A stretch of 64,000 nt of DNA from Pelagomonas calceolata (taxonomy: Eukaryota > Sar > Pelagophyceae > Pelagomonadales > Pelagomonadaceae). This document shows, in pieces, positions 1 through 64,000 of the stretch. The notes under the pieces were generated by a model. It was not told the origin of the DNA and ran no database searches. It worked only from the letters and a program-made list of their open reading frames with translations. Location of the stretch: contig CAKKNE010000002.1 of assembly GCA_918797485.1 (NCBI GenBank), positions 4,802,501-4,866,500 of the forward strand, given 5' to 3'. The number at the start of each line of letters is the position of its first letter. Position 1 is the stretch's first letter. A program made the position numbers and the translations under genes.

Positions 1-1
1 T

Positions 2-3000
2 CTCGCGCGCGTGCTCTGGACCTTCATGAGACGGCGCCATGTGGGTGCCTGGAATCAGTGGCGGCGCGTCGCGCTCTACCAGCGCTTCTGCAACGAGCGG
101 GATATCCTACTGGAATCCCACACGTCCGAACTTTCTTCCCTGAAGGAAGAGTTCGCAGCGGAGCAAGAAGCAAGCAGGGATGCTGCGCAGCTTGAACTCG
201 AGGACGCCGTGGCCCGCGCTTTGTCCGAGGGAGAGAGGGCATCACTCAAGGCGCTCGCCGACCGCGAGGCCCTCGCCGAATCTACATTGGAGGCGCGTGA
301 GCAGGAGCTTTTGGCATATCATGGGGCCGACATGGACGCGCTCGACGCGAAGCATCAGCGCGAAATCGAGGCCGCCGTCGCGGACGCGGAGCAGCGCATG
401 CGGGCCCAGCGCGAGGCGGCGGAGCGGGCGCTGGTAGAAACGCATCGGAGCACGCTCAAAAGTGCCCAGTCGACGTACGAGGCAGCGGTGAAGGCGGCTT
501 TAGCCGATAAGGACCGCGCGCGTCTGCTCCAGGCGCAGAAGCAGGCCTTGCAACGGGTCCTGAGGGTGCTGCGGCGATGGCTGCGCGAGTCGCTGGCCGG
601 CTCTTTTGTCTGGTGGCGTCGAGCGGTGACCCAATCCCTGGAGGGCCAGGACCTAACAGCAGTGCGGCTGCTGGAACGAACAGTGGCACGAATCGGTCGG
701 CGGCACGTGGGCTTTGCTTTCGCGTCCTGGGTGCGTGTGATGAAACGCGAGGAAAGGAGACGGGCGGCCCTGCGTGCGTTCGACAGAAGTCTGAGAAGGT
801 GGTGCCGGAGCTCCGCGACGGCCTCCTTTGTCTTCTGGCGGGGCATTACTCAAGCGGCCGCGGCCCAGGAGAGGGCAGCGCGCTTGCTTGACCAAGCGCT
901 GAATCGCATGGCGCGGGCGTCAGAAGCAGGGGCATTTGTGTGGTGGCGCCGCGTGGCCTCTCAGGCGCGTGCCAGTGACGAAGCTCGCGTTCACGCGGCA
1001 AACTTATTCAGTCAGGCGCTGACGCGCCTCGCACACAAGCACACGGGCGGCTGCTTTATGCTGTGGCGGCACGCTTTGTTATTAGAGGACCAGCAAAAAC
1101 AGGCCGCGCGTTTCCTGGAGCATGCGATAGCACGAATGGCGCGAGGGTCCGTAGGCGGCGCCTTCGTGTGGTGGCGCCGAGTCGCGACGAACGCGACGAA
1201 TGCTCTATATGCAAAGCACCGCGCGTCGCGCGCCCTCACGCGAGTTATGAGGCGCTGGTCACGCATTTCGATGGCGGGGGCGTACCTTTGGTGGGCCCGC
1301 GCGACGCGCGACGGGAGAGCGTTAGAAGATTCCAAGCGTCTAGCGACGCAACTCTTCACGCGGGCCCTCGAGCGGCTGGCAAGGAAGTCATGGACCGCAG
1401 CATACTTATTGTGGCGGAAAAGGACGACAGACGCTAGAAATGCCGACTCCTCGCGGAGCCAGGGCGCGCTCCTGGTCACACGAGCCCTCCGCGGTGCTCG
1501 CGAGCGGCGCGCGGTCCTCCGGGCCTTTTTGAAATGGCAGGCGTTCAGCGACGCCGTCGCGCAGTATCTCTTGATCGAGGACGAGCGCGAGCGCGACCAC
1601 GACCTGGCATTGCGCAAGGCGGTCTCGGGCATGAGAACCGCGCTGCTCAAGGCATCGGCGGGGTCGGCGCTCATACGCATCACGCGGCGATCGCGATTCT
1701 TCCAAGCGTGGCGCGCGTGGAAGGCCTTGAGTGTCCAGGCTGTGGCGACGCGCCGGCTGAACCGAGTCTGCCGACGCTGGTGCCGCATGTCCATCTACGG
1801 CTCCTTTGATTGGTGGCGTCGCGTCGTCGTCGATGCGGTGGCGGCGGAGGAAGCGCAAAAACGGGCAGCGCGCTTGTTTGGTGCGGCGTTGCAGCGGTGG
1901 AGTGTCAAGTCGCGGAGTGGCGCCTTTGCCTACTGGAGAATAGTTGCCACGGAAGCTCGAGATGCAGATGAGCTCCATGGTCGCTCGGTACGCTTGCTAG
2001 ACCAAGCTTTGTCGCGAATCGCTCGCAAATCGGTGGCGGGCGCGCTGCTGTACTGGCGACGCACTATCGAGCTTGAGAATCAAAGGCAGGACGCCCTGAT
2101 TGCCTTCGGTCGCGTGATGAGGCGGTGGCTCCGGAGCTCGCTGGCTGCCTCGTGGGTGTACTGGCGTCGCGTTGTTGCGGACCAGAGCACGTTAGACGAT
2201 ATGCGGCACCACGCGGCGGTGTTGTTTGAGCAGGCGCTGTGCCGACTGGCCCGTACATCACGAGGCGCGGCGTTTGCATGGTGGGCGCGGATTGCGAGAG
2301 CCATGCGTCGCGCGGAGGAAGCGCAGGAAAGAGCTGCACGCTTGCTCGGCCAAGCGCTGAATCGCATGGCGCGGGCGTCACAAGCGGGGTGCTTCGTGTG
2401 GTGGCGAGGGGTCGTGCGGGAGGCGGTCTCAACCGAAGCTGCCCGCAAACATGCATCAATCCTATTCGAGCAAGCCCTGTGTCGCTTCGCGCGGAAATCG
2501 GTGCAAGGGGCGTTCGCCTGGTGGCGCCACACAATCAGGCTGCAAGACTGGCACCGGGCGGCGGCCCGGCTGTTCAGCCAGGCACTGTGTCGCTTGGCAC
2601 GCAGCTCCGAAAGTGCCTCATTCGTCTGGTGGCGCGGCGTCGTCCGGCAGGAGATTGAGGCCGAGGCGGCAAAGCGCCGCAGCGCGTCAGCGATGGAGCG
2701 TGTTGTGCGAAGGTTCGCCCGCACGTCGACGAGAGGTAGCTTCGAGTGGTGGCGGCACGTCTGTTCACACCTTGTGGCGGCGGAAGAACAGCAGCTCCTG
2801 GCCACGAAACTCATCACCAGAGGTCTAGTGATGTGGGCCCGCAAGTCCGCAGCGGGTGCCTTCCACTTCTGGCGAAGGCAAGCGCTACGCTTGAAGGAGA
2901 TCGAGGACTCGTGGAACCAAGGCACAAAGCGCATGTGGCGCTCGTTCCGGCGTTTAGTGGAGAACCGCCAGAGGCGCTTCTTCTTCCGCTGGCGCAGCAG

Positions 3001-4840
3001 CGCGGTCCCGAGGCAGCTGGCCCTGGCCGATCCTCGCGAGCGCCTGCACCTGCTCTTGCGCAACGCTGTTTTAAGGTGGGAACACACCACCGAGGCCGCA
3101 GCATTTGGAACCTGGAGGCGGCGCACTGCATCCTATTCCTCAAGGGAACTCTCTCTGCACTTCCTCGAGCGTATCGTCCGGCGCCACGCCAAGAAGTCGC
3201 TTCACACAAATCTTTTGGCCTGGAGGTTAAGGGCAAAGCACACGGCCGTGTCGGCCGTCGCGGGCGCGGCCAAGCGAAGATACGAGGAGTTATTGTCGAT
3301 GGACGCGCGATGTGCCTCTCTGGTCGCCGAGGCGGCCCGACGCTCGGAAGTGCACCGGCTTCAGTTGCTCCTTCTGCGCGGCTCCTGTGTCGACGCCGGC
3401 CTCTGGATGCTCGCGGGCCGGCACGCGAACTCGAGAAAGAGGGCGCTGCGCCGCGGCTTCGACGCCTGCGGTCGAGCCCTGCGGCGTTTCCGCGTGATGA
3501 ACCGATGCATTCGTCGGCTGGCACACTTCCACGCCGCTGTCGCGCTGAACCGCTGGAGAGTCGCGGCGGGCGCACGTACGCGAGCTATTGCGGCGTTGCG
3601 GGCCTATGGTTTGCACCTGAACGCCCGCGGCCGCGCTGATGCGCTGAGACGTTCCCTGACGACATGGCGCCGCGCCTGCGACGGTGGAGCCCTGCGTCTG
3701 CAATTGGAGGCGCGCGATGCGGCGGCGGCGAGAGCTGCTGCAGACGCCGCGGCGGAGATCCGAGCGGTGCGCGAGGAGGTTAACGATGCGGTAAGAGCGG
3801 CGACGCAACGCGTCCGAGAGGCGCGTGACGACCGAGAGGCCGCCATGCTTGACGCGCAGCGAAGAGATCTATCTCTAAGACATACGGCGGAGCTCGAATT
3901 TCTCGAGGCTGAGGGCGATGCTAGGACAAAGCGGCTTGTGCTGGGCGGCGTGTGCGCCAGATGGGCGCGGCGGTCGCGGGCCGGGGCGTTCATTTTCTGG
4001 CGTGAGAATAGAAGGACGATTGAAGCAACGAAATCGCGTAGCTTGACTCTGCTCCCGAGGCTCGTCCACAGCCTCTCGATGCGATGCGAGCGACGCCAGC
4101 TGACCAAGACGCTACGCCAATTGCGGAGGCACGCGCTCGAGGTGAGAAGACGCCAGATAAACTCGTCGCAAGGCATACGTAAATTGAAGAGGCGTCTAGC
4201 CATCTGGATAAGGCGGAGGCGCCACTCTGCTTTCCAAACATGGCGGGAGAACGCGCACGATAAGCAATGGCGCCTCGCGTTGGCATGTGGAAGAGTCTAC
4301 CAGTGCATGCGCCGGCGCTCTCGCTGGCGCCGACGTGCGGCCTGGCGGATCTGGTGCGAAAGGGTCAAGGACATCCCGAGGGCTTGCCAGCTCCTCAGTC
4401 GCCTCCTCCACCGCTCGGCCATAAGCAGATTGATGGGAGCCTTCAGGCAATGGAATGATCACTATTCCTTCATGTACGAGCTCCACAAGGCGCTTGGGAA
4501 GAGCGTCCTCAAGCAAAAACAGGAATTACTGGAGACAAAGCGCAAGTTAAAGTTGAGTCAGACGACGCCGAACAAAGCAACGGAGCGGGTATCTGCGCGG
4601 AACCGTACTTTGGAGAAAATGCTACGAGAGCGCGAGGTGAAGACCGACAAAACGGTCGCAGCACTGCAGACAGAGGTGGATACGCTGAGACGTCGCGTCA
4701 AGATGCTCCTCGAGGTGCAGTCTCCTCCTGAGACGCCGCCCAGGACGCCTTCGCGCAGAACTAGTTTCGACTCGCCGCGGTCGCGCGCGGGCTCCTTCCG
4801 GAGCAAGTTCGACGTCGCCGCGGCGCGCTTCAGTCCGTGA
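2..4840 (+). CDS. Sfi1-like repeat protein, 5' partial
   Basis: The frame is open from the left edge of the window to the TGA at 4838-4840, so the start lies outside; about 1,610 residues are visible. A coiled coil occupies roughly residues 25-180. It is followed by about 30 degenerate repeats of 33-37 residues with the core R-x-x-R-x-S-x-x-G-x-F-x-x-W-W-R-R, reaching to about residue 1480, and then a C-terminal coiled coil and a Ser/Pro/Arg tail. Spaced aromatic/Trp repeats in a long helix are the hallmark of Sfi1-type centrin-binding proteins of centrosomes and basal bodies; centrin binding here is inferred. Several repeats are nearly identical to each other (for example around residues 300 and 780), which suggests growth by internal duplication. 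A generic IQ-rich structural protein is the alternative. Confidence 0.75.
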   Translation, partial: LARVLWTFMRRRHVGAWNQWRRVALYQRFCNERDILLESHTSELSSLKEEFAAEQEASRDAAQLELEDAVARALSEGERASLKALADREALAESTLEAREQELLAYHGADMDALDAKHQREIEAAVADAEQRMRAQREAAERALVETHRSTLKSAQSTYEAAVKAALADKDRARLLQAQKQALQRVLRVLRRWLRESLAGSFVWWRRAVTQSLEGQDLTAVRLLERTVARIGRRHVGFAFASWVRVMKREERRRAALRAFDRSLRRWCRSSATASFVFWRGITQAAAAQERAARLLDQALNRMARASEAGAFVWWRRVASQARASDEARVHAANLFSQALTRLAHKHTGGCFMLWRHALLLEDQQKQAARFLEHAIARMARGSVGGAFVWWRRVATNATNALYAKHRASRALTRVMRRWSRISMAGAYLWWARATRDGRALEDSKRLATQLFTRALERLARKSWTAAYLLWRKRTTDARNADSSRSQGALLVTRALRGARERRAVLRAFLKWQAFSDAVAQYLLIEDERERDHDLALRKAVSGMRTALLKASAGSALIRITRRSRFFQAWRAWKALSVQAVATRRLNRVCRRWCRMSIYGSFDWWRRVVVDAVAAEEAQKRAARLFGAALQRWSVKSRSGAFAYWRIVATEARDADELHGRSVRLLDQALSRIARKSVAGALLYWRRTIELENQRQDALIAFGRVMRRWLRSSLAASWVYWRRVVADQSTLDDMRHHAAVLFEQALCRLARTSRGAAFAWWARIARAMRRAEEAQERAARLLGQALNRMARASQAGCFVWWRGVVREAVSTEAARKHASILFEQALCRFARKSVQGAFAWWRHTIRLQDWHRAAARLFSQALCRLARSSESASFVWWRGVVRQEIEAEAAKRRSASAMERVVRRFARTSTRGSFEWWRHVCSHLVAAEEQQLLATKLITRGLVMWARKSAAGAFHFWRRQALRLKEIEDSWNQGTKRMWRSFRRLVENRQRRFFFRWRSSAVPRQLALADPRERLHLLLRNAVLRWEHTTEAAAFGTWRRRTASYSSRELSLHFLERIVRRHAKKSLHTNLLAWRLRAKHTAVSAVAGAAKRRYEELLSMDARCASLVAEAARRSEVHRLQLLLLRGSCVDAGLWMLAGRHANSRKRALRRGFDACGRALRRFRVMNRCIRRLAHFHAAVALNRWRVAAGARTRAIAALRAYGLHLNARGRADALRRSLTTWRRACDGGALRLQLEARDAAAARAAADAAAEIRAVREEVNDAVRAATQRVREARDDREAAMLDAQRRDLSLRHTAELEFLEAEGDARTKRLVLGGVCARWARRSRAGAFIFWRENRRTIEATKSRSLTLLPRLVHSLSMRCERRQLTKTLRQLRRHALEVRRRQINSSQGIRKLKRRLAIWIRRRRHSAFQTWRENAHDKQWRLALACGRVYQCMRRRSRWRRRAAWRIWCERVKDIPRACQLLSRLLHRSAISRLMGAFRQWNDHYSFMYELHKALGKSVLKQKQELLETKRKLKLSQTTPNKATERVSARNRTLEKMLREREVKTDKTVAALQTEVDTLRRRVKMLLEVQSPPETPPRTPSRRTSFDSPRSRAGSFRSKFDVAAARFSP

Positions 4841-4949
4841 TGCAACAACCGCCGAGGCCGCCGCGCCACGACAACGGCATCCATGCCCACAATTCACCCC
4901 GCCCGCCGGGCCACATATGTTCTAATGTCATTCATAATCTAAGTTAAAG

Positions 4950-7505
4950 CTACCGGTACCGCGCCTTGGCCTGCAGCATCGCCTGCTCGTAGGCCTCGTT
5001 GATGCGCGCCATCGCCGCCGTCGCGCCCGGCGACGTGCACCGGTCGGGGTGGAAGCGCAGCGCGAGTTTTGCGTAGGCCTTTTTGATGGCCGCCGGCCGC
5101 GCGTCCCGGCCGACGCCGAGCACGTCGTGGTACGACGCCGCGCGCGCGACGCCCGACGACGAGGAGGGCGGCGGCTTCGCGCGGCCGTGGCCGCCGCCGA
5201 AGGGCGACCGGCGCGGCGGCGGCGGCGGCGGCGCATAGGCGCGCCGTCGTGGCGGCGGCGGCGGCGGCGCGGCGGCCGACGGCCGCCGCCGCCGCGCGTC
5301 CGCCTTGCGGCGTTCATTTTTTTGGGTTTCGATGGCCTGCTTCGCCGCGGCGCGCTCGCGCTCGGCGTCGGCGATGTCCTTCTCCGCCGCGCGAGATGAG
5401 CGGGCCCCGCGCAGGTAGCGGTCGAAGTCGCCGACGGCGTCCCGGAAATCACCCGCCCTTGCGCGAGCTCGCGCGCGGCGCAGTCGTGCTCGCAAATAGT
5501 CCGGCCGTAACCGCAATGCTTTCGTGCAAGCATCGACTGCCTCGCCGCACCGGTCCAACACCAACGCACACGCGGCGACGTTGCAGTGCACCGCCGCTCG
5601 CAGCCCGGCAACTTCAGAAAACGCGTCCAACCGTAAAGCGTCGCGGTACATGGCCGCCGCCGCGCGGTAGTGGCCGCGCGCGTACGCGTCGTCGGCGCGC
5701 GTCTTGGCCCGTCTAGCTTTCGAGGCCCTATTCAAAGCTTCGTCACAACGCAACCGAGCGCCTCTGGGAGCGCCCTCTGTTGAAGCTGTCGCAACAGCTT
5801 TCAAGGCGCGGTCCGCTCTTGACCTAGCAGCGTCGCAGGCCTCGTCGGGCGCCTCGTCTCGCCGCAACGCCCAGACCCAGACTTCTGGGAGCGAGTCCTC
5901 CTCCACCGAAGCGGCGTCGAGCGCCGCTAAAGCTCGCGCGACGCACGCAGCACGAGAAGCCATATCCATACCTTCGGATATGGGCGTGCCGATGGCCGCG
6001 GCGGTCGCATCACAAAACGCCGCGCACTCGCGCCACCGGTCGCCCGCTTTTAAGGCTTGCGCTTTTGCCCTTCGAGCGCACGCCGCCAACGGCGCTCGCA
6101 ACAACGCGTCCTCCGAAGCTCTAAGAGCCCGGTCCACTTCGACGTCCCTTTGTGCTGAACTTCTACGTTTCGCGGCCTGCTGCACGGGGTTCTCGTTCTC
6201 CTCGTCGTTTTCCTTAGTAGTGTGACTCCGCGCCGCATCCAAGGCCGTTTTTGCTCGTCGTAAAGCGTCCTCATATCTATGAACATCAACCAACCCAGCA
6301 TCAGCCGTCGCCAAAGCCGCCAGCGCGTCTTTCGGCGGCGGCTTCATGGCCGACCGCGCCGTTTCCACCGCTTGCGTAGAAGCATTCCGCGCGCGCTCGA
6401 AGCTCCGCCTCGCTTCATCACTGCGACCTAGTGCTAATCTCAAGCGCGCAGACCGGTTGTGCACCTTAGCTAAGCCAGGCTCCAATTCCACGGCCGCGTC
6501 GCAGTCGTTGAGCGCGTCGTCGTGCCGCCCGAGCATCGTTCTGGCCGCTCCTCGGTTGCCCAGCGCTTTCGCAGCTAAAGACCATCCCTGTGGTGCACTA
6601 TTGAGACAGGAAGTGTAGTGCTTCACTGCTGTTTCATAATCACCTCGCTCGTAGCATCTCCCGGCTTCATCATAAGCGTCTAAAGCGTCCTGGTCTACTC
6701 TTCTCACATGTTTCGGTCTCCTATTCTTCTTCTTCTCCGAGGAGGACGGCCCCAGCTCGAACTTGACGCCCGTCGTCTCCTCGGTCTCCATCGGAGCCTG
6801 TTCTACGGGCTTCGTCGCCTGAAACACGAAAGGGGCGCTCTGCCGAGACTTCGGCCTCCCAGGCGGCCGGCCAGGTGGTTTTCTGGGAGCAGCAGGCGCG
6901 CCGATGTTGAAGGCACCGGTCGGCAGGTCCGTGTCCATGGCCTGCTCAAAATCCAAAGTTCGAGCGGCTCTGGGCTTGGTAGACGCGCCGACGTGGAAGG
7001 GAGCGGCCGGGAACGGCTTTGCGGTTTTGGACTTGGACGGTCGCGCCGACACGCGTTTGTGGCGCTTGTCCTTTGCTGATGGTTCACTCGGAGGTGTTCC
7101 CAATGAAAAACGCCCTGTACTCCTAGGTGGACTCGCCTCGCCGAACAACTGCCTTTCGACCTCTTTTTCCGCATTGGCATCCAAAGGAGAAGGGCTCCAC
7201 GTCGCGCCGTTGACGGGCCGACCCCTCGCGGTGTCCGGCGCGGCTTGTTCTGGTGGTCTAGGAGAAGTGAACTGGAACTTCTGTTGCTCGGGACTGACGC
7301 GCATCTTCTTGAGCATCTCGCGCATGGACTCCGCTTGTGCCGGGTCGTGGAGCTTCATGCCTTCGGCCAGTAACTGTTGCAAGCGCAGTATAGAATCGTA
7401 GGAGAGGTTGTCCTTGTTGAGCGAGAGGCCGGCCATGACGGCGTCGAGGTCCATGGCTTGCGCGGGCTCGCCGTTTGCTGTGGTTGGCGCGGCGGCGGTC
7501 GTCAT
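4950..7505 (-). CDS. TPR and J-domain co-chaperone (DNAJC7-like)
   Basis: The ATG at 7505 gives 851 residues. The N-terminal 250 residues are low-complexity with repeated short FNIGAP/FxxG-like segments. A first TPR block lies around residues 270-350 (paired helices with A-x-x-x-G-N-R-G-A-A), a second around residues 600-690, and a C-terminal J domain at about 790-851 carries the HPD triad (R-F-H-P-D-R) needed to stimulate Hsp70 ATPase. TPR blocks followed by a terminal J domain match the DNAJC7/TPR2 family, which passes clients between Hsp70 and Hsp90; the cytosolic role is inferred from the family. An Arg/Pro-rich linker precedes the J domain. The gene is transcribed away from the TOG gene and shares a 584-bp intergenic region with it. 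Confidence 0.85.
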
Positions 7506-8089
7506 CTTCGTCGCGCGCGTCAGCTCGTGCGCTGCCGTGTGCAGCGGTCGAGCGCAGCCGCGGGCGCCTCAAAAAGTTGCAAATGCCTCCGGCTCTCCGG
7601 CTGATTTGCCCGCGCGCGGCCGCTTGAGGTGCAAAAAAATTGCACCGGCGGTGACAGCTGCGAGCTATGCGGCCAGCAGCGCGCTCTAGTCTTGTCTCGC
7701 GCGGCCGAGATGGCAGAGCCAATTGCCAGTACCTCGCAACTCAAAATGTGAGGCGCCTCCGCCGCGGATCGCGGGTCAAATTACGCTTCCTGCGCGAGTC
7801 CCATGCAATAGAACACTCCATAATTGATACATAGCGTCCTCCTGAGCTCGGCAAAACCCGTTTTGACCAAAGTTTTTGCCGCGGGCCGCGCGAGCAAAAA
7901 GAGCAGCGCTGCGGTCCTCAGAGTCTCAGGACAACCTCCGCAGTACCGCTCAATACGCCAGTGATCGACCTTGGCCGCGCGTCGCATCTGTTCGCGCCGT
8001 TGAGACAAAAAAAGCATCAAACGGGCACAGCGCAAAAAATCGCAGCGCGCGACGCAAGACGCAAAAAGGAGCGCGCGACGACAGCAAAG
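7506..8089. promoter_or_regulatory. Divergent intergenic region between J-domain and TOG genes
   Basis: This 584-bp spacer separates the ATG of the co-chaperone (minus strand) from that of the TOG protein (plus strand), so it should contain both promoters. I see no copy of the GCTAGCG/ACACTAG palindrome found in other spacers and no TATA-like box. Several A-runs and short copies of GCAAAA/TTTTGC occur between 7630 and 8065. Confidence 0.5.
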
Positions 8090-11000
8090 ATGAGCGCCGA
8101 AGCCCTCGCCGCGAGCAAGTGGCAGGACCGGCGCGAAGCCTGGGAATCAATAACAAACGCCGCCGACGCTGAGACGCTGACGACTCACCTGGCCAAGGAG
8201 ACGAACGGCGCCGTGCTCGACGCGGCGCTCGACGCCGTCGCGCGCGTCGCGGCTCCCGAGCTGGCGCCTGCTTTACCCTACGTCGTCCAGAAGGGCCTCG
8301 CGAACGCGCGCGGCGCGACCCAGAGAAGGGGCCTCCGGGCCGTCGTCGCTTTGCAGCAAGTCGCACCCTCTGAAACGACGGACGCCCTCGTCGACGGCAT
8401 CACGACCTCGAAGAACGCGCGGGGGCCTTCTGCTTGCGCGAAGGCTCTGACGACGGAGTGCGCGCCTTCCACGGCGTGGCTCTCGTCACATTCAGACCGC
8501 CTGGCGACGGCCGTGGCCAAGCTCGCCTCGGCGGCAAACGGCGACGCTCGAAAAGCCGCGGTCGACCTCGCGGTCGCCGTCGACGACCCCGTCGTTTTCC
8601 AGAAACTTCCGGAAAATGCGAAGAAGGCCGTCGCCAAGCTAAGAGGCAACACACCACCACCGCCGCCGCCCCCGGAAGCGGGCCCGCCGCCGCCGCCCGG
8701 ATCTCCGCCCAAGCGCGTCACGATCAAAGCTCCCCCGCGGAAGGCGCCCTCGCCCGAGAAAGGCGACGACTTGCTCGCCGCGTTGGCGCGGAGGAACATT
8801 ACGCCACCGTTCGATGCGGCGTTCCAAGGCAAGTGGGACGCACGACGCGAAAAATTGGAGGCCGTCGCCTCGGTCGCCCGCGCTTGTAGCGGCGACGGCG
8901 AGGCCCTCGCGCTAGCTGTTGCGGCAGCTTGTGAAGCGGAGCCCCACGCGGCCGTGGCCAAGGCGGCTATTAGTGCGTGCGCTTCGGTCGCGGGCGTCGC
9001 CGGCGTCGTGGGAAGACGTGCTTTAGTGGTCGCTTTATTACCGAGGCTGCGCGATGCGAAGCTGGCGTCTCAGGCATCACAAGCTCTCAATGACGTCTCA
9101 ACAATACAACCGGAGGTCGTCTTCGACGATGCGACGGTACGAGCCGCGACGGACGCCTTAGCGGCCGGCGCCAAAAGACGTTTGCCTCCACAAGGCCGCG
9201 CGTGCGGGTTTCGATGGGCGTCGTCTGCCTTCGCCGCGTCGTCGAAGGCGCCTCCCCTCTCGACGAAGGCCTGGGCCGCGCTTTGTGCCGCGGACTGTTC
9301 GGATGCACACGGGCCGTTGCGCGCGGCCGCCCGCGACGCCCTTTCGGCGTTGTGTCAAAGGCCGCGCGCCGACGTCAAGTCGGCGCTCCAAATGTTGGAC
9401 GCGAAGACGCGCGCTAAGGTACTCGAACGCAAGGAGCCACAGAAGCCGGCCGCCGCTCCGAAGCGCAAGCCCCCACCGCCGAAGCCCCAAGAAGTAGTGG
9501 TGTGGCCTCCTCCTCATATCACGGAGCGCACGGGAACGATCGCGGCGTGCGACCTGGCGCCCACGTCCCTCAGAGCGACGCTACGGGCCCCGTCGGAGCA
9601 GAGACGGGCCAAGGCCCTCGCCGAGTTACTGAAACGAGCCGCGGGGCCCGGTGGCGGCTTGGATGCGAGAGAAGCCGACGCGGACCGCGTGTTGAGGGAG
9701 TTAAGGCCGTTGGTGGGCGACGCGCGCGCCTCCCTCCGAGCGCCGGCGTGCGACTGCGCGGCGGCGTGGTTGGATCGCGTGCGGAACCGGGACGACGCTC
9801 GAAAACTAGCGGCGAAGACCGGCTTAGTGGTGGAGGCGGCGGCGGCCGTCGTCGACGCCGGGGCGTTGACGGCCTACCGAGCGGCGGCGTTGCGGTTATT
9901 GCAGTCTTGTTGTGGGAAGCGGTGTGCATCGGATGACGCGTTGGTCATCGACGAGAATGGCGCCAAGGCAATGGCCAAGGCTTTACAAAATGCGTCGGGC
10001 GCGGGTGCCGTCGCGCTGTTGACCTGGCTGGCCAAGCACGCGGACGCTTGTGACATCGGCGACGCGCTGGCTTCACCGCTAATAACGCGGCTCTACGACA
10101 AAGCTAGAGCGCCTAAAGACGCGGCCCTCGAATGTGTAACGGCGCTCGTTCAGAAGGGAGCGCTGGACCGATCGGCGCTGGAAACAGCGCTCGACGCCGC
10201 GCCGATTGTAGGCCGGCGCGTCGTCGCCCAGTTACTAGAGGGCGTCTTCCGCGAGGCGTCTCCAATTAAGGTCGTCAAGCGGGTTCCACAGGCGTCGCCG
10301 CTGCCCGCGGCCTTTGACTTCGGGGTCGCCGACGACGCGTCGACGCCGGTGGTCGAGGCGGCATCTCCTACTGAAGCGTTCGCGGCCATCGAGGCCGCTA
10401 TTGACAACGGTGACCGTCCGGCGCTCCGCGCGGCGGCGGCCGCCGCCGCGGCGTTCGACGCCTCGACCTTTACCAGAGACACGTGCGGCGGTGCCATGCG
10501 CGCGGCCATCGCCGGCGCGCGTTTTGCCGAGCGCGACGCCGCCGCGCGCGCGTCGCTGGACGAGGTCGCTCGCAAAACAGCTTTGGAGGCGCCGCGGTCG
10601 TCGGCTATTGCCGCGGCGTTGGACTTATTGAGGGGCGCGCCGGACCGCGTCGTGGCGAACCATTTGGCGCGGCTGCTGACGCTCGGTCTGCGGGACCCGG
10701 CCTGGGGCCGCGCGCTCGACGCTCGTAAAGGCGACGCTTTGGTAGCGTGCGCCGAGGTCTTCGACAGCGTCTCGGCCGAGGCGCCGTCTCTGGCCCTCGA
10801 CGCGGCCAAGACCGTGGCGGCGTCGGCCGTGGACCGGATTGGTTCTGACGCCGTGATCGCGTTGAGCGGTGCTGCGGAGGATTCGCCGCTGGCGTGCCTC
10901 GTGCGCGCGCTGGCCGGGGCGCCTCCTTTGATGAACGTCGAGACGTCGTCGCCGGAGCAGAAGCCGCTCGCCGGCGTCTCCGACGACGTCGCGGCGCTGC

Positions 11001-11134
11001 GGCGGCGCGCCGCGGCGGCGCGGGCCTCGCTCGGGTCGGCGCGCTCAGTCCCGGATTCCGCGGGCAAGGACCGGATTGCCGCGCTGCGGACGCGGTTGGC
11101 TGTTGCCGCGCGGACGCCTGCGGTTGCGGAGTAA
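8090..11134 (+). CDS. TOG-domain microtubule-associated protein (XMAP215/Stu2-like)
   Basis: The first in-frame ATG is at 8090 (1,014 residues); the frame is open further upstream but only through non-ATG codons. Two TOG-type HEAT arrays are recognisable by their opening W-x-x-R-R-E motifs: KWQDRREAWE near residue 11 and KWDARREKLE near residue 247. A third helical array begins after about residue 480. Proline-rich linkers (poly-P near residues 185-205) separate the modules. TOG arrays bind curved tubulin and drive microtubule polymerisation in XMAP215/Stu2/MOR1 proteins; the shorter length is closer to fungal Stu2 than to five-TOG animal proteins. The C-terminus ends in an Arg/Ala-rich helix. 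The residues contacting tubulin were not checked individually. Confidence 0.75.
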   Translation: MSAEALAASKWQDRREAWESITNAADAETLTTHLAKETNGAVLDAALDAVARVAAPELAPALPYVVQKGLANARGATQRRGLRAVVALQQVAPSETTDALVDGITTSKNARGPSACAKALTTECAPSTAWLSSHSDRLATAVAKLASAANGDARKAAVDLAVAVDDPVVFQKLPENAKKAVAKLRGNTPPPPPPPEAGPPPPPGSPPKRVTIKAPPRKAPSPEKGDDLLAALARRNITPPFDAAFQGKWDARREKLEAVASVARACSGDGEALALAVAAACEAEPHAAVAKAAISACASVAGVAGVVGRRALVVALLPRLRDAKLASQASQALNDVSTIQPEVVFDDATVRAATDALAAGAKRRLPPQGRACGFRWASSAFAASSKAPPLSTKAWAALCAADCSDAHGPLRAAARDALSALCQRPRADVKSALQMLDAKTRAKVLERKEPQKPAAAPKRKPPPPKPQEVVVWPPPHITERTGTIAACDLAPTSLRATLRAPSEQRRAKALAELLKRAAGPGGGLDAREADADRVLRELRPLVGDARASLRAPACDCAAAWLDRVRNRDDARKLAAKTGLVVEAAAAVVDAGALTAYRAAALRLLQSCCGKRCASDDALVIDENGAKAMAKALQNASGAGAVALLTWLAKHADACDIGDALASPLITRLYDKARAPKDAALECVTALVQKGALDRSALETALDAAPIVGRRVVAQLLEGVFREASPIKVVKRVPQASPLPAAFDFGVADDASTPVVEAASPTEAFAAIEAAIDNGDRPALRAAAAAAAAFDASTFTRDTCGGAMRAAIAGARFAERDAAARASLDEVARKTALEAPRSSAIAAALDLLRGAPDRVVANHLARLLTLGLRDPAWGRALDARKGDALVACAEVFDSVSAEAPSLALDAAKTVAASAVDRIGSDAVIALSGAAEDSPLACLVRALAGAPPLMNVETSSPEQKPLAGVSDDVAALRRRAAAARASLGSARSVPDSAGKDRIAALRTRLAVAARTPAVAE

Positions 11135-11449
11135 GGGAGTTGTGATCTATCCATCCCGTGGGCTAGCGGCTTGTTGTTTTATTTTTGGTGGACTAGCTGG
11201 CGGAGCCCCAGGATAGCCCCAGGAAACACCGCTCCAGATACCGCTCCGGCGTTCCTGTTCGCCGCTAGTATGTCACTAGCTAGAATTAAGGCTGTTTTCG
11301 AGGCGGCCCCGGCGGAGCTAATACGAAGCCATTTCTCCAAGCCTGTTACCGAACATCTCTCATATAACACATAACAGCGTCGACCTAGCCGCGCCGCCGC
11401 CGCGCACTCAGAGGATTCAGGCAGCGCCTCCGCTAACAGGTGGTTAGCC
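11135..11449. other. Intergenic region upstream of CDC50 gene
   Basis: This 315-bp spacer lies between two plus-strand genes. It holds an A/T-richer stretch and, near 11265-11285, a CTAG-rich sequence (GCTAGTATGTCACTAGCTAG) that is a weak relative of the promoter palindrome seen elsewhere. Nothing coding is supported. Confidence 0.4.
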
Positions 11450-12673
11450 ATGTCCGAGCCCGCGACGCCGACGCGGGAAGCTGAAGACGAACAACCCAAT
11501 AAGCCGCAGGACAACCCCTGGTACCAACAAAAAGTACCCGCCTACCAGCCCCTGTTAACGCCCATAAAAATCGCCTGGATCCTCTTCGGCACCGGTATTG
11601 TATTTATCATCATCGGTTTATCTGTGAGATCCGTGAACACGAACGACATCTTCACGAGGAAGGTCCAGTACGACGGCGACGGCACGCCGTCGGCCAATAG
11701 AGATTGTCGAACTGAGAGAGCAGACACTAATACTGAATGCACTGTAGAATTGGAGATCAAACAAAAAATGGAGGAACCGGTATATGTATGGTACGAGATC
11801 GACAACTTCTACCAGAACCACAACCGCTACATGACGTCCTTTAGCATGGAGCAACTCCTCGGCACCTACCCGTCGGACGACTCGACGTGCAAACCCCTCA
11901 AGTCGAGTGGAGACAAGGACCTGTATCCCTGTGGCGTGATCGCGAACTCCATGTTCAACGACGTCATTACGCTCGAGAATGCAGATATTACGATGCGGGA
12001 GAACAACCTCGCGTGGGCGAGCGACCACCACAAGAAGTTCGCGCAGCCCGAGGATTTTGAGTGGTCGACTACCACTGCCGACATCAGTGGCTGTTTAGGT
12101 GTTATATCTACTACTGATGCTGCTGGCACGGAGACCTTATCCATTCCCGCCACTCAAACGTCGTGTCTCGAGTCAGTCTGCCAGGCTGATCTAGGCAGTT
12201 CGACGTGCTTCGGTTATGTGTGTCGGGGCGGCGACTTCGACGGGGGCCACTGCGTGAAAGGTACTTCTACCGTATACTACTACAAAGACGAGGCCAAGTA
12301 CCAGTACCTCTACGAGACGTACCCGGATATTGTTTCGCCATTGATCGGGGTGAAAAATGAACATTTTAATGTGTGGTTGAGGCTCGGTGGTCTGTCGGAC
12401 TTTCGCAAGTTGTACGGGCGGATCACGTCGACGCTCGACAAGGGCACGGTCCTCCAATTCAAGGTCAAGAACAACTTTAATGTGGACAGCTTTAAGGGCA
12501 AGAAGTATATTGTGGTCGGCACGTCGTCGGCGTTGGGTGGGAACGTGGCCGCTCTGTGGGAGTGCTTCGCGTATCTCGGTGTGGCGATGTGCGGCATCGC
12601 GCTGCTGTTCCTGGCGAAGAGCCAGTTCGTGGGTGCGCGGAAGCTGGGAGATACGGCGTACCTGAAGGGCTAG
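11450..12673 (+). CDS. CDC50: CDC50/LEM3 family P4-ATPase flippase subunit
   Basis: The ATG at 11450 gives 407 residues. The protein has a short cytosolic N-terminus, a first membrane helix at about 41-62 preceded by the family-typical Q-Q-x-x-P-A-Y-x-P segment, a large ectodomain with several Cys and an N-x-Y-x-x-S glycosylation-like region (Y-x-N-H-N-R-Y), and a second helix at about 372-395. This two-helix layout and length match CDC50 (TMEM30), the obligate partner of P4-ATPase lipid flippases, needed for their exit from the ER and for phospholipid flipping. The ectodomain contains an inserted Cys-rich loop around residues 205-270. No P4-ATPase gene is present in this window. Confidence 0.9.
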   Translation: MSEPATPTREAEDEQPNKPQDNPWYQQKVPAYQPLLTPIKIAWILFGTGIVFIIIGLSVRSVNTNDIFTRKVQYDGDGTPSANRDCRTERADTNTECTVELEIKQKMEEPVYVWYEIDNFYQNHNRYMTSFSMEQLLGTYPSDDSTCKPLKSSGDKDLYPCGVIANSMFNDVITLENADITMRENNLAWASDHHKKFAQPEDFEWSTTTADISGCLGVISTTDAAGTETLSIPATQTSCLESVCQADLGSSTCFGYVCRGGDFDGGHCVKGTSTVYYYKDEAKYQYLYETYPDIVSPLIGVKNEHFNVWLRLGGLSDFRKLYGRITSTLDKGTVLQFKVKNNFNVDSFKGKKYIVVGTSSALGGNVAALWECFAYLGVAMCGIALLFLAKSQFVGARKLGDTAYLKG

Positions 12674-12677
12674 TCTA

Positions 12678-13472
12678 CTAAGTACACATTAGGCTTGAGC
12701 GGTCTTTGATATCGTCGCCATCTAGGGTCTCCACTAAGCTGGAGAAGGCCTCCGCGGCAGTTTTGATAGGTTGCGCGGCGTCGTCCAACTCGTCGCGCTG
12801 GCAGGCCGGAATTGATGCAGGCAGGATACCCTTCTGTAGTTTCTTTTGATGGAGGCCGCCGACGATGCGCTTGGACACAACCTTCGAGTTGGTCGCGTAG
12901 GCCCGCTCGCGCGCTTGTAGTAGTGCGCGCTCGCGCGGCGCGTCAATATCAGAAAGAGCCGTCCGCGCCTCGTCGAACAAATCGAGCTCGCGGCACGCCC
13001 GCGCCTCCAGCAGCCGCGCCTCGTCGTTCCCAGAGACCTCCCGGCAGCTCCGGAGGGCCGCCCGCGGCAGCTTCGCCTCGAGGTAGACGCGCGCCGAACC
13101 GAGTAAAGCGTCGCGCCGCATGGCGTCCAATAGCCTTTGCGTTTCACCATCTTCGGGAAACGCGTAGTCGTAGGCCACCAATGCCTTCTCGTACCACTGT
13201 ATCGAGCGCTCTAGTCTACCTTCATGAAACATGCGGTCGCCCCTTTCTACGGCGAGCTGGGCGCCCTTCAGCGTTTCATGAACAGGCTGCGCGAACAAGG
13301 CCCGCTCCTCGGTCCTGTCGAGGTTCCGGCAGCCGCCGCAGGCCGCGGCGGCGGCCGCGGCCTCCCTTCGTTTCGTGGCCGCCGCGGCGTCCTCCTCATC
13401 GTCTTGTTTCTTGAGCGTCGCCTCCCACGTCCTATAAGGCCGCGTCCAGTCGTAGTCCTCGGCCGCCGCCAT
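12678..13472 (-). CDS. TPR-like protein of unknown function
   Basis: The ATG at 13472 gives 264 residues. An N-terminal acidic/alanine-rich region (a W-T-R-P-Y-R-T-W-E-x-T-L segment, then a poly-Ala stretch) is followed by helical TPR-like repeats at about 85-200 (G-D-R-M-F-H-E-G-R-L-E-R-S-I-x-W-Y-E-K-A-L). TPR arrays mediate protein-protein contacts; the partner is unknown. The 3' end lies only 4 bp from the CDC50 stop on the opposite strand. The ATG directly follows an in-frame TAG that ends the 71-codon frame at 13473-13688, so the two frames form one continuous phase broken by a single stop. Confidence 0.7.
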   Translation of the reverse strand: MAAAEDYDWTRPYRTWEATLKKQDDEEDAAAATKRREAAAAAAACGGCRNLDRTEERALFAQPVHETLKGAQLAVERGDRMFHEGRLERSIQWYEKALVAYDYAFPEDGETQRLLDAMRRDALLGSARVYLEAKLPRAALRSCREVSGNDEARLLEARACRELDLFDEARTALSDIDAPRERALLQARERAYATNSKVVSKRIVGGLHQKKLQKGILPASIPACQRDELDDAAQPIKTAAEAFSSLVETLDGDDIKDRSSLMCT

Positions 13473-13688
13473 CTAGCTGGCCTCGCGCGCCTGCGCTTCT
13501 CGCAGCCTCGCGAGCGTGGCCTCGTTCGCGATCGTGTCCCGGTGCTCGGGGCCCAGGACGTCCGTCGACACTTTGACGATCGCCTCGAGCTGGGAGATGG
13601 CCTCCCGCCGATTCGCGGCCTCGCCGCGGCGGTCACTTGTGGCTGGCTGCCCTGCTATGTCGCGGTAGGCGCTGCCGAGGCTGTCCAT
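13473..13688 (-). pseudogene. C-terminal fragment of a TPR (kinesin-light-chain-like) gene
   Basis: This 71-codon frame, with an ATG at 13688, ends in TAG immediately before the ATG of the next gene and in the same phase. Its last 40 residues (S-x-L-E-A-I-V-K-V-S-T-D-V-L-G-P-E-H-R-D-T-I and an AREAS end) resemble the C-terminus of the divergent MYND/TPR protein (L-E-E-T-G-R-T-A-R-R-V-L-G-G-S-H-P-F-V, also ending in EAS). It may be an inverted remnant of that family or a small upstream cistron; I favour the remnant. Confidence 0.4.
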
Positions 13689-13700
13689 GCGTCGCAGCGG

Positions 13701-13794
13701 CCGCGCGTGGGGCGCCTTTCTACCGGGCAGGCTTCACCTGTGGCAGGCCGCGCGTGGGGCACCTTTTTACCAGGCTCAGGCTTGCCTCTGGCAG
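13701..13794. repeat. Two-copy 47-bp direct repeat
   Basis: Two adjacent imperfect copies (13701-13747 and 13748-13794) begin CCGCGCGTGGGGC and differ at roughly ten positions. They sit just upstream of the MYND gene ATG and would lie in its promoter or 5' leader. Confidence 0.8.
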
Positions 13795-13859
13795 CAGAGA
13801 CAGTGTGGCCACCTGCTGTTTTTCGGCCCGTAGGGCTGCCCAGAACTGACCCTGCGACG

Positions 13860-15047
13860 ATGATCTTGGTGCAATGCGCCGCCTGCGCTGCCCCGCTCGG
13901 CTTGTCGTCTGGAAAGAAATGCGGCCGCTGCAGCACACGCTACTGCGGGCCAGCTTGCCAGGAGCAGCACTGGAAAGAGGGCGGGCACGACAAGCTCTGC
14001 AAGAAGATCAAGCGCGCTGGCGGCGCCGAGCAGTACAATGCGAATCAGAAGTACACGGCGGCCGTGACGATCGCGGCGGAGGCGTGCGCGGACGACACCA
14101 AGGGCCAGACGTGCTACATCTGCACGCAGGCCCTCCATTGGAAAACGAAGGAGGGTCTCGTGCGCATGTGCGCGTGCCGCGGGACGGCGGGCTTCGCGCA
14201 TGTTTCTTGTCTGGCGGAGCAGGCGAAGATTTCGGTCGCGGAGGCCCTGGAGAACAATTTGGATGGCGAGAGATGGTCTTCGAGGTGGGGGCGGTGGGAC
14301 ACGTGCAGCCTGTGCGAACAAGAGTACCACGGCGTCGTGCGGTGCGCGCTCGGGTGGGCGTGCTGGAAGACGTATGTGGGTCGGGCGGAGAATGACTGGC
14401 CTCGGCTGGGTGCGATGAGCGCGCTTGGGAACGGATTATCCGTTGCAAAACAATACGCGGACGCGTTGGCCGTGAGAGAGGCCGAGTTGGCTATGAAGCG
14501 GCGGCTTGGCGCAGATGAAGATAGCATTCTCGTCGTGCAGAGCAATCTTGCGAGCACGTATCAATTTCTCGGACGGCGTGAGGAGGCACTGTCTCTGCGA
14601 CGTGTCGTGTACTCCGGACGTGTAAATCTCGTAGGCGAAGATCATAGAGGCACCCTCGGGGCAGCTGTCAACTACGCCTCGACCCTCTTCGCTCTGGACC
14701 ACTACGCAGAAGCCAGGGCACTACTACGCAAAACGGTTCCCGCGGCGCAACGCGTTCTCGGTGAGAATCATATGATCACGCTCAAGATGAGGAAAGTTTA
14801 CGCGCAGTCGCTCTGCGGCGACCCCGCCGCCACGCTCGACGATCTCGGCGAGGCCTTGACGACGCTCGAGGAGACGGGACGGACCGCGCGGCGCGTGCTC
14901 GGGGGTTCGCACCCTTTCGTTGTGGATACTGAAAGGTTCCTGCGAGGGCTGCTCGAAGCCCTCGACGCCCGCGAAGCGTCAGAGACGGGGGTCGACGTGA
15001 ACTCCGTCCGCGAGGCGATGGAAGCGATGACGCCCGGGGATGCGTAA
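13860..15047 (+). CDS. MYND zinc-finger, RING-CH-like and TPR protein
   Basis: The ATG at 13860 directly precedes the zinc finger; the upstream open frame has only non-ATG starts. The protein has 395 residues. A MYND finger (C-x2-C...C-x2-C...C-x3-C...H-x3-C) spans about residues 6-45. A second Cys/His cluster follows, with C-Y-I-C near residue 87, a C-A-C-R-G-T-A-G-F-A-H-x-x-C block near 107-118 and C-S-L-C further on; it resembles a RING-CH finger. TPR repeats of the kinesin-light-chain type (L-G-x-x-H-x-x-T/V) occupy the C-terminal half. Such MYND-RING-TPR proteins are expanded families in stramenopile algae. Ubiquitin ligase activity is possible but unproven. Confidence 0.8.
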   Translation: MILVQCAACAAPLGLSSGKKCGRCSTRYCGPACQEQHWKEGGHDKLCKKIKRAGGAEQYNANQKYTAAVTIAAEACADDTKGQTCYICTQALHWKTKEGLVRMCACRGTAGFAHVSCLAEQAKISVAEALENNLDGERWSSRWGRWDTCSLCEQEYHGVVRCALGWACWKTYVGRAENDWPRLGAMSALGNGLSVAKQYADALAVREAELAMKRRLGADEDSILVVQSNLASTYQFLGRREEALSLRRVVYSGRVNLVGEDHRGTLGAAVNYASTLFALDHYAEARALLRKTVPAAQRVLGENHMITLKMRKVYAQSLCGDPAATLDDLGEALTTLEETGRTARRVLGGSHPFVVDTERFLRGLLEALDAREASETGVDVNSVREAMEAMTPGDA

Positions 15048-15065
15048 CTAGTACATGCAAGCAAA

Positions 15066-15725
15066 TTAGTACCCCGGCCGCGCGGCCATCATCTCCTGGA
15101 TCTGGGCCTCTTCGAGGTCCCGACCGATGAGGCCACCTTCTTCTCCCCTAGAATACGCCAGGAGCCGGGGCTGCGCCTCGGGGCGGCCCGACCCGGCCAG
15201 ATAGGTTCTAGATTTCAATGTCAAAACTTTCGAGGCGTTCTCGAACTTGACCTCTAGAGATTCAAACGCGGCCCACGCGTAGACGTGGACCGGGGCGCCT
15301 CCAAAACTCAAAACCATGCCGTCGAACTTGACGGGATGGACCAGGCGCTCGATGCCCAGGAAGCGCGAGACGTCGTTGCCCGTCAAAACCCAGCGCGTCA
15401 TGCGCGCCGTGTCGGACTTCGGGTGGAGACCATTCATGAGCGCCACGGCTACAGCTTTGCTGGCGCAGCCGTCACTTATTTCGGAGTAGGGCTTCTTGCG
15501 GTCGTTGTGGGCCATTTTTTTCACGGCCTTGACGACCTTATCCCGTAGACGCTTGCGCATGGCCTTCAAGGCCTTCGCGTCGACGACTTCATCGCCCTTG
15601 TGCTTCTTTGCCACTTGCTGCTGTAATGACTGGATGATCTTGATGAGCTCCGGCTTGCTGAGCTCCTCCAAATTCTCGGGGATCGCGGCGAGGGGGCGCT
15701 TCTTCTTTCGCGCCGAGGCCTCCAT
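15066..15725 (-). CDS. Hypothetical protein
   Basis: The ATG at 15725 gives 219 residues. The N-terminus is basic (K-K-K-R), followed by a short amphipathic coiled coil with an L-S-K-P-E-L-I-K-I-I-Q-S-L pattern reminiscent of SAP helices, a Lys-rich helix at about 50-75, and a compact C-terminal domain I do not recognise (F-D-G-M-V-L-S-F-G-G-A-P-V-H-V-Y-A-W). Nuclear localisation is plausible from the basic segment only. The stop lies 18 bp from the MYND gene stop (convergent). Confidence 0.7.
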   Translation of the reverse strand: MEASARKKKRPLAAIPENLEELSKPELIKIIQSLQQQVAKKHKGDEVVDAKALKAMRKRLRDKVVKAVKKMAHNDRKKPYSEISDGCASKAVAVALMNGLHPKSDTARMTRWVLTGNDVSRFLGIERLVHPVKFDGMVLSFGGAPVHVYAWAAFESLEVKFENASKVLTLKSRTYLAGSGRPEAQPRLLAYSRGEEGGLIGRDLEEAQIQEMMAARPGY

Positions 15726-16226
15726 GGGAAAGGCCCTCTTTGCAACCGAGGCCTCCGTGGGAGGAGAACCGGCGCTGCGGCGCGTTGCTGAGGCTCCGCA
15801 GGGCTCTCTTGCTCAGGGCGGCGGCGAAGGACATCCAGCAATGGCGACGGTGGCGCGGGGCAGCCCTTTTGTTTGTTGCTCTGGGGCTGCTGGTTTCAAA
15901 CTGAGTGCGACCACCCCGTGCGCCTGGATGTGTCCGTCGCGCGAGCTCTCTGCACGCGTTTGCGTAGCATTTTTACCAGGGAGATCAGTGAGGTGTGTGC
16001 TAGCGGCCCGTAAGACACTAGCAAAGCCGGCAGCCGTAAAAACAAACAAAAAGCGCTGGGTTGCGGGGCGCAGAAGGTCGTTCCGGGTGCCGGCTGGACA
16101 GTTCGAACACCTGGCGAACGCATTCGAACAATGCGATAGACCACAGCTCAGACGCCAGCCGTCCCAAAGCCCCCACAGACCAGGGCAGCAAAACTACTGC
16201 GGCGCGGACGCCAGCCGCTCAAAAAA
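15726..16226. promoter_or_regulatory. Divergent promoter region
   Basis: This 501-bp spacer lies between the minus-strand 219-residue gene and the plus-strand 900-residue gene. It carries one full copy of the CTAG palindrome (15999-16023), about 270 bp from the left ATG and 200 bp from the right. No other coding signal is supported. Confidence 0.55.
15999..16023 (+). promoter_or_regulatory. CTAG palindrome motif, copy a
   Basis: The sequence reads GCTAGCGGCC then CGTAAGACACTAGCA. The outer arms GCTAG/CTAGC pair as an inverted repeat, and the core GTAAGACACTAG is shared with the copies at 43489 and 44509. Confidence 0.65.
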
Positions 16227-18929
16227 ATGAGCTCCCTCTCGGCAGCCGCCTTCGCGGCAGTAAGAAGAGCCTTAGATGGCGACGTCGACGACGCCGCGGC
16301 CGCGGAGCACGCCGCGGCCGCGCCGGAGGACCGTGCTTTGTTAGCGCTGGCCCCGGGCGACGAGAATTTGGGCAAGGCGTGCTACCACGCGGTCCGGCGC
16401 AAATACGGGCGGGACGTGCAGGCCGCGCGGCGTTTACGACGAAGAAGAAGGCCGGCCGCATCATCATCGAGTGACATTCTATCTCTAGTAAAGCGCGGCG
16501 CCGCCGACGCGCGGCGGCTGAGTGCTTTGGCCGATGCGAGATTATCGAGGCAGTTGGAAGCAGCAGAAAGAAGGCTCCAGGAGCTGGCCCACGAGTGCGT
16601 GGGCGAGCACGCGAAGGCTCGGTCACGCTTAGCTGCGCGGGCCGAGAAGACGGCGTCTCGAAGACGCGCGGAACGAGCAGCCGCGAAAGCAAATGCAAGG
16701 TGGGCCCTGTTCTTACTGCGGTGCGAGGGCGACGCGCCGCCGCCCGTGAATACGCGGAAGCCGCCCCTGCAATTGCGGAGTTGTGTGGAACGGGACGACG
16801 TTAAGCGGGGCGCTTCGGCAGCGAAAGACGCGTGCACGCGGCCCGGCCCCGCGCGCGTGTCTGCTGCGTTGGCCTTGCGGAGCAAGCGGGGCGGGATGGT
16901 TGATGATGCTAGAGATGCGAGAGCATTGGAGACTTTTAGAGCTACCAAAGTAGCGTTTTGTAGGGGCGCCGCGGCCTGGACGGCGCGGAAGCCCGCCGAG
17001 ACGTTTCCGGGCTTCCCCCACGCCGACGGCGTCGAGACCTTGATTGATCTTCTCGTTCCTTCCCGTCCGAGGACGCCCTCGACGAAAAGAGCGGCCGATG
17101 GTGCGGAACTCTTATCTGCGGGGCCCATCCACTGGCTCTGCGTGGGCAACCCTTCCGCAGCGTTCGACGATTGTTTAGGGACGGATGAGGACCCGGATCC
17201 CGCGACGCACGCCCTCTGTTCATCTAGAATATACTACCAGCTCGACGGCGCGCACGTGGAAGACCCGCCTTGTACCGGTTCGGATGTCTCATGCTCGCTC
17301 ATCGACGACGGCGCATCCCTAAAAAGAGCCTGGGCTATCCATGACGCTCTCGGCGAGGCGCACACGTTTCAGGCGCTAACTGATGACATGACCGTCACGC
17401 ACGTCGTCTCAGCAAAAGACGACCACGTCCAGAAAAATAACATCCAGTCGAACAGCGACGAGCTCGCCGACAGCGTCGTTTCTCAACCCGTTGTCCTCGA
17501 AGATAGTGAGGGTAAAAGGTTCGCCGCGTGCAGCGTCGCCCAATTACTGGAGGCGAAGCACCTACAGACCTCTGATATGGTGAGGAGGGCGACGTCAGTT
17601 GTAGCATCGCAGAACGGCGCTCGTATTCCAAGGTGGGGCGCGCGCGATTTATATGTATGTACCACAATAAGGGCTCCGTGCAACGTGCACGACGAGACGA
17701 CGACATCTTACATGCGGCGGCTTTCCCCGAGGGCGGTCGCCGAACTAGCGCGGGCCTACTTAAATGATGATTCTGAAACGGATCTAACGGCGCGCGACGT
17801 CTTCCCGGCGTCCTCAGCTGACGAGGTCTTTAGCTTGGTCCAGGACCAAGAGGGCGATAAAGGAGATGCGTTTTTAGTGAACTGGTGCATTGACGATGAT
17901 ACGAACGAAGAGCGAGCGGTGTCAGCCAGAGTAGCACCAATGATCGAGGAGGACGAGGAGGAGGACGACGACGTCCTCGGCCCGGTCTGCCAGTGGCGGT
18001 CCTGCTCCTGCGCCGCTCGTTCGTCAAGACGTGTTGTAGGCAAGAAGCAGCCCAATCGGCCGTTATGTGCCTGGCACCGCTCCTTAAAACGGCATTTAGA
18101 TGATGGTGCCCAAGCGGCTGGAAGGGCGTCCGACGCGTTGCGGTTCGTGCCTCGAGCGAAGGCGGCGCGGGAGGCCGCCGAAGCGGTAAGAGCCTCCAAA
18201 AAGTCGAATTACGGCGACCAGGACGCCGCCGAGGCCGCAGCGATTCGCGGCGCGTCGCCCCTACTGGTCGAATTGTCGAACGGGAAACTTGGTCAAACAG
18301 TAAGGGTCTTCTGTCGGCGGGCCGCGGCGGAGTCCGCGGAGCGCAAATCCCGGAGGAAGGACAAAGAGGACAAAGGTGAAGGATGGGCGCGGTGGGACGA
18401 CGCGCGCGCGTTGTCCGCCGCTCGCAGGGACGTCGCGGCGTCGCTCGATCGCTTAGATCGGGTCTGTGCTGCGGAAAGAGCGGCTACGGGCGAGTTGGCA
18501 GCTCGGCGGGCCGCGGGCCAGTTCCCCGCCGACGCGCTGGTGCAGATCAAGCGTGAGCATGCGCGTCTCGACGCGGAGCGCGCCGAGGGCGATCAGGATC
18601 AAGCGGCCGACGAGCGGTTGGAGCTCGAGTTCGCGCGGCGCAAGGTCGCGTTGCTGAAGGCCGACACGGGGGCGCAGCGGCCTCAAGTAAGTGTCGCGGC
18701 CGCGGCGGACATCTTGGCGGCGACGGCGGGGAGGGGCGACCGGTCGCCGGACGAGCTCATGGCGTCGCCCATCCTCGAGGAGCCCACGGACACGGGCTAC
18801 GGCGCGCCGCGGCGGCGGGCGATGGCGTCGACGGCGAGGAGGGCTGCTCAAAAGCTGCGCTTCGTGTCGCCCTACTCGTCGGCGAACAACCAGGCGCCGA
18901 AGCGGCGGTCTTCCGGTAGGAAGTTTTGA
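16227..18929 (+). CDS. Large hypothetical protein
   Basis: The ATG at 16227, after a run of A, gives 900 residues. The N-terminal 180 residues are Arg/Ala-rich helices. The middle third is acidic to neutral and probably globular. A small Cys/His cluster occurs near residues 588-615 (C-x4-C-x-C...C-A-W-H), like a short zinc-binding knuckle. The C-terminal 250 residues are helical and basic, with a coiled coil around 720-810. I recognise no named domain. The Cys/His pattern followed by a basic helix could indicate chromatin or nucleic-acid binding, but this is weak. It is flanked on the left by a motif-bearing divergent promoter. Confidence 0.65.
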   Translation: MSSLSAAAFAAVRRALDGDVDDAAAAEHAAAAPEDRALLALAPGDENLGKACYHAVRRKYGRDVQAARRLRRRRRPAASSSSDILSLVKRGAADARRLSALADARLSRQLEAAERRLQELAHECVGEHAKARSRLAARAEKTASRRRAERAAAKANARWALFLLRCEGDAPPPVNTRKPPLQLRSCVERDDVKRGASAAKDACTRPGPARVSAALALRSKRGGMVDDARDARALETFRATKVAFCRGAAAWTARKPAETFPGFPHADGVETLIDLLVPSRPRTPSTKRAADGAELLSAGPIHWLCVGNPSAAFDDCLGTDEDPDPATHALCSSRIYYQLDGAHVEDPPCTGSDVSCSLIDDGASLKRAWAIHDALGEAHTFQALTDDMTVTHVVSAKDDHVQKNNIQSNSDELADSVVSQPVVLEDSEGKRFAACSVAQLLEAKHLQTSDMVRRATSVVASQNGARIPRWGARDLYVCTTIRAPCNVHDETTTSYMRRLSPRAVAELARAYLNDDSETDLTARDVFPASSADEVFSLVQDQEGDKGDAFLVNWCIDDDTNEERAVSARVAPMIEEDEEEDDDVLGPVCQWRSCSCAARSSRRVVGKKQPNRPLCAWHRSLKRHLDDGAQAAGRASDALRFVPRAKAAREAAEAVRASKKSNYGDQDAAEAAAIRGASPLLVELSNGKLGQTVRVFCRRAAAESAERKSRRKDKEDKGEGWARWDDARALSAARRDVAASLDRLDRVCAAERAATGELAARRAAGQFPADALVQIKREHARLDAERAEGDQDQAADERLELEFARRKVALLKADTGAQRPQVSVAAAADILAATAGRGDRSPDELMASPILEEPTDTGYGAPRRRAMASTARRAAQKLRFVSPYSSANNQAPKRRSSGRKF

Positions 18930-19151
18930 TTTAATCAGAGGTATATTAGTTTGGACGCAATCAAATCGGGTTTTTGCCGCAAGTTTTTTGGGATTCCTGC
19001 TCCTAGCTCGTGGTTTGGCACCGCGCGCGTAGCGTAGCGGTCGTGAGTGGCCCGCTGCTATTGAAGCGACGCCAAATTCAGCGCCTTACCTCCGGTTAGA
19101 ACCGCGCATTGGCCCTGAGTCGATTTGCCTCAAGTTTCCAGCGTGCGTAAC

Positions 19152-19736
19152 ATGGGTCTGCTCTTTGGAGGCAAGCCGGAGGAGGTGCCGTTCCGCCGCA
19201 AAATCCTGCGCTCGCTTGTCTACGCGGCGATGAAGGCCATGACATTCGCAATTCTCGCGCCGGTGTTCAAAGGCGATACATGCTCCGCCCTGCCGTCGGC
19301 CCGCGCCTACTTGATCGTGTTCGCCGTTATCCAGCTCGCAACCGTGCCGCTCCTGCTTTACACGAACTCGATGCGAATCAACAAGGGCTTCAATCCGCAC
19401 ATGAATTGCGACGTACGCGCGGACGAGGGCGGCGAGGTTTTTAATGGGCACAAGACCGTCTCGAACATCGATAAACTGCTCGGACTGGCGACGCTCCTCG
19501 TTGGCGTCGTGTGGGGCTTGACGCTGTGGTCAATTCAGACTTCGCGCGGTGGGTCCAACTCGAACTGCGACAAGGGGATTTATTCGGCGATCGGCGTCAG
19601 CGCCTGGATATGCGTCGCGATCTTCGTAGCTATCCTCGTCTACATCATACTCATCGTCCTCAAGGTCGTGCCGATGCCAAATAAGGGCAAGGCCGATCTG
19701 GAGGCGCCGCTCGACGCGGAGGCGTCGGCGGAGTAG
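19152..19736 (+). CDS. Small membrane protein with three to four helices
   Basis: The first ATG is at 19152 (194 residues, starting M-G-L-L-F-G-G). Hydrophobic segments lie at about 24-40 (weak), 48-68, 102-122 and 143-170. The loop between the second and third carries N-x-H-M-N-C-D-V. The C-terminus is a charged tail, K-A-D-L-E-A-P-L. Gly-2 would permit N-myristoylation. I recognise no family; it could be a stress-response or MARVEL-like tetraspan protein. No catalytic motif is visible. Confidence 0.65.
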   Translation: MGLLFGGKPEEVPFRRKILRSLVYAAMKAMTFAILAPVFKGDTCSALPSARAYLIVFAVIQLATVPLLLYTNSMRINKGFNPHMNCDVRADEGGEVFNGHKTVSNIDKLLGLATLLVGVVWGLTLWSIQTSRGGSNSNCDKGIYSAIGVSAWICVAIFVAILVYIILIVLKVVPMPNKGKADLEAPLDAEASAE

Positions 19737-19811
19737 TTGCCGTTGAGCAGTCAAGGGCGCGTTTAGTAATAGTCTCATTCGATCGATACCTTCAGGCTCG
19801 GCTGCGTGTAG

Positions 19812-19839
19812 GCTAGTGTGTGTGTTCCCGCTAGCTAGC
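19812..19839 (-). promoter_or_regulatory. CTAG palindrome motif, divergent copy k
   Basis: GCTAGTGTGTGTGTT then CCCGCTAGCTAGC. It is unusual in lying in a convergent spacer, about 245 bp before the short open frame at 20058. Confidence 0.35.
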
Positions 19840-19929
19840 TGTGAAAACTGATCATTTCGACACGTATTTGCTGGATTCCTCTTTAATCGAAAGGTGTGAC
19901 ACCGCGTCTTTGTGAACCTTCGCCGCGGC

Positions 19930-20035
19930 GATGGCGTGAGAGAGACGCCATCGACGCGACTGCGCGACAGCGAGACGTCGTCGACGCGACGGCGTGGCAG
20001 AGAGACACCATCGACGCCGCGACCGAGACGCGCCG
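19930..20035. repeat. 33-bp minisatellite with hairpin
   Basis: About three units of a 33-bp repeat with the core GACRYCRTCGACGC. The first contains a perfect inverted repeat GATGGCGT/ACGCCATC (19930-19937 and 19945-19952). The core matches the hairpin inside the introners. Confidence 0.7.
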
Positions 20036-20267
20036 CCCCGACGCAGACTTCTGCCACATGGTAAACGTGGGGGACGACAAAAAGGACCTCGAAGAGCCCC
20101 TGTCGCCCAAGGAGCCTGAGCCGGCGACGGCCAACAGCTAGACTCACTGGCCCCGGGCCGCGCTGCCTCACCCCCCACATATCCCTAGCCGCCAGCCCAC
20201 GCACCGTACGTAAAAATATAGCTCCTTAGGCAGGAACACTACTGGGGGGGAGGGAATTGCGCGGTGG

Positions 20268-22349
20268 CTAGTCGCACGCGATCTTCGAGTCGAAGCTCGA
20301 CAGCGTGATCGCGAAGGCCTGGAACGGCGTGAGCGGGTAGCGAAAGTCCATCGTGAACTCGTCTTTCCCGACCCGTCCGAACTGCAGGAGGACCGCGTCC
20401 TGCTCGTCGGGCTCGACGAGCTGGAAGTTCTTGACCGACGCCATCGTGACTCGCCCGTTGAAATTGAGCACGTAGGCACCGACCTGGTCGTTCCATCGGG
20501 GCGGCTTGTTGATCGTGTACGTGATGTCATTTTTATCTTGCGCTTTCAGCTTCGCTAGGACATCAATACTACGACTTTTGCCGTCCCGATCTAGTTTGGG
20601 TACCGCTGCTTGCATCTTGCGCGGACCTCTGCTCCCAAGAACGTTCGCCGTGTAGACGACGGCACCCAGCTCGCATCTCTCCGACGAGCCAGTATCAATC
20701 AAAGAGGGATTGGCACCCGAATCGAAGACCTGGAACTCCGTGCCCGCAAAATTAGCTCGCAACTTGCCAATGTAGTTCTTCGAGTTCCGTTTGAGATCGC
20801 CCTCGCCCATACTTATAAGGTAGTTCGACGTCTTGTTGTTCGGCCGCTTCTTCGAACACATCAAGAACCTATCGCCCTCCTTCATGTAGACGGCATACTC
20901 CGGGAACAATTTGTTCGTGCCGCTTCGGTTCCTTTTGATGGAGCACTGGACGACGCCGGCCCGTCGCGGACAGGCTGTCGTGAGGAACTTGCGCATGTCC
21001 CTCAAATCTAAGGCTGAGGCGTCGAATTCCGGTGCTGACGGCGTCTCCGAGGCCGGACTGGGACCGCGCTCGTCCTCGTACTCCTCGGGTTCGGGAGACG
21101 GGCTCCGCTCCTTCTTCCTTCTTCGCGTCTTCTTCTCGTCGCGCGGTTCTCGCGGTTCCGGCGATCCGCGAGGAGGCGAGTCATCTGAACGTCGTCGGGG
21201 CGGCGAGTCGTAGCCGTCGTCATCAGAATAGTCTCTGCGACGGTCTTCGCGTTCTCGTCGAGGCGGCGGCGAGTCGTCCCTGCGGCGCTCACGTTCCCGT
21301 TCTCTGGGTGGCGGCGACTCCCTCCGTCGCTCGCGCCGGTCGTAGTCGTCATACTCGTCGCGCCTCCGATCGTAGTCGTCGTCACGCCTCCGGTCCCGAT
21401 CGTCATAGTCATAGTCGTCCCGACGAGAGCGAGACGGCTCCTCCCGCCTCCTCCGGTCAAAATACTCGTCCTCCTCATCATAACGTCTCCTGTCGTCGTA
21501 GCTCGACCGGTGGTCCCGGCCCGGCGAGGGCTCGTCGTAGCGCTGGGGCGAGGGCTCGTCGTATTGTCGATCATCGTAATCGCGCCTCCTCTCCCGCTCC
21601 CGCGCCTCCTGCACCGGTCTCGAATAGCGCTCGTCGTCGTCGCGGTAGACTCGTTCCCTACGAGGCGGAGGCTCCTCGTCCCGCTCATCTCTACGACTGC
21701 GATAGGGCGACGCCATATCCCTTTGATCGACGGGCGCGAACCGCTCGCCGAACTGGCGTTCTTCTCTGGAAACGTTCCTTGCAGAGTAGTCCTTCTCCTG
21801 ATTTTTGCGAGACCCCCAGGCCGGATCAGGTTCATCATTGAAATCGTCTCTCCGACTTCGCCCGAAGGCGCCGTACTCCTGGACGTTCTTCTGGGCTCTA
21901 GGTGCGGAGAACTGGGCCACGCCGGGCGTGAACGTATGGCCTTCAGACGACATGTGCGCGGCGCCCCGAGACATGGTAGAAGCCTGCAAAGCCTGCTGGC
22001 GCCGCTGCATCTGGATCTGGCGCTGCTTCGCTAGGGCTCGCGCCCGGGACTGCGTCGACTCGCCCAGGGCGCCCGCAGAGCCAAAACCTGACGACTTTTC
22101 CTCGTCCTTCGACTCGGAATACAGGTCGCGCGGCGGCGCCATAGAGGGAGGCTTCATGGTCGGCGGCGCCATGGAGGGAGGCGCCATCTTCTTCTTGCGC
22201 GAGTGGCGGCCCCGCGACGGCCGGTCCAAGGGCGACTTGCTTTCTTGTTTGGCCTCGCCGCTGCTCTCCAGATCTAGACCCGCGATGCCGGACCGCATGG
22301 ACCGCGGGTCCCCGAAGTCGTCGTCGAACTCGTCGGCGTTCATGAGCAT
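20268..22349 (-). CDS. Tubby-like protein
   Basis: The ATG at 22349 (a second is two codons later) gives 693 residues. The C-terminal 250 residues form a Tub domain: it has the FxxYxVY/YLIS segments, R-x-K-x-x-I-G-K-L-R-A-N-F-x-G-T-E-F near 515, the K-N-F-Q-L-V motif near 645, and a terminal D-F-x-Y-P-L-x-P-F-Q-A-F-A-I-x-L-S-S-F-D-S-K-x-A-C pattern. Tub domains bind PI(4,5)P2 and, in TULP3-type proteins, carry membrane cargo into cilia. The long N-terminal region is an extreme Arg/Asp/Tyr/Ser repeat (about residues 190-420), like mixed-charge nuclear-speckle domains. That extension is unlike the short N-termini of most Tubby proteins. Confidence 0.92.
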   Translation of the reverse strand: MLMNADEFDDDFGDPRSMRSGIAGLDLESSGEAKQESKSPLDRPSRGRHSRKKKMAPPSMAPPTMKPPSMAPPRDLYSESKDEEKSSGFGSAGALGESTQSRARALAKQRQIQMQRRQQALQASTMSRGAAHMSSEGHTFTPGVAQFSAPRAQKNVQEYGAFGRSRRDDFNDEPDPAWGSRKNQEKDYSARNVSREERQFGERFAPVDQRDMASPYRSRRDERDEEPPPRRERVYRDDDERYSRPVQEARERERRRDYDDRQYDEPSPQRYDEPSPGRDHRSSYDDRRRYDEEDEYFDRRRREEPSRSRRDDYDYDDRDRRRDDDYDRRRDEYDDYDRRERRRESPPPRERERERRRDDSPPPRREREDRRRDYSDDDGYDSPPRRRSDDSPPRGSPEPREPRDEKKTRRRKKERSPSPEPEEYEDERGPSPASETPSAPEFDASALDLRDMRKFLTTACPRRAGVVQCSIKRNRSGTNKLFPEYAVYMKEGDRFLMCSKKRPNNKTSNYLISMGEGDLKRNSKNYIGKLRANFAGTEFQVFDSGANPSLIDTGSSERCELGAVVYTANVLGSRGPRKMQAAVPKLDRDGKSRSIDVLAKLKAQDKNDITYTINKPPRWNDQVGAYVLNFNGRVTMASVKNFQLVEPDEQDAVLLQFGRVGKDEFTMDFRYPLTPFQAFAITLSSFDSKIACD

Positions 22350-22977
22350 CTTGTGTCCTTGCGCGGCGGCGCGCGCGCGCTGTGGGTCTGGCTCAGCTGT
22401 GCCTTTTATGGGGGTTGGTGGCGGCGGCGCGCAGCGGAGGCCGGGCTGCGCGTGGCGGCACCCGCAGTGTGTCCGTGGGACGCCTTCGCCGCGTGCAGCA
22501 GTCGCGCGCTGCCCCTTTCTGATTCCACCACACTCGATTAAGCCAAACCACCGGCGGTAGAAGGCGCCCGCTCGGCGCGTCGCCCACGAGCGGTCTGCAG
22601 TCGTCTCGCGACGGCTGTGGAGGCCCGGCGAGGACTACACACCGATTTTAGGTTTTTCTAGTGTGCTTACGCCGCTAGCGTGCATTTTTGCTGCTTTTGC
22701 TCAGCTCGTTTACGGCCCAGAGCTCGTGCTCATCCCGCCCTTTGGCTGAAATCCATCGATTAGCTAGCTGCGCGCGAGGTCTGGTCGCGATTTGGCTGCA
22801 GGCTTTGCACAAATCACTTCTCTTTGCTGAGGCTGGCTTTGGTCGACTCCAGCGCTCGCGTCCGCAACCCTCCGCGCCCGTCGCGGGTCACAGAATCTCA
22901 CAGATACGCTACGGACGGTGGAGGCTCGTGAGATACCGAAACCTTACGTGTTGAAAGCCAATATCAAAGCCGAAGCG
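22350..22977. promoter_or_regulatory. Divergent promoter region of Tubby and RS-protein genes
   Basis: This 628-bp spacer holds a CTAG palindrome copy at 22658-22679, almost equidistant from both ATGs (about 300 bp). No other feature is supported. Confidence 0.55.
22658..22679 (-). promoter_or_regulatory. CTAG palindrome motif, copy f
   Basis: CTAGTGTGCTTAC then GCCGCTAGC: the reverse orientation of the consensus, with the GCTAGCGGC arm intact. Confidence 0.6.
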
Positions 22978-23976
22978 ATGGCGTCCGACGACTCCGCGTC
23001 GTCCCAGGAGGATAAGGAGGAGAAAAAACAGCGCAAGAAAGCGAAGAAAGCGAAGAAACAAAAGAAACAAAAGAAGGCTAAACGAGAGCGGCTCACGGCC
23101 CACGCGGCCCTCGACCTCACGCCGGCCGGCGAGCCCGCGCCGGCGCCGGCGCCGGTCGCGGAGACGCTGGACGACCGCGTGCGGCTGCTGGCGGCGCGCG
23201 GCGCGAGCGACGCCGAGATCGGGAGGCTGCTCCGCGAGGCCGCGGGCGCGGTCGCGGCCGCGCCAGCACCCGTGAACGACGGCTTCACGGACGCCGAGCG
23301 CGCGGCGCGCGCCTTCAGCGCCAAGGTCAAGGGCGACGAGGGCGCCGCCGCGGCGCTGCGGCCCCTCCCGGAGCGGCGCCGCCGCCGCCGGTCGCGGTCG
23401 CGGTCGCGGTCCCGCTCGCGCGGGCGGCGGCGGCGCGCGCGGGGCGCCGCGCGCGGCTCGCGCTCGCGCTCACGGTCGCGCGGACGGCGCCGGTCGCGCT
23501 CGCGGAGTCCGCGCTCGCGGTCGCCCGGCGGCGACGACGCGATCGCAGCCATGCTCGGGAGCGCCGCGCGGGCGGCGCGGCGGCGCTCGCGCTCGCGGAG
23601 CCGCTCGCGGAGCCGCGGTCGCTCGCGGAGCCGGTCGCGGTCGCGCTCCTACTCTTCGCGCTCGTCCTACTCGCGGAGTCGCAGCCCGGTGCCGCGCCGA
23701 CCGCCGCCCGACGCGCGCAACGAACTCGACCGGCTCAAAGGCGGCCACTACGAAGGGCGGGCCGCCGACGACCCCTACTGGGAGCACGACCAGTACGACC
23801 CCCACGCGCCGCCGCCCGAGCGCGTCGTGGACGAGCGCTACGAGCCGCCGCAGCCCGAGTGGTTTTCCAAAGCTGGTGGCGTCTGCATCGCGAACCCGCG
23901 GGCCTGGATGAACGAGCGGCGGGAGCGGGAACGGTCGGAGAGCCCGACACACTATATGGCGCCGCGCGTTTTGTGA
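22978..23976 (+). CDS. RS-domain (SR-related) protein
   Basis: The ATG at 22978 gives 332 residues; the open frame upstream lacks an ATG. The order is a Lys-rich coiled segment (K-K-x-K-K-A-K-K), an Ala/Pro linker, two long Arg-Ser dipeptide tracts (about residues 135-190 and 200-245), and a conserved-looking tail with Y-W-E-H-D-Q-Y-D and P-E-W-F-S-K-A-G-G-V. RS tracts are phosphorylated and recruit splicing factors; no RRM is present, so it is SR-related rather than a classical SR protein. The tandem CGG/TCG-rich DNA of the RS tracts is unstable sequence that could vary in length between strains. Confidence 0.75.
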   Translation: MASDDSASSQEDKEEKKQRKKAKKAKKQKKQKKAKRERLTAHAALDLTPAGEPAPAPAPVAETLDDRVRLLAARGASDAEIGRLLREAAGAVAAAPAPVNDGFTDAERAARAFSAKVKGDEGAAAALRPLPERRRRRRSRSRSRSRSRGRRRRARGAARGSRSRSRSRGRRRSRSRSPRSRSPGGDDAIAAMLGSAARAARRRSRSRSRSRSRGRSRSRSRSRSYSSRSSYSRSRSPVPRRPPPDARNELDRLKGGHYEGRAADDPYWEHDQYDPHAPPPERVVDERYEPPQPEWFSKAGGVCIANPRAWMNERRERERSESPTHYMAPRVL

Positions 23977-23997
23977 GCGGCTCCACGGTGTTGTATG

Positions 23998-24029
23998 CGT
24001 CGACGGCGCGGAGGTGACGCCATCGACGC
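23998..24029. repeat. Hairpin in convergent 3' spacer
   Basis: GCGTCGACGGCG and CGCCATCGACGC form an inverted repeat (one mismatch) between the stops of the RS-protein and lipase genes. The same CGCCATCGACG core occurs in the introners and at 19930. Confidence 0.6.
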
Positions 24030-24099
24030 GCCACTGCGTCTCGTCGACGGCGCCGGGCTGACGTCATCACCGCGCCCATGCTAAGAATGTGATGTGTCA

Positions 24100-25569
24100 C
24101 TAGCTACTTAGGAGCCCCTCCTCGACACAACTCTCGTCGCCCTCGACGAGGCGCGGCCGTCTCAGAGGAAACGGCGCCTTGTCCCGCTTCCTCAATCTTT
24201 CCTCTTCGCGCTGGAGTTGCTTCTGGACCTTGCGTCGCGCCTCCACGAGCAGGGGATCGTCGAAGGTCTCGGAGCCCCAAAAACCGGGCCCTTCGTACAA
24301 CGTCTCCAGCGCGAAGTCTCGCCGGAGACCGTCCATGAGTGCCCTCCAATACCCGACCATGGCATGTGCGGCCACCACATTCCCGGGCGGGTCCGCGGCG
24401 CAGACGTGGCGCGGCTCGGCAAAATGTGCGGAAGAACCGCCTCCGACCAGTCGCGTGGTCGCGGGCACGATGTCCGGCCTACAACCGGGAGGGGCCGCGA
24501 CGGCGACCCTCCTATCATACCGTCGAGCTAATCGTGGATGCCTTCTCCGCTGGGCATCGAAAAAACGCCGGTCCCCGATCGGCGGTTCGCCGAAGGTCGT
24601 CACTCTTACTTCATGAGCCTTTCTCGGGCGGCGTTTCGCCGCGAACAAGGCTAATTGCAACGCCAGAGCCCCACCCAACGAATGACCCGTGACCCAAATT
24701 GGGGCATTAGTACCTAACGTAGCGGAGGCCAAATCATCCAACAAACCAGCCAACAACTGCTCCTTGTCCGGCCGACATACGTCCGGCCCATTCGTATGAA
24801 GCCATCTACCTCTACAAGCATCTTCTATCGCCCGAAACACGGGATCGTCCCGCCTTCGACCCTCGTCCAACCGCGTAATGCTACCACCTCGCACGCGCTC
24901 AAAGGCCCCGCGCATGCCTCTCGCGGTCTTGCCGCCACCCCTTTTTTCATGCGTCTCCATGATTTGCACGTTCGTGATCGCATGCCGCATGTCGGCGCTG
25001 CCCATGAACGCCACGGCTACCGCGCCGGCGTCGCCTCTCGCGACGAGAGCCGTCGTCGAGTGCCACCTAATCCCACCGGGGCCCGGCTCGGACCAGTCCG
25101 TGAAATAATATGTGGGTTGCCACCGTCGGTGGAACGGCGGCGCGCAATCCGCACCAAGTTTTTGGATCGTGCCGTGGGGCGGCAGGAAAGCGGATTGGAC
25201 CCCAGGGACTCGAGGCGCGGCTCGAGCCGCTCGCGCCGCGCACTTCGCCCACCGCGCTCGTTCCGCCGCCCAGCCGGACCGCCACGCGTGCTTGGACTTG
25301 GATGAGTAGGCCCGTATTTCTATGGGTAGCGTGCGATTCTTCCAGCCACTGACATACACTAAAGAAGCTAGCGCGGCCATGGCCGTCGCATCTAGTGAAT
25401 TCATCGCGTCGACACCTTGGCCACCGGCGTGTCGGCATTGGTGGCAGAGCACCGTGCGGTTGACGCGTTTCCTCATAAAAGGCAGTGGGAAGGCGCTTGT
25501 CGTTAGCACGGTGAGGAGTGCGCCCGCGAGCGCGCGCCGTCGGCGGCCGCGTCCGCGGTGCCGATTCAT
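24100..25569 (-). CDS. Class 3 lipase
   Basis: The ATG at 25569 gives 489 residues. A basic N-terminus precedes a hydrophobic stretch (about residues 13-28) that may be a signal peptide or anchor. The nucleophile elbow G-H-S-L-G lies at about 295-299, preceded by P-I-W-V-T and followed by A-L-A-L-Q-L-A, as in fungal-type triacylglycerol lipases (class 3). A later P-D-I-V-P provides the likely catalytic Asp, and H-A-M-V-G-Y-W is a candidate for the catalytic His. The substrate is unknown (galactolipid, triacylglycerol or phospholipid). The tail is highly charged. It converges on the RS-protein gene and diverges from the SOUL gene. Confidence 0.88.
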   Translation of the reverse strand: MNRHRGRGRRRRALAGALLTVLTTSAFPLPFMRKRVNRTVLCHQCRHAGGQGVDAMNSLDATAMAALASLVYVSGWKNRTLPIEIRAYSSKSKHAWRSGWAAERARWAKCAARAARAAPRVPGVQSAFLPPHGTIQKLGADCAPPFHRRWQPTYYFTDWSEPGPGGIRWHSTTALVARGDAGAVAVAFMGSADMRHAITNVQIMETHEKRGGGKTARGMRGAFERVRGGSITRLDEGRRRDDPVFRAIEDACRGRWLHTNGPDVCRPDKEQLLAGLLDDLASATLGTNAPIWVTGHSLGGALALQLALFAAKRRPRKAHEVRVTTFGEPPIGDRRFFDAQRRRHPRLARRYDRRVAVAAPPGCRPDIVPATTRLVGGGSSAHFAEPRHVCAADPPGNVVAAHAMVGYWRALMDGLRRDFALETLYEGPGFWGSETFDDPLLVEARRKVQKQLQREEERLRKRDKAPFPLRRPRLVEGDESCVEEGLLSS

Positions 25570-25900
25570 CAGTTGGAGCCAAGTTTGTACTCAGTCGTCA
25601 AAAAACGGCACGTGTCGTCGCTAGGGCTGCGTCACAACTATACTACTGATGCTGTGACAGGGCCAGATCGTAGGCACAAGGCCGGTGAGGCCGTAAACTG
25701 GCTTGCACGCTTTGCTGGCTCGTGTGTTACTGAACGCTAGCTGATTATTTTTTTGTGTGAGGTGTCCGAAGTTTCTTGGCTTGTCTACGATACACGAGCA
25801 ACCTCACACTGCGTGACTGCTTCGGCGAGGTGATTGTGGTCGCGGCGCTCCAACCTCATCGAAAAATCGCAGCTGCAAAGCTCAAACACCAGCGTACAGC
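25570..25900. promoter_or_regulatory. Divergent promoter region of lipase and SOUL genes
   Basis: This 331-bp spacer contains a weak CTAG palindrome relative at 25714-25741 (GGCTCGTGTGTTACTG then AACGCTAGC) and an A/T-rich stretch at 25741-25760. Confidence 0.45.
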
Positions 25901-27025
25901 ATGGCACGCCTCCTCCGCATCCTTATTGCGCTGAGCGCGACCGCTGCAGCTCTGGTCCCGAGCTGGCAGCAGCAGCTCGATAGAGTGTTCCTAGACATCG
26001 ATATGAAGCCGCGGACGCGCTCGCGGACGCTTTTCAAGGTCATCGAGCGGCGCGAGGAGATCCTGACCGACGTGCGCAGCGCTGTCGATAGCATCCGGGA
26101 GAAGGGCTTCAAGGATGGCCACGGCGAGGCTATCGATTTGCTCTTCCCGAAGGGCACGATCATTCGTGGCGACCTCGAGGGGTTACAATCTCTGAGGAAA
26201 CAACTCCCCGAGGCCATCGAAGACCTCCGCAAGACGCGGCCGACGAACACCGCGACGACGCCGTCGCCGCCGACGCCCGAGGACCTGCGAAAAGTCGCAG
26301 AGAAGCTCCGCGACGGCTCGCTCCAGTCAGACATAGAGGAGGAGCTCAAGAACGCGCTCCGGAGCACGCCCAAGGGCCTCGAGACGCCCAAGTACTCTAT
26401 CGATAAAACCTTTGGCGACTGCGAGGTGCGGACCTACGAGGCCTACGCCGTCGCCGAACTGACGGAGCAGCGACCGGACGGCGACGCATTTAATATTCTG
26501 GCCGCCTATTTGTTCGGCAAGAATTCTGAGGACAAGGCCATGGCCATGACGATGCCTGTCGAGATGGTCGACGGTGTGATGTCCTTTGTCCTGCCGAAGG
26601 CGGACGCTGATGCGCCGCCGGCGCCGACGGACGACAAAGTTACGATTGGGGAGCGGCCGGCGCGGACCGTCGTGGCGCTGCCGTTCCCGGGCGTGGCGAC
26701 GCCGGAAGAGATCGAGCGCCAGCGCTCGAAGCTGGCGGACGTCTTGAAGGCGGAGGGGCTAGAGGCCGCGGACGACTCGTACACGGTGCTCCAGTACAAC
26801 TCGCCGTTCACGATCCCCTGGCGGCGCCGCAACGAGCTCGTTGTGGCGCTAGCTGAGAAGCCGAAGCCGCTCGTGCGACGGAAGGCCCGGGGCGATCGGG
26901 GCCCCGCGCCGCCGGCCATGCCGCGCGCGGCTTGGAGCGGGTCCCCGTTCCCGGCGAAACGCGGCGCGCCGGCCGCGGCGCCGCCCGCGAGCGATCCGTC
27001 GGGGTCGTACCTGGAGTCGCTCTAG
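25901..27025 (+). CDS. SOUL heme-binding protein, probably plastid-targeted
   Basis: The ATG at 25901 gives 374 residues. Residues 1-18 are a hydrophobic signal sequence ending A-A-A-L-V-P. An N-terminal helical domain (about 20-150) precedes a SOUL domain at about 165-325 (P-K-Y-S-I-D-K-T-F-G-D-C-E-V-R-T-Y-E opening, A-M-T-M-P-V-E-M and Y-N-S-P-F-T-I-P-W-R-R-R-N-E-L blocks). The final R-R-N-E-L is the family's terminal signature. SOUL proteins bind heme or porphyrins; several algal and plant members are plastid-located. A Pro/Ala-rich tail of about 45 residues follows. Confidence 0.88.
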   Translation: MARLLRILIALSATAAALVPSWQQQLDRVFLDIDMKPRTRSRTLFKVIERREEILTDVRSAVDSIREKGFKDGHGEAIDLLFPKGTIIRGDLEGLQSLRKQLPEAIEDLRKTRPTNTATTPSPPTPEDLRKVAEKLRDGSLQSDIEEELKNALRSTPKGLETPKYSIDKTFGDCEVRTYEAYAVAELTEQRPDGDAFNILAAYLFGKNSEDKAMAMTMPVEMVDGVMSFVLPKADADAPPAPTDDKVTIGERPARTVVALPFPGVATPEEIERQRSKLADVLKAEGLEAADDSYTVLQYNSPFTIPWRRRNELVVALAEKPKPLVRRKARGDRGPAPPAMPRAAWSGSPFPAKRGAPAAAPPASDPSGSYLESL

Positions 27026-27065
27026 ACGAGTCCCCGTATAAATCAAGTACTTGTTGCATGGGTTT

Positions 27066-27117
27066 TACCTCTTACCTCTACCTCTTACTAAGTACCTCTA
27101 CCTCTTACCTCTACCTA
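27066..27117. repeat. Pyrimidine-rich minisatellite CTCTTACCTCTAC
   Basis: About four units of a 13-bp repeat (TACCTCTTACCTC type) lie in the spacer just after the SOUL stop, before the 3' end of the converging gene fragment. Confidence 0.85.
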
Positions 27118-28330
27118 CATGAAAAACCTTCCTTCTGAGCGACTCTTACGCGTGCTTGCGCGCGCCAAAAGTACCTCCAGAGAGCACCCCTGCGTACCTT
27201 AAGTGAGCCCTTGGCCTTGGGGCGCGATAACTGCACTGATCTGAGGAGCCTGGCCAGATGAAGCAGGAGAGCTGCCGCGATATCGATGCGCAGCTCGGCC
27301 GGCGCCTGGCGCGCCGCGTCGGTCGCATTCGACTGCGCGTGGACCAGGCCCACGTACCGCCTTACAACTAAATTCAAACATTTCAAATCCGCCGCTTCTA
27401 GCGCCTCGGGGTCCCGTTCCGGCGCGTGCGACCGGCCGTCGCCCGGCGCTAAGCCAAGCAGCACCGCAAAGAGCTCCAGCCGCATGTGCCTTGCACGCGC
27501 CTTGTCATCCTTACAGGTCGCGACGACCGCGCGCAGCTTCTTCACGGCTAAATTACGCATGCCGAAGCGCCGCACGCACGCCGTCATCGCGAGCGTCCGG
27601 AAGGGCTTCGCGGCCGCCGCCGCCGCGACGAGCGACGCGACGAGCGCGTCGCCGCGCGCGCGCGCCTCGTGGACCGCCGCGGTGACATCCGCCCGCAGCG
27701 CCTCCTCCAGCAGCGCCGGGATGAGCTGGAGCGCTTGCTGGATCGGCATGCCCCTTACCGAATGCGTCCCGTGCCGCTTGCTGTGGTGGTGCGCCAGGCC
27801 GAGCTCGTGGTGCTCCCGTTGTCTACGCGCGCGCGCCTGCTTGTGGAGCCTCCTTCTCCGCTTCTCGTGCGCGTCGTGCGGGTGCTTGCGACGCCTCCGT
27901 CCGAATCCGCCGTCGTCCTCGTCGTCGTCGTCGTCGTCGTCGTCGTGTCCTCGCAAGAGCGTCTGCGTACCCCTGTCCTCAACGTCGGGGACCATCCTCC
28001 GTAACCACTGCGCGTCCGTTTCTCCATGTAGAGGCGTCGCCTTGGCAATTCGATGCCGCCATTGATCCATGGATTCGCCCTCGGCCGGCAGCCAGCAGGC
28101 GTAGCCGCCTTTGCGGAGCCGCTCCTGATAGGCCTCGTCCGTCTCATCATCTAAACGGGGCGGCGGCGGGCCCCAGCCCCGCACGATGTCGACGACGTCC
28201 TCGTCGACGGCCACTACATCCGGGCCGCCCTCGTCTAGTTTCGACGCAAGCGTGTCCAGGAACCCGCCCTCCTCCTCCTTGGGCGATGATGGGGTTGCGC
28301 CCCCCCTCGTCGTCGTCGTCGCTACCTAGC
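27111..28330 (-). CDS. Partial paralogue of the introner-bearing gene (5' end uncertain)
   Basis: An open frame on the minus strand runs from a TAG near 28325 to a stop at 27111. Between about 28286 and 27289 it is clearly homologous to exons 2-4 of the gene at 31745-35336 (shared D-D-V/E-D-V-V-D-I-V-R-G-W-G-P-P-P-P opening, H-E-K-R-R-R-R-L-H-K-Q, A-D-V-T-A-A-V-H-E-A). It lacks the introners found there. Many differences are silent (three adjacent codons for R-N-L near 27545 differ only synonymously), which argues for selection on the protein. No ATG lies between the upstream stop and the homology, so a 5' exon is missing or the copy is truncated. The last 60 codons (27111-27288) are unrelated to the paralogue. 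Confidence 0.55.
27911..27943. repeat. GTC trinucleotide repeat encoding poly-Asp
   Basis: About ten GTC/CTC units inside the partial paralogue encode an Asp run on the minus strand; the full paralogue has a shorter acidic run here. Confidence 0.85.
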
Positions 28331-29316
28331 TATACTCGGGGCGACGGCGTATGAGGGCGCCGGGGGCGGGACACTTGGTGGGACAGGTCCACGGTCACAC
28401 GGTCGGTGGCTAGGCTGCCAGCTAAGCAAAGCAAAATGAAATTAGATTTTGGCAAGGGGCATCAAGTCGGTTCGTCGGCGAGGCGTCCGGTCGCCGGGAT
28501 GCAGAACGCGTCGACTGAGCTGCGACGCCGTGCGGCAGATCGCGACGAGCCGGACGTGCGCGAGCCCTCCACAGAACGGCAGCAAGGACCGCGACACACT
28601 GCCAGAGGGAGGCCGATTGGGCCCGTCGCTCATTTACATATTCCGTCGCCCTCTCGACGCCGCCGCCGTCCCAGACGCCGACGACGGCTCAGCGCTCGCC
28701 GCCTCAGCGCCAGCTCTCCGCTGGTGAGGGCAGTTCTAGGCCTCCCGCGACGATATAACGCATTTCCCTTACCGATGGTGCAGGGCCCGTGCTGCTGCGT
28801 CGCGACGTCGCCAGGAGCCTACGCGTCGAGGGCGTCTGCTACGACAGCGCTGAAAGTCCTCTCTGGCTCCTGGCTTGTGCTGTAGCCATTCGGTGCTGTT
28901 TGAAATGATGAGGATGGGTTCAAATCAGCGCCCGAGGATGCGGAACTCGTGCGCCGCGGTGGCGTGGACGTCTGCCGGTTGTCGGGAGGCCATCGATGGG
29001 CACGGCGACGGCGCCGGCCGCCGCTGAGGTGCCATTTGCCACAGGTGTTTTTGAGCATGCCAATACCCACTAGCAGGAACCTGAGAGCGCTCGTTGTTTT
29101 GCAGCGCTGCGCCTGCACGCGCCGCGCAGCCAAGACAGTTGTTTGAGCCGAAACTAGGAGGTCCAATTGCCGTGTCCGCACTGCCGCTAGAGTCTTTACG
29201 CCGCTATCGCATCGCAAACACATAATTTCGCCTCGAAGAGAGAACGCACTCAAACAACACCCAACAGCCTCCAGTGACCCACGGATCTCCTCCTGAGTGT
29301 CTCAAGGAGTGTACGG
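28331..29316. other. Long intergenic region
   Basis: Nearly 1 kb between the partial paralogue and the next plus-strand gene. Open frames here have no recognisable or biased content, and I see no CTAG palindrome. It could hide the 5' exon of the partial paralogue and the promoter of the next gene. Confidence 0.4.
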
Positions 29317-31614
29317 ATGGGCCTGGGACCGCGCGGCGACGGCCGTGCGGGGCGGCGCCGCGCTGGACCGATGATGACAGCCATGCTTTTTGGCTCCCTC
29401 ATCTTAGGCGCCTGGCGGCGCGGGCCGCCGAGCGCGTCGGCGGGACCCCCGAGGGCTCTGAGGGGCGACGTGTGTGGTGACGCTAGGGCTCGCGCCGCAG
29501 ACGCGGTCTCGGACGTCTGCCGCACAGGTTCGCAAAGCCGCTGGGCCTCGTCTCTGCCACTCGGCCTGCGTCCGTCGACGCGCCGCGGCCACTGCGTCAT
29601 GTCTACCATGAAGCCGCGGAACATGAAACCGGGAGAACTGGAAGGGGCGGGCGAGTACGGCGACAAGATCCTCAAGACCGACTTCGCGAACCTGCCGGGC
29701 AAGGACCAGATGAAGTGCTTCGACGAGGCCTTGCGACGAGCGGTGCAGAAGAAGATGAAGTGGCCCCACCCGCCGTCAGGGGAAGTGCTCTTCGCCGCGG
29801 TCCGGAAGCACCGCGAGCGAGCCAACGCGCCCGCGGCGAAGCCGAAGGGCCGCCGCGCGCCGGGCCCGCCGATCCCGTCGCAGCCGCCGCGCAAGCGGCG
29901 CTCGAAGCCGCCGCCGGCCAAGCCCGCGGCGCTCGCGCAGCAGAACCTGAACACGAGCGAGTCGGCCATCGTGGCCGTGGCGCCCCAGACGCCGCTGGTC
30001 GACGCGGCCAACTACGCCTTACGGGCGCTTGCTGGCGAATCAGAGGACGTCGCAAATGCATCGCAGATTGTTGAGGTGAAGAAGGACGGCGGTGAGTGGA
30101 AGAAATTCACGTCGAAGTCAAAAGCGGTGCAGAAGATCCGCGGCCTCACGACCTACGTGTTAGATGACCTCCTCGAGGGCAAAGCCTCAGACATGTTTGA
30201 GGCGCGCCGCCTCGTCTCCAACAAGCGGCCGATCAGCAAACTGCAGGCGTTCACGTGGGCTGCCGACGCGCTCGGCCTGCGGCACGACATTAGTAAGGCC
30301 ACGGCCCTCGGCGACCTCGACGCGTGCGTGCTCGAGCTCGTCGATCACGTTGTGTTGCCAGACTCCGTCAAAGTGCGGCCGCCGTCCTGGGAGGCTTTGC
30401 TGAAGTACGTCAAGTCGTTATCCTCACGCGATCAGCGCGTGCTCGTCGAGAAGACGCGCCGCGCCGAGAACGAGCGCGTCCTGAAGTTGCGTGAGGCTGG
30501 TTGCGACCTTGGACGCGAGGCTCAACGCGAGTTGCGCCGGGAGGAGGCCGAGGAGGGCCGGCTCCGGGACGTCGAGGCCTTGCGTGACCTGCTGCTTCTG
30601 GGCTACAACCTGCTAGACGACAAGACGACTCAGAGGGCCTTCGAGGGCGAAGTCAAAGTGTCCTACTTGCCATCGCATGTTGTAGATGATCGCCGGCCCG
30701 TGTACGTCAAGTACAAGGGCGATCATAGGGTCGAGCTCAAGGCGGGGCCGTGGCCCGACCGCTACGCGTGGGGCGACGGCGTCCTGGAGCTTGGGTCGGC
30801 GGGCGGGGCTGATAATCCGTACGGTCCGCGCGAGACGCTGGTCGCGACGATCAGCCGCCAGGCACCTGGGGACTTTGCCTGGTTCGATTGCGACGGCGCG
30901 TGCGGCGACCGGCGCTTGCTGCACCGCGGCCAGCGCGGCCGCGTCGCGGTTACCTTGACGCCGCGCCAGCCGGCCGGCGCCTACGTCCGCCAGCGCCCCT
31001 TCTCCTCGCTCGAGCAGATGCAGAAGCTGGGCTTCCGGCTGGTCGAGGAGGAGGCGGCGACGACTGCCAGCGGCGAGACGATCGAGGGCTTTGGGAGGTG
31101 CAGCTTCACGTTCCACGTCGACGAGGACGGTCCCGACCAGATGCCGGCGCTGCGAGAGGAGTTCCTGCGCTTCCGCGGGGACCTGCTCGGCGTCACGCTC
31201 AAGGACAAGCGCCTCGCGGAGGGCGTATACGCGTCGACCCGGCGCACCCAGAACGGCGCCACCGACGCGCCCCAGGTCGTGTCCTTCATGTTCTCCGTCC
31301 CGTGCCGCGCGACCGGCGCGACGCCGCGGACCGAGCGCGCCCTCCAGCACCTCAAGGACCAGGGCTACCCGCTCATGGCCACGCTCGACCACCGGTGCAT
31401 CCTCAACTCCGTCGCCTTCGAGTTCCTCGCCTACCGGGACCCGTCGGTCGGCGGCAAGTGGCACGTCGACCGGGCCAAGGACCTCCTCCTCTCGGCGCTC
31501 CAGATGAAGTCCGTCACGATGAAGGAGGACGCCAACCTCAAGCGCTCCAAACAACACTTCACGCGGGAGGATGTGGCTCAGATGGAGGAGTGCAGCGACG
31601 ACTCGGTGATCTAG
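29317..31614 (+). CDS. Hypothetical protein
   Basis: The ATG at 29317 gives 765 residues; a later ATG at 29599 (M-S-T-M-K-P-R-N-M) would give 671 and is the likelier start, because the first 94 residues look like leader sequence. A Lys/Pro-rich linker at about 180-220 separates an N-terminal segment (G-D-K-I-L-K-T-D-F-A-N-L-P-G-K-D) from a helical region (about 250-420) and a C-terminal, beta-rich region (about 430-740) with W-F-D-C-D-G-A-C-G-D. I recognise no family. The basic linker suggests a nuclear protein. It lies between the two paralogues of a duplicated gene on the opposite strand. Confidence 0.65.
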   Translation: MGLGPRGDGRAGRRRAGPMMTAMLFGSLILGAWRRGPPSASAGPPRALRGDVCGDARARAADAVSDVCRTGSQSRWASSLPLGLRPSTRRGHCVMSTMKPRNMKPGELEGAGEYGDKILKTDFANLPGKDQMKCFDEALRRAVQKKMKWPHPPSGEVLFAAVRKHRERANAPAAKPKGRRAPGPPIPSQPPRKRRSKPPPAKPAALAQQNLNTSESAIVAVAPQTPLVDAANYALRALAGESEDVANASQIVEVKKDGGEWKKFTSKSKAVQKIRGLTTYVLDDLLEGKASDMFEARRLVSNKRPISKLQAFTWAADALGLRHDISKATALGDLDACVLELVDHVVLPDSVKVRPPSWEALLKYVKSLSSRDQRVLVEKTRRAENERVLKLREAGCDLGREAQRELRREEAEEGRLRDVEALRDLLLLGYNLLDDKTTQRAFEGEVKVSYLPSHVVDDRRPVYVKYKGDHRVELKAGPWPDRYAWGDGVLELGSAGGADNPYGPRETLVATISRQAPGDFAWFDCDGACGDRRLLHRGQRGRVAVTLTPRQPAGAYVRQRPFSSLEQMQKLGFRLVEEEAATTASGETIEGFGRCSFTFHVDEDGPDQMPALREEFLRFRGDLLGVTLKDKRLAEGVYASTRRTQNGATDAPQVVSFMFSVPCRATGATPRTERALQHLKDQGYPLMATLDHRCILNSVAFEFLAYRDPSVGGKWHVDRAKDLLLSALQMKSVTMKEDANLKRSKQHFTREDVAQMEECSDDSVI

Positions 31615-31744
31615 ATCCGGGCGTGTGCTGTGATCCTGTCCCCGCCCCTCGCCCCCTTGACTAACTAAGACTGGTCTACTCGCAACTACATGGCCCACGT
31701 CATCCGCGCCACAAGTCGATCTCGCAGATCGGACCCCTTAGTCA

Positions 31745-34700
31745 CTAAGGACCTCGAGTCGCCGATTTTGGCCGGAGCTTGGTGGCCGATTTCGGCCGGC
31801 TAGTAGTACGGGAGCGGCGCTTCTTCCTCAATCGCGATTGCATGGGCGACTTGGGCTCTTCGCGCGCCTTCGCCCCGACTTCGAGTCCGTGATCGTCTGC
31901 AACGACGCGCAGGAACGCCTCGAGGTGCACGTCCTCGCCGCGCGCCCCCTCGAGCATAAGGTGCAGTTTGGCCTCTTGCGCGTCTTCCAATTCATAATCG
32001 CCGAGCACGTCCGCGTCGGCGGACACGAGGCTCCCGAACCAGCAGCAAACAGCCTGGGCGCCCCGTGCCCGGTCCGCCCGCGCACCGTGATCAGTTCCCG
32101 TGCGCTTCGTGAACCACGAGCTTCTAAGGACCGCTGACTGGACGGCAAGGGCAGCAGAAAGTTCCTTCTGCCGCGTCACGCGCTCGTCGTGCGTATCCCG
32201 CGCGATCGCGTCTGCAACGACGGAGAACTCGTCGAACAGGTCGTCGACGCCGTCCGTCGAGCAGTGGGCCGCCGCGAGCAGTTCCCGGAAGGCCTCCAAA
32301 TCGACGGCGCCGTGAGTCGCCGCCGCGTCGCGCTGCGCGAAGATCGCGGCCCACCTCTTCCGGCTCTCGGCGCGCCGCCTCCTTCTTATCACCTTCCGGC
32401 GCCAGTGCGTCTGCAGTAAACAGGCCGCGTCCCGCCGCGCCCGGGCCTCGCCCGCGAGGGCGCGGTCGCGCCGGCCCCACGCCACGCACGCGAGGAGCGC
32501 CGCGTCGCAGTCGGCCCTGGCGGGGTCCGCGTCACCTGCGTGGAAATCAAACTTCACGGCACTCCCTTCATTGAATCTGTTTGATGGCGTGACCTGACTC
32601 CCACGCCGCGCGCGACTGGCCGGGTCGCCGCCCCGCTCGACGGTCCCGAGCGCCTCCAGCGCCGCGACGGCCTGAGTTAGTAGGTCCGCGTCCAGATGCG
32701 TGAGGATCGCGTCCCTCGCCGCGTCGATCAGCAGCGGCAGGTCGAAGCGATTGCGCCCGAGCAGCGCCTTGCGCAGCTCGGCCGGCGCCTGGCGCGCCGC
32801 GTCGGTACCGCTCGACTGCGCGTGCACGAGACCGACGTACCGCCTCACGACTAAATTCAAACACTTCAAATCTGCTGCCTCGAGCGCCTCGGGGTCTCGC
32901 TCCGGAGCATGACTTCGACCGTCGCCCGGCGTCAACCCCAGCAGCACCGCGAACATCTCAAGCCGCGCGTGCCGCGACCGCGCGGTCGCGTCGCGGCACG
33001 TCGCGACGACCGCGCGCAGCTTCTTCACGGCTAGGTTCCGCATGCCGAAGCGCCGCACGCAGGCCGTCATCGCGAGCGTGCGGAAGGGCTTGGCTGCGGC
33101 CGCCGCCGCGACGAGCGACGCGACAAGCGCGTCGCCGCGCGCGCGCGCCTCGTGGACCGCCGCGGTCACCTGTGTGGAAATCAAAATTTCACGGCGCCTT
33201 CGTCGCGTCGACCTCCACGCCGTCGATGCGACGCCTGCTCGATGGCGGAGCACCCGACGCACTGGTTGATTTCCACACAGGCGGTCACGTCCGCTCTTAA
33301 TGCTTCTTCAAGTAATGCGGGGATGAGCTGCAGGGCCTGCTGGATGGGCATACCTCGCACTGCGTGTTTCCCGTGCCCGCGTCCGTGGTGGTGCGCTAGG
33401 CCGAGCTCGTGGTGCTCGCGCGCCCGCCGCGCGCGCGCCTGCTTGTGGAGCCTCCTTCTCCTCTTCTCGTGCGCGTCGAGCGAATGTCGTTTCCTGTGTG
33501 GAAATCAAAATTTTACGGCGCGTTCGTGCTGAATCGCCGCGTCGTCCTCCACGCCATCGACGCGACGCCTGCTCGATGGCGTGGCGATGCCGGTTCCTCG
33601 CCGCTCGACCGAGCCAGGACAGCCGCGTCATCGCCGAGAAATGACTTAGTGAAGAATTGTCGGGTGCACCCGACACACTGGTTGATTTCCACACAGGTCG
33701 TTTCCGGCGCCTCTGTCCGAACCCGTCCTCGTCGTCCTCCTCCTCTGAGTCGTCTCCTCCTCGCAAGAGCGTCTGCGTCTCCTTGTCCGCAACGTCGGGA
33801 ACCATCCTCAGCAACCACTGCGCGTCCGTTTCTCCATGTAGAGGCGCCGCAAGCGCGACCCTCCGCCGCCATTGCTCGTCCGACTCGCCCTCGGCCGGCA
33901 GCCAGCAGACGTAGCCGCCTTTGCGGAGACGCTCCTGGTACTGGTCATCAGTCTCGTCGTCGAGCCGCGGCGGCGGCGGGCCCCAGCCCCGGACGATGTC
34001 GACCACGTCGTCCGGCGACGCCACTGCTACTACCTCGCCGTCTCCGTCGAACTGCGACGCTAGCGTGTCCAGGAACCCCCCTTCCTCTTGCTTGGGCGAC
34101 GGCAATTCCTCGATCTTCTCGCTCACGATGTCCCCGAACGACACGTTAAAGTCCTCCTCGACCATCTCGGCCTGTGAGGAAATCAAGTTCAAGCGCCCTT
34201 CAATATGGGGTCTCTCGTGGTCTGCGCGAGATGCTGCTCGCTCTACGCGGTCGAGTGTATCCCTCGGAGGTCGTGTCCGAGTTTGGGCCGAAACCAGGGC
34301 CGCGGTGCCGAGATAGCGAGACGCGAATAATTGATAACCTGACTCACTGGTTGATTTCCACACAGATCTCAGCCATCGCCGCGTCCGTCGCGACCGCGTC
34401 GACGCCCGTCTCATACCCCAAGGTGAAGTTCTCCTTCCCCGTGCGCATCGGTTCCTGTTCCACCGTCGCCCAGGCGAGCTCGACCCTATCTTGTCCAACA
34501 GCACCCTGCAGCGCGTCCTTCAACACCGCGGCGCAGGCCTGGCGTCTTCTGGCATTCTTGATGGCTACCAGTAGCCAGGCTCTCATGTAAAGCTTGAGGC
34601 GGAGCCTTCTCACAACTTTCGCGTGGCGCACGTGCAACCGCCACGCCCTCAACGCCCGGTTCTTCGCCACCTGATCATATTTCCGTCGCCACCGCTCGAC

Positions 34701-35336
34701 GACCTCCCTATTTCGGGACGCCGTCGCCTTGCACGCGACTAATCGCGCTTTGAGTTGAGAAGCCACATCGAACCAAGGCGTCGCTCGCCCCAGCGTCGCC
34801 CGCGTGACGCCTCTGCTTAATTCCGGGGCAATTATGTGATCATAATCGGCAAAGACGCATCGTAGCTGCGTCTCCGTGAGCAACCTCGTGAAATTCCCGA
34901 AGCGTCGGTACAGCGTCGTGAGCTTCAGCAATAAATCTCCCGAGACGGCCGCCATGACGGCGTGCGGCTTGGCGTCGCCGTCCAACATGAGGGCCTCGCG
35001 TAACCGTAACTCGCCGTAGATCGCCAGGGACCGCGCGCCGCCCGACTCGTTATGTAAGGACGTGTGCCACGACTTGAGCTCCGCGTGGCTCAGCGTCGAA
35101 TCGGGGACATAGAACGGCGCCGTCTCGAAGGTGATGTGCGACATGTCGTCGTCCATCGATTCGAGCGACGGCGTGCGGCCTCGATGTAGCGCGTGCTCGG
35201 GCGACGTCATGCCGTGATGCGCGGTCGTACCGTAGGCTTCCAGGGATTTCAGTGATGGCGGGCCGCGCCGCCGTCGATACTTCTTCCGCTGTCCGGGGCT
35301 CGCGGGACTCGTGACGGAGAAGTTGTCCGTGAACAT
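31745..35336 (-). CDS. Unknown IQ/helical protein interrupted by introners
   Basis: Spliced model (minus strand): exon 1 35336-34374, exon 2 34171-33705, exon 3 33493-33289, exon 4 33169-31745, giving about 1,019 residues. Phases agree at every junction (963, 467+205 and 1,425 nt), and the paralogue at 27-28 kb reads straight across the second and third junctions. The protein has a Ser/Arg-rich N-terminus, helices with an R-A-L-R-A-W-R-L-H-V pattern near residues 240-270, an acidic/Arg-rich centre, a helical block shared with the paralogue, and a C-terminal region with an IQ-like H-W-R-R-K-V-I-R-R-R-R and a degenerate EF-hand-like segment. A calmodulin or cytoskeletal link is conceivable. An 81-bp in-frame stretch at 32536-32616 may be a fourth, decayed intron. 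Confidence 0.75.
32536..32616 (-). mobile_element. Decayed introner, in frame (possible 81-bp intron)
   Basis: The 3' end on the coding strand (TTTGATTTCCACGCAG) matches the introner end with one change. The 5' end GCGTGGGAGTCAGG matches the other inverted repeat at about 10 of 14 positions. Flanks GTCGCGCG and GTGACGCG look like an eroded 8-bp duplication. The 81-bp length keeps the frame open, so it may be spliced or translated. Confidence 0.55.
33170..33280 (-). mobile_element. Introner 1 (111 bp, internally deleted)
   Basis: Ends CTGTGTGGAAATCAA and TTGATTTCCACACAG are inverted repeats. The plus-strand flanks GCGGTCAC (33162-33169 and 33281-33288) are a perfect 8-bp duplication. On the coding strand the intron is 33288-33170, GTGACC...CACACAG. 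Removing it restores the A-D-V-T-A-A-V sequence seen in the paralogue. Inside, it is a shortened version of introners 2 and 4. Confidence 0.92.
33494..33696 (-). mobile_element. Introner 2 (203 bp) with GA donor
   Basis: Full inverted-repeat ends with perfect flanks GTCGTTTC (33486-33493 and 33697-33704). On the coding strand the target is GAAACGAC, so exact removal (33704-33494) implies a GA...AG intron. The interior has a perfect hairpin with 12-bp arms CCACGCCATCGA/TCGATGGCGTGG (33549-33560 and 33573-33584). About 9 differences in 203 bp separate it from introner 4. Confidence 0.9.
34172..34365 (-). mobile_element. Introner 3 (194 bp) with GC donor
   Basis: Ends CTGTGAGGAAATCAAG and TTGATTTCCACACAG, with flanks ATCTCGGC and ATCTCAGC (7 of 8). 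The coding-strand intron 34373-34172 starts GCTGAG and ends CACAG, a GC-AG intron joining A-A-M to A-E-M in phase 0. The interior is unrelated to introners 1, 2 and 4 except near the ends, so it is a second subfamily. Confidence 0.88.
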
Positions 35337-35907
35337 GGTGGCCTGCCTGGTCTGCGGCTCTGACGGTCTGCTGGTCCTGCTTGTCTGCTGGTACTACAGC
35401 TGTGCTCGTGGCTCGTGTGGCTCCTTGGGCCTTGTGCCCTGGCTTCTGCGATCGCGTGCGTGCGTCGAGCAGTCCCTGGGCTCGTCTCAAGGACTTTTTG
35501 TGCTCGCTCCCGTTGATGGGGCAGCCTTTCAGGCCATCAAATGGCAATCAGCGCCTGCTCTCCGGCCTGCTCTGCCGGCAGGGATGTTTTCAAGTCGCAC
35601 CACTGTCGTAGGGCGGGAGAAGGATCAAATGACGCGTGCGACTGTTGCGTCAGGCTTCACGAAAACCCGTTCTGTCAGCGTGATCCGCGGCAAGAGCAAG
35701 CAGTTTAAGGCACCAGTAGGCCCGCAGACGGTGCGAGGAGGTGAATTCGATCACACACCGCTGCAGCGAACGCGCATCGACGCAATTTCAATCAGTGCTT
35801 GCCGCTACGGCCAGTTTGCATCGGAGAGCATCTGTGGCAGCAAGGCAGATCGGCGTGCGATATCGACGCCGTGGACGCGTTGACGTCGCATTGATCACTG
35901 CGGCAGC
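35337..35907. promoter_or_regulatory. Divergent intergenic region
   Basis: This 571-bp spacer lies between the ATGs of the introner-rich gene and the quinone oxidoreductase gene. No CTAG palindrome and no coding signal were found. Confidence 0.45.
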
Positions 35908-37187
35908 ATGTTGGCAATGCGTATCGCGTCGCGAGTTGCGAGGACCGCCATACGCGCGCGGACGCCGCCGGCGCTGCGCAGCCGCACCATCACAACTACC
36001 GCAGCGGTCTGCACCGAGCTCGGCGCGCCGCTCACGGTCCGCGACGACTGGACCCTCGCGGCGCCGGGCCCGGGCGAGGTGCTCGTGGAGACGCGGGCGG
36101 CGGGCCTGAATTTTGCGGAAGTGCTCCAGACGAAGGGCCTGTACCAGGAACGCCTGGAGCCGCCCTTTGTGCCGGGAAACGAGTGCAGCGGTACTGTCGA
36201 GGCGGTGGGTGCCGGCGTCGCCCACGTCAAGGCGGGCGACGCGGTCATAGCGTTACCGCGCGGCGGCGCCTGGGCGCGCCACTGTGTTGTTAGTGGCGCT
36301 GCCGTCGCGCCACTGCCGAAGCCCCCATCGAGCGACGCCGAGTGGCGGCAAGCCGCTTCATTGGCAGTCGCCTACGGCACGGCGGACATGGCGTTACGAC
36401 GACGGGCGCGTATGAGCGAAGGCGAGACCGTATTGATAACGGCGGCGGCGGGCGGCGTGGGACTAGCTGCGGTGGAACTCGCGGCGCAGGCGGGCTGCAA
36501 CGTCATCGCGGCGACGGGCTCGCCCGAAAAGGCGGAAATTGCGCTGGCCGCGGGCGCGGCCGCGGCGGTGTCCTACGGCGACGACCCGCGCGCCTTCCGC
36601 GAGCACGTCAAGGAGCTGGCGCCGGGCGGCGTCGACGTCGCCGTGGATATGGTTTGGCTGCGGTGCGGAATATGACAGTCGCGTAGTGGAGTGATCTCAT
36701 TGATCCCTACACAGGTGGGCGGGCCGCATCTGGAAGCGATCGTCCGGTCGATGGCCTTCGACGGGCGATGCGTGGTCGTGGGCTGTGTAGAAATCAAGCA
36801 GTGAGTTAGGTAATGGAGACCTTCGTGACCTCCACGCCATCTAGAAGACGTAGTTACGGGGACAATATCGCGTCGATGGCGTGAGACGCCCGAAATTTGA
36901 TTTCCACACAGGTCGTGGGCTTCGCGTCGGGGGACATCCCGAAGGTCCCGGCAAATTTGTTGCTCGTGAAGAATTGTTCGCTGGTGGGTTTGTACTGGGG
37001 CGCGCACGCCAAGGCCCGGCCGGACGCGTTCCGCGAGTCGCTCGGGCGCGTTTCGAAGATGTGGGCCGACGGACTTATAAATCCTCGAGTCGGCCTCGCG
37101 CTGCCGCTGCGCGAGGCCAACGCCGCCGTCGCAGCTCTAGCGGGCCGCAAGTCGACGGGAAAAGTCGTACTCACAATGGACGATTAA
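35908..37187 (+). CDS. NADPH:quinone oxidoreductase-like (zeta-crystallin/MDR) protein
   Basis: Three exons: 35908-36651, 36715-36774, 36912-37187, total 359 residues with consistent phase 0 at both junctions. Residues 1-30 are a basic organelle presequence. The MDR fold follows: a GroES-like N-terminal domain (G-P-G-E-V-L-V, then N-F-A-E-V-L-Q and P-F-V-P-G-N-E-C-S-G) and a Rossmann domain with A-A-A-G-G-V-G-L-A-A-V-E-L (about 175-187). The exon 2-3 junction restores G-R-C-V-V-V-G-F-A-S-G, typical of the family. No zinc-ligand Cys cluster is present, as expected for quinone reductases. Its stop TAA overlaps that of the converging methyltransferase gene. Confidence 0.92.
36652..36714 (+). mobile_element. 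Probable decayed introner (63-bp intron)
   Basis: A GT...AG intron whose 3' end TTGATCCCTACACAG differs at two positions from the introner end and whose 5' region GGTGCGGAATATGA loosely matches the other inverted repeat. The target duplication is no longer visible. Splicing joins V-D-M to V-G-G, as in quinone oxidoreductases. Confidence 0.65.
36783..36911 (+). mobile_element. Introner 5 (129 bp)
   Basis: Ends CTGTGTAGAAATCAAG and TTGATTTCCACACAG, with perfect 8-bp flanks GTCGTGGG (36775-36782 and 36912-36919). The intron 36775-36911 is GT-AG. The interior keeps the CCACGCCATC...CGTCGATGGCGTG hairpin but is otherwise shortened. Confidence 0.93.
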
Positions 37188-37837
37188 GTAGTATACCCTG
37201 ACAGGTCCCCCCGCTCCAAAAACGGCACCACCCGCTCATCCGCCACGCCCCCGAACCCCCGGCAGACCACGAACGCCTCGCCCGACCGGTCCCTGGATGA
37301 GGGTGGCTTCGCGACGGCCACGTCACTAAATCGGCACCGCAGCCGATCCACCAGCAAATCGCACTCGCTCCGGAAGATCTTGGCGACGAAGCACCCGCCC
37401 TCCCTCAAGTTGGTATCACAAACGCGCGAAGCAGCATACAGCAGAGCATCATGCGCGTGCTCGTCGACGTCGTGTAAACCAGAGACCTCGGGCGCGCCGT
37501 CGCAGATGATCACGTCGGCCTTTCCAGCACACGCTTGATTTATGCTAGAGAGCGTCTCGGGTGACGTGATGTCGCCCTGGAGGACAGTGACTCCATCAAG
37601 GGGCTGCATGGCCTGCACGTCGACGGCCACGACCTTGCACGCGGCGCCGCATCGTTGTCTCAGCACCTGGCACCAGCTGCCCGGCGCCGCGCAGAGGTCC
37701 ACGACGGACTTCGCGCCTCTCAATAAACCGTAGGCGTCGTCAATGTCCATGAGCTTAAAGGCACTTCGGGCGCGGTAGCCCTCATCCTTGGCTCTCCGGT
37801 AGGTCGTGCAGGCCCCTCTCGCTGGTTTTTGGGGCAT
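37184..37837 (-). CDS. FtsJ/TRM7-type 2'-O-ribose RNA methyltransferase
   Basis: The ATG at 37837 gives 217 residues, the size of the bare catalytic domain. It opens with the TRM7-like T-Y-R-R-A-K-D-E-G-Y-R-A-R-S-A-F-K-L. SAM-binding motif D-L-C-A-A-P-G-S-W is at 47-55, and the catalytic K-D-K-E tetrad is complete: K28, D113 (I-C-D-G-A-P-E), K153 (A-K-I-F-R) and E187. The TRM7 opening favours tRNA anticodon-loop 2'-O-methylation (positions 32/34); a mitochondrial or plastid rRNA methylase (RlmE type) is the alternative. The stop overlaps the oxidoreductase stop within TTAA at 37184-37187. Confidence 0.9.
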   Translation of the reverse strand: MPQKPARGACTTYRRAKDEGYRARSAFKLMDIDDAYGLLRGAKSVVDLCAAPGSWCQVLRQRCGAACKVVAVDVQAMQPLDGVTVLQGDITSPETLSSINQACAGKADVIICDGAPEVSGLHDVDEHAHDALLYAASRVCDTNLREGGCFVAKIFRSECDLLVDRLRCRFSDVAVAKPPSSRDRSGEAFVVCRGFGGVADERVVPFLERGDLSGYTT

Positions 37838-38342
37838 GGCTGAGGCCTTCTTTTCGGTGTAGTGCTGCAAATATGCTGTGCCGTGGACCGTACGCCCAGT
37901 GGCGTAAAGCTAAGCTGCAGCACTTTAGCAGAAAACGTGCTTGGCGCGGCAGCGCTGCAAATTGCAGCCTGAGCGTGGACGGTAGGTGCCGTTGAGCTGC
38001 TTGGAGCCCCGTACGCGCTTGCAGTCGATCTACGCAGCTCACGGAGCTAGCGTCGCGTGAGACACTAGCAGCTTGGTGCTGCTGCCTGGCAGCACGCGCT
38101 CGCGTACGTATCACGCCGTGGCGGCAGCTCAGGCTTTTATTGGCAAAAGCACAGTGATTGCGAGCTGTCTAGCGCACGCCATCGCTGCGGCACAGACTAC
38201 AAGCTCGCAATTTTGCTCGGAGAGCAGCTGCATCTCGGAGAGCACTGGACAGGACAGGTTCAGCGATTCGGCATTAGCCACACTGATAGCGTCACGCACT
38301 GCTTTGCTACCTCAGTGCCATTTGCACGGCGTAAAAGAGACA
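37838..38342. promoter_or_regulatory. Divergent promoter region of methyltransferase and transporter genes
   Basis: A 505-bp spacer with a full CTAG palindrome at 38046-38070, 209 and 273 bp from the two ATGs. GCTGCAAAT/ATTTGCAGC-like words (37863 and 37955-37975) also recur. Confidence 0.55.
38046..38070 (+). promoter_or_regulatory. CTAG palindrome motif, copy b
   Basis: GCTAGCGTCGC then GTGAGACACTAGCA; it has the same outer arms and core as the copies at 15999, 43489 and 44509. Confidence 0.65.
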
Positions 38343-39401
38343 ATGCTCGCTACCCTCGCAAAACGCGGTCCGGGCCTCGGCGCGGCAGTGGCGACGGCGG
38401 CGGGCGGCGTGGCCGTCGCCACACAAATGCCCGAGAGCCTGCACATCAGCGGCATCCCGTGCTCGCTCGTCCTCGGCGCTGTCGCGAACAACCTCGCGCC
38501 GGCGAACATCAGGCAAGCTCTCCAGCCGGGCGTCAAGTTCGCGACCACAACGGTGCTCCGCGCTGGCATCGTCGCGGTCGGCGCGAAGCTCTCGGCGACC
38601 CAGGTCCTCGCGCTCGGCTGGACGACCGTGCCCGCGGCCTGCGCGAGCGTGGGGGCGGGCCTGGTCGCTATTCCGTTACTCGCGAAGGGCGCGGGCCTGC
38701 CGCCGCGGCTCGGCGCGCTGCTCGCGGCCGGTACCTCGATCTGCGGCGTCACCGCAATAGGGGCCACTGCCCCAGCCATCGCCGCGACGCAAGCCGAGGT
38801 CGCGGTGGCTGTCGCGAACGTGGTAGCGTATGGCATCGCGGGCATGCTGGCCTACCCCCACGTCGCGCGGCATCTGTTCCCTCACGAAGACTCGAAGAAT
38901 ATTGGACTGTTCTTGGGCCTCGCGGTGCACGACACGGCCCAGGTTATGGGCTGCGCGGCGTCGTATGCACAAACATATATGGATGAGGCCGTGGTGGCGG
39001 CCGCCGCCGTTGCTAAATTAACGAGGAATTGCTTCCTCGCCGGCGTCGTCCCGCTCATGGCGGCGCGCCACGGCGCCACGGCGGGCATCGCGACTAAAGC
39101 GGCCTTCCCGACCTTCGTGCTCGGGTTCGTGGGGGCCGCGGGCGTGCGCACCGCGGGCGACGTCTATTTCGTCGGCGACGACGCGACGCGCTGGAAGGAG
39201 GGCGCGAATTTTGTAGGAGGCGCCCTCGGGACGAAGTGCCTCCTCGCGACGGGCCTGGCGGGCGTCGGGCTGTCCGTGGACGCGTCCGCGTTCCGAAGCG
39301 CGGGCGTGCGGCCGTTCCTCGTCGGCGGCGCGGGGGCAGCGATTGTGGGCGGGGTCGGCCTCGCTTCGGCGCAATTACTTTCGCGGTTGAGGCCTGAGTA
39401 A
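38343..39401 (+). CDS. YeiH/UPF0324-like membrane transporter
   Basis: The first ATG in the frame is at 38343 (352 residues); an open but ATG-less stretch precedes it. About ten hydrophobic helices are visible. Family-like blocks are P-x-S-L-V-L-G-A-V/I-x-N near residue 37, L-R-A-G-I-V-A-V-G-A-K-L, G-T-S-I-C-G-V-T-A-I-G-A-T-A-P near 135-150, and H-D-T-A-Q-V-x-G-A with K-L-T-R-N further on. YeiH-type proteins are putative sulfate or anion exporters of bacteria, so this gene may be plastid-derived or laterally acquired; the substrate is unproven. It diverges from the methyltransferase and converges on a small minus-strand frame. Confidence 0.85.
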   Translation: MLATLAKRGPGLGAAVATAAGGVAVATQMPESLHISGIPCSLVLGAVANNLAPANIRQALQPGVKFATTTVLRAGIVAVGAKLSATQVLALGWTTVPAACASVGAGLVAIPLLAKGAGLPPRLGALLAAGTSICGVTAIGATAPAIAATQAEVAVAVANVVAYGIAGMLAYPHVARHLFPHEDSKNIGLFLGLAVHDTAQVMGCAASYAQTYMDEAVVAAAAVAKLTRNCFLAGVVPLMAARHGATAGIATKAAFPTFVLGFVGAAGVRTAGDVYFVGDDATRWKEGANFVGGALGTKCLLATGLAGVGLSVDASAFRSAGVRPFLVGGAGAAIVGGVGLASAQLLSRLRPE

Positions 39402-39434
39402 GTTTCCAAGTCTTAACTACACGGCTATATCGCG

Positions 39435-39608
39435 TCAGGCGAGCATGTCCTCGAAGACGCTCCCCCCGAGCGCCTCGGCGAGCTCGTCCCAGTTGGCCAC
39501 GACTTCAGACAAAGGCAGCGTCGCGTGGACGGCGTGCGTCGACGCCGCGGCCCGGTTCCGCACGCGCTCCGGGTCCGGCGCCTTCCACAAATCGAGCTTC
39601 ACCATCAT
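39435..39608 (-). CDS. Small hypothetical frame, possibly a terminal exon
   Basis: From tandem ATGs at 39608 the frame encodes 57 residues (M-M-V-K-L-D-L-W-K-A-P...F-E-D-M-L-A) that look protein-like, with an amphipathic helix. The frame stays open upstream to 39803 without another ATG. It may be a tiny gene or the last exon of an unrecognised transcript on the same strand as the SRPBCC gene. The stop lies 34 bp from the transporter stop. Confidence 0.35.
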   Translation of the reverse strand: MMVKLDLWKAPDPERVRNRAAASTHAVHATLPLSEVVANWDELAEALGGSVFEDMLA

Positions 39609-39808
39609 TTCGGACCAAAGCTCCACGTGGTGTGGCGCCGCGTCGACAACAGGCGGCCTACGCGCCGCTCGTCTCGGAGGCCGGGCCCGCCGAGTGAATC
39701 GATCGATCTTTCTTGTACATCTCCGCCTGCGCAAGGCGGACGCTTCTCTGTGAACGTAACTGTATTTGGAACAACCCCTTTGACGCCATCGACGCACACA
39801 CAACAGTC

Positions 39809-40390
39809 TTACTCCGCGAGCTCGTCCGCGATCCGATCCGCGACCAGCGCGTCGTCCTCGGGAAACATTCCCTCCATCTTCTTCCCGAAGCGCACGAGCG
39901 TCGCCCTTAGCAACGAGCGGATGATCGACTGGGCCCGTCTACCCTCCACGATGGCATAGATGGCCCGCGGCGTCCGATACGTAATTTTCACCTCGACCTC
40001 CGTGCCATCGGCAACGGGCGTGAAGGACGCCGCCCCATAATTCTCGGTCCCCGCCTTCGACGTCCACCGGAGTAGTTCGGGCGGCCGTTCCTCCAAATTC
40101 TCGGCCGTCCATCCCACGGACACGCCTTTAAAACCCATGCGCCACTCGCTCTTGCGCGTCGCCTCGTCGAAGGTCACTTCTGAGAGTAAAGGGCACCACT
40201 CGGGCATGCGCGTCAGGTCGCTGTACGCGGCGTAGCACTCTTCCGGTGTGGCGCGTACTCGGACAGTAGCAGCCGTATCCAACCACCGTTCGAGCTCCTC
40301 CGGCGGCGGCGCTTTTCGTCGTCGTCGTAGCGTCGGCAGCGTGAGGGCTTGCGTCGAGGCGAGGACGCAGAGCGCGGCGCGGCGTCGCAT
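39809..40390 (-). CDS. SRPBCC/START-like (polyketide cyclase) protein
   Basis: The ATG at 40390 gives 193 residues. Residues 1-18 are a short hydrophobic leader (A-L-C-V-L-A-S-T-Q-A-L). The rest is a helix-grip domain: V-R-A-T-P-E-E-C-Y-A-A-Y-S-D-L-T-R-M-P-E-W opening, W-R-M-G-F-K-G-V-S-V-G-W in the strands, G-T-E-V-E-V-K-I-T-Y, and a long C-terminal helix (about 150-180). Such proteins bind hydrophobic ligands; Coq10 and plastid cyclase/dehydrase-like proteins share the fold. The leader suggests an organelle or lumenal location. Confidence 0.82.
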   Translation of the reverse strand: MRRRAALCVLASTQALTLPTLRRRRKAPPPEELERWLDTAATVRVRATPEECYAAYSDLTRMPEWCPLLSEVTFDEATRKSEWRMGFKGVSVGWTAENLEERPPELLRWTSKAGTENYGAASFTPVADGTEVEVKITYRTPRAIYAIVEGRRAQSIIRSLLRATLVRFGKKMEGMFPEDDALVADRIADELAE

Positions 40391-40838
40391 CGTTGCTGCT
40401 GCAGCAAGGCGGCTTGCAGAGGCTGGAGGATTAAGCTAGCGCTCGCAGCGTTGGCCAGCACGCCAAAGCAATAAAGAGATTCTCGAATCGCCTTGTTCAA
40501 ATCGTCTGTCGATGGCGGATGGCACTTGCGCCGCTGATTTGCGACAAGTCGGCAACTCGGTATGGTATAGGGTATGGTATGGTATATATGTGGTGGTGTT
40601 TTCGGAACCCATCGCCAGCCACCCCTACCGTAGCGAGGCAGGGCTCGAAAGCAAGCATAGAATTTCCGAATTAAAATATATCACACACCATATCCAATTT
40701 AAGTTTTCGGGTGCGCCAACAGGGGAGCTCAAAAAACACGCCGCGCGACGCACGTGAGACGCCACCGCGCAGCCCACGGGCCCGCCCCACCCCCCAACGA
40801 CCTACACAAGCCCCAGAAGCAGCCCCCGGACCGCACCG
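40391..40838. promoter_or_regulatory. Divergent region with GGTAT microsatellite
   Basis: This 448-bp spacer lies between the SRPBCC and pseudokinase ATGs. It holds a GGTATGGTAT-type microsatellite at about 40559-40590 and an A/T-rich stretch at 40665-40715, unusual in this GC-rich window. Only a half palindrome (GCTAGCGCTCGC near 40435) is present. Confidence 0.5.
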
Positions 40839-42407
40839 ATGGCGGACAAGGCCCCGCGGATGAACACGACCAACCTGCCGCGCCACGAGACGCGCTGCAA
40901 CGGGGGTTCAGTATCACTGGTGTCGCGCTACGCCGTGATCAAGAACGTGCGCCACAACAAGCGCAAGCGCATCACCGTCTCAGCTTTTGATCAGCGGTCC
41001 CAAATTCCCGTCATCGTGCAAAAACGCATCGACTGGGGCACGGAGATGACCAACTTGGATGAAGCTAGAAGGATCGCGCGCGAATTGCGCATCCTAAAGT
41101 ATTTGCGGGGTTTTGATGGTATCTGTGCGCTGGTCGATATCATTCAGCCGAGTGATGATGCCTGGACGGATTTGTACACTATTCATGAGTACGGAGGCGT
41201 GCCCATGACGCGGTACATAAATTCGAAGCATCCGCCAACCCCGAGACATGCTAGATACTGGTGCTACCAGTTGTTGCGGACTCTGAAATTTATGCACGCG
41301 GGCGGCGTCGTGCACGGCCACATCTGCCCGGAGAAGATCTTGGTGAACGCGATGAGCGCCGATATCAAATTAAGTGATCTGGGCAGGTGTGTGGTCGAGG
41401 GCTGTTCAGTGGCGGGCTCGTACAACATGTCCTACATGTGTCCCGAAGAACTTGTGGTGAAGCAGCAGCCGTCGGCCAAGGGCGACGTCTGGGCCGCGGG
41501 CTGCGTTTATGCGGAATTGCTGGAGAAGAAGGGGCCTCTGTTCCAAGGTTCTTCCCACAAGGAAGTGCTGGCCAAGATCTGCGCGCGCGTCGGCCGACCC
41601 TCCGAAACTTTGTTAAGGGACATGATCTACGGCGACACGCCCATGCACCAATTCGTACTCGCGCAAGACCCCGTGCCCGGGCTACCTACTGGAGATAGCA
41701 CCTCCCCTTACTTCCGCGCGGCGTTCAGTATAGCGGACGCCGACGCCGACGCGCTCCAATGCATCGCGGCGACCGTAAGGTTCGACCCTAGAGCGAGGAT
41801 GACCGCGGAAAACGCTCTAGCCTCATTAAAGCTCTTCCAGGCGCGGCGGAGCGACAGCGACCCTTGTTTACACAACCCGCGCGACGAACCTAGATTAGCT
41901 TGCAGCGCCTACCACGAGTCCATGGCGTCGCGCGACGCGCCCGACGCCGCCGGCGTCAAGGTTTGTGTGTGGACGGAGTGCGTGCACCACAACCCGTCGG
42001 CGACGGGCGGCGCGCCGCCGCCGCCGCCGCCGCGCGCGCCGCCGCCGCTGCCGCCGCTGCCGCCGCCTGTTCAAGCGCCGGCGCCGGTGCCGCCGGTCCC
42101 GGGCTCGCGGCAGGTGAAGCAGGTCGTCCTCGTCGATACAAGGGGCGGGCCCGTCCCCTGCATGGTCGTGCCCGGCGGCGTGCGGCCCATCCAGGTGCCG
42201 CCAAACACATTACACCAGATGGTGGCCATCCGCGAGCGCAAGCGCCAAGAGGCGCGGGCGAGAGGCGAGGCGCCGCCGGTGATGCCGCCGCCGACTATAT
42301 TGGTCCCGCCGGGCCAGGCCGCGCCGCCGGGCACCGTCATGATGACGGGCCCGCCGGCCGCGCCGCCGCCGCCGGCGCAGCGCCTGCCGGCGGCCTTCGC
42401 GCCGTAG
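40839..42407 (+). CDS. MAPK/CDK-like pseudokinase with proline-rich tail
   Basis: The ATG at 40839 gives 522 residues. The kinase fold spans about 30-345. The beta-3 Lys is kept (K62 in V-I-V-Q-K), and D180 (D-L-G in place of D-F-G) and the C-P-E-E activation-segment end (201-204) are present. The catalytic loop is V-V-H-G-H-I-C-P-E-K-I-L-V-N: the HRD Asp is His161, the loop Lys is Cys163 and the metal-binding Asn is Lys166. All three catalytic-loop residues being altered makes phosphotransfer very unlikely. The tail (about 380-522) is Pro-rich with P-P-P-P-P runs, a likely SH3/WW or profilin-type ligand. A scaffold role is inferred. Confidence 0.85.
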   Translation: MADKAPRMNTTNLPRHETRCNGGSVSLVSRYAVIKNVRHNKRKRITVSAFDQRSQIPVIVQKRIDWGTEMTNLDEARRIARELRILKYLRGFDGICALVDIIQPSDDAWTDLYTIHEYGGVPMTRYINSKHPPTPRHARYWCYQLLRTLKFMHAGGVVHGHICPEKILVNAMSADIKLSDLGRCVVEGCSVAGSYNMSYMCPEELVVKQQPSAKGDVWAAGCVYAELLEKKGPLFQGSSHKEVLAKICARVGRPSETLLRDMIYGDTPMHQFVLAQDPVPGLPTGDSTSPYFRAAFSIADADADALQCIAATVRFDPRARMTAENALASLKLFQARRSDSDPCLHNPRDEPRLACSAYHESMASRDAPDAAGVKVCVWTECVHHNPSATGGAPPPPPPRAPPPLPPLPPPVQAPAPVPPVPGSRQVKQVVLVDTRGGPVPCMVVPGGVRPIQVPPNTLHQMVAIRERKRQEARARGEAPPVMPPPTILVPPGQAAPPGTVMMTGPPAAPPPPAQRLPAAFAP

Positions 42408-42458
42408 GCCTTCCCCTTCTCCCCCTCCTCTTGGGCGTGTTAACACAAATTCGCTTAC

Positions 42459-43286
42459 TCAGTAGCGAGGGTTCCAGAACGCGAGCACGCGCCACGCGAT
42501 CTCGTTCGGCAGGCTCCGCGCGAAGAGCCGTGCGAGGTGCGGCGGCGTCGACAGCTTGGCCTTGGCGCGTTTGCGCGCCAGGAGCGATCGGAGGCGCAGG
42601 AGCTCCTTCGGCGGGACGAGGCAGTACTTCTGCCAGGGCGTCAGGCGCGTCGACGTCGACGTGGACTGAGCCGCGCGCACGGCCCTCGCCAGCTCGAGAG
42701 CGTCGTTGAGGTAGGGCGCGTCGCCCGTGTAGCCCGTAGCTACCGGCTCGATCAGCGCCTCGAGGCTCGTCAAACTTCCCTCGTGAAGAAAGTCGAGCGG
42801 GTGCCCGCCCCGTAAGAGATACAGCATGCACTCGTACATGCAGCGGAGTTGTGCATCCCCTGTCCGCCCCATCCTTTCTGCAAAAGCCCGCCAATCCCCC
42901 AAGAAAACAAGTGATATGGGCTGACTGGCGGGGAAGTCCCCCGTAGGACCTCTAGTTACCAGAGTCACATCAGCGCCGCCCCGCACCAGAATTTGCAAGA
43001 GCCCCGTACAACTGAGTATACACGCATGGTGTAGCTCTGTCGGACCGTCGTGTTCCGGGTCAAACCTTCGGTCAACGTTCGCTCCGGCTGTTACTAGCAG
43101 CTGCACGAGTTCGAGGGCAGCTGCACTGTCCACTTGTTCCATCATAGGCAAGGCTGCGAGTTGCAACATTGTTTGGTCCTCATCGTCAACGTCGTCCACG
43201 CGCTCCGGGTGCTGCGCGAGGAATCTCCGAACGGCGTCTACGTCTCCGTCAATTGCCGCCCTGGCAATTTCGTTAGGCAGGACCAT
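42459..43286 (-). CDS. Ankyrin-repeat protein with F-box/SOCS-like end
   Basis: The ATG at 43286 gives 275 residues. Ankyrin-like repeats occupy about 5-130 (A-I-D-G-D-V-D-A-V-R-R-F-L, L-V-Q-L-L-V-T-A-G-A-N-V-D-R-R, L-H-H-A-C...L-L-Q-I-L-V-R-G-G-A-D-V). The end, A-R-L-F-A-R-S-L-P-N-E-I-A-W-R-V-L-A-F-W, resembles a short F-box or SOCS-box helix pair used to dock ubiquitin ligases. Algal genomes carry many such proteins; the target is unknown. The stop is 51 bp from the pseudokinase stop. Confidence 0.8.
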   Translation of the reverse strand: MVLPNEIARAAIDGDVDAVRRFLAQHPERVDDVDDEDQTMLQLAALPMMEQVDSAAALELVQLLVTAGANVDRRFDPEHDGPTELHHACILSCTGLLQILVRGGADVTLVTRGPTGDFPASQPISLVFLGDWRAFAERMGRTGDAQLRCMYECMLYLLRGGHPLDFLHEGSLTSLEALIEPVATGYTGDAPYLNDALELARAVRAAQSTSTSTRLTPWQKYCLVPPKELLRLRSLLARKRAKAKLSTPPHLARLFARSLPNEIAWRVLAFWNPRY

Positions 43287-43678
43287 AGCTACGACGGCGC
43301 GACGACAGGTGCGGCACACAGTCAATGCTTAGGTCAATTTTTTTTTTAGGTCAATGCTTGAAAACTATCAATGGTCCTCGACTCACGGCGCTTCGGCGCT
43401 CTCCGACAGCGAGATGCCCCAAGGCCAAGAACGCTCTGTTCCCCTCCCGACGCGGATGGCCGATGCGCGTGAGCCGGGCAACACGTGAGCTAGCGGCCTG
43501 TAAGACACTAGCGAACAGCCTCGACACTTGCCATGCTGCAAGCAAAAGGCAGTCCCAGACGCTGTCGAGCAGCGTCGTAACTCCATTTGTGGCACATCGA
43601 TCAGGGCCGGCCGCGGCGCCATCGCTGCGTGACCGTAGCGGCGGGAGCAAGGCAGCGAGAGTGCAGCGCTGAGACACG
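43287..43678. promoter_or_regulatory. Divergent promoter region
   Basis: A 392-bp spacer with a full CTAG palindrome (43489-43512), 203 bp from the ankyrin ATG and 167 bp from the plus-strand ATG. A poly-T tract lies at 43338-43347. Confidence 0.55.
43489..43512 (+). promoter_or_regulatory. CTAG palindrome motif, copy c
   Basis: GCTAGCGGCC then TGTAAGACACTAGC. It differs from copy a at one position in the centre. Confidence 0.65.
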
Positions 43679-44356
43679 ATGTCCAAGCTCGCCTTCGACT
43701 ACAGCAAGTGGGACAACCTGGACACGGACGACAGCGACGCCGAAGAGCCGAAAGCACCGATCCAGGAGGACGACGCCCAGCAAAAGGGCTGGCGGCCGCA
43801 CGCCGACCCGATCCTCCAAGTGAAAGATCTGTCGAAATTTGTGATATCCTACGAACTCGAGGCCGTCTTCGATGCGCAGGCTTTTGATAAAGGCACTCCA
43901 CGCGCCAAAAGAGCATTACGGGCCGTCCTCAAGGGCAACCTCGCGCGCCTCGACAGTACGTTAGCGTGGGACCACGATCGGGCCGAGGACGCCTTTTTGA
44001 GGGACATCAAGCCGAACGTTTCCACAACAGAGTGCTGCTACATCTTGTTCCGGACGAAGACGTGGGCTTTATTTGTCTGGGCCCCTAGCAATCACGTCGA
44101 CGCGGACGCGTATACCTCAAAGGCGCTGCAGTTGAGGGAGGCGCTGGGCGGGTCCATACGGATCCCGAACGTCTTTTCCTGGTTCAAGCACGAGGACGTC
44201 GTGTTAGATAAGAGCGTCACGGACGCGCCGGCCTTATCTTTATCAATAGAACAGGCCGGCGGCGTCGAGGGCGTCGTGCCTCCGGCGGAGCGGTCCAAGG
44301 GCGCGGCCGTGCCGAAAAACGTGCCGGACCCGCCGGCGCCGCGGTCGGCGCTCTGA
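43679..44356 (+). CDS. Hypothetical acidic-N-terminal protein
   Basis: The ATG at 43679 gives 225 residues. The N-terminus F-D-Y-S-K-W-D-N-L-D-T-D-D-S-D resembles the opening of Cdc37-type Hsp90 co-chaperones (D-Y-S-x-W-D...S-D-D-E), but the rest is not clearly Cdc37: a helical/beta domain with C-C-Y-I-L-F-R-T-K-T-W-A-L-F-V-W near 130, then a Pro/Ala tail. I do not assign a function; a chaperone link is only a hint. Confidence 0.65.
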   Translation: MSKLAFDYSKWDNLDTDDSDAEEPKAPIQEDDAQQKGWRPHADPILQVKDLSKFVISYELEAVFDAQAFDKGTPRAKRALRAVLKGNLARLDSTLAWDHDRAEDAFLRDIKPNVSTTECCYILFRTKTWALFVWAPSNHVDADAYTSKALQLREALGGSIRIPNVFSWFKHEDVVLDKSVTDAPALSLSIEQAGGVEGVVPPAERSKGAAVPKNVPDPPAPRSAL

Positions 44357-44688
44357 GTTAAGTTGTTGTGCCTAGCGTGTCTACCCGTCATTGGTTGTGC
44401 GCGGTTCCCGCGACGGCCGGCGCGTGGTTACGGTACTATACCTCTAGTGTAGAAGCCTCTCGGAGCCGCACGAAACCCCGGCTTCCAAAGGGCTCGCGTT
44501 AAATCCGTGCTAGCGGCCGGTAAGACACTAGCAAGCCGCAGCGCCGCGCGATTTCAGCGCTGTTCAGGCCGGGAGAGCGCTCAAACGCGGTCCCGCAACG
44601 CGCCGCGCCGCGCGGGCAGCCCCCTGAGCCGCGCCCAGCCGTCGCGCGCACAAGTGTGGGCAGCCCAACCACCAGCAAAGCAACACCG
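44357..44688. promoter_or_regulatory. Intergenic promoter region of the AAA/zinc-finger gene
   Basis: A 332-bp spacer between two plus-strand genes. It contains a full CTAG palindrome at 44509-44533, 156 bp before the ATG, so the motif is not restricted to divergent promoters. Confidence 0.55.
44509..44533 (+). promoter_or_regulatory. CTAG palindrome motif, copy d
   Basis: GCTAGCGGCC then GGTAAGACACTAGCA; nearly identical to copies a and c. Confidence 0.65.
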
Positions 44689-46530
44689 ATGGACTGGAAT
44701 GAGGGAGACGATTTTGACGAGGAGGAGTACGCCGACCTCTACGCCGACGAGGACGAGGCGGTCGAGCTCGACCTCCAGCAGGATATCGAGTCCGAGGCCG
44801 AGTCCGTGGATTTGAGCCGCTTCGAGAGTTCGGCAGAAAAAAACGTGTTCTCCAGGAGGAACCGGATTTGGATAAGACGAGCTGTTTCTAAACCGAGACG
44901 ACACCGAAAAAGCGATGAAAAAGGCGACTGGAGCGAAAGTGCATTCCCAGACGCATTAGATGATTTCAGAGACCAAGACCGCAATGCAGAAGCGTTTGAG
45001 GCTCTCAGAAGCTCGGCGCGGGACAAGGAGGTGCGGAACTTCCTTGTAGTGGGCGCACGTGGCAGCGGCAAGACCGCCGCGTGCGTTGCTTACGTCAAAG
45101 ACTTCGCGAGACCTGACGCCGACCCGAAGGCCGAAGGCGCGCGGCGACGGGCGAAGAAGCTCGCGAAACTAAAAATGAAGGACGGGAAATTACCTTTACT
45201 AAGGCTGACGCAGGACGACGTGCGGAACGCGGCGGAGTTCGAAAGTGCCTTCGCGAAGTTTGTGAGAATGGCAGATCGGGACTGCGGCGAGAAATGTACG
45301 AAGTTCGTCATTCTGGACGGGTTGGACCAGTTGCTCGGCAAGGAGCAGCAGTTGATCTACAAGATCCTGAAGGAGTCGCACAAGAAGGTCGGCTTTTTGC
45401 TGACTGGGAGTTCCGAACGGAGGATCCTGGACAAGTTCAAAAAGAAGTGCGAACTGCTCCACATGAAAAGTTTGGATCCGCGGGATGCCTTGGACGTGTT
45501 TCTAGGTGTGGCGCAGGACAAGAAAGTAGGGTTTGATAGGCCAGGCGCTTGCATGTTATACCGCGACAAGAGGTGCGCGGACATGTCTCTGGGACTGGCT
45601 TTGCGCATGCTGCAACGGTGTTTTGTCAAGTGGGATTTTGTGAGTGAAATGAACGTCACGAAGGAGTTCTGCCCCGAGGCGTTTATCGCGCCGAAGACGA
45701 TCCAAGCGGGTGCTGCGATGGGCGTGCCGGCACCGCGGTGTCCCATCTGCACGCTACCGATGCCCTGCGCGCACTGCGACGAGCAGGAGTTGGCGTCGCA
45801 AGGTTTGGAGCGGAGGGAGGAGTTACCTCGATACGAGAACGCGCTGGCTTGTCCCTGTTTTGTCAAATATGGCTATTGCCGCGTCTTCAACGAGTTCGGG
45901 CACTGCTCGCTGGACCATCCTAGGGATCGCCATGATGTGATAAAGCCACCCCTAAAATGTCCGCAGTGCACGATGGTCTGGCCGTGCCGCCATTGCAACT
46001 TTACACGAGCTCGTGATGAGCTGCTCGAGACCGTCAAACGGGCGCAGAGGTGGTTCTCGCGGTATAATAAAGATAAGGTTTTACTGAGGCGGGCCGCGGA
46101 CCGGTACAAGGAGAAATTAGACGAAGGTGCGGAGCTGGAGGAGATAGATTTTGAATTAATGGACGATGAGGCAGACGCCGTCGCTGCGGCTGCTGAAGAC
46201 GCCCAGGAGTTCTATGATACGGAGCTCTGTGTCGTCGAGGAGGAGTACCGGGCCTTCACGGACTGTATTTACTCGTTACATCGGGTCGTGGGCGACAAGA
46301 TCAACAGTTTTTTACCCGTCATTTCCAAAGAGGTAGCGGCCAAAAAGACGATCCACAGCGATGCGATGCTGCGCATGCAGCTTGAATATTTGTGCTACAT
46401 CGACCAGGACCCGCCGAAGCCGACGACGCCCAAAACCACGATTCGGTTGTCGCGGACGGCTAGAGCTATTCGATCGTTCTCGCCGTCGCGACAGGGGACG
46501 CCGGGGGCGCCGGTTGTGTCCTGGGACTAA
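44689..46530 (+). CDS. AAA+/P-loop ATPase with Cys-rich and CCCH zinc-binding region
   Basis: The ATG at 44689 gives 613 residues. An acidic N-terminus (about 1-45) is followed by a P-loop domain: Walker A G-A-R-G-S-G-K-T near 120, Walker B-like F-V-I-L-D-G-L-D-Q-L near 203, and a sensor-like L-L-T-G-S-S-E-R-R-I-L-D near 238. The Walker B/sensor layout resembles ORC/CDC6-type AAA+ proteins. A zinc region then follows (about 365-455): two C-P-x-C-T...P-C-x-H-C modules flank a CCCH finger (C-x6-C-x8-C-x3-H). A helical C-terminal part ends in a Ser/Arg/Pro tail. I know no standard family with this order, so function is open; nucleic-acid-dependent ATPase is plausible. Confidence 0.78.
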   Translation: MDWNEGDDFDEEEYADLYADEDEAVELDLQQDIESEAESVDLSRFESSAEKNVFSRRNRIWIRRAVSKPRRHRKSDEKGDWSESAFPDALDDFRDQDRNAEAFEALRSSARDKEVRNFLVVGARGSGKTAACVAYVKDFARPDADPKAEGARRRAKKLAKLKMKDGKLPLLRLTQDDVRNAAEFESAFAKFVRMADRDCGEKCTKFVILDGLDQLLGKEQQLIYKILKESHKKVGFLLTGSSERRILDKFKKKCELLHMKSLDPRDALDVFLGVAQDKKVGFDRPGACMLYRDKRCADMSLGLALRMLQRCFVKWDFVSEMNVTKEFCPEAFIAPKTIQAGAAMGVPAPRCPICTLPMPCAHCDEQELASQGLERREELPRYENALACPCFVKYGYCRVFNEFGHCSLDHPRDRHDVIKPPLKCPQCTMVWPCRHCNFTRARDELLETVKRAQRWFSRYNKDKVLLRRAADRYKEKLDEGAELEEIDFELMDDEADAVAAAAEDAQEFYDTELCVVEEEYRAFTDCIYSLHRVVGDKINSFLPVISKEVAAKKTIHSDAMLRMQLEYLCYIDQDPPKPTTPKTTIRLSRTARAIRSFSPSRQGTPGAPVVSWD

Positions 46531-46631
46531 GTTTTGTTTGTGTGAGGTGCGCGTCGGCGGCGTTTCTGGGAGGCGTTTGCTGTGAAGCGCCCAGCGAAAC
46601 CCGTGCCTGTACGTTTGGCGCGTCAATTTTT

Positions 46632-46653
46632 TGCTAGTGCCTCACTCGCTAGG
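46632..46653 (-). promoter_or_regulatory. CTAG palindrome motif, copy i (divergent)
   Basis: TGCTAGTGCCTCAC then TCGCTAGG, 157 bp upstream of the ATG at 46810. The reverse complement reads CCTAGCGA...GTGAGGCACTAGCA. Confidence 0.5.
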
Positions 46654-46809
46654 TTAATCGTGTCCTGGGGGCTCCGACTTGCCTCCCGCGCGCATACGTT
46701 GCCGAAGATTCAAAAGAGCAGCGCTTCGGCGGCTCCCGGAGCGCTACAGGCAATACCTGAGCCGTGCGCCCTGCCGCGCTGCGATACAGGCAGCCCCACC
46801 CTCGCAGCC

Positions 46810-46881
46810 ATGCCCCCCAAGGGCGTCGACCAACCCGCAAGGGAAGCCATGACCACTAAAATCGCCCAACGATTAAATTAA
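46810..46881 (+). CDS. Short upstream frame encoding a KIX-like first helix
   Basis: A 23-codon frame (ATG 46810, TAA 46879-46881) ends 5 bp before the ATG of the next frame. Its end, A-R-E-A-M-T-T-K-I-A-Q-R-L, looks like helix 1 of a KIX domain whose remaining helices begin the following frame. It may be a regulatory upstream ORF, or the true 5' coding part separated by a frameshift or assembly error. Confidence 0.5.
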   Translation: MPPKGVDQPAREAMTTKIAQRLN

Positions 46882-46886
46882 CTACA

Positions 46887-48359
46887 ATGCTTTCCGGCCA
46901 GAATATGATTGAAGCCGCGCGCCAGATCGAGGCGAAGTGCTACGACAGCGCGAAAGACGCGACAGACTACAAGAGAAAAGTCGAGAAACGCCTCGCGAAG
47001 GCCGCCAAGGCCCTGGAAGCCTCCCAACGGCCGTCCATGTCCGAACCGTCGGACACGGCCCCTCTCGAGAAAAAACAAGCCCTCGCGCGGAAGAGGAGTC
47101 GGGAGGACGCGGCGCCAGAGTGGAGGGATTTGCTGCGGGCCGCGCGGGATTCCGATTCCGCGCGGGATTTGCTGCGGGAGCACGGCGCGACGCTAGAGTG
47201 GTGGCGCGGGGCGCCTGCAGTTATTGGCCGACGGTTGCGCGCGATTATTGACGCCGCGACTCAAGCTGGATCGGTGGGCGACGAAGCTCGAACGTGGGCT
47301 TCCGGAGCGTTACAAAAGGTCGAGAAGCTCGAGAAGGCGGCTACTTCGCTACTCAAGCAATTGGAGGCGCGGAGCGGCAACTTGGCGGAGCTTCGCGGGT
47401 ATTGTACGAAGCTGAAGGAGTCGAAGGCGGAACTGGAGTCCAAATTGGATAAATTAGCGCCGCTTCTTGGCTGGCGCGACGTGCCAGCACCTGTACAGCT
47501 CGTGGTCTGCGGCTACCTCGATTTGAAGGCGCTGGGCCGCCTCGAAATCTGCGGTCGAAACTTGGACGCGGTGCGCGCCTGGAACACGAAGGCCGCCGGC
47601 CTCGCCCGCGGCACTCTCGGCGACCTATCGACGAAGCAGTTTTTGCGCGCCCAGACGCGCGCCCGGGCGCTGCTGCCGCCGTCGCTCGGTGGCAAAAGTC
47701 CATTCCAGTTCGGCACGCACTGGCGGCCCGTGAGCTTCGACGAGTTCGCCTTCACCATCGTTGTCACGTGGATTGAACCCGGCAAGCCCGAGAGATCTTT
47801 CGCAGAGTTCCCCTTCATGCGACTCCGAACCCATAGTGAGCTGGGCGATGTCAATCTTTCGTGCGGCGTGTTCACGTTCTTTCCGACCGCCGGGGCAGAA
47901 CACGAAGCCTTCTCAGCGTGCCTGAGACGTGTGTCTCAGGAAATGGCGGAGGACGGGAATGGAGCCGGTGCCGATTTCCCGGGCCGAGTGCTTGAACAGT
48001 TGGAACCGAAGGCTTATCTGACCTGCACCCGGCGACGCGACGGGGCGGCGACGCGAGTGGGTCTGTTTAGTAGTATCGGTGCCGTCAACGAACATGTGGC
48101 TGACGAAGAAACCGAGGGGAGCCTTTACTTCGGCGAGGGAAAATTGCTCCTAACACCAATTGGAGCCCATACTTCAGACGTACACGAGGTTCCAGCGCTC
48201 GAGATAACACTGACCATCATCTGGGACGCCTCCAGCGGGCGGGTGCGGGGGTTTGGTTGCTGGCTCTACGTGAATGGCGAGAATGGTGGTGAAGAGCTTC
48301 CGGAAGAAACGTTCCTCGCCCTTCTCCGCGCGCGGCTCGACGAGTCGGTGCGAAACTAG
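46887..48359 (+). CDS. KIX-domain and F-box-like protein
   Basis: The ATG at 46887 gives 490 residues. Residues 5-45 (N-M-I-E-A-A-R-Q-I-E-A-K-C-Y-D-S-A-K...Y-K-R-K-V-E-K-R-L) match helices 2 and 3 of KIX domains, the activator-binding fold of Mediator subunit 15 and CBP/p300. Helix 1 is missing from this frame but appears in the short frame just upstream. A coiled coil covers about 145-195. An F-box-like stretch (L-V-V-C-G-Y-L-D-L-K-A-L-G-R-L-E-I-C) follows at about 210-235, then a C-terminal domain of mixed strands that I do not recognise. Transcription regulation or protein turnover is possible. Confidence 0.72.
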   Translation: MLSGQNMIEAARQIEAKCYDSAKDATDYKRKVEKRLAKAAKALEASQRPSMSEPSDTAPLEKKQALARKRSREDAAPEWRDLLRAARDSDSARDLLREHGATLEWWRGAPAVIGRRLRAIIDAATQAGSVGDEARTWASGALQKVEKLEKAATSLLKQLEARSGNLAELRGYCTKLKESKAELESKLDKLAPLLGWRDVPAPVQLVVCGYLDLKALGRLEICGRNLDAVRAWNTKAAGLARGTLGDLSTKQFLRAQTRARALLPPSLGGKSPFQFGTHWRPVSFDEFAFTIVVTWIEPGKPERSFAEFPFMRLRTHSELGDVNLSCGVFTFFPTAGAEHEAFSACLRRVSQEMAEDGNGAGADFPGRVLEQLEPKAYLTCTRRRDGAATRVGLFSSIGAVNEHVADEETEGSLYFGEGKLLLTPIGAHTSDVHEVPALEITLTIIWDASSGRVRGFGCWLYVNGENGGEELPEETFLALLRARLDESVRN

Positions 48360-48384
48360 GACATAAGATATACAATCATTGGTC

Positions 48385-50304
48385 TTAGGCGCTCTGCGCG
48401 TCGACGTGCTCCGCGATGCGCTCCACGAGGTCCTCCTTCTTCCCGCTCTTCTTCAACCCCAAATCGCCGCAGCACGCCTTGAGCGCGTCGTTCGTGTGGT
48501 TCTTGAGCTTGTCCCGATCACACGGCGCCGTCAGCAGCGCCTTGTCGACGAGGACTTTGATATCCTTGGGAGCAGCGACGCGTCTTTTTTTAGCTACCGG
48601 TTGCTCCTCAATTTCCTCGGGTAGCGATGACGCCACGGCCTCCGCCGCATTCACTAATTCCGTGTCCGCGCGTGACGGCCGCAACGCCTCCGCTCTCGTT
48701 TTCACCTTCTGGACCGCGCTATCATCAAGTCCGAGCGCGAACGCTTCTAGGGCGGCGTGCTGGCTCCGCAACGCATAGTTCGGCACGCCCGCGTCGACGT
48801 CGACGGGGCCTCCCGGCACACAGCGCGCCTGCAGGGCATTGACCAACGTCGACATGCTCCGATCCAGCTCGGGAGCTGGTGGGACTTCATCTGGTAAAGG
48901 TACGCTCCGCAGCTCGTCATCAAATGGTAATTCAATCAAACCGAGCCCATCATCTCTAGCTTGCAGAGCGACGAGCTTCGGGCCCCGCCGCCGCGCCGCC
49001 GACCGTTTCGGGATGTACCTCGCCAGCGCTACCAAGTTCTTTTCTCGTAACGAAGCAGCAAAGGCCTGCACCACAGCTGAAGATCCAGGTGCTTCGGAGT
49101 CGTCGGGAGACAACGCACACGGACTCGAACCGGGGTTCTGCACTCGTAATCCGGAAGGAAACGCGTCCCGCACGCTACAGACGCCCAGCACGCACACGGA
49201 ACCCGGCTCAAAGCACTCCGCACATTCGTCCCTATCCTGCGCATCCACGACAACTCGATGCGACCGCCGCAACGCTTTCGCCGATTCCGGCTCGTCCTCT
49301 TCTTTCGGCGGCTCGTAAAAATGACCGACAGCGACATAGGTATTTACGTCAGTAGCCTTGTCGAGCTTCGCGCCCGTGACCGTATCTAACACGTCGCCCT
49401 GTGCTTTCACTCTTTGTAAGGACTCGCCGTGGACATTTGTGGCAGTTTGAGCACGTTTACACTGGTGTAGCTTCCTCAACCTCACGACGACTTTTGTAGT
49501 ACAGTCATCACCTAGCGACAAATTCAATTCAACACCGGGCACGGTCTTCGCCCCGCGCATGCCGCGAGCCATTCTAGCCCGCTCCCTCCCCGCGTCGAAG
49601 ACGTCGACGATCTCTAGAGCGGGCCACGCGCGTTCCTGCCACTGGTCTTGGGCATCTTGGGGCGGTGCAGATGGAATTAATATCCGAGGCTTCCAGAAGT
49701 CTTCAACAGACTCGGCCTCGCCGAAATAGTACAACTGCAACTCTCGGTCGACATCCGACGAGTCGCGCGCAAACACTTCACACGCCGCGTGCTGGTCCGC
49801 GTCGCCATCGCAGGGGTCCTTCGCTCCACTAAAAATATATATAGAATCTACAGCTGAGGGGCCCTTGGACGCATCCTCCAAGTCGCGCGCGCACCGGTCG
49901 AGGCCGTTCCTCAGTCTGCCTTGCCTCGCGTCCGTGCGGTTCCTTGGCTTCTGGGTTATCTCGTCGTCGTCTTCTAACCATTTCCGGAAAGCTTGTGGTG
50001 TGGCGCACTTTCCGGTCTTCAGCGCTTCTCCCAATGCTCTAGCTGCCTTCGCCGAGGGTGCCGCCGGCGTCAACAACGTGACCGCGGCCTCGTCGGGGCC
50101 GCAGGCCACCAGGCCCACGATGTCCCGATTCTTCTCGAGGAGCCGGGCCTTCACATAATCCAGGACCTGTCTTACCGCTATTTCGCAGCGCGTTCCTTGT
50201 TCGGTACTTTCGAAGAGCTCCGGCCGGGCGTCGAGCAGGAATAACGCTCGTTCCTGGCCGCCGTGGTGGTCGTCGCCCTCGCCCGTCGGTTCGGTGAAGT
50301 CCAT
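48385..50304 (-). CDS. KU70: Ku70, DNA double-strand-break end-binding protein
   Basis: The ATG at 50304 gives 639 residues. The N-terminal vWA-like domain (about 18-230) opens with R-A-L-F-L-L-D-A-R-P-E-L-F, a Ku70 signature. The central Ku core (about 255-470) has T-Y-V-A-V-G-H-F-Y near 340 and V-A-L-A-R-Y-I-P near 440. A C-terminal arm leads to a SAP motif at about 598-635 (L-K-N-H-T-N-D-A-L-K...K-S-G-K-K-E-D-L-V-E-R-I), which distinguishes Ku70 from Ku80. A nuclear signal (K-K-R-R-V) lies near 575. Ku70 pairs with Ku80 to load DNA ends for non-homologous end joining; Ku80 is not in the window. Confidence 0.93.
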   Translation of the reverse strand: MDFTEPTGEGDDHHGGQERALFLLDARPELFESTEQGTRCEIAVRQVLDYVKARLLEKNRDIVGLVACGPDEAAVTLLTPAAPSAKAARALGEALKTGKCATPQAFRKWLEDDDEITQKPRNRTDARQGRLRNGLDRCARDLEDASKGPSAVDSIYIFSGAKDPCDGDADQHAACEVFARDSSDVDRELQLYYFGEAESVEDFWKPRILIPSAPPQDAQDQWQERAWPALEIVDVFDAGRERARMARGMRGAKTVPGVELNLSLGDDCTTKVVVRLRKLHQCKRAQTATNVHGESLQRVKAQGDVLDTVTGAKLDKATDVNTYVAVGHFYEPPKEEDEPESAKALRRSHRVVVDAQDRDECAECFEPGSVCVLGVCSVRDAFPSGLRVQNPGSSPCALSPDDSEAPGSSAVVQAFAASLREKNLVALARYIPKRSAARRRGPKLVALQARDDGLGLIELPFDDELRSVPLPDEVPPAPELDRSMSTLVNALQARCVPGGPVDVDAGVPNYALRSQHAALEAFALGLDDSAVQKVKTRAEALRPSRADTELVNAAEAVASSLPEEIEEQPVAKKRRVAAPKDIKVLVDKALLTAPCDRDKLKNHTNDALKACCGDLGLKKSGKKEDLVERIAEHVDAQSA

Positions 50305-50650
50305 CTTTTTGGCGCTGCTGTCGCCTGGCGCACTGGAGGCCTCTGCGGCTGGTCTCGCGCTGACCGGCGTACTGGGCGACGCGGCTGCTCAGGCTGCAAG
50401 TCAGCAGCGCTGATGGCCTCTACTCGAAGTCTGGCGCTTTGCTGGCGCTCCGCTGGCGCGTGAGGGTCGTTCCCGCTGCAGATCCCTGGGCTTGCTTCTA
50501 GTGTGTCTCACACGCCGCTAGCTGCCAGCATTGCGGCTAGTTTTAGGCTATCGAGACATCTGTTGTGTGTGGACCACTGCCTGCCTTTGTTCACTGCGCC
50601 ACGGTACGGATTTTCGCTGTCCGGGGCGTCACGGTGCCCCCAAAAGCATC
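50305..50650. promoter_or_regulatory. Divergent promoter region of Ku70 and plastid-protein genes
   Basis: A 346-bp spacer with a CTAG palindrome copy at 50498-50522, 194 bp from the Ku70 ATG and 129 bp from the plus-strand ATG. Confidence 0.55.
50498..50522 (-). promoter_or_regulatory. CTAG palindrome motif, copy e
   Basis: CTAGTGTGTCTCAC then ACGCCGCTAGC; the reverse complement reads GCTAGCGGCG then TGTGAGACACACTAG. Confidence 0.62.
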
Positions 50651-52225
50651 ATGACGCTCCTGCGCGCTATGACGCTGCTCTCGTGGGCCGGGAGCGCCGC
50701 CTACGCGCCGCCGACGATTCAGAGGCTCCGGCCTCGCGGCCCGACGATCCAGAGGCTCCGGCCTCGCGGCCCGCGCGTAGCAGACCGCCGACGCGTGCTA
50801 CGCGCGGCAAAACGCAAAGCCGACGCGGTCGACCACGACGACTTCGACGACTCCTACGCGCTCAACGACATCCGGACGAACGAGCTCCGCCTGCCGACGA
50901 TGGCCGATCTAATGAGGCGCACGGACGAAGAATTGAGGGAGCGCCAGAAGGACACGTCCAAAAGGGAAGCGCTGCGGCAGAAGGCCGGCGAGTCCATCGT
51001 CGACGGCTCCCGCGCGGTCCTCGAGCAGCTCGAGGACTTGGAGTCGCACAACCATACGATATCAAACGAGTTCACGGTGGCCATCGTCCTGGGCAAGGCG
51101 CTAAAGAACTCGCGGTTGTCGGTAGAACACGCCGCGCGCTGCTCGACCTTGGTAAGACAGATGAAGGACGGCACGCTCAACCCATCGATGCTCATGTTCA
51201 CGGCGTCGGCGGCGTCCATGGCGCCCGGCGCGGTGCGCGACGACGCCACCACAGCCTGCACGTACTTCCTCCACCTCTGCGAGTCCGAGGGCGTGGACGT
51301 GGACGCCGGGGCCATCCACGTGACGCACACGCCCGTGACCACCCGAGACGGCATGGGCAAAGTGCTGGAGGAGGCCATCGTGCCGCGCCTGCCTTCCAAA
51401 AGTTCGTTGCACTGCGCCTTCTTCGCGTCCGACTATCAATTAACTAGACTGGAGCGCATCGGCAGCGTGACGCCGCGCCTGTCGCTGTTTGCGCCGCTCG
51501 CCGCGCGGCGCGACGCGTACCTGAAGAATTTGACGGCGGCTCCCACAACATGGAGCCTGGTCAAGGTGTCGTACCCGCCGGGGTTGTTAACTTCCGGCGA
51601 GGACGGCGTCGCCGCGGCGTTCCTGGCGCAGCTGTACATGATCTTCGACAGCCTCGTCCCATTGCTACACAATTTCCACGCGATCGTGCTGCACGAGGAG
51701 ATCCTGTGCAGGGAGTTTTACGACGATTTGCTGGTCGCCAAGGACCACATCGCCGAGCGGCTGCGGCTGGTCGACTCGCCGCTGCGGCCGAAGGCCCTGA
51801 GCCTGCGGACGACGGCGTCGACGGCGCCGGCGGACCTCGTGCGCCACGACCTCGAGACGCCGCTGGACGAGGCCCTCGAGCGGTGCGTGAAGAATCTCGG
51901 GGACCTGGAACGGTTGGTGCGGCCCGCGGCGACGCGCCTGGACTTCCTGGACGACAAGGACTGGCGGACGGCGCGGGAATTACTTTCAAGGACGATCAAC
52001 GCGGCGCGGGCCGCGACGGATCCGGACCAGGCGCTGCCCTCGTCGGAGTGGGGCCGCTTGGTGGACCGCGACGCCGCCGACGATTTAGATCTGGCCGAGC
52101 TGCTCGCGCTGACGCGCGGCGAGGACTGGCGCGAGGACTCGGCCGACCCGCGGGACACGTCCTTGGTGGACACGGGGCCGCTCGTGCTGGACTACAAGAC
52201 GAAGCGGGCGAAGACGAGTAGGTAG
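50651..52225 (+). CDS. Plastid-targeted protein of unknown function
   Basis: The ATG at 50651 gives 524 residues. Residues 1-20 form a signal peptide ending S-A-A-Y-A-P, which resembles the ASAFAP-type cleavage motif (aromatic residue after cleavage) of secondary plastids, followed by an Arg-rich transit-peptide-like stretch. This contains a 30-bp tandem duplication (50711-50770) encoding two copies of P-T-I-Q-R-L-R-P-R-G. The mature part is helical, with a D-G-T-L-N-P-S-M-L segment near 177 and an F-Y-D-D-L-L-V-A-K motif near 357. I do not recognise the family; DUF1995-like plastid proteins are one possibility. It diverges from Ku70. Confidence 0.75.
   Translation: MTLLRAMTLLSWAGSAAYAPPTIQRLRPRGPTIQRLRPRGPRVADRRRVLRAAKRKADAVDHDDFDDSYALNDIRTNELRLPTMADLMRRTDEELRERQKDTSKREALRQKAGESIVDGSRAVLEQLEDLESHNHTISNEFTVAIVLGKALKNSRLSVEHAARCSTLVRQMKDGTLNPSMLMFTASAASMAPGAVRDDATTACTYFLHLCESEGVDVDAGAIHVTHTPVTTRDGMGKVLEEAIVPRLPSKSSLHCAFFASDYQLTRLERIGSVTPRLSLFAPLAARRDAYLKNLTAAPTTWSLVKVSYPPGLLTSGEDGVAAAFLAQLYMIFDSLVPLLHNFHAIVLHEEILCREFYDDLLVAKDHIAERLRLVDSPLRPKALSLRTTASTAPADLVRHDLETPLDEALERCVKNLGDLERLVRPAATRLDFLDDKDWRTARELLSRTINAARAATDPDQALPSSEWGRLVDRDAADDLDLAELLALTRGEDWREDSADPRDTSLVDTGPLVLDYKTKRAKTSR
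50711..50770. repeat. Tandem 30-bp duplication in transit peptide
   Basis: Two adjacent 30-bp units with a single mismatch, beginning CCGACGATTCAGAGG and CCGACGATCCAGAGG. Confidence 0.95.
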
Positions 52226-52277
52226 TAATCGTGACCTAGAACCGTGACCGTGACAAACAGAGTGCTTAGGCAAGTAG

Positions 52278-53573
52278 CTAGATGGACGTGACCTTGCCCA
52301 TGGAATCAAAGGCGACGTACTCCTTGTTCGACGAGCTCGCCATGAGCGTCAAGAGGTAGTCGAGCGACGCCTTGTGCTTCTCCGACGTGAAGCCTAGTTC
52401 GTCGTAGAGGTCCTTGAGACCTGTGTGCAAATCAACCAGTGCGCCGGGTGCACCCGAAAATTCCTCACTAAGTCATTTCTCGGCAATGACGCGGCCGTCC
52501 TGGCTCGGTCGAGCGGCGAGGAACCGGCATCGCCACGCCATCGAGCAGGCGTCGCGTCGATGGCGTGGAGGACGACGCGATGATTCAGCACGAACGCGCC
52601 GTAAAATTTTGATTTCCACACAGCTTAAGACCCTGGAGTCGGGCCACTTCGACTTTCTCGTCGGCCTCGGTCACGGCGTTCTCCTTGATCTTCGAGGCCG
52701 AGGCCGTGGCCTTCTTGGCCACGGCGTCGGCGTCGTTCTCGATCTCGAGCACCTCGACCGCGGTCTGCTCGCGCACGAGCGTCGCCTCCTGGCTGTAGGC
52801 CTCCTTCGCGTTGGACTCGACCTGGATCGCTACCGCGAGGCGCGCGCTCTGGTAGTCGTCTTCTGGCTCGATGTCCCGCAGCTGGAACGAGAGCACGTCC
52901 ATGTGGAGGTCCGCGATGGCCAGGCTCACGTTCCGCTGCAGCGTCGCCTCGATGAGCGGCCGCTGTGATAGATAGGAGTCGATGCCGAAGAGCGGCGCCG
53001 TGTTCCGGATCGCGTCCTGCGTCCGCGACGCCACGAGGCCCTCAAAATTTAACGCGACCATGCTGTAGAGCTCGCCCAGCTTCTCGGGTTTCAGGAGGTA
53101 CTGGTACGACACGTCCAGATAGACCGTCGAGCCCGCGTCCGAGCCGGAGGATTTGGACCACACGCTCAAGCGCTCGTTAAAGTTCTGGACGTTGAGCGGG
53201 TAGCACCGGAACGTGTAGTCGGGGCCGATGCCGTAGCGGCCCGCCTCGTAGACCTCATCCCGCCAGACCTTGCCCGTGGACTTCTGGCTGCGGAGACCTG
53301 CGACGCGAGGCGCGACTGTCGGCGCGACGCGGCGGCGGCGTTCTACCGACGACGCGAGGCGCGGCGGCGCGACCGCGGAGGACGAGGCCGGCCGCCAGCG
53401 CGACGGCGCGACCTCGAAAGGCCAACGGCCGGACGCCGGCGCGGACAGCCCTGGTAGTACTCGACCTTTTTCCAGGTCATCGGCAGCAGAATGAGCATGA
53501 GGAGGACCCCCAGGGCCGACAGGACGCCCGCGCAGCTGTAGCATCCCTGGCGCTCATAGCGATCCATGGCCAT
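52278..53573 (-). CDS. SPFH/band-7 membrane protein with an introner
   Basis: Exons (minus strand): 53573-53450, 53297-52632, 52420-52278; 310 residues, with all junctions in phase 1. Exon 1 encodes an N-terminal membrane helix (about 13-33) ending T-W-K-K-V-E-Y-Y-Q. Exon 2 continues G-L-R-S-Q-K-S-T-G-K-V and carries the SPFH core (V-Y-E-A-G-R-Y-G-I-G-P-D near 60) plus a coiled coil of A/E/K repeats. Exon 3 ends the coiled coil with L-K-D-L-Y-D-E-L. SPFH proteins oligomerise as membrane scaffolds. Intron 1 (53449-53298, 152 bp) is GC-AG; intron 2 is introner 4. It lies head-to-head with a WWE-SPFH paralogue, only 217 bp between ATGs. Confidence 0.85.
52421..52623 (-). mobile_element. Introner 4 (203 bp), opposite orientation
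   Basis: Inverted-repeat ends CTGTGTGCAAATCAA and TTGATTTCCACACAG, with flanks CTTGAGAC and CTTAAGAC (7 of 8). The coding-strand intron 52631-52421 is GT-AG and its removal joins L-Q-G to L-K-D. The interior is about 95% identical by eye to introner 2 but lies in the opposite orientation relative to its host gene. Confidence 0.92.
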
Positions 53574-53790
53574 GGCTGCCCCCTGGCGCTGCCGCCCGTC
53601 CCGGTGCGGCGATATGCGCGAAATTGCGCTCAATATGCTCTGGAATTGGCAGCTCTGGAGGCGTTAAAAAACCTGGAAGGTTCTGGAGTGACACCGCTGC
53701 CCCCGCGGCCGCTAGAAACCACCCTTGCGCGGAAAGGGGCTGTCGAGGCTGCTCTTGGCCGCCAGAACCACTGCGCACGACGACGCGCGC

Positions 53791-55095
53791 ATGACCTGGC
53801 AGTGGAGGGACGGCACTGCCTGGAGAGACTTCGACCCCGGCCTCGCCGCGCAGCTGGAGCGCGCCCGGGAAGCGGGGCAGGCGACTTGCGTCTACTCCTT
53901 CCGCGGCCAGCCCTACGAGGTCGACTTCCAGCAGAATACGCAGGTGAACAAGAACACCGGCTTCGCGCGCGACGTCCGCCGTGTTTACCCTTCCTCCCCC
54001 GCGCACGCCGAGCCGGCCGTGAGCGGACGGATGGGGTTTTTATATGATGCGCGAGAAGATCTCAAAGCCGGCCTACGTACGGAAACGGGAAAGAAAATCA
54101 GCACGAGCGCCGCCTGCGGCTGCTGCCTCCTGCTCTTTATCAACCTCATCATCTGGCTCTCGATGTCGCTGCAGCAGGTCGACTCGGAGCACTACGTCCC
54201 GCGCCAGCGTCCCGGAGCTATTGGGCCCTCTGCGCCTCGCTCTACTCCCCGGCCCCCACGCACGCAGGCGATCCCCTACAACAAGCCCACGGGCCGCGTC
54301 CGGAACGAGGTCTTCGTCGAAGGGCTGCACCTCAAGCCGTCCTACGGCGAATTCATATTGTGGCCCAAGACGTATGAAACGGTGGAAGAGGTCGTCGAGT
54401 GCAACTCGGAGGACGGCGTGCGGGTCGAGCTGACGGTGCGCTACCAGTACCTACCGCGGGAGAAGAGCCTCTACAAGCTCACGAAGATGTACACGGAGCA
54501 CAAAGATGATTCGGATTCGGAGTTCGAGTACATCTACGACAAGGTATTGGCGTGGCAGGCGCGCGCGGCCATCCGGAACGGCTGCGCGAAGTACGCGGCC
54601 CAGGAATTCCAGACGCAGCGCGGCCTCGTCCAGACCGAGATCTACACGTTGGTGTCGGAGCGCTTAGACCGGTTCATGCACACGGACGTCATCGACGTCC
54701 AGCTCGTCTACATCAAGCGGCCGCCCGAGTACGAGTCCGAGGTCGACGCCAAGGAGTCGGCGCGCAACGACATCGACAAGGCCAACAACGAGCGCGCGCA
54801 AGCCATCACGCAGGCCCAGACGAAGCTCCTGGCCGCCGAGACGGCCGCGAACAAGACGCTGGACACGGCGCGGACCGCGGCCCAGAACACGCTCGTCGCG
54901 GCGACGGCCGAGGCCAGCGTGCTCACGACGCGCTACGCGACGCTCGCGGCGACCTACAAGAACGTGAAGACGATCCACGGCATGTCCAACGAGGCCCTCC
55001 TGACCTACATCGCGACGCGCCTGCGGGGGTCCGTGGCCGCGACGATCAGCCTCGACGGGCCGGCGCAGACGTCGTACATCGACGAGCTCACGTGA
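53791..55095 (+). CDS. WWE-SPFH fusion membrane protein
   Basis: The ATG at 53791 gives 434 residues. Residues 2-66 form a WWE domain (W-Q-W-R-D-G-T-A-W-R-D-F-D-P...A-T-C-V-Y-S-F-R-G-Q-P-Y-E-V-D-F...T-Q-V-N-K-N-T-G-F-A-R-D-V-R-R). WWE domains bind ADP-ribose polymers or act in ubiquitin ligases. A membrane helix lies at about 108-128, and an SPFH domain at about 165-310 is followed by an Ala/Glu-rich coiled coil with repeated A-Q-T/A-A-N-K-T. The C-terminus has N-E-A-L-L-T-Y-I-A, as in other SPFH proteins. This combination is not one I know. The head-to-head neighbour is an SPFH protein without WWE. Confidence 0.85.
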   Translation: MTWQWRDGTAWRDFDPGLAAQLERAREAGQATCVYSFRGQPYEVDFQQNTQVNKNTGFARDVRRVYPSSPAHAEPAVSGRMGFLYDAREDLKAGLRTETGKKISTSAACGCCLLLFINLIIWLSMSLQQVDSEHYVPRQRPGAIGPSAPRSTPRPPRTQAIPYNKPTGRVRNEVFVEGLHLKPSYGEFILWPKTYETVEEVVECNSEDGVRVELTVRYQYLPREKSLYKLTKMYTEHKDDSDSEFEYIYDKVLAWQARAAIRNGCAKYAAQEFQTQRGLVQTEIYTLVSERLDRFMHTDVIDVQLVYIKRPPEYESEVDAKESARNDIDKANNERAQAITQAQTKLLAAETAANKTLDTARTAAQNTLVAATAEASVLTTRYATLAATYKNVKTIHGMSNEALLTYIATRLRGSVAATISLDGPAQTSYIDELT

Positions 55096-55463
55096 CTTTT
55101 TTTTCCGAGTAACCTTTCCTCTTACAACCACTATGCGAGCTTGTAGTCACAATGTAGTGGCCCTGGGGCGCGGCCGCTTCGATTTTTTTTCGGCGACCTC
55201 TCCATATCTCTCACAGCGATCGAGCGAGCTCCCCGGCGACGCATCCGAGCCACGAGAGGGCCGAGGGCTAGTAGATTATAGGCTAGTAGCCCATGTTTTA
55301 AATCAGGTGAACGTCTCGTAAAGGGCTGTGCAGCTAGAGCCGGTCGAGTCGCTTGCACCGACGTGCGGTCGACAGCGCGCGGCCGTCCATCGGGTTCTCC
55401 TGCGCCGCTGCGCCGGCTGCCCCACGAAGCGCGCGACGTCGTTTTGCTGCCCACAGAGCCACC
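55096..55463. other. Intergenic region before the coiled-coil gene
   Basis: A 368-bp spacer between plus-strand genes, with two GGCTAGTAG words at 55267-55291 that loosely recall the CTAG palindrome. The ATG at 55464 has a Kozak-like GCCACC just before it. Confidence 0.4.
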
Positions 55464-57671
55464 ATGCCCTCGACAGCGCGCCTAGGCAGAGGCGAAAGCA
55501 CAATGAAGCGCCGCGACGAGAATCGAGTGGGAGAGACCGTCACGGAGCTGTTCGGTAACGAAGACCTCGACGCTCAAACTGCTTTAAAGTTGGAAGCCCT
55601 GGCGGCGCTCCACGAGCGCAAGGTCGGAGCCCTCATGAAGAGCATCAGCGCCCAGAAAGAAGAGCTCGCGAAGCTCAAGGCGGCGTCCAGGGAGCATAGA
55701 CGGTCCCAACTCATCCAGGATTTGAGGAATCAAGTGCGCGAGCAGGAGTTGGCCGTTGATGTGCTCAAAGAAGCCCTAGTCGAAGGGCCGCGCGGCCAAC
55801 TGACCCAGGAGGCGGTCAACGAGCTTGTTATATTACGAACGCTGGGCGGGCCGAAGCGCTTCCGACCTAAAACCAGAGAAGAGTTGCAGAACGAGTTGCT
55901 GCACAAGCCGGCGGTTGTCAAGCGGACGATTCGGAGGAGGGAAGCGAAGCCGACGCGCGCCTGGGAGCCCCAGCCTACGCGGACGCCCATCGCCGAGGAG
56001 AAGGAGTGCAAGGGTTCTGAAACTCCAAGAGTGTTGCGGGATACTGGGGACCAACCAGAGGGGTTGCCCTCCGCGGCTCACCTCCGAGAATTAGCCGAGG
56101 CGTCCGCGAAAGCAGAACAAGCGGAAGTTGCAGTGGCGAGAGCCGATCTACGCGTCGCGGAGTTACAGAGAGAGCTGGATGCGTTGCGGGCCGAGAAATT
56201 TGCGGCGGAACGAAAAGTCGACGACCTCCAGGACGACGCGTCCCGCGCCGAGGACCTGCGACGAAGGTTGGAGGAGACGCGGCGGCAGGTCAGCGAGGCG
56301 GAACGGGACTGCGCGCGCGCTGCTGGCGAGCGGGACGCCTTGCAGCTCGAATTGGAGCATGCTCGCGCTAGCAACGACGCGGATATCCACGCCCTCAAAG
56401 CGGACCTCGACGCGGCCAAGGAGGAGCTCGCCGCTGCTTTATCGCAGGAGGCCGAGTTGCAGGCCCAGTGTCGGCTCGAAAGAGAGCGGGCCTCCGGTGC
56501 TACTTCTTCGGTCAAGTCGGAGGCCTCGGCCCTTCGTAAGGAACTAGCGACGGCGGAACGGCAACTCAAGGAATCGGAGCGATCCAATGATAAATTAAGA
56601 AGGCAACTCGAGAAGGCGGAATCTGACTGCAAGTCGGAACGGGAAGCCCTGCAGCGGGACATGAAACGGGCCCGAAATGCTGAGAGGGAGGCTGCTAGGA
56701 AGGAAGTGCGGGAGCTCGAGGTGAGAGCGTCGCAAGAAAAACGGGAGCTTGAGGTGAGAGCGTCGCAGGAGCAGGATAAAGCTAGGAAAGTTTCGGATAA
56801 CGACGCGGTGTCTGCGGCCAAGGCCGAGCTGCTCCAGCAGCACGTCGACGCCTTACGGGATGAATTACGACGTAAGGATGATGATATGGCGGATCAGAGA
56901 GCCACGTCAGACGCCGAGCGCCAGGCCCTCCAAGAAAAGTGCAACGCGCTCGAGGTCGAGCTCGAAAAATGTCGAGGCCAGGCTTCTTTAGACGTGCAGG
57001 CCGCCGAACGACGGGCGGACTCGCTGGCGAAGGAGGCGCGGGCGCTGCAGGCTCGGGCGGACCGGCTCGAGGAGCTCGGCGGTAACAGGAGGAGGAAGCC
57101 GGCGGCGTCGTCGTCCTCCTCGTCGTCGAAGACGCCGCGGTCCGACGACGACGACGACGAGGAGCTCTACCATACGCGCGCGGCGCTCGCCGCCCATATG
57201 CGACTGGCGGACGCGTATGCCAACCAGCATGCTTTGCAACAGGTTCCTGATGACAGAGCCGAGCAATTGAATGAAAGGGTCCTGGCTCGAGCTCGGAGGG
57301 ACCTGGAGAAGGCCTTAGCTGGGTCTAGGCCTCTGGGCGCGTTCTACTCGAGGATGTTGGAAAGAATTGAATCGAAATCCTCAACAGTACCTCTATCGCG
57401 GAACAAGGGCGGCCCACCGCCACGACCTAAACCGCAGTCCCAGAAGCGCGAGCAGCGCATCCACCACGGCCGGGGCACGCACGCGGCCATGGTCGACGGC
57501 ACGCCGCCTCCCGATTTGGCGCGGCTCGAGATTAGAGGAGGCCACCGGTCGTCGTCCTCCGAATCAGGATCATTGGATGACCGCTTCGACGTCGACGACG
57601 ACCACCTCGACTACTCGCAGTCGTCGGTCAGCGCGAAGTCTAGTCGTACGTACGACCCGGACGCGCGTTAG
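55464..57671 (+). CDS. Long coiled-coil protein
   Basis: The ATG at 55464, in a GCCACC context, gives 735 residues. After a short globular N-terminus (K-R-F-R-P-K-T-R-E-E-L-Q near 140), an almost continuous coiled coil runs from about 210 to 560 with heptad Leu/Ala and dense Glu/Arg/Lys. It includes an 11-residue duplication (R-E-L-E-V-R-A-S-Q-E-K/Q). A Ser-run/Asp-run low-complexity hinge (about 575-600) precedes a Pro- and Ser-rich tail. Such proteins are usually structural (basal body, golgin or motor tether). No motor or globular enzyme domain is visible. Confidence 0.78.
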   Translation: MPSTARLGRGESTMKRRDENRVGETVTELFGNEDLDAQTALKLEALAALHERKVGALMKSISAQKEELAKLKAASREHRRSQLIQDLRNQVREQELAVDVLKEALVEGPRGQLTQEAVNELVILRTLGGPKRFRPKTREELQNELLHKPAVVKRTIRRREAKPTRAWEPQPTRTPIAEEKECKGSETPRVLRDTGDQPEGLPSAAHLRELAEASAKAEQAEVAVARADLRVAELQRELDALRAEKFAAERKVDDLQDDASRAEDLRRRLEETRRQVSEAERDCARAAGERDALQLELEHARASNDADIHALKADLDAAKEELAAALSQEAELQAQCRLERERASGATSSVKSEASALRKELATAERQLKESERSNDKLRRQLEKAESDCKSEREALQRDMKRARNAEREAARKEVRELEVRASQEKRELEVRASQEQDKARKVSDNDAVSAAKAELLQQHVDALRDELRRKDDDMADQRATSDAERQALQEKCNALEVELEKCRGQASLDVQAAERRADSLAKEARALQARADRLEELGGNRRRKPAASSSSSSSKTPRSDDDDDEELYHTRAALAAHMRLADAYANQHALQQVPDDRAEQLNERVLARARRDLEKALAGSRPLGAFYSRMLERIESKSSTVPLSRNKGGPPPRPKPQSQKREQRIHHGRGTHAAMVDGTPPPDLARLEIRGGHRSSSSESGSLDDRFDVDDDHLDYSQSSVSAKSSRTYDPDAR

Positions 57672-57919
57672 AGGTCTCCTGCGTAATCATTGAGGGATAG
57701 TATTCCTGCTCGGTGGCGTGGCGGTCCACGGAGGTCTCCTGGGAACCCCGACGGCGTGGAATCGATAGGTCAAGTATACCTGCGGTATAAGTACCATACC
57801 ACGGTACCGGTACACCGCATTTTCGTAATTCACGAGGCTCAAACTCGCTGCGCAACGTCACAAATTTCAGCGCGACGCGTCGACAGCAGCCCGAATTTGA
57901 ACGCGCGCATAACAGCGTG
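57672..57919. other. Intergenic spacer with short palindromes
   Basis: This 248-bp spacer holds two GAGGTCTCCTG words (57671 and 57732) and a self-complementary run around 57783-57811 (GGTATAAGTACCATACC and CGGTACCGGTAC). No gene is supported. Confidence 0.4.
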
Positions 57920-58879
57920 ATGAGGCTGCCCGAAACTGATGATGAGGCAGAAGACAGGCGCAAGGACATCCGAAGAAGGTACAAAGACGCCGGCAAGCGG
58001 CTGCGCAGCTTTGCAAGATATGGTGACCTGGCATCGGTGTTGCAGCTCTTGCCCGAAGGCGTGTACGCGTTCTGCGCAGGGTCGCACCCGCGGCTTGGCG
58101 CCGCCTCGCCAGTGCGCCTCTTGCCGCGGCCGCTGGTGAAGGTTATAGCGCGCTTCGCTCACGAGAAGATCGACATAAACGCGGCCGACGACCGCCAGGG
58201 TCTAAGTCGTGGCGGGACGGCGTTGCATCAAGCGTGCGAGGACGGCCACGTAGAAGTTGCGAAGGCGCTCATCCGCAACGGAGCCGATATTAACGCCATG
58301 AGGTACCTCGACGAGACCGTGCTGATGGCCGCGTGCGCGGCGCGGCGCGGAACACATGGTTTTCAACGCCCGGATCTAGACACGGCGCGACTCATTTTGG
58401 AATCTGGAGCGGACGTCAATCTTGGGAGTCCGCTGTTCAATGCAGCCTTTTGCAATCACGTCGACGTCGTCCGACTGCTCCTGGAGTTTCGTGCCGAGGT
58501 CGACCGGCGGAACAGGTGGGGCACGACCCCTCTCATCGCGGCCGCGAAGGAGGGGCACGACGAGTGCGTGCGCGTCCTCCTGGACGCGGGCGCCGCTGTA
58601 GACGGGAGCGAGGAGACGGGCAGGCGCGCGCTGTACTACGCGTGTTACGAGGGCTATACGTCGACGGCGCAGCTCCTCCTCGCCCGCGGCGCCGACGTCT
58701 CCGCGAGCAATGGCAGAGACCCCTTCCGCCCCGTTTTCCGGGCAATTACGTACGACAAAGATAAACGAAAAATTGGCGAGGCCCTCCTCGCGACGATGCG
58801 GGCCCGCACCGCGCGCCTCGAAGCCGAGAATGCTGAGCTCAAGTCGCGGCTCGCGCGCTACGAGACTAACAATGCGTAG
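57920..58879 (+). CDS. Ankyrin-repeat protein
   Basis: The ATG at 57920 gives 319 residues; the GTG just before it is ignored. About six ankyrin repeats run from residue 85 to 265, with clear T-A-L-H-Q-A-C-E-D-G-H-V-E-V-A-K-A-L-I-R-N-G-A-D-I and T-P-L-I-A-A-A-K-E-G-H-D-E-C-V-R-V-L-L-D-A-G-A units. A short C-terminal coiled coil (R-L-E-A-E-N-A-E-L-K-S-R-L) follows. It is a protein-interaction module of unknown partner and converges on the DAHP synthase gene. Confidence 0.88.
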   Translation: MRLPETDDEAEDRRKDIRRRYKDAGKRLRSFARYGDLASVLQLLPEGVYAFCAGSHPRLGAASPVRLLPRPLVKVIARFAHEKIDINAADDRQGLSRGGTALHQACEDGHVEVAKALIRNGADINAMRYLDETVLMAACAARRGTHGFQRPDLDTARLILESGADVNLGSPLFNAAFCNHVDVVRLLLEFRAEVDRRNRWGTTPLIAAAKEGHDECVRVLLDAGAAVDGSEETGRRALYYACYEGYTSTAQLLLARGADVSASNGRDPFRPVFRAITYDKDKRKIGEALLATMRARTARLEAENAELKSRLARYETNNA

Positions 58880-58975
58880 TAGACTCACAATAACCACCCG
58901 GCCGACGCGGGTCTGCGTGACCGCACGCCGGCCCGAGACGACACCGAGAAGGAGGGATATATTACCCGGGGAGAC

Positions 58976-60469
58976 CTAATCCAACATCGCCGGCAAGCCA
59001 GCCTGCCCCCGCAATCTTTCGGCGACCATGAACGCGATCTCGAGCGCCTGCGCCGAGTTCAGCCGCGGGTCGCAGTGCGTCAGGTACTTCGTGTCCAAGC
59101 CTCTTGGGCCGTCCACCGTCACGGCGTTCATGTCGCCGCCCACACACTCGGTGACGTCTTTCCCCGTCATCTCGAGGTGAATCCCGCCCGCGTGCGTCCC
59201 GCACTGCTCGTGGACGTCGAAGAAGGCCTGGATCTCGGCCTTGATCGCCGCCACGTCTCGCGTCTTGAAGCCGTTGCTGGACGTGTAGGTGTTGCCGTGG
59301 ACGGGGTCGCAGACCCACAAGGCGGCCCTTCCTTCGGCCTTGACCCTGTTTAATACAGAAGGTAAATGTTCTCGAAGTTTGTCGGCGGACATGCGCGTGA
59401 TCAACGTGACCTTGCCCGGCACGTTCTTCGGGTTGAACGTGTCCAGGATCTCGATGACGTCGTCGGGCGAGGCCTTGTCGCTAATCTTCACGCCGACCGG
59501 ATTCTGGATGCCGCGCACGAACTCGAAGTGCGCGAGACCCGGCTGTCTCGTCCGCTCGCCGACCCAGAGCAAATGCGCAGAACAGTCGTACCACCTGCCT
59601 GTGGTAGAGTCCTCCCTAGTCATCGCCTGCTCGTAAGGCAGCAGAAGACACTCGTGGGCCGTGTAGAAGTTGGACTGCGTGAACTCCGGGGTGGTCGTGT
59701 CCACGCCGATGGCCCTCATAAAGCGCAAAGACTCTTCGACCTTCGTCGCGAGCCTTCTATATTGAGACCCCTGTTGCGTCTGCTCGACGAAGTCCAGGTT
59801 CCAGTTGTGTAAACGCGACAGATCGGCGTAGCCGCCGGTAGAAAAGGCCCGCAAGATGTTCAGCGTCTGGGCGCACTGGTGGTAGGCCTTGACCATCCTA
59901 CTCGGATTCGGTTCTCGGGCTTCGGCCGTAAACTTGTCCTCATTAATATTGTCGCCCTGGTAGGACGGTAGAGTGACGCCATCTATCGTCTCGGTCGACG
60001 ACGAGCGAGGCTTGGCGAACTGGCCCGCCATGCGCCCGATCTTGATGACGGGCTGGCCGCCGCCATAGGTGCAGATCAGGGCCATCTGTAAGATAACTCT
60101 GAAGGTGTCTCTCACATGATCTACCGAGAACTCGTCAAAGGATTCCGCACAATCACCGCCAAAAATGACAAACCCGTCACCCTTGCAGGCTCGGCCGAGG
60201 TCGGACATGAGCGTGCGTACTTCTCCCGCGAACACTAATGGGGCACTACCGGCGAGTTCCTCCTCCGCTTTTCGGAGTTTTTCTTCATCATATTTGGGGA
60301 TCTGCTTCGCCTCGTAGTTTCTCCACGAACCGGGGCTCCAGGGCGCGTCGACGGGGCTCGCGAGGACCGATCTCGCGGTGAGGGGCTTCGTGGCGGGCTG
60401 CGGCGCTAGCAAGGCCGCGGCGGAGCTCACCGACGCGGCGGCGAGGAGGGGACGCCTGAGCTTCACCAT
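58976..60469 (-). CDS. Class II DAHP synthase (shikimate pathway), plastid-targeted
   Basis: The ATG at 60469 gives 497 residues; the longer open frame upstream lacks an ATG. Residues 1-22 form a hydrophobic signal sequence (L-L-A-A-A-S-V-S-S-A-A-A-L-L-A-P), followed by a transit-like stretch to about 35. The enzyme body is plant/microbial class II: W-S-P-G-S-W-R near 43, F-G-G-D-C-A-E-S-F-D near 105, P-V-I-K-I-G-R-M-A-G-Q-F-A-K-P-R-S, W-V-G-E-R-T-R-Q near 305, K-I-S-D-K-A, W-V-C-D-P-V-H-G-N-T near 385 and H-L-E-M-T-G-K-D-V-T-E-C-V-G-G. It condenses phosphoenolpyruvate and erythrose 4-phosphate to DAHP, opening aromatic amino acid synthesis, presumably in the plastid. Confidence 0.95.
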   Translation of the reverse strand: MVKLRRPLLAAASVSSAAALLAPQPATKPLTARSVLASPVDAPWSPGSWRNYEAKQIPKYDEEKLRKAEEELAGSAPLVFAGEVRTLMSDLGRACKGDGFVIFGGDCAESFDEFSVDHVRDTFRVILQMALICTYGGGQPVIKIGRMAGQFAKPRSSSTETIDGVTLPSYQGDNINEDKFTAEAREPNPSRMVKAYHQCAQTLNILRAFSTGGYADLSRLHNWNLDFVEQTQQGSQYRRLATKVEESLRFMRAIGVDTTTPEFTQSNFYTAHECLLLPYEQAMTREDSTTGRWYDCSAHLLWVGERTRQPGLAHFEFVRGIQNPVGVKISDKASPDDVIEILDTFNPKNVPGKVTLITRMSADKLREHLPSVLNRVKAEGRAALWVCDPVHGNTYTSSNGFKTRDVAAIKAEIQAFFDVHEQCGTHAGGIHLEMTGKDVTECVGGDMNAVTVDGPRGLDTKYLTHCDPRLNSAQALEIAFMVAERLRGQAGLPAMLD

Positions 60470-60803
60470 CCTGGGCTTCTTGCGGCAATTTGCCGCTGGC
60501 CTCAAAGAGGGTTTCTTTTGGCCGGCGGGGGCCGCGGCGACGCGGTTTTTCGTCCTCGGCGCTGGAGTTGGTCTACAGGCTCGCACTGAAGCTGCCAGGT
60601 AGTGCTCAAACAAGCTCAACCAGGCGAACAGGGGCCGAAGGCGTGATCGATGAAATTGCCGTCGCTAGTGTGTCGATACGCTAACGCCCGGTTCAGACTT
60701 CGACGGCCCCAGACGCAAGTCGATGCTCGCCGGTCGGGCTAATCATGACTATAGGGTGATTCACTAACAATTTAAGACGGACGGGACGGACGCGGCCGAC
60801 GGC
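60470..60803. promoter_or_regulatory. Promoter region of the DAHP synthase gene
   Basis: A 334-bp spacer between two minus-strand genes, with a degenerate CTAG palindrome at 60663-60685, 194 bp from the DAHP synthase ATG. Confidence 0.5.
60663..60685 (-). promoter_or_regulatory. CTAG palindrome motif, copy g (divergent)
   Basis: GCTAGTGTGTCGATACG then CTAACG; the ACACTAGC arm is intact and the other arm has one change. Confidence 0.5.
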
Positions 60804-63104
60804 TCAGAACCCCTGCCCCGGAAAGCCGCCCGGGAACTGCTGCTGCTGCATGTTCATCTGCGGCGGGAAGCCCTGCTGCTGCGGCGGCGGGAAGCCCGGT
60901 TGTTGCTGGAATCCCTGCTGCGGTTGGCCGCCGAACGCGCCTCCAAACTGCTGCGGCGGGAAAGCCTGTTGCTGCTGCTGAGGGAAGCCGCCCGGCTGCT
61001 GTTGAGGATAGCCCTGCTGCGGCGGGAAGCCCTGCTGCTGCTGAGGATAACCCTGCTGCGGATAACCCGATTGCTGCTGTACAAACTGCGGCTGCTGCTG
61101 GGCATAACCCTGCTGGAAGCCCATGGCCGGCTGTTGCACTTGGGGCCAATCCAGCGTCGGCGGCGGCGCCGCGGCGCCCGCGTTGTAGTCGGGCACGAAC
61201 TTCTCCAACCGTTGGGCGTCCGTCTGTCTTTCCGCACCCGTCGAGTCGAGCTGGATCGAATAATAGGGAGGATCGCCGGCGTCCCAGTGGACCTTGAGGA
61301 CCGTCGCCTTCTCGGGTGGTAAAGTGGAGCCCTTGGGCGGCTTGTAGAGGACGCGGTCGTTCGGTTGAAACGGGGCGGTCTTGCCGTTGCTGTTGGCCGA
61401 GACCCCACCGCCCGTGAGCTCGGCGAAGGGGTCCGCGGACGCCTTTTGTGAGGACGCTGGCGGCGGCGAGGCGGGCACGAGGACGTGCGCCGCCTCCGTC
61501 GTGCGCGTGGACCCGTTTGTTAAGGTAACGGTGTAGTAGGGCTCGGCGGCGTCCGTGTGGACCGTCGTGACCGTGCACTGTTCAATTTTGCCCATCATCT
61601 CGTAGTAAGCTTTGGACCCTTGCGTCGGCGGCGTCTTTGTTAGTTCGGTGACGGACGGCACGACGCGTTGCGCGTCGTTGCGGCCCTTCACTAGTATTCC
61701 GGAGCCCTGGGCCTGGAGGATGGTGACCTTCTCCAGCGCACCGTTCGGCGCCGCCGCTAGAGCTATTGAGCCGGGCGCCGGGCCCACGGGCGCTGAAGCG
61801 GGCGCCGAAGCGTTCCAGGAGCCCGACGGCGACGCGCGCGTCTGGGGGGGCGGCGCCATCATGCTTGATGGAGACGGCATGGCGTTGGAAACCGGGGGCG
61901 CGGCCATGGCGCTCCACGAGCCCGAGGGCGAGTTGCGCGTCTGTGGAGCCATCGCGCCCGCTGCCGGCGGCGCGGCCATCGCGAAGGAGCCGGAGGGCGA
62001 CGCGCGTGTCGGCGCCGTCGGCGGCGAGGGCATCGCCATGGCCGGCGCGCCGTTCGGCGACCCCTGGGGCGGCGGCGTCAGGCTCCAGGACCCCGCAGGC
62101 GACGGCCGCGTCGGCGGCGAGCCGGGCAGCGCGGCCTGGACCGGGGCCATCGCGAACGGGTCCGCGGCCGGCGCGGCGAACGGGTCCGCGGCCGCTGGTG
62201 GCGACGCGAAGGGGTCCGGCGCGGCCGCGGGCGGCGCCGGCGCGCCGGGCGGCGGCGCCAGCGCGAAGGCCGGCTGCGCGGCGGGCGCGGCGGGCGGCGG
62301 CGCCAGCGCGAACGGCTGCGCGGCCGGCGGCGGCGCCAGGGCGACGGCCGGCTGGGACGCGGGCGGCGCGGCGAAGGCGTCTCCAAAAAGATCCGGGGCG
62401 CTCGGCGGCGGCTGCGCCTGGAGCCGGGCGTTCTCTGCTCTTAAACGAGCGATCTCGGCGTCGCGCGCGTCCGTCGGCGCGGCGGCGCGCGGCGCCACAT
62501 TAAACTGGGGCGCCGGCGCCGCCGCGGCGCCGCGGTGCGTCGTCGCGAAGCCCTGGGGCTCGGGAGTGCCCTTCTTCTTGGCGCCGAACGAGATGGAGAT
62601 GCGGCGGCGGCCGTCCGCGGGCGGCGCCGGTTTTGGTGGCGCGGGCGGCGGCGCCGCGGCGAAGACTGGTGCTGGTGGAGGCGCCACGGGGCGCGGCGCG
62701 GGGACCGGCGGCGGCGCCGGTTGGCCGCCCGCGACCCAGGCCTTGTCGACGTACTTGCGCGACAGGAACCGTTTTAAAGCTTCGCGCGGCGCGCCCGCCG
62801 GCGGCTCGCCGTCGCTTTGAGACCAGCGCGCGAGCCAAATTTTTCTTGAAGCTTCATTCCCGTGCTGCCGTAAACCTCGCACCTCGTCCGTCTCGAACTC
62901 GGCGAGCGACACGCTCTTCAGCTTGTTGTCGGGAAAGAGCTCGCGGTGCGCGTTCGCGCAGGGCTGGCAGACGAAGGTGCGGAAGGCGATGCAGGCGACG
63001 GTCGGGCCGCGCGCCGCGCAGTCCGCGCAGCGCCGGTTGCCCTCCCGCTTCAGGGCGTCCTTGACGGCGCGCGTGTTGCGGTCTATTGTTTCTTGGGAGG
63101 GCAT
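60804..63104 (-). CDS. ArfGAP protein with Gln-rich tail
   Basis: The ATG at 63104 gives 766 residues. The ArfGAP zinc finger is at the N-terminus: C26-x2-C29-x16-C46-x2-C49, with arginine finger R54 (N-A-H-R-E-L). It stimulates GTP hydrolysis on Arf GTPases in coated-vesicle traffic. A very long Ala/Pro-rich linker (about 165-480) contains repeats of A-L-A-P-P-P-A-A-Q-P and S-P-S-G-S-W. Two related beta modules (about 500-590 and 625-690) share V-T/V-L...Y-Y-x-V/I-x-L and look Tudor- or SH3-like. The last 80 residues are Gln/Gly/Phe-rich (Q-Q-G-Y-P-Q-Q), prion-like in composition. The finger-plus-disordered-tail plan resembles AGFG-type ArfGAPs. Confidence 0.88.
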   Translation of the reverse strand: MPSQETIDRNTRAVKDALKREGNRRCADCAARGPTVACIAFRTFVCQPCANAHRELFPDNKLKSVSLAEFETDEVRGLRQHGNEASRKIWLARWSQSDGEPPAGAPREALKRFLSRKYVDKAWVAGGQPAPPPVPAPRPVAPPPAPVFAAAPPPAPPKPAPPADGRRRISISFGAKKKGTPEPQGFATTHRGAAAAPAPQFNVAPRAAAPTDARDAEIARLRAENARLQAQPPPSAPDLFGDAFAAPPASQPAVALAPPPAAQPFALAPPPAAPAAQPAFALAPPPGAPAPPAAAPDPFASPPAAADPFAAPAADPFAMAPVQAALPGSPPTRPSPAGSWSLTPPPQGSPNGAPAMAMPSPPTAPTRASPSGSFAMAAPPAAGAMAPQTRNSPSGSWSAMAAPPVSNAMPSPSSMMAPPPQTRASPSGSWNASAPASAPVGPAPGSIALAAAPNGALEKVTILQAQGSGILVKGRNDAQRVVPSVTELTKTPPTQGSKAYYEMMGKIEQCTVTTVHTDAAEPYYTVTLTNGSTRTTEAAHVLVPASPPPASSQKASADPFAELTGGGVSANSNGKTAPFQPNDRVLYKPPKGSTLPPEKATVLKVHWDAGDPPYYSIQLDSTGAERQTDAQRLEKFVPDYNAGAAAPPPTLDWPQVQQPAMGFQQGYAQQQPQFVQQQSGYPQQGYPQQQQGFPPQQGYPQQQPGGFPQQQQQAFPPQQFGGAFGGQPQQGFQQQPGFPPPQQQGFPPQMNMQQQQFPGGFPGQGF

Positions 63105-63494
63105 CGCGTCCTGCTTTTTTTGCGGTCGCTTGGCTGGTGTCTTTGGACTGGCTCTCCTTTTAACTGGGGCGCTCGCTTCGCCTTGCGCTCGCGAGTGCGG
63201 GTGCGCGGCGGGAACGTGCGCTTCTGTAAGCGGTGATCCAACCGTGGGCTGTGTAAAACCGCGACCACAGCTTTTTTTTTTGTGGAGCGCTAGTGTGTTA
63301 CAGCCTGCAGGCACGCTAGGTTTTCATATTGCCAGCCGCGGCGCCTCACCAACGAGCGCGTTCCGGCAGTCCCTGACGGCCTCGAGAGATTGATAGCTGC
63401 ACAGCGACAGCCCACAGCGACGAGCAGCTCTCGCACGCACGTATATTTCAAACTAGAGGTCCCGGCCTCACCGCGCAGCCGGACGCCGTAGACC
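63105..63494. promoter_or_regulatory. Divergent promoter region of ArfGAP and PSF1 genes
   Basis: A 390-bp spacer with a poly-T tract (63271-63280) and a stretched CTAG palindrome at 63288-63320, roughly 180 bp from each ATG. Confidence 0.5.
63288..63320 (-). promoter_or_regulatory. CTAG palindrome motif, copy h (stretched)
   Basis: CGCTAGTGTGTTACAGC, then CTGCAGGC, then ACGCTAGG: both arms are present with a longer centre. Confidence 0.45.
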
Positions 63495-64000
63495 ATGGCC
63501 GAGGCCTCCCCCGCGCGGCGCTTACTAGAACAAATAGAACGCTCCTCACGAAACGCGGAAGAGCCAGTCGGCGAGTTCAGCGACGAGGCCATGAGCCAAC
63601 TGAAAGCCGAGTGCGCCAAATTGTATAGCGAAGTCTTGAGACTCATGGACGGCGGCGACGCGCGCGTCGCGGATTTACCGGACGCGACGAAGGCTTCTTT
63701 GGTGGTTCACCACCAGCGCGTCCTGCGGAACAAGGAGTGCGCGCTGTTTTACTTGCGCGAGCGGCTCGAAGTGTTAACTAGATTGCGCTGCGAGGCCGGC
63801 TCCAATCTGCCCCGCAATGTAAGGAGGCACTGCTCGCCCCAGGAGTCGCAGTTCAACGCCGCCTACGACCAGCTGTACCAAGACTTCTGTCGAGCGTCGC
63901 GACTCGATCCTAGAGATTCATTGAAGCCGCCGCGCGATCTATATGTGGAAGTGCGGTGCAACGTCGACTGCGGCGACGTCCAGACCAAGCACTCCGGGAC
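63495..64000 (+). CDS. PSF1: GINS complex subunit Psf1, 3' partial
   Basis: The ATG at 63495 opens a frame that stays open to the window edge (168 complete codons). The helical A domain has M-S-Q-L-K-A-E-C-A-K-L-Y (about 33-44), the R-N-K-E-C-A-L-F-Y-L-R-E-R-L region near 80-93 typical of Psf1 (R-N-R-x-C-x-x-A-Y-L-x-x-R), and the signature L-K-P-P-R-D-L-Y-V-E-V-R near 145-156 that links to the C-terminal B domain. Psf1 is one of four GINS subunits of the CMG helicase that unwinds DNA at replication forks. The remaining B-domain residues lie outside the window. Confidence 0.9.
   Translation, partial: MAEASPARRLLEQIERSSRNAEEPVGEFSDEAMSQLKAECAKLYSEVLRLMDGGDARVADLPDATKASLVVHHQRVLRNKECALFYLRERLEVLTRLRCEAGSNLPRNVRRHCSPQESQFNAAYDQLYQDFCRASRLDPRDSLKPPRDLYVEVRCNVDCGDVQTKHSG

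Follow-up and report, generated by a model that had tools for sequence, protein, structure and literature searches.

How genomes acquire new introns has long been debated, and introners count among the clearest living sources of them. A gene of Pelagomonas calceolata poses this question on a small scale. Within a window of 64,000 nucleotides, the whole stretch of DNA that was analysed (contig CAKKNE010000002.1, positions 4,802,501 to 4,866,500), the minus strand from an ATG at 35336 to a stop ending at 31745 contains, if left unspliced, 18 stops, the first at codon 331, and is interrupted by short elements with similar inverted ends. Are these elements introns that were gained by insertion, and what decided where they could stay?

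The end motif CTGTGTGGAAATCA(A) occurs 11 times in the window at up to two mismatches, against 0.04 expected, in the form of five pairs and one single, and the minus-strand gene at 31745-35336 holds three of the pairs and the single. The three elements delimited by these pairs have inverted ends of 14-15 bp with the sequence CTGTGTGGAAATCA(A), and all are read on the minus strand. Element 1 (33170..33280, 111 bp) is an internal-deletion form with 94.6% identity to the consensus and fully matching duplications (GCGGTCAC/GCGGTCAC, 8/8), element 2 (33494..33696) is a full-length copy of 203 bp with 97.5% identity and equally intact duplications (GTCGTTTC/GTCGTTTC, 8/8), and element 3 (34172..34365, 194 bp) has the interior of another subfamily and duplications differing at one base (ATCTCGGC/ATCTCAGC, 7/8). 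The original prediction, which had placed elements of these sizes with matching 15-bp ends and 8-bp duplications, together with a relic, inside a single gene, was correct as to sizes, inverted ends, duplications and the location of all four in one gene, here assigned to the minus strand; the ends and duplications of element 3 fall short of a full match by one end substitution and one duplication base.

When elements 1-3 are each cut out together with one duplication, the minus strand is joined into a single open frame of 1019 codons plus stop with the relic kept, or of 998 codons with its 63 nt removed. Predicted exon 1 (34374..35336) ends in ...ATDAAM, exon 2 (33705..34171) encodes AEMVEEDF...GFGQRR and runs two bases into the following codon, exon 3 (33289..33493) encodes (R)KRHSLDAHEK...LEEALRAD, and exon 4 (31745..33169) has the relic inside; all are on the minus strand. 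The predicted introns all end in AG (3/3), for element 3 within its 3' end ...CTCACAG, the predicted acceptor, and they start with the minus-strand upstream duplications: GC for element 3 (34366..34373, sense GCTGAGAT, predicted donor), GA for element 2 (33697..33704, sense GAAACGAC; either a GA donor or a donor elsewhere) and GT for element 1 (33281..33288, sense GTGACCGC, predicted donor). The host protein, in the form with the 63 nt removed, has no match in Pfam at E<=1.

Beyond the elements listed in the original prediction, the window also holds two copies in two other genes. One, of 129 bp, lies in a plus-strand gene (36783..36911, plus strand) with a duplication GTCGTGGG matching 8/8 and a GT donor on the plus strand. 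The other, of 203 bp (52421..52623, minus strand), lies in a minus-strand gene with the element antisense to the gene and a GT donor on the minus strand, and is an example of an intron predicted from either element orientation.

To place these copies in their family, the genome was searched as 8 contigs of 32,445,274 bp; the RCC100 assembly is described as 32.4 Mb of nuclear sequence in six contigs, with one further contig each for the plastid and the mitochondrion (PMC9481584). Ends at no more than one mismatch numbered 1316 + 1296 (control 6 + 0), and 1642 ends were exact (control 0); at two ends per element, this corresponds to about 820 copies by exact ends and about 1300 when one mismatch is allowed. 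The sample studied in depth consisted of 100 plus-strand exact ends among the matches listed, on chromosome 1 between 0 and 4.92 Mb, plus the window; the DNA around the sampled ends makes up 90 loci. With ends accepted at up to three mismatches, 102 elements could be paired and 26 ends stayed single. Element lengths range from 56 to 206 bp, the commonest being 203 bp (15/102), so that the commonest inserted unit is 203 + 8 = 211 bp; in RCC100 intron lengths have been reported to peak near 210 bp, as is typical for introner elements (PMC9481584), and the two figures correspond. The duplications match at 8/8 positions in 49 of the 102 pairs, at 7/8 in 29, at 6/8 in 12, at 5/8 in 5 and at fewer in 7. 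Eleven of the single ends are exact; at 5 of these a second end is present in decayed form, its duplication matching 7/8 or 8/8, and the other 6 lack a convincing one. The family therefore comprises many similar copies at unrelated sites, with inverted ends and duplications of constant length. A scan of IMG/VR with a 21-base end, a collection from which records near this genome may be excluded, gave 0 matches to viral copies.

Whether the copies sit in coding sequence was assessed with a codon-usage model. It was trained on 75 long open frames, taken from the window and from twenty 9-kb loci, and host genes of some copies may be among them. In 95 copies, 7 of the 102 having been left out for a duplication match below 5/8, the element was removed together with one duplication and both flanks were scored for their best frame. 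The two flanks share one frame in 81 of the 95, lie on different strands in 8 and are shifted in 6; all 63 copies with confident calls on both flanks fall in the same frame, and none of the 14 that do not rejoin a frame is confident on both sides. A stricter test of the flanks could be applied to 80 of the 95, as 12 had another copy close by and 3 had flanks that were too short. Here 70 of 80 copies lie in a continuous coding frame, compared with 2650 of 4000 random sites (p 3e-5), and removal of one base more or one base less left no confident same-frame case among the 80 (unconfident cases, 3 and 2). The elements are thus enriched inside genes in this sample, where the original prediction would have failed had they been as common between genes. 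With about one third of random sites outside a continuous coding frame, copies between genes are rarer than neutral insertion predicts, which fits targeting and loss alike.

On the coding strand, the upstream duplication of the 81 same-frame copies starts with GT in 62, GC in 17, GA in 1 (element 2) and TG in 1 (L059), i.e. with GT/GC in 79 of 81, while the antisense start of the same copies gives GT in 11 and GC in 12. L059 has a small strand margin and a GT on its other strand; if it is re-stranded, the count becomes 80/81 and element 2 is the one exception in the sample. The other end reads AG in 81/81, and the predicted splice sites thus occupy fixed positions, as judged from sequence only. 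Counted on either strand, 101 of the 102 pairs start their duplication with GT/GC, element 2 being included for its plus strand. Among background octets the share is 31.7%, and sliding the position by 1-3 bases reduces the count to 11-35 of 102. The single miss, L071, has a duplication match of 1/8 and neither GT nor GC at the fixed position; a GT follows one base inward, and a cut at that GT suits the frames on the two flanks. Genome-wide, the 1642 exact ends include 679 with a GT start and 359 with a GC start (63%, against about 17% at random coding sites), and only 34 have neither a G first nor a C last, against about 751 expected from base composition. Eight of these 34 (L071 of the sample and 7 others) were examined: the coding strand offers a GT donor in L105, L106 and L107, a GT is displaced by one base from the fixed position in L103, L104 and L071, and L102 and L108 are without a convincing second end. 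Two pairs among the 34 share identical 8 bases and may represent duplicated chromosome ends of the assembly.

Donor positions 3-6 show no difference from background. Among the 81 same-frame copies, base 2 is unlike in the two duplicates of four, each time with T on the intron side and C on the exon side (4/4), which is suggestive of GC donors having been improved to GT after insertion, four cases being too few to carry more. The rule is strand-specific, and a transposase is not expected to see the coding strand; the same-frame copies, moreover, comprise 44 in sense and 37 in antisense orientation. This points to selection for splicing after insertion, and copies seem to persist where splicing would restore the protein. 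Copies free of such selection would show the 31.7% background, and since 101 of 101 fit (L071 omitted), their share is at most about 4%.

With high confidence, we regard the elements as introners, i.e. short non-autonomous MITE-like DNA transposons turned spliceosomal introns, their splicing being predicted; that they are introners in a coding gene, as originally proposed, is well supported by the reading frame, the duplications and the genome statistics. The sequences themselves show common inverted-repeat ends on the copies and 8 bp of target duplicated at insertion, and the element end ...TGATTTCCACACAG supplies AG as the last bases of the predicted intron, the inverted ends presenting the same 3' end in either orientation. 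The first bases come from the duplicated target, nearly always as GT or GC on the coding strand, and a cut from the start of the duplication to the AG restores the pre-insertion reading frame. The copies are presumably moved by a transposase with 8-bp staggered cuts that inserts them regardless of splice sites, copies without GT/GC at the duplication start then being purged; the end repeat probably also holds a branch point and a pyrimidine stretch, and the spliceosome would remove the elements.

One model for recognition of the 5' splice site, which we consider unlikely, is that the 14-15 bp end repeats fold into a stem in the transcript. The stem would mask the GTs within the element, and precisely the 8 bases of the duplication would stay single-stranded, so that the 5' splice site would be set by its distance from the stem and only G followed by T or C would be needed, in agreement with the background-like donor positions 3-6. 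An end-to-end stem, a necessary consequence of inverted ends, is predicted in 79 of 81 copies, and compensating changes gave no signal (2 double-changed, still paired positions among 1134). If the model were true, insertion in either orientation would create an instant intron, and spread would effectively be limited to sites that can be spliced. The sense 3' end and 5' end do not differ detectably in decay (0.36 and 0.54 mismatches per 14, p 0.44), and duplication mismatches are weakly related to identity to the consensus (rho 0.19, p 0.056).

Two other accounts of the family as a whole have to be weighed. The elements could be ordinary MITEs whose GT/GC start reflects a transposase preference for a GTNNNNAC-like target and is no sign of splicing. 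The 8-bp duplications would agree with this, as would a slight excess of A at duplication position 7 (26/81, p 0.0014) and of C at position 8 (34/81, p 0.019). A transposase is not expected to know the strand, however, and GT/GC stands at 79/81 sense starts against 23/81 antisense starts without being tracked by element orientation (44 to 37); the exact rejoining of reading frames likewise speaks against a target preference, which we hold to be very improbable. Still harder to credit is that intron RNA was copied into new sites by reverse splicing or retroposition and not by DNA transposition. Almost all sampled copies do sit where splicing is possible, as such copying would have it, but a moved intron would bring its own first bases, whereas here the first 8 intron bases are those of the site and are repeated after the element (exactly in 49/102, at 7/8 in 29/102). 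The genome was searched for a mover among hAT dimer, KDZ, P-element RNase H and MULE families and relatives of the hAT protein. An element of 3651 bp with a 721-codon open frame was found at C4:4499549-4503199 (L100:2650-6300), bounded by identical 20-bp ends CAGGGCAGCAGAAGGGCAAG and an identical 8-bp duplication TTGCTCGC; it is the only hAT copy found in the genome searches and perhaps a recent arrival. As the mover of the introners it was rejected, its ends being CAGGGCAGCAGAAGGG and not CTGTGTGGAAATCA: the introners share with hAT-derived MITEs the 8-bp duplication, and do not share the ends of this genome's hAT element. MULE transposase had no match in the genome, the same search being positive in 3 of 14 control genomes, and P-element and KDZ had no match either, in searches that were positive in none of the control genomes and hence do not speak for absence.

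Within the host gene, element 2 and the relic each admit more than one reading. Element 2 is an exception to the GT/GC rule on its gene's strand, its sense donor being GA. It may be a GA-AG intron, may use a nearby GC or an internal GT donor, or may be a young, tolerated insertion. Three donors would keep the frame: the GA, a GC 6 nt upstream (-6), at the cost of two codons, and, within the end repeat, its second GT (+12), which would add four codons. Alternatively, element 2 may be no functional intron at all, and instead a recent, perhaps polymorphic, harmful insertion, or one serving an antisense transcript. Its duplication reads GT on the plus strand, and GA ends are without genome-wide excess (47/1642), 39 of the 47 finishing in AC or GC, which is GT/GC on the other strand. 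These facts lean that way, as does the GA itself, but both flanks of element 2 carry their coding signal on the minus strand (margins 22 and 27 in the codon-usage model), and with three frame-keeping donors at hand we consider a non-intron rather unlikely. Eight of the 47 GA ends lack AC/GC at the other side of the same copy; three of these were examined, and L086 and C1:5889119 have GT/GC in the other copy. At L109 (C4:4602710-4603390), in confident plus-strand coding sequence, the donor-side duplication has GA and the exon-side copy GC; this is possibly a second GA donor, or a case of a GC donor 3 nt upstream. The relic (32536..32598, minus strand) had been described as an 81-bp in-frame element with eroded ends. 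It is indeed worn and the frame is open, although no clear 81-bp unit is seen and its extent is nearer 63 nt; the 5' end is lost, having been cut back to ATCAAACAG, while the 3' end TTTGATTTCCACGCAG, ending at 32536, is still there with one change, its acceptor motif reading CACGCAG. With or without the GT...AG stretch of 63 nt (32536-32598), the frame stays open. Agreement between the flanking octets, GTCACGCC and GTGACGCG, is 6/8; a cut at these octets (58 nt) breaks the frame, and one from a GT five bases earlier (63 nt) keeps it. The relic appears to be an older insertion that retained its acceptor side and lost its 5' end, and the host gene would thus have received three introner copies and an older, now worn one. 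That the relic is no longer an intron and its 63 nt (21 codons) are now translated falls somewhat short of an even chance in our estimate: the frame stays open when it is kept, the 5' end is gone, an end-to-end hairpin is not predicted and the acceptor motif is altered, but the 63-nt GT...AG removal preserves the frame as well, and the shortest sampled elements (56-64 bp, plus 8) are roughly of its size. Its fading into coding sequence, as suggested originally, is accordingly possible, with a 63-nt GT-AG intron equally open.

The original prediction had further taken the host gene as evidence of successive waves of intron gain. The copies do not show this, as identities to the consensus of 97 copies (duplication match at least 4/8) form one broad hump. 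At least two subfamilies with common ends are present: elements 1 and 2 belong to one, and element 3, with 80.7% identity to the 203-bp consensus and many alignment gaps, belongs to another. The introners are mildly clustered, 7 of 99 gaps between copies being shorter than 1 kb against 2.0 expected under uniform scatter, for which the introner model offers no account. A further locus, L098 (C1:4917910-4919610), has three introners within 1.1 kb and resembles the cluster in the host gene.

Introners with such mechanics have already been published for pelagophytes and many other organisms, and the elements are of a known kind. Huff, Zilberman and Roy are said to have described, in 2016, introners of Aureococcus anophagefferens and Micromonas as short intron-creating DNA elements that have inverted ends and duplications of constant length, and that carry one splice site and co-opt the other; the Pelagomonas elements are alike in general description. 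Constant-length repeats and canonical splice motifs are reported for the A. anophagefferens introners (PMC7789003). The splice-site layout found here, with the 3' splice site carried and the 5' site taken from the duplication, is that of the type shown in Fig. 2B of Gozashti et al. 2022 (PMC9860276), a study whose main text contains no mention of Pelagomonas. The families treated there are enriched in genes, with selection against badly spliced copies, and include rare GC and GA donors, GA making up 0 to 40% depending on the family; gene enrichment, apparent selection for proper splicing and rare GC/GA donors are common to them and the Pelagomonas elements. Family 4 of Aureococcus sp. adds 12 bp to the transcript (PMC9860276), which for element 2 is possible only as an alternative. 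Introners of Amoebophrya resemble those described here in their inverted ends, direct repeats and capacity to form hairpins, but their direct repeats measure 3-5 nt and their splice sites vary strongly (PMC7789003), in contrast to the 8 bp and mostly GT/GC-AG sites in P. calceolata. For P. calceolata itself, the account of its introners consulted here (PMC9481584) is without the end sequence, duplication length, donor rule and orientation statistics given here. The size of the donor rule and the exception of element 2 are, as far as the searched literature goes, the addition of the present work.

The picture of intron gain is unchanged in kind by this family. Its usefulness lies in ends that are short and nearly perfect, in duplications of constant length and in a genome assembled at chromosome scale, so that a rule of survival, GT or GC at the coding-strand start of the duplication, is legible almost copy by copy. 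The few copies that break the rule, one of them in the host gene, would tell which donors the spliceosome accepts.
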